From Bacteroidota bacterium (GTDB taxonomy: Bacteria; Bacteroidota; Bacteroidia; Palsa-948), in the NCBI GenBank assembly GCA_023251675.1, contig JAHEYJ010000021.1, positions 1-32,986 on the forward strand: 32,986 nt of DNA, in the 5' to 3' direction. Below, piece by piece: positions 1 through 32,986 of the stretch. The notes beneath the pieces were generated by a model. It did not search any database and had not been told where the DNA came from. It worked only from the letters and a program-made list of their open reading frames with translations. Numbering within the stretch: the stretch's first letter is position 1; the number at the start of each line of letters is the position of its first letter. Made by a program: the position numbers and the translations under genes.

Positions 1-125
1 GCTGACATGTTTGGGTTATTGATATCAATTGTATAAACGATTTTTCCTTCAAATTCAGTTGAACCGGTGAAGGAGGAAGCAATAATTGCTGCTGCGGATA
101 AAAGAAGGAATGTAATTTTTTTCAT
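1..125 (-). CDS. Secreted protein, N-terminal fragment (cut by window edge)
   Basis: Reading leftward from the ATG at 123-125 gives 41 residues that run off the window. The first 20 or so (MKKITFLLLSAAAIIASSFT) form a clear signal peptide: two lysines, a hydrophobic core, then a small-residue Ser-Ser region. The mature part begins STEFEGKIVYTIDINNPNMS. A FEGKIxYTI-like opening is seen in Bacteroidota secreted proteins such as the DUF4412 group, but the fragment is too short to assign. A TATTTTTG box lies 22 bp upstream of the start. The frame is open over the whole available length, and the signal peptide makes a chance frame unlikely. Confidence 0.75.
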   Translation of the reverse strand, partial: MKKITFLLLSAAAIIASSFTGSTEFEGKIVYTIDINNPNMS

Positions 126-146
126 GGTATGATTTTTAATTGTTGG

Positions 147-154
147 CAAAAATA
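147..154 (-). promoter_or_regulatory. TAnnTTTG -7 box for the secreted protein
   Basis: On the minus strand the bases read TATTTTTG, a full match to the Bacteroidota -7 consensus TAnnTTTG, placed 21 bp before the ATG ending at 125. No clear -33 TTG was found at the expected spacing. Confidence 0.4.
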
Positions 155-211
155 GAAAATGTTCTATCCTGGCATTAATAAAATTGCTGAACTGCCGGAT
201 CGTATCTTTTC

Positions 212-1222
212 TTATGGATTTTTAACAAACACGTTCCTTGTAGGGTAAGATATTTCAATTCCGTTTTCTTTATACCGTTGATGCAATCGCTTGATCAGTT
301 CACTGCGGATCTTGAATTGCAGATCGTATTCTTTAACCTTTATGATGAGGTTGAAATGAATTCCGTTTTCGCCAAAACCGGTAAAACGCACCAGGGGCTC
401 GTCTTCAATAGAACTGCCATCCATTTCATTTATTATTTCTTTCGCTGTGGCTATCGAAACCTCTTCCGCTTTTGAAAGATCCGAGTTATGGCTTACAAAT
501 ACCGGAACCCGTAAGATGGTTTTCTGCTCAGGGAGATAATAATTTAAGAGGAGGGAAGAAGAAACTTTTGAATTAGGGATGACGATCAAATGATCAGGCG
601 CTTTGATGGAAGTTACCCGCCAGTTGATGTCAACGATGTAGCCTTCTTCCCCGGTCTGAAGTTTAACGTAATCGCCCGGACGGATGTTTTTGGAAGCGAG
701 GATATGAAACCCGGCAAACAAATTTGAAAGGGTATCCTGAAGAGCAAGCGCTACCGCCAAACCGCCAACGCCCAGCGCTGTGAGAATCGGCGTGATGGAA
801 ATTCCCAGTGATTGAAGGACGATAAGCACGCCAATGGCATAAATAATAAATCGTGTAATGTTTGAGAAAATAGAAGAGACCGGAAGTTTCCCGGATAACT
901 TTTCCGTATAAACACTGACAAACCCAACAATAAGTTTGGAAAGAAAAATAGTGGTGGTTAATATAAGGGCAACCAGGATAATTTTTTTGCCGTGTTCAAT
1001 AACGACATCGGAGAGCGGGGTGTTGATGGCGGCAAAATAAGATCCGATAAGCGAAAACCAGAGGAGGGTTAACCCGCGCATGGAACGGATGATCACTTCA
1101 TCGCCTTCCCATTTGGTGCGATCTGCGATTTTCTTGAAACGATCGAGCAGAATGAATTCTACGACAGCGCCTACGAAAATGCCTGATGCGAGGATAATTA
1201 TTGGCAAAAGCCAGGCTTCCAT
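212..1222 (-). CDS. MscS-family small-conductance mechanosensitive channel
   Basis: A 336-residue inner-membrane protein expected to open under membrane tension and release solutes on osmotic downshock. Hydrophobic segments lie near residues 5-25, 50-70, 80-105 and 125-145. The pore-lining TM3 is the Gly/Ala-rich stretch ILTALGVGGLAVALALQDTL, followed by the conserved NLFAG and the beta-domain signature RPGDYVKLQTGEEGYI with the later PNSKV motif. Length and layout fit the MscS/YnaI type with extra N-terminal helices. The start lies 24 bp after the glnS stop on the same strand, so it is probably the last gene of a gltX-glnS-mscS transcript. The family call is solid; the ion preference cannot be read from sequence. 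Confidence 0.93.
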   Translation of the reverse strand: MEAWLLPIIILASGIFVGAVVEFILLDRFKKIADRTKWEGDEVIIRSMRGLTLLWFSLIGSYFAAINTPLSDVVIEHGKKIILVALILTTTIFLSKLIVGFVSVYTEKLSGKLPVSSIFSNITRFIIYAIGVLIVLQSLGISITPILTALGVGGLAVALALQDTLSNLFAGFHILASKNIRPGDYVKLQTGEEGYIVDINWRVTSIKAPDHLIVIPNSKVSSSLLLNYYLPEQKTILRVPVFVSHNSDLSKAEEVSIATAKEIINEMDGSSIEDEPLVRFTGFGENGIHFNLIIKVKEYDLQFKIRSELIKRLHQRYKENGIEISYPTRNVFVKNP

Positions 1223-1246
1223 TTCTAAACTATTTTTTTAAGATAT

Positions 1247-2917
1247 TTATTTCTTCTGTTGTTCTTTTGACCAGCCGTCTTTCAAGGCAACGGTCCGGTT
1301 AAAGATGATTTTTCCGGATGTTGAATCTTTATCTGCGCAAAAATATCCTTTGCGGATGAACTGAAACTTTTCCAATGGTTTTGCATTTCTCAGGCTGGGC
1401 TCTCCTAATGCATTTGGAATAATTTCCAGGCTTTTTTCGTTAAGGTATTCTTTGAAATCTCTTTCTTCTGCAGAAGGATTTTCAACTTTAAAAAGGCGGT
1501 CATATAATCTTACTTCAACGGGTACTGCCTGTGCGGCGCTGACCCAATGAATGGTTCCTTTTACAGAAATTCCGCTGGTGTCGCTTCCGCTTTTGCTTTC
1601 CGGAAAATACGTGCAGCGTATCTCAGCGATATTTCCTTTTGCGTCTTTCCTGAATGATTCGCATTTCAAAATATAGGCATGTTTCAAACGCACCACCAGC
1701 CCCGGGCCCATGCGGAAATATTTTTTTACAGGAATTTCCATAAAGTCATCACGCTCAATGAAAATTTCTTTGCAGAACGGAATTTCCCTTGTGCCTCCCA
1801 CTTCGGGAGCCTCCGGATTATTTTCCCCGGTAAGCGTTTCTGTTTTTCCATCCGGATAATTATCGATGACCACTTTCACCGGATCCATTACCACCATTAC
1901 GCGTGTGGCAATTTTGTTCAGGTCTTTTCGGACACAATGTTCGAGCAATTCCACATCAATGATATTTTCCCTTCTCGCAACGCCGATCACATCGCAGAAA
2001 TCGCGGATGCTTTCAGGCGTGTAACCTCTTCTGCGAAGCCCGCTGATGGTAGGCATGCGCGGATCGTCCCATCCGGTGACGTGTTTTTCGTTGACGAGCT
2101 GTAATAATTTCCGTTTGCTCATCACCGTATAATTCAGGTTCAACCGTGCAAATTCAAACTGATGGCTTGGAAAAATTCCCAGCTTCTCGATGAACCATTC
2201 ATATAACGGGCGGTGCACTTCAAATTCCAGTGTGCAAATAGAATGTGTGATCTGTTCAATCGAATCGCTTTGTCCGTGAGCGAAATCATACATCGGGTAA
2301 ATGCACCATTTGTCTTTTGTGCGGTGGTGATGTACATGCTTGATGCGATACATGAACGGATCGCGCAAGTGCATGTTCGGTGATGCCATATCCACTTTTG
2401 CCCGCAGCACTTTTTCTCCGTCCTTGAATTCTCCTTTGCGCATGCGCTCGAAGAGGTTAAGATTTTCTTCCACGCTGCGGTTACGGAACGGACTTTCTTT
2501 TCCGGGTTCAGTGGGAGTTCCTTTCATGGATGCAATTTGCTCTGCGGAACTGTCATCCACATACGCGAGTTGCTTTTTGATGAGCGTCACCGCGAACTCA
2601 TACAGCTTGTCGAAATAATCGGAAGCATAAAATTCATTCGCCCATTCAAAGCCGAGCCACTTTATATCTTCCTTGATGCTTTCAACGTATTCTGTTTCTT
2701 CCGCTTCGGGGTTGGTATCATCAAAACGCAGATTTGTTTTTCCGCCAAACTGTTTTGCCAATCCAAAGTTGAGGCAAATGGATTTTGAATGCCCGATGTG
2801 AAGATACCCGTTCGGTTCCGGAGGGAAGCGCGTGAGTACACGGCTGCCATGTTTACCGTTCTTCACATCTTCGCTGACTATTTCTTCTAAAAAGTTAGGG
2901 CCTTTTTCTGTGCTCAT
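1247..2917 (-). CDS. glnS: Glutaminyl-tRNA synthetase
   Basis: A 556-residue class I aminoacyl-tRNA synthetase that charges tRNA-Gln directly. The HIGH motif appears as [14 protein letters not shown] (HIGH at residues 40-43), and the KMSKS motif as VMSKRK near 265-270. The NLRFDDTNP segment and the C-terminal anticodon-binding beta-barrels (ending [14 protein letters not shown]...) are GlnRS-type rather than GluRS-type. Length matches the bacterial family (about 550). It starts 8 bp after the gltX stop, so the two Glu/Gln synthetases are co-transcribed. Having a real GlnRS means the Gln-tRNA supply need not go through the amidotransferase route. No irregularity was seen. Confidence 0.97.
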
Positions 2918-2925
2918 TGAATATT

Positions 2926-4476
2926 TTATTTTGAGATTACCATTACCGCTTTTTCAATACGTTTACAAACCTCATCTTTCCCCAGCAATTCCATCATCCC
3001 CAGCAGGTCCACGCCGCTGCCTTTTCCGCTGACAAGAACGCGGACCAGCTGCATCACTTCGCCGGTTTTAATTCCAAGCTGTTCGCAGGTTTGTTTGATG
3101 GTGGCGTCAATATCTGTTATTTTGAAGGAAGAAAGTTTGTTGAGATTTCCGATAAGCAATTCAAAAAAACTTTTTGATTTTTCATTCCATCGCTTCTTGA
3201 TCACTTCGCTATCGTATTCCGAAGGAGCAATGAAAATATAGGAGGAAAGAGTCCAGAAATCGGAAACGAACGTTGCTTTTTCTCGTACCAGCGAACAAAC
3301 TGTTTTTACAAATTCTTTATTTGCCAACTGTGGACTGCCGACTGCCAACTTGGTTTGAAGGATCGGTGTAAAATGATCAGCAAGCTCAGTTGGATTTTTT
3401 TTATGCAGATATTGTTGGTTGAACCATTTTGCTTTTTCGGGATTGAACTTTGCTCCGGATTTCTGAATATGATCGAATGAAAATGTGTTTATCAATTCAT
3501 CCATGGAAAAAATTTCCTGTTCGGTTCCCGGGTTCCATCCCAGCATGGCAAGTATGTTAATGAACGCATCGGGAAAATATCCGGCTTCGCGGTAGCCGGT
3601 GATTTTTTCAGGCTTTCCTGTTTTTGCATCCGGAAACTCTCCACTCAGCGGAAAAACCGGAAATCCCAGCCGGTCGCCGTCGCGTTTGGAAAGTTTTCCA
3701 TTTCCGTCCGGACGAAGCAGCAGCGGCAGATGTGCAAATTCAGGCATCGCATTTTTCCATCCTAAATATTCATACAGTAAAACATGGAGCGGAGCCGAAG
3801 GCAGCCATTCTTCACCGCGGATCACATGCGTGATCTTCATTAAATAATCGTCAACCACATTGGCGAGATGATACGTCGGCATTCCATCACTCTTGAACAG
3901 AACTTTATCATCGATCTGGGCGCTTTGAACTAAAATGGGCCCGCGAATGATATCGGTCAGATGAATTTCATCGGCTTCAGGGACTTTTAAGCGGATGACG
4001 AAATTTTCTTTTGCGTCGAGTTTCTTTTTTACTTCATCAGCCGGTAGCGAAAGTGAATTCTTCAAACCCATCCGTGAAAAAGAATTGTAAGAAAAACTTC
4101 CATCCATTCTTACCCGTGCGTCTTCCAGTTCTGTGGCCGAGTCAAATGCATAGTAAGCGTTACCTTCGTTCACCAGTTTCTCAGCATACTGACGATATAT
4201 TTCTTTGCGTTCACTCTGACGGTAAGGAGCAAAATCTCCATTTCCGAAACCAACGCCTTCATTCGGTTCGATGCCGCACCATTTTAATGATTCTATAATA
4301 TATTCTTCTGCGCCGGAGACAAAACGGTTTTGATCCGTATCTTCTATCCGTAAAATGAAATCACCCCCGTGTTTTTTTGCAAAGAGATAATTATACAAAG
4401 CCGTACGCACGCCGCCAATGTGTAGCGGGCCGGTCGGGCTGGGTGCAAAACGCACGCGCACTTTCCTTGAATTCAT
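2926..4476 (-). CDS. gltX: Glutamyl-tRNA synthetase
   Basis: Charges tRNA-Glu with glutamate in the cytoplasm. The N-terminus has [16 protein letters not shown], the HIGH-type motif, and KLSKRDG, the KMSKS-type motif, lies near residue 262. About 516 residues is normal for Bacteroidota GltX. I take the ATG at 4474-4476 as the start: the frame extends only two codons further to a TTG at 4482, and [16 protein letters not shown] is the usual opening. A TAATTTTG box lies 16 bp upstream. The C-terminal anticodon-binding part holds an odd stretch, [14 protein letters not shown], written by four DNA heptamers at 3323-3350. It reads as an in-frame insertion in a surface region ahead of the conserved [13 protein letters not shown] helix. 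The enzyme otherwise looks intact. Confidence 0.96.
3323..3350. repeat. 4 x 7 bp word array inside gltX
   Basis: On the plus strand the 28 bases split into GCCAACT, GTGGACT, GCCGACT, GCCAACT, consensus GCCRACT with an exact 7-bp period. It lies wholly inside gltX and supplies the codons for [10 protein letters not shown]. It has the same length and period as the arrays at 10807, 14231 and 15177, with different words. Confidence 0.75.
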
Positions 4477-4492
4477 AATCAATAATGAAGAC

Positions 4493-4500
4493 CAAAATTA
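4493..4500 (-). promoter_or_regulatory. TAnnTTTG -7 box for gltX-glnS-mscS
   Basis: TAATTTTG on the minus strand, a full match to the Bacteroidota -7 consensus, 16 bp upstream of the gltX ATG. No convincing -33 element was found. Confidence 0.45.
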
Positions 4501-4587
4501 ATCTAATCTTTTACAAGTGAATCGATGTTTTGCCAAAAGACTGGATGCTACCCTAGGCAGGATAAATTTATACTTTTTGATTTTCAT

Positions 4588-4747
4588 TTTAGTTATTAGT
4601 TTTTAGTCATTGGTTATGGTTTTGCAGTTTCTTGATGTAGTTGTTTAATCTGAGGGAATACTTACCGGAATTAGTAACTAACGAAGCATACAAACTAAAA
4701 CCGAAAACTAATTCAACTAAAACTAAAAACCAACAAACTATGAACTA
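4588..4747. repeat. Inverted pair of heptamer arrays (TTTAGTT / AAACTAA family)
   Basis: The 332-bp gap between gltX and the sugar permease holds no gene. The left arm (4588-4622) reads TTTAGTT, ATTAGTT, TTTAGTC, ATTGGTT, ATGGTTT. The right arm (4691-4747) reads CAAACTA, AAACCGA, AAACTAA, TTCAACTA, AAACTAA, AAACCAA, CAAACTA, TGAACTA. The consensus of one arm is the reverse complement of the other, so the region can form a long imperfect hairpin with a loop of about 70 bp. It lies between the end of the permease gene and the gltX promoter and could act as a terminator for the permease. I see nothing else in the gap. Confidence 0.7.
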
Positions 4748-4808
4748 AAAAAATGGACAGTTTTATCCCATTTTTCAGTATAACTAACATTGCCTGTATT
4801 CTCATTAT

Positions 4809-6101
4809 TCAATTTGAAAAACCGGCACGGTGTCCTTTCAAAGCAAAGTATAGAATGAAGAAATAGCAAGGCACCATTATTAGATAAGCATGCTGCATAT
4901 TCCATGCTTCTGAAACTTTGGCAAAGACCAAAGGTAAGATCGCTCCACCGGCAATTGCCATAATCAGAAAGGCAGATCCTATTTTGGTAAACTTACCCAG
5001 TTTGTTAATTGCCATTGGGAAAATAGCAGGCCACATCAGGGAATTGGCAAGTCCGAGCAAAGCAATGAAAGCAACAGAAACATATCCTTTGGTTGTAACG
5101 GCAAGCAGCGTGATGATCACTCCTAATACAGAAGAAACAGCCAGTGCTTTGGCTTGTGTGATGTATCGTGGGATTGTGACGATCCCAATTACATAGCCGA
5201 GTAACATGCAGCCCAATGTTAAAGAAGTGAAATAGCGGGAAACGGATAATTCAATTCCAAGGTATTTTCCGTAATTGATGATCGTATCGCCTGCCATTAC
5301 TTCGACACCAACATATAAGAATAAGGCCAGAACGCCAAGTAAAAGATGAGGAAATTGGAAAACGGATTTTTTTCCTGAATCGGAAATCGAATTTGAATGG
5401 TCTTTTTCTTCATCCTCATCTTGAATATCAGGGAGAGAAGAAAAAAGCACTGCAACAGCCAGAAGCAACAAGGATGCAGTAATAATTATGTAGGGAATGA
5501 TCACACGGGCAGCAAGTGCATTGAGCGTTTCTGCTTTGGCAGTTGCATCCATTGTTTTAAGACTTGTCAAAAGAACATCTGCATCGTTCAAGGCAATGTA
5601 TCCGAATAATAATCCGGCAATGATGCCGGCAGTTTTATTGCAGATACCCATAATGCTGATGCGGCTTGCCGCACTTTCAATAGGGCCGATAATGGATACA
5701 TATGGATTAGATGCAGTTTGCAGCAGCGCGAGGCCGGTGCCAATTACAAAAAGCCCTGTCAGGAATAAATAATAATTTCTTGAATGAGCAGCAGGAATGA
5801 AAATGGCTGTTCCAATGGCCATAATTACGAGTCCTAATGCCATTCCTTTCTTATATCCGGTTTTATTCAGCACAAGAGAAGATGGAATAGCCATAACTGT
5901 ATAAGCAATAAAAAAAGCAGTAGCCACTAAATAAGACTGAAAATCAGATTTGAGTTCACAGGCAATTTTAAGATAGGGGATGAGCGTGCCGTTGATCCAG
6001 GTAATAAAACCGAAAATAAAAAACAAACACCCGATGATGATCATCGGAAGCAAGTAGGATCTTTTATTCTTGTTTGATGCTTGAGCGGAAACGGGTTGCA
6101 T
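4809..6101 (-). CDS. Sugar MFS transporter, FucP/GluP family
   Basis: A 430-residue inner-membrane proton-coupled symporter. The sequence is hydrophobic throughout, with about 12 predicted membrane segments. The first segment (IIGCLFFIFGFITWINGTLIPYLK) is the hallmark of the L-fucose/glucose-galactose permease group, and NKTGYKKGM and LLQTASNPYVSIIGP match that family's loop motifs. A long charged cytoplasmic loop (DEDEEKDHSNS) splits the two six-helix halves, as usual. Substrate is likely a hexose or deoxyhexose, but fucose, glucose and galactose cannot be separated from sequence. It is divergent from the methyltransferase at 6224. No sugar-metabolism gene is adjacent, so context does not help. 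Confidence 0.92.
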   Translation of the reverse strand: MQPVSAQASNKNKRSYLLPMIIIGCLFFIFGFITWINGTLIPYLKIACELKSDFQSYLVATAFFIAYTVMAIPSSLVLNKTGYKKGMALGLVIMAIGTAIFIPAAHSRNYYLFLTGLFVIGTGLALLQTASNPYVSIIGPIESAASRISIMGICNKTAGIIAGLLFGYIALNDADVLLTSLKTMDATAKAETLNALAARVIIPYIIITASLLLLAVAVLFSSLPDIQDEDEEKDHSNSISDSGKKSVFQFPHLLLGVLALFLYVGVEVMAGDTIINYGKYLGIELSVSRYFTSLTLGCMLLGYVIGIVTIPRYITQAKALAVSSVLGVIITLLAVTTKGYVSVAFIALLGLANSLMWPAIFPMAINKLGKFTKIGSAFLIMAIAGGAILPLVFAKVSEAWNMQHAYLIMVPCYFFILYFALKGHRAGFSN

Positions 6102-6212
6102 ATTTCAATTTTGTCCGAAAGTAGGAAATTCATACTCCTGCTCAAGACATGAGTAAAAAATTATCAAGGTTTTTCTTAACAACATCACTTTTATCTCAAT
6201 CCTTTTTCTTTC

Positions 6213-6220
6213 TAATTTTG
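6213..6220 (+). promoter_or_regulatory. TAnnTTTG -7 box three bases before the methyltransferase ATG
   Basis: TAATTTTG, full consensus match, ends 3 bp before the ATG at 6224. Transcription would begin at or within the start codon, implying a leaderless mRNA, or a downstream start if the box is fortuitous. Confidence 0.35.
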
Positions 6221-6223
6221 AGT

Positions 6224-7132
6224 ATGCAACTTCTTTCTCCAGAGAACTTCAACGAGTACGAACTCATCGACTGCGGTGATTTTGAAAAGCTCGAACGGTT
6301 CGGCGCATACATCACAATCCGTCCTGAACCCCAGGCGGTATGGAGTAAAAAACTTTCTCCTGCTGAGTGGGAGAAAACGGCTCATGTGAAATTTATTCAG
6401 AAGGGAAATAATTCCGGGGAATGGATGAAGCTGAAGCAGATGCCGGATAAATGGCAAATAAGTTATCAAGTCAAAAGTCAAAAGTCAAAAGGGAGCAGCC
6501 AACTCAATTTTAAACTTTCCCTTACTTCTTTCAAACATGTAGGAATTTTTCCGGAACAGGCGGTAAACTGGAAATACATTTATGATTCAATACAACGCCT
6601 CACCCCCAATCCCTCTCCACCGGGAGAGGGGAGAGTTAAGTTTTTAAATTTATTTGCTTATACCGGAGCTGCTTCTCTTGCCGCCAAAGCGGCCGGTGCT
6701 GATGTAACGCATTTAGACTCGGTTAAGCAGGTGGTTACATGGGCGCGGGAGAACATGGAGCAGAGCGGGTTAACGGACATCCGCTGGATCGTTGAAGATG
6801 CGCTTAAGTTTGTGAAGCGCGAAGTGAAACGCGAAAATAAATACCACGGGATCATTCTCGATCCGCCGGCTTACGGCATCGGCGCAAACGGCGAGAAATG
6901 GAAGCTGGAGGAGAACATCCAGGAGATGATCTTCAATGTTCTTCAGTTGCTGGATGAAAAAAAACATTTCCTGATCCTGAATGCGTACTCTCTTGGATTT
7001 TCATCCCTTATTATAGAAAACCTGCTTAAAGATTTTGCCAAAGACAAACTGGAGACAGGCGAACTTTTTCTCCATTCAAAGACCAGCCTGAAATTACCGC
7101 TGGGCGTTTTCGGAAGGTTTCGGAATTTTTGA
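6224..7132 (+). CDS. Class I SAM-dependent methyltransferase, RlmI/YwbD-like
   Basis: About 302 residues. The start at 6224 (MQLLSPENFNEYELIDCGDFEKLERFG) matches the family opening; the frame is open upstream to 6149, but that extension is Ser/Phe-rich and unlike the family. Motif I is VKFLNLFAYTGAASLAAKAAGADVTHLD, where SAM binds, and the target-site motif is ILDPPAYG. This group (PF10672-like) is related to rRNA cytosine-C5 methyltransferases; the actual substrate is unproven. Two insertions look foreign. QVKSQKSK near residues 81-89 is written by three copies of AGTCAAA. RLTPNPSPPGEGR near 125-136 is written by a CCCTCTCC/GGAGAGGG palindrome. Both fall in loops between core elements and keep the frame. 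Otherwise the enzyme looks complete. Confidence 0.88.
   Translation: MQLLSPENFNEYELIDCGDFEKLERFGAYITIRPEPQAVWSKKLSPAEWEKTAHVKFIQKGNNSGEWMKLKQMPDKWQISYQVKSQKSKGSSQLNFKLSLTSFKHVGIFPEQAVNWKYIYDSIQRLTPNPSPPGEGRVKFLNLFAYTGAASLAAKAAGADVTHLDSVKQVVTWARENMEQSGLTDIRWIVEDALKFVKREVKRENKYHGIILDPPAYGIGANGEKWKLEENIQEMIFNVLQLLDEKKHFLILNAYSLGFSSLIIENLLKDFAKDKLETGELFLHSKTSLKLPLGVFGRFRNF
6469..6489. repeat. 3 x AGTCAAA tandem array inside the methyltransferase
   Basis: Three perfect copies of the heptamer AGTCAAA, with a partial fourth. They are translated in frame as VKSQKSK just before the conserved strand QLNFKLSLTSFKHVG. The same word, as AAGTCAA and AAGTCAT, recurs in the spacer after rsgA (27538-27600). 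Confidence 0.8.
6596..6637. repeat. Palindromic element encoding LTPNPSPPGEGR inside the methyltransferase
   Basis: CCCTCTCC (6611-6618), ACCG loop, GGAGAGGG (6623-6630): perfect 8-bp arms preceded by CTCACCCCCAAT. I recall LTPNPSPxGEG as a recurring translated palindromic repeat in unrelated bacterial proteins, but I cannot run a search to confirm it. Here it sits between a helix (YIYDSIQ) and SAM motif I and keeps the frame. Confidence 0.7.
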
Positions 7133-7150
7133 TCACCTGTAACTGTTCAG

Positions 7151-7251
7151 TTACCCCTACTAATTACGTATAAAAAACGAATTACGAATGAATTCAAAAG
7201 ACCAACCTTGCATTTTATTCGTAATTCGGACATTCGTAATTAGTAGGGTAA
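7151..7251. repeat. Long inverted repeat between convergent genes (CGAATTA family)
   Basis: Outer arms 7151-7168 and 7235-7251 pair over 17 bp with one bulged C (TTACCC...CTAATTACG). Inner arms 7178-7189 and 7217-7228 (CGAATTACGAAT) pair perfectly over 12 bp. The words CTAATTA, CGAATTA and TAATTCG repeat with a period near 7. It lies 18 bp after the methyltransferase stop and 10 bp from the end of the minus-strand lipoprotein gene, so a two-way transcription stop is a natural role, though there is no clean T-tract. Confidence 0.75.
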
Positions 7252-7261
7252 ATAGTTACGA

Positions 7262-7480
7262 TCACTTTCTTTTTGCATAATAGCAGGTTGTCCTTCTGTT
7301 TTTTCTTTTGTATTTTTTGTCTTTCTTTCCGAAATCATATTTCCCTGCAAGGAGCGATTGATTTGTCTTTTCCATTTTCCGGCACTGCGCGTGCTGGTAG
7401 AACCGACAGCCACTGGTAAATAATAGTATAACGGAAAGGATTGTAAAGGAAGAGAGCAGACTGCCGGTGAAAAATTTCAT
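7262..7480 (-). CDS. Small lysine-rich lipoprotein, unknown function
   Basis: From the ATG at 7478-7480 there are 72 codons. MKFFTGSLLSSFTILSVILLFTSGC is a signal peptide with a lipobox (FTSGC, Cys near residue 25). The mature part is short and basic, ending GKKDKKYKRKNRRTTCYYAKRK. The frame stays open upstream to 7633, but that part crosses a repeat element and has no signal peptide at its front, so I reject the longer form. I do not recognise a family. It is a plausible small gene, but length and lack of homology cues keep the confidence low. Confidence 0.45.
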   Translation of the reverse strand: MKFFTGSLLSSFTILSVILLFTSGCRFYQHAQCRKMEKTNQSLLAGKYDFGKKDKKYKRKNRRTTCYYAKRK

Positions 7481-7522
7481 TATAACCAAACGCGACCGCG
7501 GCGTTAATATTATAATAGAGAT

Positions 7523-7672
7523 TATCCCGAATAAGTTTTGTTTGGTTTTTCTTTGCGAATTCTCTGCGTGTATTTCTCTGCGAACTCTGCGTGAATTGTA
7601 TTTTTCTCGCAAAGAACGCAAAGTTTTTCGCAAAGAGCACAGAGAATACAGTATAGTTTCTTATTCGGGATA
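7523..7672. repeat. 150-bp element with 13-bp perfect terminal inverted repeats and CTTTGCG/CGCAAAG words
   Basis: The ends TATCCCGAATAAG (7523-7535) and CTTATTCGGGATA (7660-7672) are perfect reverse complements. Inside, the left half carries CTTTGCGAA, CTCTGCGTG, CTCTGCGAA and CTCTGCGTG; the right half carries CGCAAAGAA, CGCAAAGTT, CGCAAAGAG and CACAGAGAA. Units are about 9 bp apart and the two halves are complementary. It fills the space between the small lipoprotein gene and the methyltransferase at 7698, and no gene was found in it. Confidence 0.75.
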
Positions 7673-7697
7673 TTGTCTAATGAATATAAAAATTCTT

Positions 7698-8366
7698 CTA
7701 CGAAAGTTTCGGTTTGCCGGAAAGCGCAAACAAAACACCAAAATAATATTCCGTATAGTTCACGTCTTTCAGCAATGATCCGATCTCTTCTTTTGGTTTC
7801 CATTTAAGATCCTCCAATCCGTATGCTTCGCCAAGCCAGTTCACAAGGACCCAAATAAATGGAGTGACAAGATAGCGGAGCCAGTTGGATGGAAGTTTAT
7901 AATCAAAGAAGCAGAGAATTCCGGTTTCGGGATCCAGCAGGTGGCTGACCTTTCTTAACCAGGCTGAATTTTGAGTCTTATCGTACCAGCAGAGAGCGAA
8001 AAATGCAAAGTCGATCTTTTCGTTGAATGCGAGTTTCTCAATATCTGATTGAATGAACTGCATATTGCTCCATTTATTTTTTTCGGCGAGCGTTTTGGCC
8101 AGCGCAAGCATTTTGCCGTTCGCATCAACAGCGATGATCTTTCCGGTTGGTCCGATAATACTTTGTATGGCGGCGAAACTTAACCCGCTGCCGCAGCAGA
8201 GATCCAAGACCGTATCTCCTTTCTTTAATCCGGCAAAGCGCAGGGCTTTGGTCCGGTGAATGCGGTCACGCCCCATCTGAAACAGATTGACGATAAAATC
8301 ATATTTGCCCGAGGAGCTATCGTATTCAAGCGAAAAATCTCGTGTGCTGTTTTGATTTTGTTCCAT
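7698..8366 (-). CDS. Class I SAM-dependent methyltransferase, UbiE-like fold
   Basis: A 222-residue soluble enzyme. Motif I is VLDLCCGSGLSFAAI, followed by the acidic IIAVDANGKMLALAK (ribose-binding Asp) and IQSDIEKLAF, so the Rossmann SAM site is complete. The C-terminal half has aromatic and hydrophobic segments (NWLRYLVTPFIWVLVNWLGEAYGL), suggesting a lipophilic or membrane-near substrate. I cannot assign the methyl acceptor. Unlike true MenG/UbiE it lacks those specific C-terminal motifs. The gene lies downstream of the TonB receptor on the same strand, but a strong terminator at 8436-8470 separates them. Confidence 0.85.
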   Translation of the reverse strand: MEQNQNSTRDFSLEYDSSSGKYDFIVNLFQMGRDRIHRTKALRFAGLKKGDTVLDLCCGSGLSFAAIQSIIGPTGKIIAVDANGKMLALAKTLAEKNKWSNMQFIQSDIEKLAFNEKIDFAFFALCWYDKTQNSAWLRKVSHLLDPETGILCFFDYKLPSNWLRYLVTPFIWVLVNWLGEAYGLEDLKWKPKEEIGSLLKDVNYTEYYFGVLFALSGKPKLS

Positions 8367-8435
8367 GTGAAATTCAGGATGCGATGTTACGATTTTTTAC
8401 AGGAATCTTTTATTATTGATTTGGAATAATGAAAT

Positions 8436-8470
8436 AAAAAAAAGGCACCCGTATATCGACGGATGCCTTT
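8436..8470 (-). terminator. Rho-independent terminator of the TonB receptor gene
   Basis: Read on the minus strand: AAAGGCATCCGT, 6-nt loop, ACGGGTGCCTTT, then a run of T. The 12-bp stem has a single G-T wobble. It starts 26 bp after the stop at 8496. Confidence 0.88.
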
Positions 8471-8495
8471 CAGGCTAAATTGCCTTATGATAAAA

Positions 8496-10706
8496 TCAGA
8501 AGCTCAGCCGCGCGCAGACAAAAATATTTCTGCCGGGAGCGTTTATGCCGCTGGCAAACGTGCGGTACTGCGTGTCAAAAATATTATCAACTCCGGCCTG
8601 CAGCGTGATCGACTTTTGCACTTTGTAAGAAGCACGGAAATTTACGGTGAACCATGCCGGCATTCCCATCGGGGTGGCGTACTGCTCGTTGTCTTCACCG
8701 TTCAGGTAATAATCTTTCAGCTTCTTGGCGCCGCTGTAATAGATCGAGAAATCAGAACTGAAATTATTATCCGTGTACGTGAATATTGTTTGTGCCATGA
8801 AAGGAGGAATATGGTCGAGCGGAACATCATTAAAATCAGTTTTGATTCTTCCGTAAGTGTAATTGATCCCGATCTTCATTATGAAATGAGCATCCAGCTG
8901 AGAGACCAGATTAGATGAAAATCCATAGAGGTAAGCCTGGTCTTTGTTCTGGTTAGCAAACACCTGGCTCATGGTTCCGTCATACATTATGGAATCTTTT
9001 CCGTTTAGCTTGAAGGAATCCACAACAGCGATGTTATAGAAAGCGGTATAGTAAATAGAATTTTCCCATCGTGTTTTGCTGTTGAATATCTTGGTAATTC
9101 CGAATTCATAGTTGTAGGTCTTTTCAGGTTTTAGATCCACATTCGGAACGATGACCCTACCGGGTGCTGAACCGAAAATTTTAGTCACATCATCCACATT
9201 CGGAACACGGAATCCGGTGGAAAATAAAAGGGAAAGCTTAAGATCATCCGATGGCGAATGGATCAATCCGATACTTCCTGAATACACGGGTGTATTCTGT
9301 TTAATGTCCGTGTAAGGCAGGTGAAACAGCAGCACAGTATCAACCAGCGTTGAATGCAGCGTGGAATAACCCGCACGGATACCATCTGTCAGTGCAAGTT
9401 GTTCATTTATTTTCCAGGTATGAGAAAAATAAACAGCGATGTTATTCATCGTATTGGTGCCATCCGGAAACCGGGTATCTAATTTTCCGGAAGTATCTGT
9501 CACAATGTTTTCCAGTGTTGCTGTCGACTTAAGCGTATTCATCTGCATGTCAGCTCCGAACCGGATATCGTTTGTCTTGATCTTTTTCTGCAGGTCGAGA
9601 TTTGCGCCAATCACATTTACGTTTTCAACACGGTTGTTTCTGAAAGCACTGCCAAAATTACGGTTGTGCCGGCTTTCTTCCAGCGCCTGGTAATTCACTC
9701 CCAAATGAACCCCCTCGAATTTCCCTTCCGGATTTTTAAAATTCATATCATAAGCGGCCAGCATGCGCATCTGGGGACCATAATACCATTCCGCCGATTG
9801 TAAGCCGGTTCCGGCAGGATCGGTCAGGCGGTCGTAGCGATTCACATCGCTTGAGTTGGAATACTGCATGTTCAACCCATGCGACAGGTGCTCTTTTTGC
9901 TGAAACAGAATTTTCTCCATAAAATCATATTGAGAATAACCGCTTCCAACCTGCAGGTAGCGGTTGCGGTTATTGAACAGAGAGTCTTTTCCGTTAACTC
10001 TTTGAACATAATGCAACCGTTCACCGTAGCATGTATCATAAAATGGATTCTGGTTTTTTCCTCCCATCAGGTCGTCAAACTTTGCGTAAGTGAACGAAGT
10101 CAGGGACGCAATTTTTTTCATTCCATAATTAAGATCGATATGTTCGGTCATTTCATTATCCACACTTCCGTATCGCCCCATTAAATTCACTTTAATGTTG
10201 GCTTTATCACCGTTGGATAACATCGGCTTTTTTGTATAAAGATGGATCACTCCGCCGAGCGCATCGCTTCCGTAAATGGTAGAAGAAGGGCCGAATAATA
10301 TTTCCACGCGGTCGAGGGAATTATTATCTGTCTTGACGATATCCTGCAAATGGCCGGCACGGTAGATCAGGTTGTTCATCCGAACGCCATCGATTACAAG
10401 AAGAATACGATTGGCTTCAAATCCGCGAAGCGTAGCGCTTCCTCCGCCCAGCTGACTTTTCTGCATTTGAACTCCGGTGCTGGCGATCAGGTCTGCAGTG
10501 GATTGCGCCTGTGCATTGACGATGTCTTTTGCGGTGAGCACCTGTACTTGCTGCGCAACATTCTTTTTTGTTTCTTCCTCTTTATTGGCAGAAATAATCA
10601 GTTCATCGAGGGTTATAGATTTATTTTTTGTAGTGTCGGTATGGTCTTGCGCAAAAACATTCATGAAAATAAATGCTGATGCAAATAGTAATGTGATCTT
10701 TTTCAT
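8496..10706 (-). CDS. TonB-dependent outer-membrane receptor
   Basis: 736 residues. The signal peptide MKKITLLFASAFIFMNVFA is followed by a short linker and a TonB-box-like ITLDELIISAN. The plug domain (about 40-160) holds LRGFEANRILLVIDGVRMN, IYRAGHLQDI and VEILFGPSSTIYGSDALGGVIHLYT. A 22-strand-type barrel follows, ending NIFDTQYRTFASG...NIFVCARLSF with the C-terminal Phe expected of outer-membrane proteins. The YRAGHLQ and SLDRVEI features resemble haemoglobin/haem and metal-type receptors, but the ligand is not certain. A small TM protein gene is directly upstream. The leader carries a TAGTTTTG box and an AACGCA/TGCGTT inverted repeat that could be a repressor site, which would fit a metal- or iron-regulated receptor. 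Confidence 0.93.
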   Translation of the reverse strand: MKKITLLFASAFIFMNVFAQDHTDTTKNKSITLDELIISANKEEETKKNVAQQVQVLTAKDIVNAQAQSTADLIASTGVQMQKSQLGGGSATLRGFEANRILLVIDGVRMNNLIYRAGHLQDIVKTDNNSLDRVEILFGPSSTIYGSDALGGVIHLYTKKPMLSNGDKANIKVNLMGRYGSVDNEMTEHIDLNYGMKKIASLTSFTYAKFDDLMGGKNQNPFYDTCYGERLHYVQRVNGKDSLFNNRNRYLQVGSGYSQYDFMEKILFQQKEHLSHGLNMQYSNSSDVNRYDRLTDPAGTGLQSAEWYYGPQMRMLAAYDMNFKNPEGKFEGVHLGVNYQALEESRHNRNFGSAFRNNRVENVNVIGANLDLQKKIKTNDIRFGADMQMNTLKSTATLENIVTDTSGKLDTRFPDGTNTMNNIAVYFSHTWKINEQLALTDGIRAGYSTLHSTLVDTVLLFHLPYTDIKQNTPVYSGSIGLIHSPSDDLKLSLLFSTGFRVPNVDDVTKIFGSAPGRVIVPNVDLKPEKTYNYEFGITKIFNSKTRWENSIYYTAFYNIAVVDSFKLNGKDSIMYDGTMSQVFANQNKDQAYLYGFSSNLVSQLDAHFIMKIGINYTYGRIKTDFNDVPLDHIPPFMAQTIFTYTDNNFSSDFSIYYSGAKKLKDYYLNGEDNEQYATPMGMPAWFTVNFRASYKVQKSITLQAGVDNIFDTQYRTFASGINAPGRNIFVCARLSF

Positions 10707-10731
10707 AATAGGTGATTAACAAGTTGAACTT

Positions 10732-10746
10732 AACGCAATCTGCGTT
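10732..10746. promoter_or_regulatory. Possible operator: AACGCA-ATC-TGCGTT
   Basis: A perfect 6-bp inverted repeat with a 3-bp centre, placed between the TAGTTTTG box (10757-10764) and the receptor start (10706), about 11 bp past the box on the minus strand. Position and size fit a dimeric repressor site near the transcription start; no regulator gene is nearby to name. Confidence 0.35.
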
Positions 10747-10756
10747 GTGTAAATTT

Positions 10757-10764
10757 CAAAACTA
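10757..10764 (-). promoter_or_regulatory. TAnnTTTG -7 box for the TonB receptor
   Basis: TAGTTTTG on the minus strand, full consensus match. It overlaps the stop codon of the upstream gene and leaves a leader of about 45 nt. It would give the receptor its own promoter in addition to read-through. Confidence 0.4.
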
Positions 10765-11280
10765 AGAAAGAGAAGATTCAGGAGGAGGTGGCGGAAGCGG
10801 AGATAAAATTACAGATTGCAGATTGTAAATTGTGGTTTGAAATAAATGCAGCGATGAAAATTGAATAGCAGGCTTTTTTACTGAACAGAATAAATCCTTA
10901 ACCGGGTTTTTAGAGAAGTCGTTTTGTTTTTTGTTTTCGCCCGGAAATGAGTTGCTTTTAACCTGGTTGTCAAGACCTGCCAGAAGTTTATTCTCCGTGT
11001 TATCTTTAATGCAATGAAAAACAACAAACTCTCCATCGATGAATTTTTCCTTTACATCATACATTTCGCCTTTATACAGAATTTCATTCCCGTTCTCTTT
11101 GAAAAGAATGTTTTTTAATTCTGATTTTGGAATACGCAGCGTTTCCGTGCTTGAAACCCGAACTAACGAAGTTTGCACATCCATTCTGTTTGAATTGTCC
11201 AGAATCAGAAATAAGAAGTAATACCCGATGATATTAAATAAGAAAAAAGATAAAAGAAATATGGAGAAAGCCTTTTTCAT
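10762..11280 (-). CDS. Small membrane-anchored protein upstream of TonB receptor, unknown function
   Basis: 172 residues from the ATG at 11278-11280 (MKKAFSIFLLSFFLFNIIGYYFLFLIL...). The frame is open further upstream to 11409, but that part runs through a terminator and a tRNA remnant, so it is not coding. One N-terminal membrane segment or uncleaved signal is followed by a small mixed domain (RIPKSELKNILFKENGNEILYKGEMYDV...) and a C-terminus ending in a polyproline run. Small proteins of this shape, ending in PPPPE-like tails, are, as I recall, often found just before metal-type TonB receptors in Bacteroidota. That is memory, not a search. Residues TTIYNLQSVILS near the end are written by a 28-bp heptamer array. 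Confidence 0.75.
   Translation of the reverse strand: MKKAFSIFLLSFFLFNIIGYYFLFLILDNSNRMDVQTSLVRVSSTETLRIPKSELKNILFKENGNEILYKGEMYDVKEKFIDGEFVVFHCIKDNTENKLLAGLDNQVKSNSFPGENKKQNDFSKNPVKDLFCSVKKPAIQFSSLHLFQTTIYNLQSVILSPLPPPPPESSLS
10807..10834. repeat. 4 x 7 bp word array inside the small membrane protein gene
   Basis: Plus-strand words AATTACA, GATTGCA, GATTGTA, AATTGTG, consensus RATTRYA, exact 7-bp period over 28 bp. It encodes the stretch TIYNLQSVIL just before the polyproline tail. Confidence 0.7.
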
Positions 11281-11295
11281 TTGGAAAGTAAAGAT

Positions 11296-11325
11296 AAAAA
11301 AAAGGACGATTCTGCTGAATCGTCC
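11296..11325 (-). terminator. Terminator hairpin after the tRNA remnant
   Basis: Minus strand GGACGATTC, AGCA loop, GAATCGTCC, then eight T. The 9-bp stem is perfect. It closely resembles the terminator of tRNA-Pro at 11422-11451, which supports a duplication of the tRNA-terminator unit. Confidence 0.8.
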
Positions 11326-11329
11326 CGGG

Positions 11330-11400
11330 TCGGGTGTACGAGATTTGATCCCGATAGCTATCGGGACGCGACCTTCCGCCCAGGCGGATGCACAACGAGA
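11330..11400 (-). pseudogene. Decayed tRNA-like copy carrying two palindromes
   Basis: Downstream of tRNA-Pro on the same strand. The 3' part aligns with tRNA-Pro: TCAAATCTCGTACACCCGAC against TTCAAATCTTGTCATCCCGAC, followed by a homologous terminator. Where the 5' T-stem should be there is an 18-bp perfect palindrome, TCCCGATAGCTATCGGGA (11349-11366). A second palindrome, TCCGCC-CA-GGCGGA (11375-11388), lies in place of the anticodon-to-variable region, with GGTCGCG between them. No acceptor 5' strand can pair with the 3' end, so it cannot fold as a tRNA. I infer a duplicated tRNA broken by palindrome insertion. Confidence 0.5.
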
Positions 11401-11421
11401 ATGATCCAACTACTTTAAAAT

Positions 11422-11451
11422 AAAAAAGGACGGCTCTGGTGAACCGTCCTT
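11422..11451 (-). terminator. Terminator of tRNA-Pro
   Basis: Minus strand AAGGACGGTTC, ACCA loop, GAGCCGTCCTT, then a T run. The 11-bp stem has one U-G wobble and begins 3 bp after the mature tRNA end. Confidence 0.88.
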
Positions 11452-11454
11452 GTG

Positions 11455-11528
11455 TCGGGATGACAAGATTTGAACTTGCGACCTCTCCCACCCCAAGGGA
11501 GTGCGCTACCGGACTGCGCTACATCCCG
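11455..11528 (-). tRNA. tRNA-Pro (anticodon GGG)
   Basis: A 74-nt cloverleaf. Acceptor CGGGATG pairs with CATCCCG, discriminator A. The D arm is GCGCAGTCCGGTAGCGC. The anticodon arm is CTCCC-TTGGGGT-GGGAG, giving anticodon GGG. The T arm is GCAAG-TTCAAAT-CTTGT with one wobble pair. CCA is not encoded. It is followed at once by its own terminator. Confidence 0.95.
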
Positions 11529-11572
11529 AACAACTATCATAAAAGGATTTTATTCCTTTTGTTTATTCTTTT

Positions 11573-11613
11573 TCGCAATACAGGGCGGAGTTGATCCCGA
11601 CCCTGCGTCGGGA
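11573..11613 (-). repeat. TCCCGAC/GTCGGGA palindrome beside a second tRNA-like T-loop fragment
   Basis: The palindrome at 11595-11613 has 7-bp arms around CCTGC. On the minus strand it is followed directly by TCAACTCCGCCCTGTATTGCGA, which resembles a tRNA T-loop and 3' strand. In the remnant at 11349 the same palindrome type is again followed by TCAAATC. No complete tRNA can be built here. Confidence 0.4.
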
Positions 11614-11663
11614 CTACCACCCGAATATTTTTCGAAATAAAGGCAAAGAACGGATTGCTTTTC

Positions 11664-11671
11664 TAGATTTG
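11664..11671 (+). promoter_or_regulatory. TAnnTTTG -7 box for the TonB/DUF4249 pair
   Basis: TAGATTTG, full consensus match, 26 bp before the ATG at 11698. No clear -33 element. Confidence 0.4.
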
Positions 11672-11697
11672 CAAAAGTAAAAATTATCTACCCTGTG

Positions 11698-14187
11698 ATG
11701 TGTCGGGCCGCAAATATAGTATTCCTCTTTATTATCTCTCTTTCTATTGATTTATTCTCTCAGGAGCAGGTTCAGAAATTTACCATCAGCGGTTATATTA
11801 AGGAGAATGCTACGGGTGAATTCTCTATTGGCGCAAATGTGTATCTCAAAAAGAAGAATGCGGATGACCGTAAAGGTGTTGTGACCAACGCCTATGGCTT
11901 TTTTTCCATAACTCTTGAAAAAGGAGAATACCAGATGGCGGTGAATTATCTTGGCTTTGAGGATTTCAAAAAGGATATCACGCTCGATAAAGATATCCGT
12001 TTGAATATTTCGATGAAGGAGAAAGCGGTAACGGCAAAAGAAGTGGAGATCGTTGGAGAAAAAACAGATGAGAATATTCAAAAGAGTGAAATGAGTATGA
12101 TCTCGCTGGATATTGATAAAATAAAAGAGCTTCCCACATTCATGGGCGAAATGGATATTCTAAAAACCATTCAACTTCTTCCGGGTGTCCAATCAACTGA
12201 AGGGAACACCGGGTTTTATGTTCGCGGGGGAGGACCTGACCAAAACCTGGTGCTGCTGGATGAAGCGGTGGTTTACAATACCGGTCATCTTTTCGGATTT
12301 TTTTCTGTGTTCAACGGCGATGCGGTAAAAAATATTGAACTCTATAAAGGAAATATGCCCGCTCAGTACGGCGGAAGGCTTTCTTCTGTGCTGGACGTGC
12401 AGATGAAAGACGGCAATACGCAGAACGTTCATGCCCAGGGCGGAATTGGAATTATTTCTTCCCGTCTTACAGTGGAAGGTCCGATCAAGAAAGATACTGC
12501 ATCGTTCCTGATCTCCGCCAGGAGGACGTACATTGATATTCTTACGAAGCCTTTTATTAAGAAAAGTTCGTTCACGGGATCTGCCTATTACTTTTATGAC
12601 CTGAATTTGAAATTGAACTATCGTTTATCGGATAAAGACCGGCTTTTTCTCAGCGGGTATTTCGGCAGGGATGTCTTTACTTTTAAGAATTCCTATGGCG
12701 GAGGTGACAACAGTACTTTTAAAGTGAGCATGCCCTGGGGAAACGCCACAACAACCCTCCGGTGGAACCACCTCATCACGCAAAAACTTTTCATGAACAC
12801 TTCTGCTGTTTTCAGCGATTATAAGTTTCAGTTCGGAGCAAAGGAAAGCCAGTTTGAGTTTAAATTATTTTCCGGTATCCGCGACTGGAATGCAAAGATC
12901 GATTTCGGGTATTTTCCGAATGTGAAACACAATATTAAGTATGGCGTGAATTACATTTACCACACGTTCATTCCCAACCAGGCCAGTGCAAAAGCCGGAG
13001 ACGTTGAAATGGATCTGGGTGAAGCGCCAAAACTGCATGCGCACGATGCCGCCATTTATATCGGCGATGATTATGATGTAACCGATAAGATCCGCCTTAA
13101 TGCAGGCCTTCGCTATTCTTATTTTATGCAGGTTGGCCCTTTTGAACGGTACATAAAAGATCCGATCTCTCAACGGATTACAGATACGATCGTTTACAAA
13201 AGCGGCGAGAAAATTTGCAGTTACGGCGGACTCGAACCCCGTGCATCAGTCCGGTACACGCTGAATAAAAAATCTTCCATTAAAGCTGGCTTTGCTCAGA
13301 ACTACCAATACATTCATCTGGCATCGATCTCGTCGGTTTCACTTCCTACGGATCTCTGGATGCCAAGCACTTCGGTCGTAAAACCTCAGTTAAGCACGCA
13401 ATATTCACTGGGTTATTACAGGAATTTCATGGAAGATAAATTTGAAACTTCTGTAGAAGTATATTATAAAGATATGCGTAACATGATCGAGTTTAAAGAA
13501 GGCTCACTGCCTGATCAAAATGTAAAAGACAATGTGGACAATGCATTTACTTTTGGAAAGGGCTGGTCCTACGGCGCAGAACTCTTTTTAAAGAAACGCA
13601 CCGGAAGATTTACAGGATGGATCGGTTATACGTATGCCTGGACCTGGAGGCAGTTTGATTCCATCAATCTCGGCCAGAAGTTTCCCGCTAAATACGACCG
13701 GCGACACGATCTGTCAGTAGCACTCACGTGGGATTACAATTCACGTTTTTCATTCGGAGGAGTATTTGTCTTTGCAACGGGAAACACAGCAACTCTTCCT
13801 GTTTCGTGGTACATGGTAGAAGGGCAGATGATCCCGGAATATGGGGACAGGAATTCATTCCGAATGGCTCCATATCACCGGCTTGATCTTTCGATCACCT
13901 ACAATCCTGAACGGGCTCGGGCAAAGGCAAGGCAGCGCATTCGCTGGGAAAAACGTATGCAGAAAAAAGGAATTGACATAACCGGGAAAGAGATCCCCAA
14001 TGTCTGGTACAGAAATATTGAAAGTTCATGGGTGCTTTCCTGTTACAATGTGTATAACCGGCATAATCCGTATTTCATTTATTTTGAGAACGACGGCAAT
14101 ATTTATAACGGAACGTCCAACGTGACGGCTTACCAGGTCTCTTTGTTTCCTGTTCTGCCTTCACTAACCTGGAACTTTAAATTCTAA
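11698..14187 (+). CDS. TonB-dependent receptor with carboxypeptidase-regulatory-like N-terminus
   Basis: About 829 residues; the ATG at 11698 is preferred over a GTG three bases earlier. A signal peptide ends near FSQ. A carboxypeptidase-D regulatory-like beta-sandwich follows (TISGYIKENATGEFSIGANVYL... to about residue 110), then the plug domain (LLPGVQSTEGNTGFYVRGGGPDQNLVLLDEAVVYN) and a long barrel ending LFPVLPSLTWNFKF. There is no SusD partner; instead the next gene, 2 bp downstream, is a DUF4249 lipoprotein. That pairing recurs in Bacteroidota, where the lipoprotein is thought to act with the receptor at the outer membrane. The imported ligand is unknown. No truncation is visible. Confidence 0.94.
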   Translation: MCRAANIVFLFIISLSIDLFSQEQVQKFTISGYIKENATGEFSIGANVYLKKKNADDRKGVVTNAYGFFSITLEKGEYQMAVNYLGFEDFKKDITLDKDIRLNISMKEKAVTAKEVEIVGEKTDENIQKSEMSMISLDIDKIKELPTFMGEMDILKTIQLLPGVQSTEGNTGFYVRGGGPDQNLVLLDEAVVYNTGHLFGFFSVFNGDAVKNIELYKGNMPAQYGGRLSSVLDVQMKDGNTQNVHAQGGIGIISSRLTVEGPIKKDTASFLISARRTYIDILTKPFIKKSSFTGSAYYFYDLNLKLNYRLSDKDRLFLSGYFGRDVFTFKNSYGGGDNSTFKVSMPWGNATTTLRWNHLITQKLFMNTSAVFSDYKFQFGAKESQFEFKLFSGIRDWNAKIDFGYFPNVKHNIKYGVNYIYHTFIPNQASAKAGDVEMDLGEAPKLHAHDAAIYIGDDYDVTDKIRLNAGLRYSYFMQVGPFERYIKDPISQRITDTIVYKSGEKICSYGGLEPRASVRYTLNKKSSIKAGFAQNYQYIHLASISSVSLPTDLWMPSTSVVKPQLSTQYSLGYYRNFMEDKFETSVEVYYKDMRNMIEFKEGSLPDQNVKDNVDNAFTFGKGWSYGAELFLKKRTGRFTGWIGYTYAWTWRQFDSINLGQKFPAKYDRRHDLSVALTWDYNSRFSFGGVFVFATGNTATLPVSWYMVEGQMIPEYGDRNSFRMAPYHRLDLSITYNPERARAKARQRIRWEKRMQKKGIDITGKEIPNVWYRNIESSWVLSCYNVYNRHNPYFIYFENDGNIYNGTSNVTAYQVSLFPVLPSLTWNFKF

Positions 14188-14189
14188 AA

Positions 14190-15176
14190 ATGATTGTACA
14201 GAAAAAAAATAAATTTCTATTGAATTCCAGCTATTGGCTACTGGCTATTGGCTGCTGGCTTGCTGCTTCTTGCCAGAAGGAGATTAAAGTAAAACTCCCT
14301 GATGCAAAGCAAAAGATTTGTGTAGATGGAAGGATCGAACCCGGCATGCCGCCCTATGTGATCCTTACGCACAACATGCCTTACTTTGGCCCGACGGATA
14401 TCAACGCTTTGCAGCAGATGTTCGTTCATGATGCGGTGGTAACTATTTCAAACGGATCGACCACGGTCACTCTCATAGAATACTGTACGCAAAGTTTGCC
14501 GGATTCCATTCTTCCGATCGTAGCGGCCTTTACCGGTGTAGACACAGCTTCACTCAAGAACTTTAATTATTGCCTCTACACAACTTTTAATAACGCTGTT
14601 TGGGGAACAGCAGGCACCACCTATAATTTAACGGTTGATGTGGAAGGAAAGCATCTTACTGCCTCCACTTCGATCCTCACACCCATTCCTCTGGATCGGT
14701 TATGGACAAAATATTATAAAACCAATACTGCAGGCGATTCACTGGGATTCGTACAGGCCCATCTCACGGATCCAACCGTAGCAGGAAATGCATACCGTTG
14801 GCTTGCCATGAGAAAAGGAAGGGATCAGTCGTTTGTTGCTCCAACAGGATCGGCAAATGATGATAAATTTTTTAACGGGCAAAGTTTTGATTTTGAATAC
14901 AGCAGGGGAGTGGCTCCGGGTTCCAACTTGCCGGAAGATAGTTATGACAGCGGGGAATACGGGTGGTTCAAACAAGGGGATACGGTGATTGTAAAATTCT
15001 GTACGATTGATCGCGCTTCATTTGATTTTTTCAGAGGCGAAGATGTTGCTCTTTCCAGCCAGGGAAATCCCTTTGCAGCTCCGTCCTCGGTTCCTGCTAA
15101 TATTTATCCGCGCACGGATGCACTGGGTCTTTGGTGCGGTTACGGCACTTCACTGGATACGGTGATCTTTAAATGA
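14190..15176 (+). CDS. DUF4249 lipoprotein, partner of the TonB receptor
   Basis: 328 residues beginning 2 bp after the receptor stop, so translation is probably coupled. The mature part has the DUF4249 opening, KICVDGRIEPGMPPYVILTHNMPYFGP, and the family's typical end region (LGLWCGYGTS). The signal peptide is odd: SYWLLAIGCWLAASC, with the lipobox Cys near residue 28. Its hydrophobic core is written by four DNA heptamers of the form CTAYTGG at 14231-14258. The likely role is an outer-membrane-anchored substrate or accessory protein for the receptor; the molecular function of DUF4249 is not known. Confidence 0.88.
   Translation: MIVQKKNKFLLNSSYWLLAIGCWLAASCQKEIKVKLPDAKQKICVDGRIEPGMPPYVILTHNMPYFGPTDINALQQMFVHDAVVTISNGSTTVTLIEYCTQSLPDSILPIVAAFTGVDTASLKNFNYCLYTTFNNAVWGTAGTTYNLTVDVEGKHLTASTSILTPIPLDRLWTKYYKTNTAGDSLGFVQAHLTDPTVAGNAYRWLAMRKGRDQSFVAPTGSANDDKFFNGQSFDFEYSRGVAPGSNLPEDSYDSGEYGWFKQGDTVIVKFCTIDRASFDFFRGEDVALSSQGNPFAAPSSVPANIYPRTDALGLWCGYGTSLDTVIFK
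14231..14258. repeat. 4 x 7 bp word array encoding a signal-peptide core
   Basis: CTATTGG, CTACTGG, CTATTGG, CTGCTGG: exact 7-bp period, consensus CTAYTGG. It encodes YWLLAIGCW of the DUF4249 lipoprotein signal peptide. Confidence 0.8.
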
Positions 15177-15204
15177 CAAATTACGAGTGATGAATTACAA
15201 ATTG
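15177..15204. repeat. 4 x 7 bp word array spanning a gene start
   Basis: CAAATTA, CGAGTGA, TGAATTA, CAAATTG. It starts at the base after the DUF4249 stop codon and contains the next gene's ATG (15190-15192) plus its first codons (MNYKL). The words resemble the CGAATTA family at 7151 and 31463. Confidence 0.65.
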
Positions 15205-15750
15205 AAAAGTAATCTTAAGAAATTGCTTTTGCTTTTCCATCTATTTTTTTTCTTCGCATGCAGATCCCAAACGCAATACATAGGGTCAAAAGAAAAATGG
15301 TACGAACTTCTTCCGCATTGCCCCTGTGAAAGTCCTGACCTGCACGGCGTGAAAATAGATGACGGCTGGGCAAGAGAACGCTATCGATCGGAAATGGGAT
15401 TTTTCCAGCATACATTTGCCGGAAAGAGAGATTTTACTTTTTTTCATCCCGGTGCGGTTACTTCTTATCGTTCTTATCCGTATGTAAAGACCATTATTGA
15501 CGGGAAGAAATTTAAATCCGGGCAGCAATGCGCTTACGACAAAGAAGGCAAACTGATCAAGACAGGCCCGCCGGCGGGAACTCCCGATAAATCCTCACCC
15601 GCAAAAGGTGAAAGTAAAAAGGGACTTCTCAAGGTGAATATATTTCGTGTGCGTAAACATATAAAGTTCGATTCAAGCCCGTGGAAACCGGACGAATGGA
15701 AAGAATACCATAAATATTGGCCTCCCGATAAAGGAATAAACTGTGATTGA
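15190..15750 (+). CDS. Lipoprotein of unknown function
   Basis: 186 residues from the ATG at 15190; a GTG one codon earlier is possible. MNYKLKSNLKKLLLLFHLFFFFAC is a lipoprotein signal peptide with the acceptor Cys near residue 24. The mature domain has WYELLPHCPCESPDLHG, AGKRDFTFFHPGAVTSYRSYP, GQQCAYDKEGKLIKTGPPAGTPDKSSP and KYWPPDKGINCD, with several Cys that could form disulfides. The GQQCAYDxxGxLI and GxGTPDxxSP pieces look like a small conserved envelope domain, but I do not recognise a named family. The Pro/Gly-rich stretch overlaps a CCCGCCGGCGGG palindrome at 15567-15578. It follows the TonB/DUF4249 pair closely and may be co-transcribed with it. Confidence 0.8.
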   Translation: MNYKLKSNLKKLLLLFHLFFFFACRSQTQYIGSKEKWYELLPHCPCESPDLHGVKIDDGWARERYRSEMGFFQHTFAGKRDFTFFHPGAVTSYRSYPYVKTIIDGKKFKSGQQCAYDKEGKLIKTGPPAGTPDKSSPAKGESKKGLLKVNIFRVRKHIKFDSSPWKPDEWKEYHKYWPPDKGINCD

Positions 15751-15785
15751 TTTTTTTTTGTAAACTTGTTTAATTTAAAAATTAT

Positions 15786-16733
15786 ATGCAAAGCTCAGAA
15801 AGAATAAAATGCATTATCATCGGCTCCGGCCCTGCGGGTTATACAGCTGCCATTTATGCAGCTCGTGCTGACCTGAAACCGGTTATGATAGCCGGAATGG
15901 AACCGGGCGGTCAATTGATGACGACGACGGAAGTAGATAATTTTCCGGGTTATCCGGACGGAGTGCAGGGACCGAAACTTATGGATGACTTACGAAAACA
16001 GGCGGAACGGTTCGGTACAGTTGTTCGTTATGAATTTGTTTCTTCTGTCGATTTTTCTTCACGCCCTTTTAAAGTAACCGTAAATGAGAAAGACATTTTA
16101 TTTGCTGATTCAATAATCATTTCGACCGGTGCCACAGCCAAATGGCTCGAGCTTGAATCGGAGCAGCGGTTGCGGAAAATAAGCGGAGGGGTTTCTGCCT
16201 GTGCAGTATGCGATGGTTTCTTCTTCAAGGGCCAGGACGTTGCAATAGTTGGAGGCGGTGATACGGCAGCTGAAGAAGCAACATACCTTGCTAATATTTG
16301 CAAAAAGGTTTACATGATTGTGCGGAAGGATTTCCTGCGCGCTTCAAAAGCAATGCAAAGCCGTGTAGAGCATACGGCAAACATTGAAATGCTTTACAAT
16401 CATGAAACCATCGAAGTGCTGGGAGATAAGGGTGTTTCAGGAGCCCTTTTGAAAAATGTAAAAACCGGTGCTCAAAAGAAAATCGACATCGCCGGCTTTT
16501 TTGTAGCGATCGGACATCATCCAAACACGTCGGTTTTTAAAGGTAAGTTAGACCTTGATGAGCAGGGGTATATAAAAACCATTCCGGGCACAGCGCAAAC
16601 AAATGTAGAAGGAGTTTTCGCCAGCGGCGATGTGCAGGATAAAACCTACCGGCAGGCAATTACGGCTGCAGGCTCCGGATGCATGGCAGCGCTGGATGCC
16701 GAACGATGGCTGGCTTCAAAGGGGAATCACTGA
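15786..16733 (+). CDS. trxB: Thioredoxin-disulfide reductase
   Basis: 315 residues. It uses NADPH and FAD to reduce thioredoxin in the cytoplasm. The FAD-binding motif GSGPAGYTAAIYAARA is at residues 13-28, the redox-active pair CAVC at 139-142, the NADPH motif GGGDTAAEEA at 156-165, and the late FAD motif VFASGDVQDKTYRQA near the end. Length and domain order (FAD, NADPH insert, FAD) are standard. The ATG at 15786 is the only sensible start. It is preceded by a run of T and a 7/8 match to the -7 box (TAAACTTG at 15761-15768), so it may have its own promoter. Confidence 0.96.
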   Translation: MQSSERIKCIIIGSGPAGYTAAIYAARADLKPVMIAGMEPGGQLMTTTEVDNFPGYPDGVQGPKLMDDLRKQAERFGTVVRYEFVSSVDFSSRPFKVTVNEKDILFADSIIISTGATAKWLELESEQRLRKISGGVSACAVCDGFFFKGQDVAIVGGGDTAAEEATYLANICKKVYMIVRKDFLRASKAMQSRVEHTANIEMLYNHETIEVLGDKGVSGALLKNVKTGAQKKIDIAGFFVAIGHHPNTSVFKGKLDLDEQGYIKTIPGTAQTNVEGVFASGDVQDKTYRQAITAAGSGCMAALDAERWLASKGNH

Positions 16734-16824
16734 TTTTCAAAATTGTTTTTCATCCCTTCGGGCGCAGAATTTTCTTAGTTTTATCCCAATGAACTGCGGA
16801 ACAAAATTTGCTTTCACCGGCTTT

Positions 16825-17547
16825 ATGAAAAAAAGACGATTTAACCTTGTTTCTTGTTTTTTATTTTTTGTTTCGGTTTCTTTCTCTCAGGTAAAAAAAG
16901 GGGAGACGTATGAATTTAAGGACGTTTATGATTCTGCTTATGGTATTAATGTATACGAAGCGCTGAATATGGGTACCGGAGGCGACTCCACCCGGAACGA
17001 TGCAAAGGGATATGCAGCGCAGGGCTGGTATGAAGATTTCTACCCGAACGGGCAAACCCTTCATAAAGGATATTACATTGACGGCCAGTTAAAAGCCTAT
17101 AAAAACTTTTTTGAGAACGGGCAAGTGGAACGGGAATTCAAAATGACCGATCTTAATAAAAGCTCAATGAATGTATTTTATAAGGATGGAAAACCAAGAT
17201 CCATTATTGCCTATTCCGATAAAAATGCGATCAAAGAAGAAGATTATTTTGAAAGCGGGCAGCTGGAGTATATTGAAGAATATGATAAGAAAGGAGAATT
17301 CTACTTACAACGCAAATTTTTCAATCCAAACGGAAAACCTACCTCGCTGCTTGAAATCACAGACCAGAAACGACGACTATATTCAAGCAAAGAATATTAT
17401 GATAATGGAAATATTAAAGAAGAAGGGCCTATGGTTTACAGCGAAGAAGTGGGAGATTACCAGAAGAACGGTAAATGGAAATTTTATAAAGAGGATGGCA
17501 GCCTGAAGGAAGAAAAAACATACGCCAAAGGCGAAGAAGGAGACTAG
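16825..17547 (+). CDS. Secreted YwqK/MORN-like repeat protein
   Basis: 240 residues from MKKRRFNLVSCFLFFVSVSFSQ, a clean signal peptide. An in-frame ATG at 16789 sits 5 bp after a near-consensus box (TAGTTTTA) and would add 12 residues, but it would spoil the signal peptide. The mature protein is built of 20-25-residue units with the pattern YxxGQLKxYKxFFENGQVExEF: WYEDFYPNGQTLHKGYY, YKNFFENGQVEREF, VFYKDGKPRSIIAY, DYFESGQLEYIEEY, EYYDNGNIKEEG, WKFYKEDGSLKEEKTY. These are MORN_2/YwqK-type repeats. The antitoxin name used for YwqK is not well founded for such exported forms. Its stop overlaps the next start by one base, so the two are translationally coupled. Confidence 0.82.
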   Translation: MKKRRFNLVSCFLFFVSVSFSQVKKGETYEFKDVYDSAYGINVYEALNMGTGGDSTRNDAKGYAAQGWYEDFYPNGQTLHKGYYIDGQLKAYKNFFENGQVEREFKMTDLNKSSMNVFYKDGKPRSIIAYSDKNAIKEEDYFESGQLEYIEEYDKKGEFYLQRKFFNPNGKPTSLLEITDQKRRLYSSKEYYDNGNIKEEGPMVYSEEVGDYQKNGKWKFYKEDGSLKEEKTYAKGEEGD

Positions 17548-18404
17548 TGAAGAACCTTCAAAAAATATTTTTATTACTGCTTCCTTTTTTTCTCATCTTT
17601 TTATTTTCATGTTCAACTTCCAGTTTCTTTTATTATCCGTCAAAGGAAATAACGCATCACCCTGATACAACACGTTGCCGTTATGAAGAAGTGAATTTTA
17701 TTGCTTCGGATGGCAATACCCTTAACGGCTGGTTCGTCAAACCTCAAAGTGATACAGTAAAAATCATTGCAACCATTTTATTTCTTCACGGAAATGGCGG
17801 AAATATCGGGTATCAGTTTCTGCCATTGGAAGTGTTGGCTCAGAAAGGATTCCAGGGTTTGGTGTTTGATTACGAAGGTTACGGAAAATCAGGCGGCAAA
17901 CCTTCACAGGAAAAAGTACTGGATGACGCGATCCGGGCAGCCGATTACCTGACGGGAAGAAAGGACGTTGAGAATACAAAGCTTATTCTGTTCGGGCAAT
18001 CACTGGGCGCTCATCTGGCTTGCGTCGCAGCCTGTAAAATAGAAGACCATTTCTCCGGAAAAAGTCCGATCGATGCTTTTGTTATTGAAGGGGCATTTAC
18101 TTCTCACAGGGACATTGCTGCTTATACCAGCCGAAAGCAATTTTTTGTTCCGGGTTTTATTGCCCGTATGTTTGTTCCAAGCAAATACAATGCGATCGAT
18201 TATATCGATAAAATTCCGGTTCCCAAACTGGTCATTCACAGCTCGGAAGACAAAGTATGCCCGTTCTATATGGGGAAAGAACTTTTTGAAAAGGCAAAAG
18301 AACCGAAACAATTTTGGGAGATCAAGGGAAGTCATATTGCAGCTTGCCGGTTATATAGCGATGAATTTGTTGCAAAGTTCAAGGGAATAATTTCTCAAAA
18401 GTAA
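17547..18404 (+). CDS. Alpha/beta hydrolase lipoprotein (BEM46/COG1073-like)
   Basis: 285 residues starting at a GTG that shares its G with the preceding TAG stop (TAGTG). MKNLQKIFLLLLPFFLIFLFSC is a lipoprotein signal with Cys near 22. The hydrolase domain shows the oxyanion segment LFLHGNGGNIGY, the nucleophile elbow FGQSLGAHLA (Ser near 151), an acid in HSSEDKVCPF and a catalytic His in KGSHIAACR. All three triad members are present. Homologues are serine hydrolases or peptidases of unknown substrate. The envelope location fits the neighbouring secreted repeat protein, with which it forms a coupled pair. Confidence 0.88.
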   Translation: MKNLQKIFLLLLPFFLIFLFSCSTSSFFYYPSKEITHHPDTTRCRYEEVNFIASDGNTLNGWFVKPQSDTVKIIATILFLHGNGGNIGYQFLPLEVLAQKGFQGLVFDYEGYGKSGGKPSQEKVLDDAIRAADYLTGRKDVENTKLILFGQSLGAHLACVAACKIEDHFSGKSPIDAFVIEGAFTSHRDIAAYTSRKQFFVPGFIARMFVPSKYNAIDYIDKIPVPKLVIHSSEDKVCPFYMGKELFEKAKEPKQFWEIKGSHIAACRLYSDEFVAKFKGIISQK

Positions 18405-18413
18405 ATCTCTGCT

Positions 18414-18421
18414 TATCTTTG
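18414..18421 (+). promoter_or_regulatory. TAnnTTTG -7 box five bases before the TMTC-like gene
   Basis: TATCTTTG, full consensus match, ending 5 bp before the ATG at 18427. It implies a leaderless or nearly leaderless transcript. Confidence 0.45.
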
Positions 18422-18426
18422 CCGGA

Positions 18427-20445
18427 ATGAGGAAAAGAAATCATTATATAGCCGTGCTGGTTTTATTCTGTTTGCTGCTGGCGGCTTATTCCAATCATTT
18501 TCAGAACTCATTTCACTTCGACGATTCCCATACAATTTCCAATAACCTGTACATTCAGAACTTAAAGAACATTCCTTCTTTTTTTAAAAGTTCGGAAACG
18601 TTCAGTTCGCTTCCTTCCAACCAGTCGTACCGGCCGGTGGTTACGACTACCCTCGCTATCGATTACTGGCTCGGGAATGGACTGAACCCATTTTACTTTC
18701 ATCTTTCAACATTCATTTTGTTTATTGTACAGGGAATACTGCTGTTTTTTCTTTTTAAAAAGATATTTTCTTTTTCATCGGACAATAAAAATATAGTTTA
18801 CGCGGCTCTTGTCTCGACTGCCTGTTTTCTCCTTCATCCGGCCATAGCGGAAACCATTAATTATATCATTGCCCGAAGCGATTCCCTTTCCACATTGTTT
18901 GTTGCCCTTGCCTTTGTGATGTATATCTTTTCTCCGGTCTGCAAGAAATATTATTTGTACCTGCTTCCGGTACTTATCGGGGCATTGGCGAAAGTGCCTG
19001 CCATCATGTTTGCGCCGATGCTTCTTGTTTACATTTTGCTTTTCGAAAAGAATGTATCTTTTTTTGAAATTTTTAAAAAGAAAAATAGTTCAAAGCTGAA
19101 ATCTTCGGTACTAATATCTATGCCGTCATTTATACTATGTGGAATTCTATATGTATTGATCCGAAAGATGGAGCCCAGCTGGGTGGCGGGAGGAATATCG
19201 CGATACCAGTATGTAATTACGCAGCCGTACGTGATCTTTCATTATTGCAGAACTTTTTTCTTTCCGCTCTGGCTTTCAGCGGATACAGACTGGACTGTTT
19301 TCGAATCCATTTTAAGCCTGAAAGCTATTTTCGGTTTTGTTTTCTGCTTTGTCCTTTTGCTGCTGGGCATTCGTAGTTCCGGCAATCAAAAGTGGCGTCC
19401 TGTTTCATTCGGAATAGCCTGGTTCTTTATTGCACTCATTCCGACTTCAAGTATTGTCCCGCTGGCCGAAGTGATGAATGACCATCGTGTTTATTTCCCG
19501 TTCATCGGATTGGTCCTGGCGATCGGCTGGAGTGTGTTCCTTCTTTTAGAAAAATTAAGGATCCCATCTGCTGTTACAATTGTTTTATGTATCCTGGTTC
19601 TTTTTTCTTTTGCCTATGGTACTTACGAACGGAACAACGTATGGAGAACGGAGGAAACGTTATGGAAAGATGTTACGGAAAAGAGTCCGCGCAATGCCCG
19701 CGGCTTAATGAACTACGGACTGGTACTCATGGAGAAAGCGGATTACGCAGGTGCTGAAGATTATTTCAACCGTGCTCTGAAATTATGGCCTTACTATGCA
19801 TACCTGCATATTAATATGGGGATTTTGAAAGGAGCAACCAATCATCCGGCAGAAGCGGAGAAGTATTTTCTCAATGCCATTAATTATAGAAGCGATTCCC
19901 CCGAAACCTATTATTACTATGCCCGTTTTTTACATGAACAGAAGCGTGACGCAGAGGCCATCCAAATGTTAAATAAAACGCTGGAGCGATCCAAAGCGCA
20001 TACGTTGGGGAGGTACTTGCTGATGGCAATTTATTTTGATAATTCGGATTTTGAAAAACTAAAGCAGCTGGCCGAAGAAACACTTCGGATCATTCCGGGC
20101 GATTCGCAGGCAACCTATTTTCTGGATGCGTCTGTAGGAAAAAAGTCAAAACTTGAAATGGCCAAAGAAGCGGCAAGTACAAATCCTTCTGCGGAGAATT
20201 ACCTGAACCTTTCACTTGAATATTATAATGCAGGGAAGTTCGAAGAATGTATTCAGGCGTGTGAGGAAGCATTAAAGATCAGGCCCGATTATGGACTTGC
20301 CTACAATAATATGTGTTCTGCTTACAATGAGCTGAAGAACCCGGATAAAGCGGTTGAGGCAGGACAAAAAGCAGTTCAGCTCATGCCGGAAAATCAGCTA
20401 GCGAAGAACAACCTTGATTGGGCGAAAAGACAAAAAGAAAAATAA
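18427..20445 (+). CDS. TMTC-like GT-C glycosyltransferase with C-terminal TPRs
   Basis: 672 residues. The N-terminal 400 or so form a multi-span membrane domain. Its first loop carries FHFDDSHTISNN, with the paired Asp expected at the catalytic site of GT-C protein O-mannosyltransferases, then SYRPVVTTTLAIDYWLGNGLNPFYFHLSTF, the arrangement seen in TMTC proteins. From about 405 to the end are TPR units (ARGLMNYGLVLMEKADYAGAEDYFNRALKLWP..., LAYNNMCSAYNELKNPDKAVEAGQKAVQLMPENQLAKNNL). It probably transfers a sugar from a lipid carrier to exported proteins; donor and target are unknown. It stands alone, with its own -7 box and a 150-bp gap before recQ. Confidence 0.85.
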   Translation: MRKRNHYIAVLVLFCLLLAAYSNHFQNSFHFDDSHTISNNLYIQNLKNIPSFFKSSETFSSLPSNQSYRPVVTTTLAIDYWLGNGLNPFYFHLSTFILFIVQGILLFFLFKKIFSFSSDNKNIVYAALVSTACFLLHPAIAETINYIIARSDSLSTLFVALAFVMYIFSPVCKKYYLYLLPVLIGALAKVPAIMFAPMLLVYILLFEKNVSFFEIFKKKNSSKLKSSVLISMPSFILCGILYVLIRKMEPSWVAGGISRYQYVITQPYVIFHYCRTFFFPLWLSADTDWTVFESILSLKAIFGFVFCFVLLLLGIRSSGNQKWRPVSFGIAWFFIALIPTSSIVPLAEVMNDHRVYFPFIGLVLAIGWSVFLLLEKLRIPSAVTIVLCILVLFSFAYGTYERNNVWRTEETLWKDVTEKSPRNARGLMNYGLVLMEKADYAGAEDYFNRALKLWPYYAYLHINMGILKGATNHPAEAEKYFLNAINYRSDSPETYYYYARFLHEQKRDAEAIQMLNKTLERSKAHTLGRYLLMAIYFDNSDFEKLKQLAEETLRIIPGDSQATYFLDASVGKKSKLEMAKEAASTNPSAENYLNLSLEYYNAGKFEECIQACEEALKIRPDYGLAYNNMCSAYNELKNPDKAVEAGQKAVQLMPENQLAKNNLDWAKRQKEK

Positions 20446-20597
20446 GATTTAGTCATTTCCTCCTCTGTAAATCCCTTCCGGATCCAATCTAAAATACGCT
20501 AAAATATTTCTTCTGAGTAAGATAAAAATTGTATATTCACTTAGCCAAGAAATAAACCAGTGAAAAGCAGAAAAGTAAACCAAATCAGCAAGTTGAA

Positions 20598-22805
20598 ATG
20601 GCATCGGTAGCTCAGGAAGTTTCCCTTAAAGGACATCTGAAAAAAATCTTCGGGTTCACCAAATTCAAAGGCGAACAGGAGGAAATTATTCAAAATGTCC
20701 TGAACGGAAAGGATACGTTCGTCATCATGCCAACGGGCGGTGGCAAATCGCTTTGTTATCAGCTCCCGGCGCTTATCAGTGAAGGAACTGCCATTGTGGT
20801 TTCTCCGCTTATTGCCCTTATGAAAAACCAGGTGGACCTGATCCGTGGTTTCGGCACCAAAGATAATATCGCACACTTTCTCAACTCATCGCTTGCAAAA
20901 GCAGAAATAATAAAAGTCAAGCAGGAACTTACCGATGGTAAGACGAAGATCCTTTATGTTGCTCCGGAATCTCTTGCCAAAGAAGCGAACGTTGATTTTT
21001 TCAAGAACATAAATATTTCCTTCATTGCCATTGACGAAGCGCATTGCATCTCGGAATGGGGACATGATTTCCGCCCGGAGTACCGGCGCATCCGCGAACT
21101 CATCAATGAAATCGGAAGAGTGCCAATCATCGCATTGACCGCGACTGCCACTCCGAAAGTTCAGCAGGATATTCTTAAGAACCTGAACATTCCGGAAGCG
21201 GCGGTTTTCAAAGCGTCGTTCAACCGCCCGAATTTGTATTATGAAGTACGCTCAAAGATCGAAGCGCCCAAGCAGATCATTAAATACATCCGGAAGAACC
21301 AGGGAAAGTCAGGTATTATTTATTGCCTGAGCAGAAAGCAAACCGAAGCGCTTGCCAATACATTAAATGTGAACGGCATCCGCGCGCTTCCTTATCATGC
21401 AGGTTTGGATAAAGATGTGCGAACCAAAACGCAGGACCAGTTCCTGATGGAAGAAATTGAAGTGATTGTAGCAACGATTGCTTTTGGAATGGGCATCGAC
21501 AAACCCGATGTGCGTTTTGTGATGCATTATGATATTCCGAAATCGCTGGAAGGATATTACCAGGAAACCGGCCGCTCGGGCCGTGATGGCGGAGAAGGAC
21601 GGTGCATTGCATTCTACAGCGAAGCCGATATTCAGAAGCTTGAAAAATTCCTCAAGGGAAAACCGGTGGCTGAACAGGAGATCAATCGCCAGCTTATTCA
21701 GGAAGTGGTGACCTATTCTGAATCGTCAGTTTGCCGAAGAAAAACACTGTTGCATTATTTTGGTGAGAAATATGAGCAGGAGAATTGCGGCAACTGCGAC
21801 AACTGTACAAATCCAAAGAAAAAATTTGAAGGAAAGGATGATGTCGAGCTGCTGATCGGTGCCATTATTGAAATGAAGGAAAAGTTCAAAGCAAAACATA
21901 TCGTTCATGTGCTTACCGGCACATTGACCTCTTTCATCAAACAATACAAACATCATGAATTAGAAATTTTTGGTAAAGGCGCGGAAGATGATAAAGATGA
22001 AAAATATTGGAACGCAGTTATCCGGCAGGCGCATGTTGCCGGATTGCTTTCAAAAGACATTGAGAATTATGGTTTGCTTAAAGTAACGAAGGAGGGAAGA
22101 AAATTTCTTGAGAATCCGACTTCCTTTATGCTTACGAAGGATCACGATTTTGCAAGTCCGGAAGAAGAAGATGACGATGATATTGTAGCAAGCGGAAACG
22201 GAGGAGGGGCGCTTGATCAGACCATATATAATATGTTAAAAGACCTGGTGAAACAGATCGCAAAAAAGCAAAAGCTTCCACCTTACGTTATTTTCTCAGA
22301 GAACTCCCTTTCTGAAATGTCGATCAACTATCCGACAACGGTTGAAGAAGTTTCAAAGATCTCCGGTGTCGGGCCGGGAAAAGCGCAGCGTTACGGCGAT
22401 GCGGTTGCAAAAATGATCGCAAAATATGTCAAGGAGAATGAGATCGAGCGGCCGCAGGATTTTATTGTAAAGTCAGTTGCCAATAAATCGGTTCTTAAAA
22501 TATCGCTCATCCAGGCGATAGACCGTAAGATCGGACTGGAAGAAATTGCTGAGTCAAAAGGTTTATCCATGAAAGAACTGATCGGGGAGTTAGAAAGTAT
22601 TGTATCTGCCGGCACACGCGTTAACATCACGCATTATATTGACGAGGCGGTCGACGATGACAAGCAAGACGCTATTTATGAATACCTCCGTGAATCGGAC
22701 ACAGATTCTGTTCCTGAAGCATTGAAAGAACTGGGCGAAGATGAGTATACCGAAGATGAAGTCCGGCTGATGCGGATAAAATTCATTTCGGAGTTCGGAA
22801 ATTAA
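20598..22805 (+). CDS. recQ: ATP-dependent DNA helicase RecQ
   Basis: 735 residues, a 3'-to-5' helicase for recombination and repair. Walker A is MPTGGGKS (about 44-51) and the DEAH box is IDEAHCISEWGHDFRPEYRRI (about 143 on). Motif VI is YYQETGRSGRDG, and the zinc-binding Cys cluster CRRK...ENCGNCDNC lies near 378-402. A winged-helix RQC domain follows, then an HRDC domain (LKDLVKQIAKKQKLPPYVIFSENSL...GVGPGKAQRYG) and an extra acidic C-terminal helix-turn-helix-like region seen in the longer Bacteroidota RecQ. All key residues are present. Confidence 0.97.
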   Translation: MASVAQEVSLKGHLKKIFGFTKFKGEQEEIIQNVLNGKDTFVIMPTGGGKSLCYQLPALISEGTAIVVSPLIALMKNQVDLIRGFGTKDNIAHFLNSSLAKAEIIKVKQELTDGKTKILYVAPESLAKEANVDFFKNINISFIAIDEAHCISEWGHDFRPEYRRIRELINEIGRVPIIALTATATPKVQQDILKNLNIPEAAVFKASFNRPNLYYEVRSKIEAPKQIIKYIRKNQGKSGIIYCLSRKQTEALANTLNVNGIRALPYHAGLDKDVRTKTQDQFLMEEIEVIVATIAFGMGIDKPDVRFVMHYDIPKSLEGYYQETGRSGRDGGEGRCIAFYSEADIQKLEKFLKGKPVAEQEINRQLIQEVVTYSESSVCRRKTLLHYFGEKYEQENCGNCDNCTNPKKKFEGKDDVELLIGAIIEMKEKFKAKHIVHVLTGTLTSFIKQYKHHELEIFGKGAEDDKDEKYWNAVIRQAHVAGLLSKDIENYGLLKVTKEGRKFLENPTSFMLTKDHDFASPEEEDDDDIVASGNGGGALDQTIYNMLKDLVKQIAKKQKLPPYVIFSENSLSEMSINYPTTVEEVSKISGVGPGKAQRYGDAVAKMIAKYVKENEIERPQDFIVKSVANKSVLKISLIQAIDRKIGLEEIAESKGLSMKELIGELESIVSAGTRVNITHYIDEAVDDDKQDAIYEYLRESDTDSVPEALKELGEDEYTEDEVRLMRIKFISEFGN

Positions 22806-22829
22806 TCAAAGAATTTATTGCGTGAATAT

Positions 22830-23232
22830 TTGGGCGCGCCCCTCTCCGTCACCTGACGGATCGGGTCGGGCTATTCGCTGCAATCTTTGGCGGCGCGTCA
22901 TTGCGAGGGAGTCTTCGACCGGGGCAATCTGTGTCGTTACGCGCAGCCAAAGGATTTTTGCGGATTTTATCCCGATGTATATCGGGAATCCCTCGCGCAA
23001 CAGCCCTGTGTGGCGGGAAATTTCTTTACCCCGTGCTGAAGCACGGGGCGATCAATATTAAACCCCTACGGGGTTTTTATTTCACGGCCTTAGAGAAATG
23101 CTTGGCAAAACAAGGAATGGCAGATGGCGTTTATCCCCCTCTGGGAGGCCTGCCTGCCGGACAGGCAGGGGGCGTAGGGGGAGGACTGCATTCTTCCCAG
23201 CCGAGTCTCCTTTCAAGGACTCGGATGAGTAA
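22830..23232. repeat. Gene-free mosaic of palindromic elements between recQ and the DUF2442 gene
   Basis: The 431-bp convergent gap holds no believable gene. In order it contains: TCCGTCA-CC-TGACGGA (22845-22860); a unit near 22896-22932 with CGTCATTGCGAGG...GGCAATCTG; TCCCGAT-GTAT-ATCGGGA (22970-22987); CCCCGTGCT-GA-AGCACGGGG (23029-23048); AAACCCC-TAC-GGGGTTT (23060-23076); and a nested pair in which TCCCCCT/AGGGGGA (23134-23140, 23176-23182) encloses CCTGCCTG/CAGGCAGG (23149-23156, 23162-23169). A CCGAGTC...GACTCGG hairpin ends it (23201-23224). Several look like dispersed repeat types I have met in Bacteroidota draft genomes, unverified here. Confidence 0.7.
23060..23079 (+). terminator. 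Possible distal terminator downstream of recQ
   Basis: AAACCCC-TAC-GGGGTTT stem of 7 bp followed by further T. It is 255 bp after the recQ stop and part of the palindrome cluster, so termination may be only one of its effects. Confidence 0.35.
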
Positions 23233-23236
23233 ATGA

Positions 23237-23548
23237 TCAACGATTTTTCACTTTGTAGGCAGCTTTGGGTTCAGCGGCAAAAGAATTCGCAAAATGATAG
23301 CGGTACTGCTGTTCTTTTCCGAGAAATTGCTCGATGTGGAATACTTCATCGCATTTGTCAAAAATTAATATTTGCCCATCGCCAATGTGATAATGCTTTC
23401 TTTCTTTTTCATTAAGGCGTTTAAGAGAAGGAAAATATTTGAGAGGGACGGTAATTATTCGCCCATCTTCAAGAAAGATACGTATGCTTCCTTTTTCGGA
23501 GAAATCAATTTTATCAATGACCGGTGATATATTATTAATGCCCTCCAT
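23237..23548 (-). CDS. DUF2442 protein
   Basis: 103 residues. The core VIDKIDFSEKGSIRIFLEDGRIITVPLKYFPSLKRLNEKERKHYHIGDGQILIFDKCDEVFHIEQFLG has the DUF2442 pattern: a beta-hairpin with DGR, then VPLxxFPxL, an Arg/His-rich helix, an IGxGxxIxF strand and a De-x-hIExFLG end. The C-terminal 25 residues are an extension. Its ATG overlaps the preceding stop (TAATG), so it is translated with the DUF4160 gene. Such pairs are widespread, mobile-looking and suspected toxin-antitoxin modules, but no activity is established. Confidence 0.85.
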   Translation of the reverse strand: MEGINNISPVIDKIDFSEKGSIRIFLEDGRIITVPLKYFPSLKRLNEKERKHYHIGDGQILIFDKCDEVFHIEQFLGKEQQYRYHFANSFAAEPKAAYKVKNR

Positions 23549-23829
23549 TATTTAAGTTTCAGAGAAATTGGTTTTGATTTTTTCCCTTTAGCAAAGTTAA
23601 GGATTTTGCTTTTGATTTCATCTTGATTTATTTCAATCAATTTTACCGCAAGATTTATTTCCTTTTCAGTCAAATCCCCAGGATCAAATACTTGAATGGG
23701 ATTGAGCCATATTTTAGCTACCCGGCTTTTCCTCCCTTTTGTTTTAATAATGTGCAAATGCAATCTCTCTTTCAAATCATAGGATACAATAAAAAACGCC
23801 AGAAATTTATAAACTGCAATTTTTGGCAT
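23548..23829 (-). CDS. DUF4160 protein
   Basis: 93 residues: MPKIAVYKFLAFFIVSYDLKERLHLHIIKTKGRKSRVAKIWLNPIQVFDPGDLTEKEINLAVKLIEINQDEI. The MPKI start, a strand ending in an (R)LHLHI motif, a basic hairpin, AKIWL, and a helical tail are the DUF4160 layout. The two His of HLH are conserved in the family and could be catalytic or metal-binding; that is inference. It starts 16 bp after the metK stop on the same strand and overlaps the DUF2442 start, so the pair may depend on the metK transcript. It sits next to the palindrome cluster, as expected of an acquired module. Confidence 0.85.
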   Translation of the reverse strand: MPKIAVYKFLAFFIVSYDLKERLHLHIIKTKGRKSRVAKIWLNPIQVFDPGDLTEKEINLAVKLIEINQDEIKSKILNFAKGKKSKPISLKLK

Positions 23830-23845
23830 GTCAACAAAGGCGTTA

Positions 23846-25096
23846 TTATTTCGAAAACGCTTTCTTAAGCTTGCTTACATAATCCAGTTTTTCCCAGGTG
23901 AAAAGTTCAACGCGGACTTTTTTAACTCTTCCATCGGGTGAAGTGAATGTTTTTGTCACCCATTGGTTCTTTCTTCCCATGTGCCCGTAAGCGGCAGTTT
24001 CGCTGTAGATTGGGTTGCGGAGCTTGAAGCGCTGCTCGATGAAGTATGGTCGCATATCGAAAACCTTTTCAACTATTTTTCCGATCTGGCTGTCGTTCAG
24101 TTTAACTTTTGCTGTTCCGTACGTATCCACGCAGATACTGGTTGGTTTTGCAACACCGATCGCATAAGAAACCTGTACAAGCACTTCATTGCAGATTCCG
24201 GCAGCAACTAAATTTTTTGCAATGTGCCGTGTCGCATACGCGGCTGAACGGTCAACTTTGGATGGATCTTTTCCGGAGAAAGCTCCTCCGCCGTGCGCTC
24301 CTTTTCCGCCGTACGTGTCAACGATAATTTTTCTTCCCGTAACACCGGTATCTCCGTGCGGACCGCCGATCACAAATTTTCCGGTGGGATTGATGTGATA
24401 TTTTATTTTGTTGTTGAACAAATGTTTGTACTTCGGATATTTTGCTTTTACGCGCGGGATCAGGATCCGCACCATGTCATTATGAATTTTTTTCGCCATC
24501 ACCACATCGGAAGCGAAGTCATCATGCTGTGTGGAAACCACGATGGCATCAATACGAACCGGACGGTTGTTGTCGTCATACTCAAGTGTAACCTGTGACT
24601 TAGCATCCGGACGTAAATATTTTATCTGTTTATTCTCCCTGCGTAAAACAGCAAGCTCCAGTAAAAGTTTGTGGGCTAAGTCCAGCGCAAGCGGCATGTA
24701 GTCTTTTGTTTCGTTCGTTGCGTAGCCGAACATCATTCCCTGGTCGCCGGCGCCTTGCTCTTCTTTTTTCTTGCGCACAACACCTTGATTGATGTCAGAC
24801 GATTGTTCGTGGATGGCAGAAAGGATCCCGCATGAATCCGCTTCGAACATATATTCGCTTTTCACATAGCCGATCCTGCGGATAACCTGGCGTGCGATTT
24901 CCTGCACATCAAGATACGCGTGCGATTTTACTTCGCCGGCAAGAACAACTTGTCCGGTAGTAACAAGGGTTTCGCAGGCAACTTTGCTCTGCGGATCAAA
25001 AGCAAGAAAGTTATCAATAAGTGCATCAGAGATCTGGTCGGCAACTTTGTCAGGGTGGCCTTCGGATACTGATTCGGAGGTGAAGAGATAGGACAT
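23846..25096 (-). CDS. metK: S-adenosylmethionine synthetase
   Basis: 416 residues. It makes SAM from methionine and ATP in the cytoplasm. Visible motifs are the N-terminal [31 protein letters not shown], the methionine/ATP loop [20 protein letters not shown] and the P-loop-like [19 protein letters not shown]. Length is normal for Bacteroidota MetK. I looked upstream for a SAM riboswitch and saw none; the leader is about 40 nt past a 7/8 -7 box (TAAATTCG on the minus strand, 25139-25146). The two SAM-dependent methyltransferases elsewhere in the window are users of its product, not linked genes. Confidence 0.97.
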
Positions 25097-25171
25097 AATT
25101 TTTTTATTCGTTAATGGTTAATCGTGATTAAGGAGAGCGAATTTAATATTTTTCTTTAACGGGGATATCGA

Positions 25172-25320
25172 AAAACTCAACTCTCAAAAAACAAAACACA
25201 AGCAATAGCCAAGCACCAAAATTAAAATGACCAAAACAAAGCTAAGCCTATTCTTTTGGAATTTTGAATTTGAGATTTGTTATGTGTTTGCCATTTGATA
25301 TTTGTGTTTTGAGATTTCAG
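25172..25320. repeat. Inverted A-rich / T-rich heptamer arrays between gldA and metK
   Basis: The 306-bp gap holds no gene. Its left part (about 25172-25240) is a run of A-rich words such as CTCAAAA, AACAAAA, CACAAGC, AAGCACC, CAAAACA. The right part (25258-25320) reads, in heptamers, GAATTTT, GAATTTG, AGATTTG, TTATGTG, TTTGCCA, TTTGATA, TTTGTGT, TTTGAGA. CTCAAAA...ACACAA on the left is complementary to TTGTGTTTTGAG on the right. The words are more degenerate than in the other arrays, but the 7-bp phase holds over eight units. Confidence 0.6.
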
Positions 25321-25402
25321 ATATACCCTAAAACCATAGTGAGAGTTTGATTTCAAAGCAAGACTGCCGAAGGATGTGAATGCAGCGTATTGGCTGGGGC
25401 CT

Positions 25403-26308
25403 TTATCCAGCAAGTTCCTTAAATATATCCTCCAGTTTCTGTTCTTCTTTCCGGATGGTAAGCACTGCCAGATGATTCTGAACGGCAAAATTGAAAATAT
25501 CCGTGCGAATGTCTTTTCCGGGAGCACAAGTGATCTCCCACGTATTTCCGGAACTGTTCTTTGCATCCTGAACGCCAACGATTGAGGTAAGTGCAGAACG
25601 GGAAGTCGCTTTATCGAATTCAACAACCACCATTGTTTTTCCGGAAGAATATTGTTTCAGTTCCTGTGTGGGTTTATCTGCTACAATAGATCCTTTGCTT
25701 ATAATAATTACACGGTCGCACATCGCTTCTACTTCCTGCATGATGTGCGTACTCAGCATCACCGTTTTTGCTTTTCCGATCTCTTTGATCACGTTCCGTA
25801 TCTCGGTCAGCTGGATCGGATCCAATCCGGAGGTGGGTTCGTCAAGGATCAGCACCTTTGGATCGTGGATCAGCGCCTGAGCAAGGCCAACGCGCTGTTT
25901 GTATCCTTTGGAAAGTGCACCGATCTTTTTCTTTTGTTCCACTTCAAGTCCGGTGATCTCGATGATCTCTTTCACGCGCGCGGAATTATTTTTTAGGTGA
26001 TGAAGTTCTGCCACGAACGAAAGATATTCCTTCACATACATATCATGATACAGCGGATTGCTTTCCGGCAGATAGCCGACATTTTTTCTGACATCAAGGC
26101 TTTGTTCGTTCACATCAAACCCGCAAACGCTCGCCGTGCCGGAGGTCTGCGGAAGAAAGCAGGTCAGGATCTTCATCGTAGTGGATTTTCCCGCTCCGTT
26201 CGGACCGAGGAATCCTACTACTTCGCCTGAATTCACCTCAAATGAAATATCGTTCAGCGCTTTCTGCTTCCCGTAGATTTTGGTCAGGTTCTGTACTTTG
26301 ATCGACAT
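25403..26308 (-). CDS. gldA: ABC transporter ATP-binding protein, GldA type
   Basis: 301 residues. Walker A is FLGPNGAGKSTTMKIL, the signature ALSKGYKQRVGLAQALIHDP, Walker B KVLILDEPTSGLDP, and the switch His MLSTHIM. The regulatory C-terminal third (SSGKTMVVVEFDKATSRSALTSI...FNFAVQNHLAVLTIRKEEQKLEDIFKELAG) matches the gliding-motility GldA subgroup. In Flavobacterium GldA works with the permease GldF and the lipoprotein GldG. Neither is adjacent here, so the partner must be elsewhere, or this is a general ABC-2 exporter ATPase. Downstream is the heptamer-array gap and then metK. Confidence 0.8.
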   Translation of the reverse strand: MSIKVQNLTKIYGKQKALNDISFEVNSGEVVGFLGPNGAGKSTTMKILTCFLPQTSGTASVCGFDVNEQSLDVRKNVGYLPESNPLYHDMYVKEYLSFVAELHHLKNNSARVKEIIEITGLEVEQKKKIGALSKGYKQRVGLAQALIHDPKVLILDEPTSGLDPIQLTEIRNVIKEIGKAKTVMLSTHIMQEVEAMCDRVIIISKGSIVADKPTQELKQYSSGKTMVVVEFDKATSRSALTSIVGVQDAKNSSGNTWEITCAPGKDIRTDIFNFAVQNHLAVLTIRKEEQKLEDIFKELAG

Positions 26309-26316
26309 ATTACGAT

Positions 26317-26386
26317 GCTAATATACAAATGAATACTTAGCTGCTAATTAGCGAAATACCAATATACAAATACGTGCTAATGATAC
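26317..26386. repeat. Degenerate word array upstream of gldA (GCTAATA-TACAAAT family)
   Basis: GCTAATA-TACAAAT at 26317-26330 and ACCAATA-TACAAAT at 26358-26371, with GCTAATTAGC between and GTGCTAAT after. Related words (CTTATTA, GCATTAA, GCTATTA) occur in the other half of the divergent gap (26541-26582), in roughly inverted orientation, on the far side of the 26395-26520 element. Confidence 0.5.
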
Positions 26387-26394
26387 TACAAGGC

Positions 26395-26520
26395 ATCTCA
26401 AAAATAAGATCGAATATAAAAATTGCCACAAAGACGCTAAGACACGAAGAAAGCACCAAGAAAACCAACTTCGTGAACCTTTGTGCCTTTGAGTCTTAGT
26501 GGCGAAGGTATTTTTGAGAT
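26395..26520. repeat. 126-bp element with 12-bp perfect terminal inverted repeats and CTTNGTGN/NCACNAAG octamers
   Basis: The ends ATCTCAAAAATA (26395-26406) and TATTTTTGAGAT (26509-26520) are perfect reverse complements. The left inside carries CCACAAAG, ACGCTAAG, ACACGAAG; the right inside carries CTTTGTGC, CTTTGAGT, CTTAGTGG. The period is 8 bp and the halves are complementary. It lies in the divergent gldA/rsgA gap. The same octamer words occur at 28090-28173. Confidence 0.75.
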
Positions 26521-26564
26521 AGCTTCTAATGAATAGTGATCGCTTATTAGCATTAAAGCATTAA

Positions 26565-26593
26565 TTGGCATTCCGCTATTACGAATAACTTTG
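26565..26593 (+). promoter_or_regulatory. Promoter for rsgA, leaderless type
   Basis: TTG (26565-26567), an 18-bp spacer, then TAACTTTG (26586-26593), a full -33/-7 pair of the Bacteroidota type. The GTG start is 4 bp beyond, so the mRNA would have no leader. The -33 part lies in the GCATTAA word array. Confidence 0.55.
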
Positions 26594-26597
26594 TACT

Positions 26598-27539
26598 GTG
26601 AAAGGAATTGTAATAAAATCAACCGGCAATTGGTATGCTGTGCGGACAGACGAAGGGAAAATAATTAATTGCCGTATCAAAGGCCGGCTGCGCATCGACG
26701 GATACAAAAGCACTAACCCGATCGCAGTGGGCGACAGGGTTTCTATTGCTTTGGAAGGAGACGGTAACGGTGTGATCGGAGCAGCGGAGAAGCGGAAGAA
26801 CTGCATCATCCGGAAATCAAAGAACCTCAGCAAGCAATCCCATATCCTGGCAACGAATGTTGATCAGGCCATGCTGGTTGTGACCCTCGCCGTTCCGAAA
26901 ACTTCTTTTGGTTTTATCGATCGGTTTCTTGCAACAGCGGAGGCATATAGGATCCCGGCCATACTTATTTTTAACAAAGCGGATATTTTTGAGAGCGATC
27001 CGATGATGAAAGAGGATCTTATGAATGTGATGTCTATTTATGAAAAGATAGGATACCGCTGCATCAGTGTCAGCTCGACGGCTATGAGCAAGGAAATAAA
27101 AAAAGAACTTACGGAGCTTCTGAGGGATAAGATCACGTTGCTTTCCGGGCATTCGGGCGTGGGCAAATCAACTTTCATCAATGCCATTGAACCTTCACTT
27201 GATCTGAAGACACAGAACATTTCAGATACCCATAGTAAAGGGATGCATACCACTACGTTTACTGAAATGCATCCGCTGAGTTTCGGAGGATATATCATTG
27301 ACACGCCGGGGATCAAGGAGTTCAGTGTGATCAACATGGACAAATATGAAATATCACATTTCTTTCCGGAAATATTTAAGAAGGCGGGTGATTGTAAGTT
27401 TCATACCTGCCTTCACCTCAACGAACCGAAATGCGCTGTCATTGAAGCGGTGAAGAATAATGAGATCACGCTTTCGCGCTATCATTCCTATTTGAGTATT
27501 ATGAATGGGGAAGAAGTGATAAAGGAATACAATGATTAA
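26598..27539 (+). CDS. rsgA: Ribosome small-subunit-dependent GTPase RsgA
   Basis: 313 residues from a GTG start (translated MKGIVIKSTGNWYAVRTDEG). It helps late maturation of the 30S subunit. There is an N-terminal OB-fold (to about 75), then a circularly permuted GTPase domain with motifs in the diagnostic order: FNKADIF (G4), SSTAMS (G5), LLSGHSGVGKSTFIN (G1), THTTTFTEMH-like switch (G2) and DTPGIKEF (G3). The C-terminal zinc finger has Cys and His in GDCKFHTCLHLNEPKCAV. The gene is complete. A TAACTTTG box ends 4 bp upstream of the GTG, indicating a leaderless message. Confidence 0.96.
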   Translation: MKGIVIKSTGNWYAVRTDEGKIINCRIKGRLRIDGYKSTNPIAVGDRVSIALEGDGNGVIGAAEKRKNCIIRKSKNLSKQSHILATNVDQAMLVVTLAVPKTSFGFIDRFLATAEAYRIPAILIFNKADIFESDPMMKEDLMNVMSIYEKIGYRCISVSSTAMSKEIKKELTELLRDKITLLSGHSGVGKSTFINAIEPSLDLKTQNISDTHSKGMHTTTFTEMHPLSFGGYIIDTPGIKEFSVINMDKYEISHFFPEIFKKAGDCKFHTCLHLNEPKCAVIEAVKNNEITLSRYHSYLSIMNGEEVIKEYND

Positions 27540-27600
27540 GTCAAAAGTGCAGCAAGTCATAAGTCATCCCGCAGAAATGCGAGATGCATTGTGACTTAAC
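27538..27600. repeat. AAGTCAA/AAGTCAT word array between rsgA and dtd
   Basis: It starts inside the rsgA stop codon (TAAGTCA) and runs AAGTCAA, AAGTGCA, GCAAGTCAT, AAGTCAT, then GCAGAAATGCGAGATGCAT and the inverse words ATTGTGA and CTTA. TAAGTCA and TGACTTA can pair. Same word family as the AGTCAAA array at 6469. Confidence 0.6.
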
Positions 27601-27613
27601 AATTTGTGATTTT

Positions 27614-28018
27614 ATGAGAGCAGTAATTCAACGGGTAAAACAGGCAAGCGTTACGATTGATGGAAAAATAAAATCATCCGTCAAAGAAGGGTTGCTTGTC
27701 TTTTTTGGAATTGAAGAAGCAGATGATGAAGATGGTATTTTATGGCTGTCCGGAAAAATTTCCAACCTGCGAATATTTAATGATGAAAACGGAATAATGA
27801 ATTTGTCCGTAAAAGAAATTGGCGGTGAAATACTGGTCGTTTCTCAATTTACGCTTCACGCTTCAACTAAAAAAGGAAACCGCCCTTCTTACATCAAAGC
27901 AGCAAAGCCGGAAATAGCAATTCCGCTTTATGAAAGATTTATTGAGCGAATGAAAATCGATTTCGGAAAAAACATCCAGACCGGTTCGTTTGGCGCTGAC
28001 ATGAAAGTGAACTTTTGA
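27614..28018 (+). CDS. dtd: D-aminoacyl-tRNA deacylase, frameshifted just before the C-terminal motif
   Basis: As read, 134 residues from MRAVIQRVKQASVTIDG. The enzyme hydrolyses D-amino acids (and glycine) mischarged on tRNA. The SQFT motif (VVSQFTLHASTKKGNRPSYIKAA) is present. The frame ends at MKVNF-stop, about 15 residues short of the usual 150. In the -1 frame the next codons read LLNDGPVTIIIDTKQRE-stop, exactly the missing family tail with the Gly-cisPro motif. Either one base was lost around 28010-28013 in the organism or in assembly, or the ribosome shifts back one base at AAC-TTT-TGA, which would give MKVNF-LNDGPVT. Without the tail the protein should be inactive. The start at 27614 is preferred over an upstream ATG at 27584 that lies in the repeat. 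Confidence 0.9.
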   Translation: MRAVIQRVKQASVTIDGKIKSSVKEGLLVFFGIEEADDEDGILWLSGKISNLRIFNDENGIMNLSVKEIGGEILVVSQFTLHASTKKGNRPSYIKAAKPEIAIPLYERFIERMKIDFGKNIQTGSFGADMKVNF

Positions 28019-28065
28019 ATGATGGTCCTGTAACTATTATTATTGACACGAAACAAAGGGAATAG
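28012..28065 (+). other. Out-of-frame C-terminal tail of dtd
   Basis: Codons from 28012 read LLNDGPVTIIIDTKQRE and a TAG at 28063-28065. Joined to the upstream frame this gives a protein of about 150 residues, the normal DTD length. The NDGPVT motif is the family's essential C-terminal signature. Confidence 0.85.
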
Positions 28066-28089
28066 AAGTGGACGCACTACAAATTTCTG

Positions 28090-28173
28090 CCTTAGTGCTT
28101 CTTAGTGTACTTCGTGTCTTAGTGGTAGATTTTTTTCACCACTAAGGCACTAAGGGCACAAAGTTTCACTAAG
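28090..28173. repeat. Hairpin of CTTAGTG/CACTAAG octamers between convergent genes
   Basis: Left words CTTAGTGC, CTTAGTGT, CTTCGTGT, CTTAGTGG; right words CCACTAAG, GCACTAAG, GCACAAAG, CACTAAG. The inner stem CTTAGTGGT (28118-28126) / ACCACTAAG (28138-28146) is perfect over 9 bp around a T-rich loop. It sits between dtd and the minus-strand hydrolase and could stop transcription both ways. Same family as 26395-26520. Confidence 0.75.
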
Positions 28174-28263
28174 AATACAATACATACCACTTTTGAGAAG
28201 TGGATTTTTGTCGCACGGTTGCAGGATGATTGTATGAATAGAATGACATATCCCTCTGCCTTC

Positions 28264-29010
28264 TCACTTCACCTGTTTCATGAACATCATGATCGCAAAC
28301 CAATATTCGTGATAGCCGGGATTATCTTTCCACAGGCAGGACGAGCCGTGTTTTCCTTTGGATGATGGAACAAACTGGCTTTTCACTTTTGATTTCACAT
28401 CGCCGATGAGCGTGCTTACATCCTGCGCTTCGTCTTTTGCAGAAGTAACAAAAATCGGAACAGTAAGATTGGAGATGGCCTCTTTTAGTTTAAGTTTTGT
28501 TCCAAAGTATTCACCCGGGCTGAACGCCATTACTGTACTTACTTTTTTATTTGTTGTTGCGATTTTCAGGGCAAGGGAAGCGGAGTAGGAACTTCCGATC
28601 AGGAAAACTTTCTTTCCGCTTTTGGAATACGCGTAATCAATGGCAGCGATGATATCTTTTTCAGCATCCAGGTATGTAGTAGGTTTCTTTTTTTTAGCTG
28701 CATCGAGCGCCGTTTCATTCTTCACGCCGTTCACTTCGCCTCCGGAACGCGCATCGATGGCAAGGCAATTATATCCGAGGTGGCAGAACTTGGAAGCAGT
28801 CTCTGCATATTCTCCCCGGCTGTATCCGGCCTGGTGGCACAGAACCATATACGGAAGCGAATCATTCACAAAATAGAGATCGGCGGTGATGACCACACCA
28901 TCCGAAGAGGGAAACGAGATCTTCTCAACAGGTTTGGAATTGATTTGAAGATCGAAATGAAAAAAGGTAAAAGTGAACGATAAAAATGCAGCTGAGAATA
29001 ATTTGATCAT
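28264..29010 (-). CDS. Alpha/beta hydrolase, exported, dienelactone-hydrolase-like
   Basis: 248 residues. MIKLFSAAFLSFTFTFFHFDLQINS is a probable signal peptide. The domain begins ISFPSSDGVVITADLYFVNDSLPYMVLCHQAGYSRGEY (oxyanion loop). The nucleophile elbow is LIGSSYSASLA (Ser near 138), the acid FVTSAKDEAQD (near 193) and the His GKHGSS (near 220). The triad looks complete. Substrate is unknown; the AYSKSGKKVFLIGSSYSA region resembles dienelactone-type hydrolases. The gene starts 39 bp after the stop of the glycosyltransferase gene on the same strand. Confidence 0.85.
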   Translation of the reverse strand: MIKLFSAAFLSFTFTFFHFDLQINSKPVEKISFPSSDGVVITADLYFVNDSLPYMVLCHQAGYSRGEYAETASKFCHLGYNCLAIDARSGGEVNGVKNETALDAAKKKKPTTYLDAEKDIIAAIDYAYSKSGKKVFLIGSSYSASLALKIATTNKKVSTVMAFSPGEYFGTKLKLKEAISNLTVPIFVTSAKDEAQDVSTLIGDVKSKVKSQFVPSSKGKHGSSCLWKDNPGYHEYWFAIMMFMKQVK

Positions 29011-29049
29011 GTAGAGGTTATGACGAAACTAAGATAAAAAATGTTTTCA

Positions 29050-30243
29050 TTAGAGATGGTTCTTTAATGCCGAATAAACCTCTTCTACGGTGATGGATTG
29101 CATGCAAACATTGTTATTACAGGAAGAGAACCGGTGATTAAAAACATTCACGCATGGACTGCAGGCCAGTTCCTTCCATATCACAAGGGCGTTTGGAGAA
29201 ATGGGGCCGAATAACTTTGGCGTTTCGGGACCGAAAAGGATCACGGTTTTTATGGAAGTAAGCGTTGAAAAATGGCCGGGGCCGCTGTCGTTGGTGATAA
29301 GCATATCGGCAAGCGTGTAAAGCGTAAGCAATTCCCGTAACGTTGTTTTCCCCGCAAATGAAACGGCCCGTGATGTTCCGATCTTCGTGCAGATAGTTTC
29401 AGCATCTTTTTGTTCGGACGGTGCGCCGGAAATGATAACGCATGCATTTTCATTTTCCGATATTATTTTTTTTCCAAGCGCAATGAATTTTTCGGATTCC
29501 CATTTCCGCAAGGGAAGCAAGTCGCTTGCATTTGGATTTAAGATGACAATTTTCTTTTTCTCATTTCCAAAAGCCGCAGTGATCTTTTCATTCATTTCTT
29601 TTTTCTCACGATCAGAAGGGATAAAAGCAGGAAGAACTGATTTGAACCCGCTGCATGGAACTTTCATCATCGGAACATCTGCTGGATTTTGCAAAGTTGC
29701 TTCCACGAGCATGGAATAAAAAACCGAAGTATGCAAATACGGATTGTACTGGATCCGGTGTGTCATCAGGTTCCCCCGGTTCGGCAGTTCACTGGAAAAA
29801 CGGTGAAGCCCCACCCGGGTTGAAGCGCCGGTGAGGAATGAAAAAATGGCAGAAGCGCGGGAAAAGAATTCCATATCGATCACCGCATCAATTTTATTCT
29901 TTCGGATCGTTCGCAATGCGGCAAAGGAATCGAAAAGAAAACTGAAAAGCGATCTGTCGCTGAGCGTAATGATATTTTCAGGCGGAATAACATCAAGAAT
30001 ATCCAGGATCGGACGGTTATTTTTGAAAACACAGAAATAAACATTTTCTTTTCCAACCAATTCGGTTGCGCGTTTAATGGCGCTGAAAGCAAGAACGGTT
30101 GCGCCCTGTTCAATAAATTTAAGGAAGACGATCTTCTTGGGTCTTGTTTCTTTAGCAGGAAAAGAAACCCGGAATAAGGTGAGAAGAAAACATAGGGGTT
30201 TCCCGATCCAGTAATCGATCAGCCTGATAGTATTCGGGTTCAT
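29050..30243 (-). CDS. Glycosyltransferase family 9 (heptosyltransferase-like)
   Basis: 397 residues in two Rossmann domains (GT-B). The N-terminal half starts after a hydrophobic stretch with KKIVFLKFIEQGATVLAFSAIKRA. The C-terminal donor site shows IVILNPNASDLLPLRKWESEKFIALGKKI and the family hallmark LITNDSGPGHFSTLTSIKTVILFGPETP (near 313-340). A Cys-rich end (CSPCVNVFNHRFSSCNNNVCMQSIT) matches the usual GT9 tail that binds a structural element. It probably adds a sugar to a lipopolysaccharide or similar surface glycan. The usual RGDxLLxTP opening is replaced by FIEQGATVLA, so acceptor specificity is uncertain. Confidence 0.88.
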   Translation of the reverse strand: MNPNTIRLIDYWIGKPLCFLLTLFRVSFPAKETRPKKIVFLKFIEQGATVLAFSAIKRATELVGKENVYFCVFKNNRPILDILDVIPPENIITLSDRSLFSFLFDSFAALRTIRKNKIDAVIDMEFFSRASAIFSFLTGASTRVGLHRFSSELPNRGNLMTHRIQYNPYLHTSVFYSMLVEATLQNPADVPMMKVPCSGFKSVLPAFIPSDREKKEMNEKITAAFGNEKKKIVILNPNASDLLPLRKWESEKFIALGKKIISENENACVIISGAPSEQKDAETICTKIGTSRAVSFAGKTTLRELLTLYTLADMLITNDSGPGHFSTLTSIKTVILFGPETPKLFGPISPNALVIWKELACSPCVNVFNHRFSSCNNNVCMQSITVEEVYSALKNHL

Positions 30244-30291
30244 TTGGATTTTGCGTGCAAGTTACTCAGAAGGAGTCCTTCGGACCTATTT

Positions 30292-31455
30292 TTATTTCAG
30301 TGGCTGAGCAAACGTTTGCACGTCTTTAGCCGAAATTGTTTTATCTCCAAGTATAATAAGCCGCTCCACCACGTTTCGCAGTTCGCGGATGTTGCCGGTC
30401 CAGTTTATTTTCTGAAGTTCTTTCAATGAGTCTTTAGAGAAGACTTTGACCGTCATCCGCTGTTCGTCGCATATCTGCTTTGAAAAATGTTCCACCAAAA
30501 TTGGAATATCATCCTTTCGTTCATTCAGCGACGGAACCCGAATGAGAATGACGCTGAGCCGGTGATACAGATCTTCCCTGAAGTTGCCTTTGGAAATTTC
30601 TTTCTGCAGGTCTTTATTGGTAGCCGCCAGCACCCGCACATTCACTTTTACTTCTTTCTCGCTTCCAACCCGTGTGATCTTATTTTCCTGCAGCGCGCGC
30701 AGCACTTTCGCCTGGGCGGATAAGCTCATGTCGCCGATCTCATCCAGAAAAATAGTTCCGCCTTCGGCCAGTTCGAATTTTCCTTTTCGCTGCGCGACTG
30801 CCGATGTGAAAGCGCCTTTTTCATGTCCGAACAGTTCGCTTTCGATCAGCTCGCTCGGTATGGCAGCGCAGTTCACTTCAATGAAATTATTTCCGGAGCG
30901 GTTGCTTTTCTCGTGAACCCACCGGGCCACTAGTTCTTTCCCGGTTCCGTTCTCGCCGGTGATGAGTACACGCGCATCGGTAGGCGCTACTTTCTCGATC
31001 ATCTCCTGTACCTTCTGAATGCTTTCCGATTCGCCGATCATCTCATAGGTCTTCGAGATCTTTTTCTTCAGCACTTTATTTTCTGAAACAATACTGGTCT
31101 TATCCATCGCGTTGCGAATGGTCACCAGCAGCCGGTTCAGGTCCAGCGGTTTGGCAATGAAATCAAACGCGCCTTTCTTCACCGACTCAACAGCAGTTTC
31201 GATCGTACCGTGCCCGGAAATCATTACGATGGGCGTATCGGGTTTTGATTTTTGTATCCGGTCGAGGGCCTCAATGCCATCTACCTTTGGCATTTTAATA
31301 TCGCAGAGAATGATGTCGTAATTTTCTTTTTCCGCCATGGAAACGCCTTCCGCTCCGTCCGCCGCTTCGTCTACTTTGAAGTTCTCATACTCCAGGATCT
31401 CCCGCAGCGTTTTGCGGATGCTTTTCTCATCGTCGATGACTAATATCTTCGGCAT
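30292..31455 (-). CDS. NtrC-type response regulator lacking a DNA-binding domain
   Basis: 387 residues. The receiver domain (1-120) has the acidic pair DDE at 8-10, phospho-acceptor Asp52 in LCDIKMPKVDG and Lys102 in FIAKPLDL. The AAA+ sigma-54-activation domain (about 140-372) has Walker A GENGTGKE (167-174), GAFTSA (214-219) in place of the usual GAFTGA, Walker B GGTIFLDE (232-239) and the NWTGNIRELRNVVERL sensor helix. The protein ends 15 residues later (SAKDVQTFAQPLK), so there is no Fis-type helix-turn-helix. The next gene starts 48 bp on, leaving no room for a lost domain. It must act without its own operator site or through a partner. No histidine kinase gene is adjacent. Confidence 0.92.
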   Translation of the reverse strand: MPKILVIDDEKSIRKTLREILEYENFKVDEAADGAEGVSMAEKENYDIILCDIKMPKVDGIEALDRIQKSKPDTPIVMISGHGTIETAVESVKKGAFDFIAKPLDLNRLLVTIRNAMDKTSIVSENKVLKKKISKTYEMIGESESIQKVQEMIEKVAPTDARVLITGENGTGKELVARWVHEKSNRSGNNFIEVNCAAIPSELIESELFGHEKGAFTSAVAQRKGKFELAEGGTIFLDEIGDMSLSAQAKVLRALQENKITRVGSEKEVKVNVRVLAATNKDLQKEISKGNFREDLYHRLSVILIRVPSLNERKDDIPILVEHFSKQICDEQRMTVKVFSKDSLKELQKINWTGNIRELRNVVERLIILGDKTISAKDVQTFAQPLK

Positions 31456-31462
31456 GGGTTTA

Positions 31463-31495
31463 CTAATTACGAATTAAAAGCGAATTTACGAATAA
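31463..31495. repeat. CGAATTA word array upstream of the response regulator
   Basis: CTAATTA, CGAATTA, AAAG, CGAATTTA, CGAATAA. Same words as the arms of the 7151-7251 inverted repeat and close to those at 15177. It begins 7 bp before the start codon (31455), so it forms most of the leader. Confidence 0.65.
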
Positions 31496-31555
31496 CGGGC
31501 AATTGAAATTTATTATATCGGGATAATTATCGAATTCAATAATTTTTTTTGCTGA

Positions 31556-32482
31556 TTATTTATTCAGCAACTCCCACAACACTCCTTCTTTAAGGGAATA
31601 CCTGGAGAGGCGCATTTTTTCCAATCCTAATCGTAAAACGATATAGTCGACAAAAATCGCCGATACCACGATCATGTCCACCCGCATACGTGTGAGACCT
31701 TTCATGTGCAAACGTTCTTTGGCGGTTGACCGAAGGATGATGTCGTACATTTTTTCGCAGTCATCCAGGTTGAATCTGTATTCGCTTTTTCCTTTCAGTA
31801 TGCGGATATCGTAAAAACGATGGGCGATCATTTCGGCAAGTGATTCAAAGGAACCGGCGGAACCGATCAGTTCAGTTACAGGATATTTTTTCAACGCATC
31901 GAACAGCGGTTTCAGGTTCTCTTCAAGATGATTCTCAATTTGTTTTGCTTCGGATGCCTGTATCGGATCGGAAGGTTTGAATTTATCCAATAGCCGCGCG
32001 GCGCCAAGCATAAAACTATGTTTCCAGAATATTTCTTTTTTATTGGCGATGATGAACTCCGTGCTTCCTCCCCCGATATCAATGATCAGGGAAAGTTTGC
32101 CGCTCATTTTAACGGCCGAGCGGATGCCGTAGCAAATGAGTTCCGCTTCCCGGTCACCGGAAATAATTTGTATGCTGATCCCTGTTTTCTCTTTTGCGGC
32201 ATGGACGAACTCTTTCCCGTTCGTCGCGCTTCGGATGGCAGACGTGGCAAAGGCGTAGATCTTTTCAGCGCCGAATTTTTTAATTGTTCTTTTGTGCTGC
32301 TTCAGCGCGCGGATGCCGCGTTGAAACGGTTCTTCTTTAATATGACTTTGGTTGATGCCTCCTTCGCCAAGCTTAACGGAGATCCTGCTTTTATAAAGTT
32401 TCTTATAGGTCTTATCAGGAAAGATCTCAGCGATAAATATGTTGAAAGTGTTTGTCCCTAAATCTATGATCGCAATTTTCAT
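31556..32482 (-). CDS. ppx: Exopolyphosphatase / pppGpp phosphohydrolase, Ppx/GppA family
   Basis: 308 residues, the short form with only the two actin-like domains. The phosphate-binding loops are visible: AIIDLGTNTFNIFIAE near the N-terminus, FATSAIRSATNG, and LIIDIGGGSTEFII near 138-148. The long helical C-terminal domain of E. coli Ppx is absent, as is usual in Bacteroidota. It cleaves terminal phosphate from polyphosphate or pppGpp; which one is not decided by sequence. It follows the ABC permease gene on the same strand, separated by a heptamer hairpin. Confidence 0.92.
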   Translation of the reverse strand: MKIAIIDLGTNTFNIFIAEIFPDKTYKKLYKSRISVKLGEGGINQSHIKEEPFQRGIRALKQHKRTIKKFGAEKIYAFATSAIRSATNGKEFVHAAKEKTGISIQIISGDREAELICYGIRSAVKMSGKLSLIIDIGGGSTEFIIANKKEIFWKHSFMLGAARLLDKFKPSDPIQASEAKQIENHLEENLKPLFDALKKYPVTELIGSAGSFESLAEMIAHRFYDIRILKGKSEYRFNLDDCEKMYDIILRSTAKERLHMKGLTRMRVDMIVVSAIFVDYIVLRLGLEKMRLSRYSLKEGVLWELLNK

Positions 32483-32485
32483 TCT

Positions 32486-32556
32486 TTAGAAGTTGGATGT
32501 TAGATATTAGAAGTTAGATATTTTGATAGATCCAATATCCAACATCTAAAATCTAA
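32486..32556. repeat. Heptamer hairpin (TTAGATA / TATCCAA words)
   Basis: Left arm: TTAGAAG, TTGGATG, TTAGATA, TTAGAAG, TTAGATA (32486-32520), exact period 7. Right arm: GATCCAA, TATCCAA, CATCTAA, AATCTAA (32529-32556), exact period 7. The consensus TTRGATN pairs with NATCYAA. It fills the 79-bp gap between the permease stop and the ppx start. Confidence 0.85.
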
Positions 32557-32561
32557 TGATG

Positions 32562-32986
32562 TTATCCGCTGTAGCGCAGCCATTTCCAAAGTTCCTTGTA
32601 CGAAACTTTTTTTCCGTACATCAGAATTCCGGTGCGGTAGATCTTTCCCGCTATCCAGGTCATGAAGATAAAGCCGGCAACCAGAAGCGCCATAGAAAGC
32701 CCCAGTTCCCAATACGGAACACCGAACGGCAAACGCACCATCATTACGATCGGTGAAGTGAAAGGAATGATGGAGAACCAGAAGGCGAGCGGACTTTCCG
32801 GATTCTGCATGATGAACTGAGCTGCGATGAATGCAACGATCAGCGGAATGGTGGCGGGCATCATGAACTGCTGCTTGTCGGCCTCGCTGTCGATGGCGGA
32901 ACCGATGGCGGCAAAGATGGCGCTGTATAATAAATAGCCTCCAAGGAAATAAAATACAAAGCAAAATAAGATCTGAACGAAGTTGA
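32562..32986 (-). CDS. ABC-2 type permease, C-terminal part (cut by window edge)
   Basis: 141 codons are available; the gene continues past the window. The first residues read NFVQILFCFVFYFLGGYLLYSAIFAAIGSAIDSEADKQQFMMPATIPLIVAFI, the classic NatB/YhaP-type motif (FLGGYLLYxxxFAAIGSAxDxEAD). Further membrane segments follow (SPLAFWFSIIPFTSPIVMMVRLPFG, LGLSMALLVAGFIFMTWIAGKIYRTGILMYGKK) and the end KWLRYSG. The ATG at 32864 that opens a shorter frame is internal. It works with an ATPase encoded elsewhere or just beyond the window; whether the GldA-like ATPase 6 kb away is its partner is unknown. Confidence 0.9.
   Translation of the reverse strand, partial: NFVQILFCFVFYFLGGYLLYSAIFAAIGSAIDSEADKQQFMMPATIPLIVAFIAAQFIMQNPESPLAFWFSIIPFTSPIVMMVRLPFGVPYWELGLSMALLVAGFIFMTWIAGKIYRTGILMYGKKVSYKELWKWLRYSG

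Follow-up and report, generated by a model that had tools for sequence, protein, structure and literature searches.

Heptanucleotide repeat arrays encode the hydrophobic cores of predicted signal peptides in a genus of Bacteroidota

Leader peptides encoded by short tandem repeats are known from the Neisseria opa genes, in which (CTCTT)n repeats form part of the leader-coding sequence and cause phase variation (PMC5354566, PMC3960869, PMC3745409). This is the closest precedent for the locus described here, as both have a non-triplet short tandem repeat within the leader-coding sequence of an envelope protein. However, opa involves one unit in one gene family with variable copy number, whereas the arrays reported here comprise many units in dozens of unrelated genes, with 3-6 often imperfect units in frame. 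Heptamer repeats are over-represented and mostly intergenic (PMC4679880; GGGAATC, PMC4692102; also Mrazek 2007, as summarised in PMC4679880), and TAACTGA arrays translate into a single repeating heptapeptide, LSVISYQ, that is tolerated at protein ends (MacGregor 2015, PMC4679880). Period-7 arrays are likewise over-represented in our genomes, with head-to-tail units beyond chance. The described heptamers are mainly intergenic, whereas about a third of ours in an unbiased scan lie in leaders, belong to several unit families and show an effect of composition on hydropathy. Rickettsia palindromic elements, as outlined in PMC10969869 (citing Ogata 2000, 2002), are sequences of ~150 bp inserted in frame in genes, and in that summary share with our arrays the presence of dispersed repeats in frame within unrelated protein genes; they are described there as palindromic with a fixed frame and peptide, whereas here a 31-bp direct repeat array is frame-free and the hydrophobic arrays are mostly confined to leaders. 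In Borg elements, every tandem repeat within an ORF has a unit whose length is a multiple of three, and these repeats encode disordered regions (PMC9879509). In both cases fast-evolving tandem repeats make new protein segments and are enriched in extracellular proteins, but the triplet-multiple units of Borgs yield disorder and units of seven yield signal-peptide cores.

Among the open-licence papers that we searched, none describes signal peptides built from heptamers. New signal peptides are usually discussed as products of point mutation in N-termini under loose constraint. Here we describe a lipoprotein leader whose h-region is encoded by a heptamer array. The original prediction presented this array as one curious case; it turned out instead to belong to a genus-wide pattern in which unit sequences vary while period and hydrophobicity are shared. 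The reading we favour, and consider probable, is that the array is a working h-region and one member of a genome-wide period-7 population, in which a repeat process supplies arrays and selection on the peptide sorts the survivors.

The heptamer array in a DUF4249 leader

The array lies in a window of 32,986 nucleotides (the whole stretch of DNA analysed) from a genome of 3.4 Mb in 250 contigs, and six further genomes of this uncultured genus were compared, with one genome per species. The gene that contains it (Table 1) holds the only DUF4249 match in this genome (PF14054, E=8e-18, 65.4 bits against a Pfam gathering score of 28.5), and a gene for a TonB-dependent receptor is found directly upstream. 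Translation from the ATG at 14190 gives an N-terminus of MIVQKKNKFLLNSSYWLLAIGCWLAAS followed by CQKEIKVKLP..., with the array in frame. The units read exactly as had been claimed for 14231-14258 (CTATTGG, CTACTGG, CTATTGG, CTGCTGG), and in the frame of this ATG they do encode YWLLAIGCW, the proposed hydrophobic core of the leader. Tandem Repeats Finder (TRF) describes 14230-14260 as period 7 with 4.4 copies, 83% match and a score of 41, or as period 14 with a score of 55. The array sits 40 nt inside the gene, unlike the TAACTGA units that lie just upstream of start codons.

The n-region MIVQKKNKF is positively charged with three lysines, the h-region has the expected length of ~10-15 hydrophobic residues, and the leader was called SPII by our script. 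Compared with the lipobox [LVI][ASTVI][GAS]C, the sequence AASC fits at -1 (S), -2 (A) and +1 (C), while -3 is A and not L, V or I. The Cys and the CQK that follow the h-region are conserved in congeners, as is a motif SCQK-I-V-LP C-terminal to it. The array probably encodes the core of a functional Sec/lipoprotein signal peptide, and export of the protein is predicted.

Matches to GGCTAYTGGCTAYTGGCT with up to three mismatches occur three times in the window, all within this array, where dinucleotide shuffles expect 0.05. One alternative is that leucine-rich leaders become 7-periodic by accident of codon choice. The peptide is itself nearly 7-periodic, and when its codons were randomised synonymously the observed periodicity was reached in 44 of 20,000 trials, which favours this alternative; it was reached in none of 20,000 trials when codon order was shuffled. 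The genus-wide counts given below speak against it.

With up to two mismatches, GGCTAYTGGCTAYTGGCT marks seven separate arrays in the genome of the window, five of them leader cores and two intergenic, and the heptamer family of the DUF4249 array is thus also present between genes of the same genome. The five leaders belong to unrelated proteins: DUF4249 (YWLLAIGCWLAASC) and proteins that by sequence look TolB-like (LILAIGYWLLAYPCFSQ), LEA2-like (a lipoprotein, LLAISCWLLAIGFFSC), BatC-like with TPR (FIFGYCLLATGFISFGQ) and BamA-like (LLLLAAGCWLLAAPVFSQ); among these types, Pfam checks covered DUF4249 and, in a G001 relative, the BamA POTRA domain. A search for WLLAIGxWL-type leaders on unrelated lipoproteins, suggested alongside the original prediction, was thus positive in this genome and then in the genus. 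Other period-7 arrays of the window are listed in Table 1. A similar array to that in the methyltransferase-like gene is found at the same place in genome G006 (L187 19793-19829).

Table 1 Features of the window and of repeats in other records
Feature	Position	Strand	Basis
DUF4249 lipoprotein gene, 328 aa	14190..15176	+	ORF, translation, Pfam PF14054
TonB-dependent receptor gene: CarboxypepD_reg, Plug and barrel domains	11695..14187	+	Pfam
DUF4249 leader: n-region MIVQKKNKFLLNSS, h-region YWLLAIGCWLAA, predicted cleavage before C28 (AAS/CQKE)	14190..14273	+	Translation; downstream motif conserved
Heptamer array CTATTGG/CTACTGG/CTATTGG/CTGCTGG(CT), encodes DUF4249 h-region	14230..14260	+	TRF, shuffles, codon nulls
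Second leader array, CTTGTTT-type, encodes LVSCFLFFV in MKKRRFNLVSCFLFFVSVSFSQ	16846..16873 (TRF 16846-16882)	+	De novo lag-7 scan, TRF
AAGTCAA array inside methyltransferase-like gene, encodes hydrophilic YQVKSQKSKG	6464..6495	+	TRF, lag-7 scan
Intergenic array TTAGTCA/TTAGTTA, unit contains a stop	4587..4617	.	TRF; between ORF ending 4482 and ORF starting 4809
Second dispersed repeat	L420 1501-1520, L422 1501-1520, L423 1501-1520, L426 1501-1520		
Basic n-region repeat, upstream of heptamer h-region	L018 about 1440-1510; L264 leader; L312 array flank		
Polar heptamer arrays	L197 4268-4346; L199 2937-2974; L393 about 1500-1580		

Period-7 arrays across the genus

We scanned 835 kb sampled from six genomes of the genus de novo, identifying arrays by self-match at lags of 4-15; the array-finding thresholds and the gene caller were set by hand. 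The scan recovered 49 arrays of period 7, compared with a combined 19 for the other periods between 4 and 15: six of period 14 (the harmonic), five of period 8, three each of periods 6 and 10, two of period 12 and none of the remainder. Markov-2 simulations produced no period-7 arrays. The 49 arrays comprised 15 in predicted leaders, 22 in other coding sequence and 12 in intergenic DNA, the last figure being a possible under-count, since fragmented assemblies may lose long intergenic arrays where contigs end. Leaders make up 3.5% of the DNA yet hold 15 of the 49 arrays (binomial p=7e-11); other coding sequence makes up 87%.

Synonymous recoding of all 277 leaders gave a mean of 0.145 array-bearing leaders, with a maximum of two in 200 runs, and the codon-order null expects 0.005, against the 15 observed; only two leaders carry a period-8 array. 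With these numbers an accident of codon choice becomes extremely unlikely as the source of the periodicity. The repeat might alternatively act as nucleic acid near the start codon, in translation or in protein binding as proposed for TAACTGA, with the peptide being merely what selection permits. In BOGUAY, TAACTGA heptamers are indeed found immediately before start codons (PMC4679880). In our sample, however, 15 of 277 leader genes have an array within their first 35 codons, compared with 2 of 405 other genes, which rejects proximity to the start codon as the cause.

The units recovered were diverse (CTATTGG, CTACTGC, CTTACTG, CTTGCTG, CTTCTTG, CTTCTTA, CATTTGT, CATTTTT, TTTACTG, TTGTCTG and others). 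A single dispersed sequence is thereby ruled out, as the many units of the de novo scan have only their period in common.

A targeted search for three consecutive YTGNYTA units in all seven genomes of the genus found 78 distinct arrays. Leaders hold 51 of them, all on the sense strand, a share that is biased upward since the pattern was chosen partly from leader arrays (the unbiased figure is 15 of 49); 18 are intergenic and nine lie elsewhere in coding sequence, several of these nine resembling leaders that the caller missed. In 48 of the 51 leaders the array stands at the N-terminus of an ORF of at least 146 aa. It is followed by A/S/G-Q in 37 of the 51, which fits the Q-rule for signal peptidase I in Bacteroidetes (PMC5837995), and by a lipobox-like Cys in eight, with a ninth (L274) recognised on inspection. 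Pfam matches were found in seven of ten mature parts scanned, including BamA POTRA, OmpA, NamZ, PagL, Big_5 and CarboxypepD_reg.

The opa genes have exactly this layout, with a repeat of non-triplet unit in the leader-coding region of envelope proteins (PMC5354566, PMC3960869, PMC3745409), and the arrays could on that account be contingency loci that switch surface proteins on and off by frameshift. If phase were random, some two in three arrays should be out of frame, but 51 of the 78 are in-frame leaders and at most three are out-of-frame candidates followed by a gene on the same strand. Moreover, the arrays have only 3-6 units, many of them are imperfect, and some lie on presumably essential genes (BamA). 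Given their shortness, their frequent imperfections and the in-frame position of nearly all of them, we consider phase variation improbable. One array in L284 (TTGTCTATTGTCTATTGTTTA) has a leader-like ORF, MQSIQYTVNSRQKFVYCLLFT, that stops just past the array and 40 nt before a 157-aa gene, and is possibly an out-of-frame leader.

Reading frame, base composition and unit turnover

Since 7 is coprime to 3, translation of a heptamer array yields the same cyclic heptapeptide whichever frame is used. For CTATTGG this peptide is LLAIGYW; the reverse complement encodes PIANSQ-stop. The original prediction held that such an array changes frame with every unit yet yields only hydrophobic residues. The first part stands, as the same heptapeptide results in every frame; the second was overstated, as LLAIGYW includes G, Y and W and has a mean Kyte-Doolittle (KD) value of 1.6. 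In every 21 nt each base of the unit occupies the second codon position exactly once. The count of T minus A is therefore a predictor of hydropathy (r=0.91 across the full set of stop-free heptamers). Stop-free heptamers with a KD of at least 1.3 account for 8.9% of heptamers.

The arrays follow this composition rule. On the sense strand, T and A make up 52% and 17% of leader arrays, compared with 27% and 33% of arrays in other coding sequence, and the mean KD is 1.6 for the former vs -0.4 for the latter (p=2e-4), with leaders here called by a home-made routine that requires hydrophobicity and therefore favours hydrophobic arrays. The reversed pattern ATYNGTY was first meant as a neutral control but is unusable as a blank because it is itself a heptamer family, and it was used instead as a contrast in coding content. 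Within this family ATTTGTC (stop-free, hydrophobic) occurs in leaders, ATTAGTC (with a stop) between genes, and ATCCGTC (polar, stop-free) inside coding sequence. Polar heptamer arrays in large proteins (DRRQTTDD, SINHQPSTINHS, PSSVIRHPSSVIRH) may be repeat-built linkers.

Unit sequences turn over between orthologues. At the same position of the DUF4249 leader, CTACTGC is found in G006 and CTTGCTG in G004, with no clear array in G001, G003 and G005. The core is thus replaced in close relatives, two of which carry a different heptamer array, and none of the congener orthologues examined combines the same peptide with non-periodic DNA. The TolB-like leader has CTATTGG in the genome of the window, CTTACTG in G006 and CTTACTG/CTATTGC in G005; the BatC leader has CTAYTGG in the genome of the window, G001 and G005, and a CTACTGC-like unit in G006; the LEA2 leader has arrays in the genome of the window and G001 only. 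Because orthologues differ in their units, a binder that recognises one particular sequence is unlikely, and together with the leader counts above this leaves a role for the nucleic acid itself very improbable.

In a species tree based on the mature protein parts, the groupings (G001,G005) and (G002,G003) are well resolved, the remainder is not, and deep support is weak. At position 4 of the unit, G predominates in G001, T in G003 and C in G006 (chi-square p=8e-23, with units within an array not being independent). Unit type is thus partly species-specific, and the leader arrays of a species share it with the intergenic ones, which suggests that units spread or are homogenised within a genome. 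These data bear on the main rival to our reading, namely that arrays grew by slippage in situ, from T-rich h-region codons of pre-existing leaders, and were never non-coding. Leaders do contain many different unit sequences, and period 7 is the commonest period of long repeats in many bacteria according to the account of Mrazek 2007 in PMC4679880. Local growth alone, however, does not predict the sharing of unit types among unrelated leaders and intergenic DNA within a species, and we regard growth purely in situ as rather unlikely, though it deserves to be taken seriously.

A second dispersed repeat (CTCCCTCCC...GGGGAGGGTTGGGGTGGGGCTTCTTTTT, a palindrome with a tail) also forms leader cores, RVGVGLLFLFASC, PLGRVGVGLLFLFLFFSSC and RVGVGLLFFLLPLFLFAG, in G004 and G005. 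In addition, the long basic n-regions of unrelated leaders (RLHRLFHRSTN.LRTYELR) look as if built from another dispersed repeat (GATTACACCGATTA / TACGAAC).

A proposed origin for the arrays, and their range

In the explanation we favour, supply by a repeat process followed by sorting at the level of the peptide, period-7 arrays would arise and turn over by replication slippage, by dispersal of array units or by both, and selection on the encoded peptide would decide where they survive. With at least three units an array gives the same cyclic heptapeptide in any frame, hydrophobic from a T-rich strand and hydrophilic from an A-rich one. Stop-free T-rich units would be tolerated as, and serve as, the h-regions of signal peptides, while stop-free A-rich units would persist in hydrophilic segments of proteins and stop-bearing units between genes. 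Hydrophobic arrays would be kept in h-regions because an h-region demands hydrophobicity alone, and could survive there because the heptapeptide is independent of frame and its hydropathy is set by base composition. We infer that the leaders export their proteins, that arrays enter them from the non-coding pool and that slippage is the engine.

We suggest only tentatively that a continuous 7-bp process re-seeds secretion signals, such that signal peptides are drawn from, and homogenised with, a shared repeat pool and do not evolve residue by residue alone. As arrays are frame-free and hydrophobic on their T-rich strand, non-coding arrays would on such a reading be ready-made h-regions. Simple DNA repeats seem in any case to be recurrent raw material for secretion signals in this genus. 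If the favoured explanation is true, a 7-bp mutational process supplies a functional element to the products of many unrelated genes, and the outcome becomes predictable and testable through the period indivisible by three and the composition-set hydropathy. It would also account for the abundance of a frame-breaking repeat inside genes that it does not destroy, and leaders in such genomes would be unusable as evidence of protein homology.

Elsewhere in the class, a de novo scan of 362 kb from 20 genomes found six arrays, from two genomes, and no leader arrays in that sample. In other genomes of the class with the same heptamers, arrays were intergenic in 23 of 29 cases and, in a second set, in 15 of 23; in the genus, by contrast, the intergenic share is 12 of 49 in the unbiased scan and 18 of 78 for YTGNYTA. 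Two array leaders were nevertheless found in G023, of another family, and two in Paludibacteraceae records (L059, L156), and leader use is therefore not confined to the genus, though common only there so far. A scan across Bacteria found TTGGCTAY arrays in many phyla, mostly intergenic (79 of 126), with ten called leaders of which about four look genuine. By far the richest genome encountered in the class is G213, with 645 matches to YTGNYTA in its 3.1 Mb and almost none to the reversed pattern. In G007, long telomere-like heptamer arrays of GGGTTTT/GGGTTTC extend into predicted ORFs (L224 12522-12625, 17483-17628).
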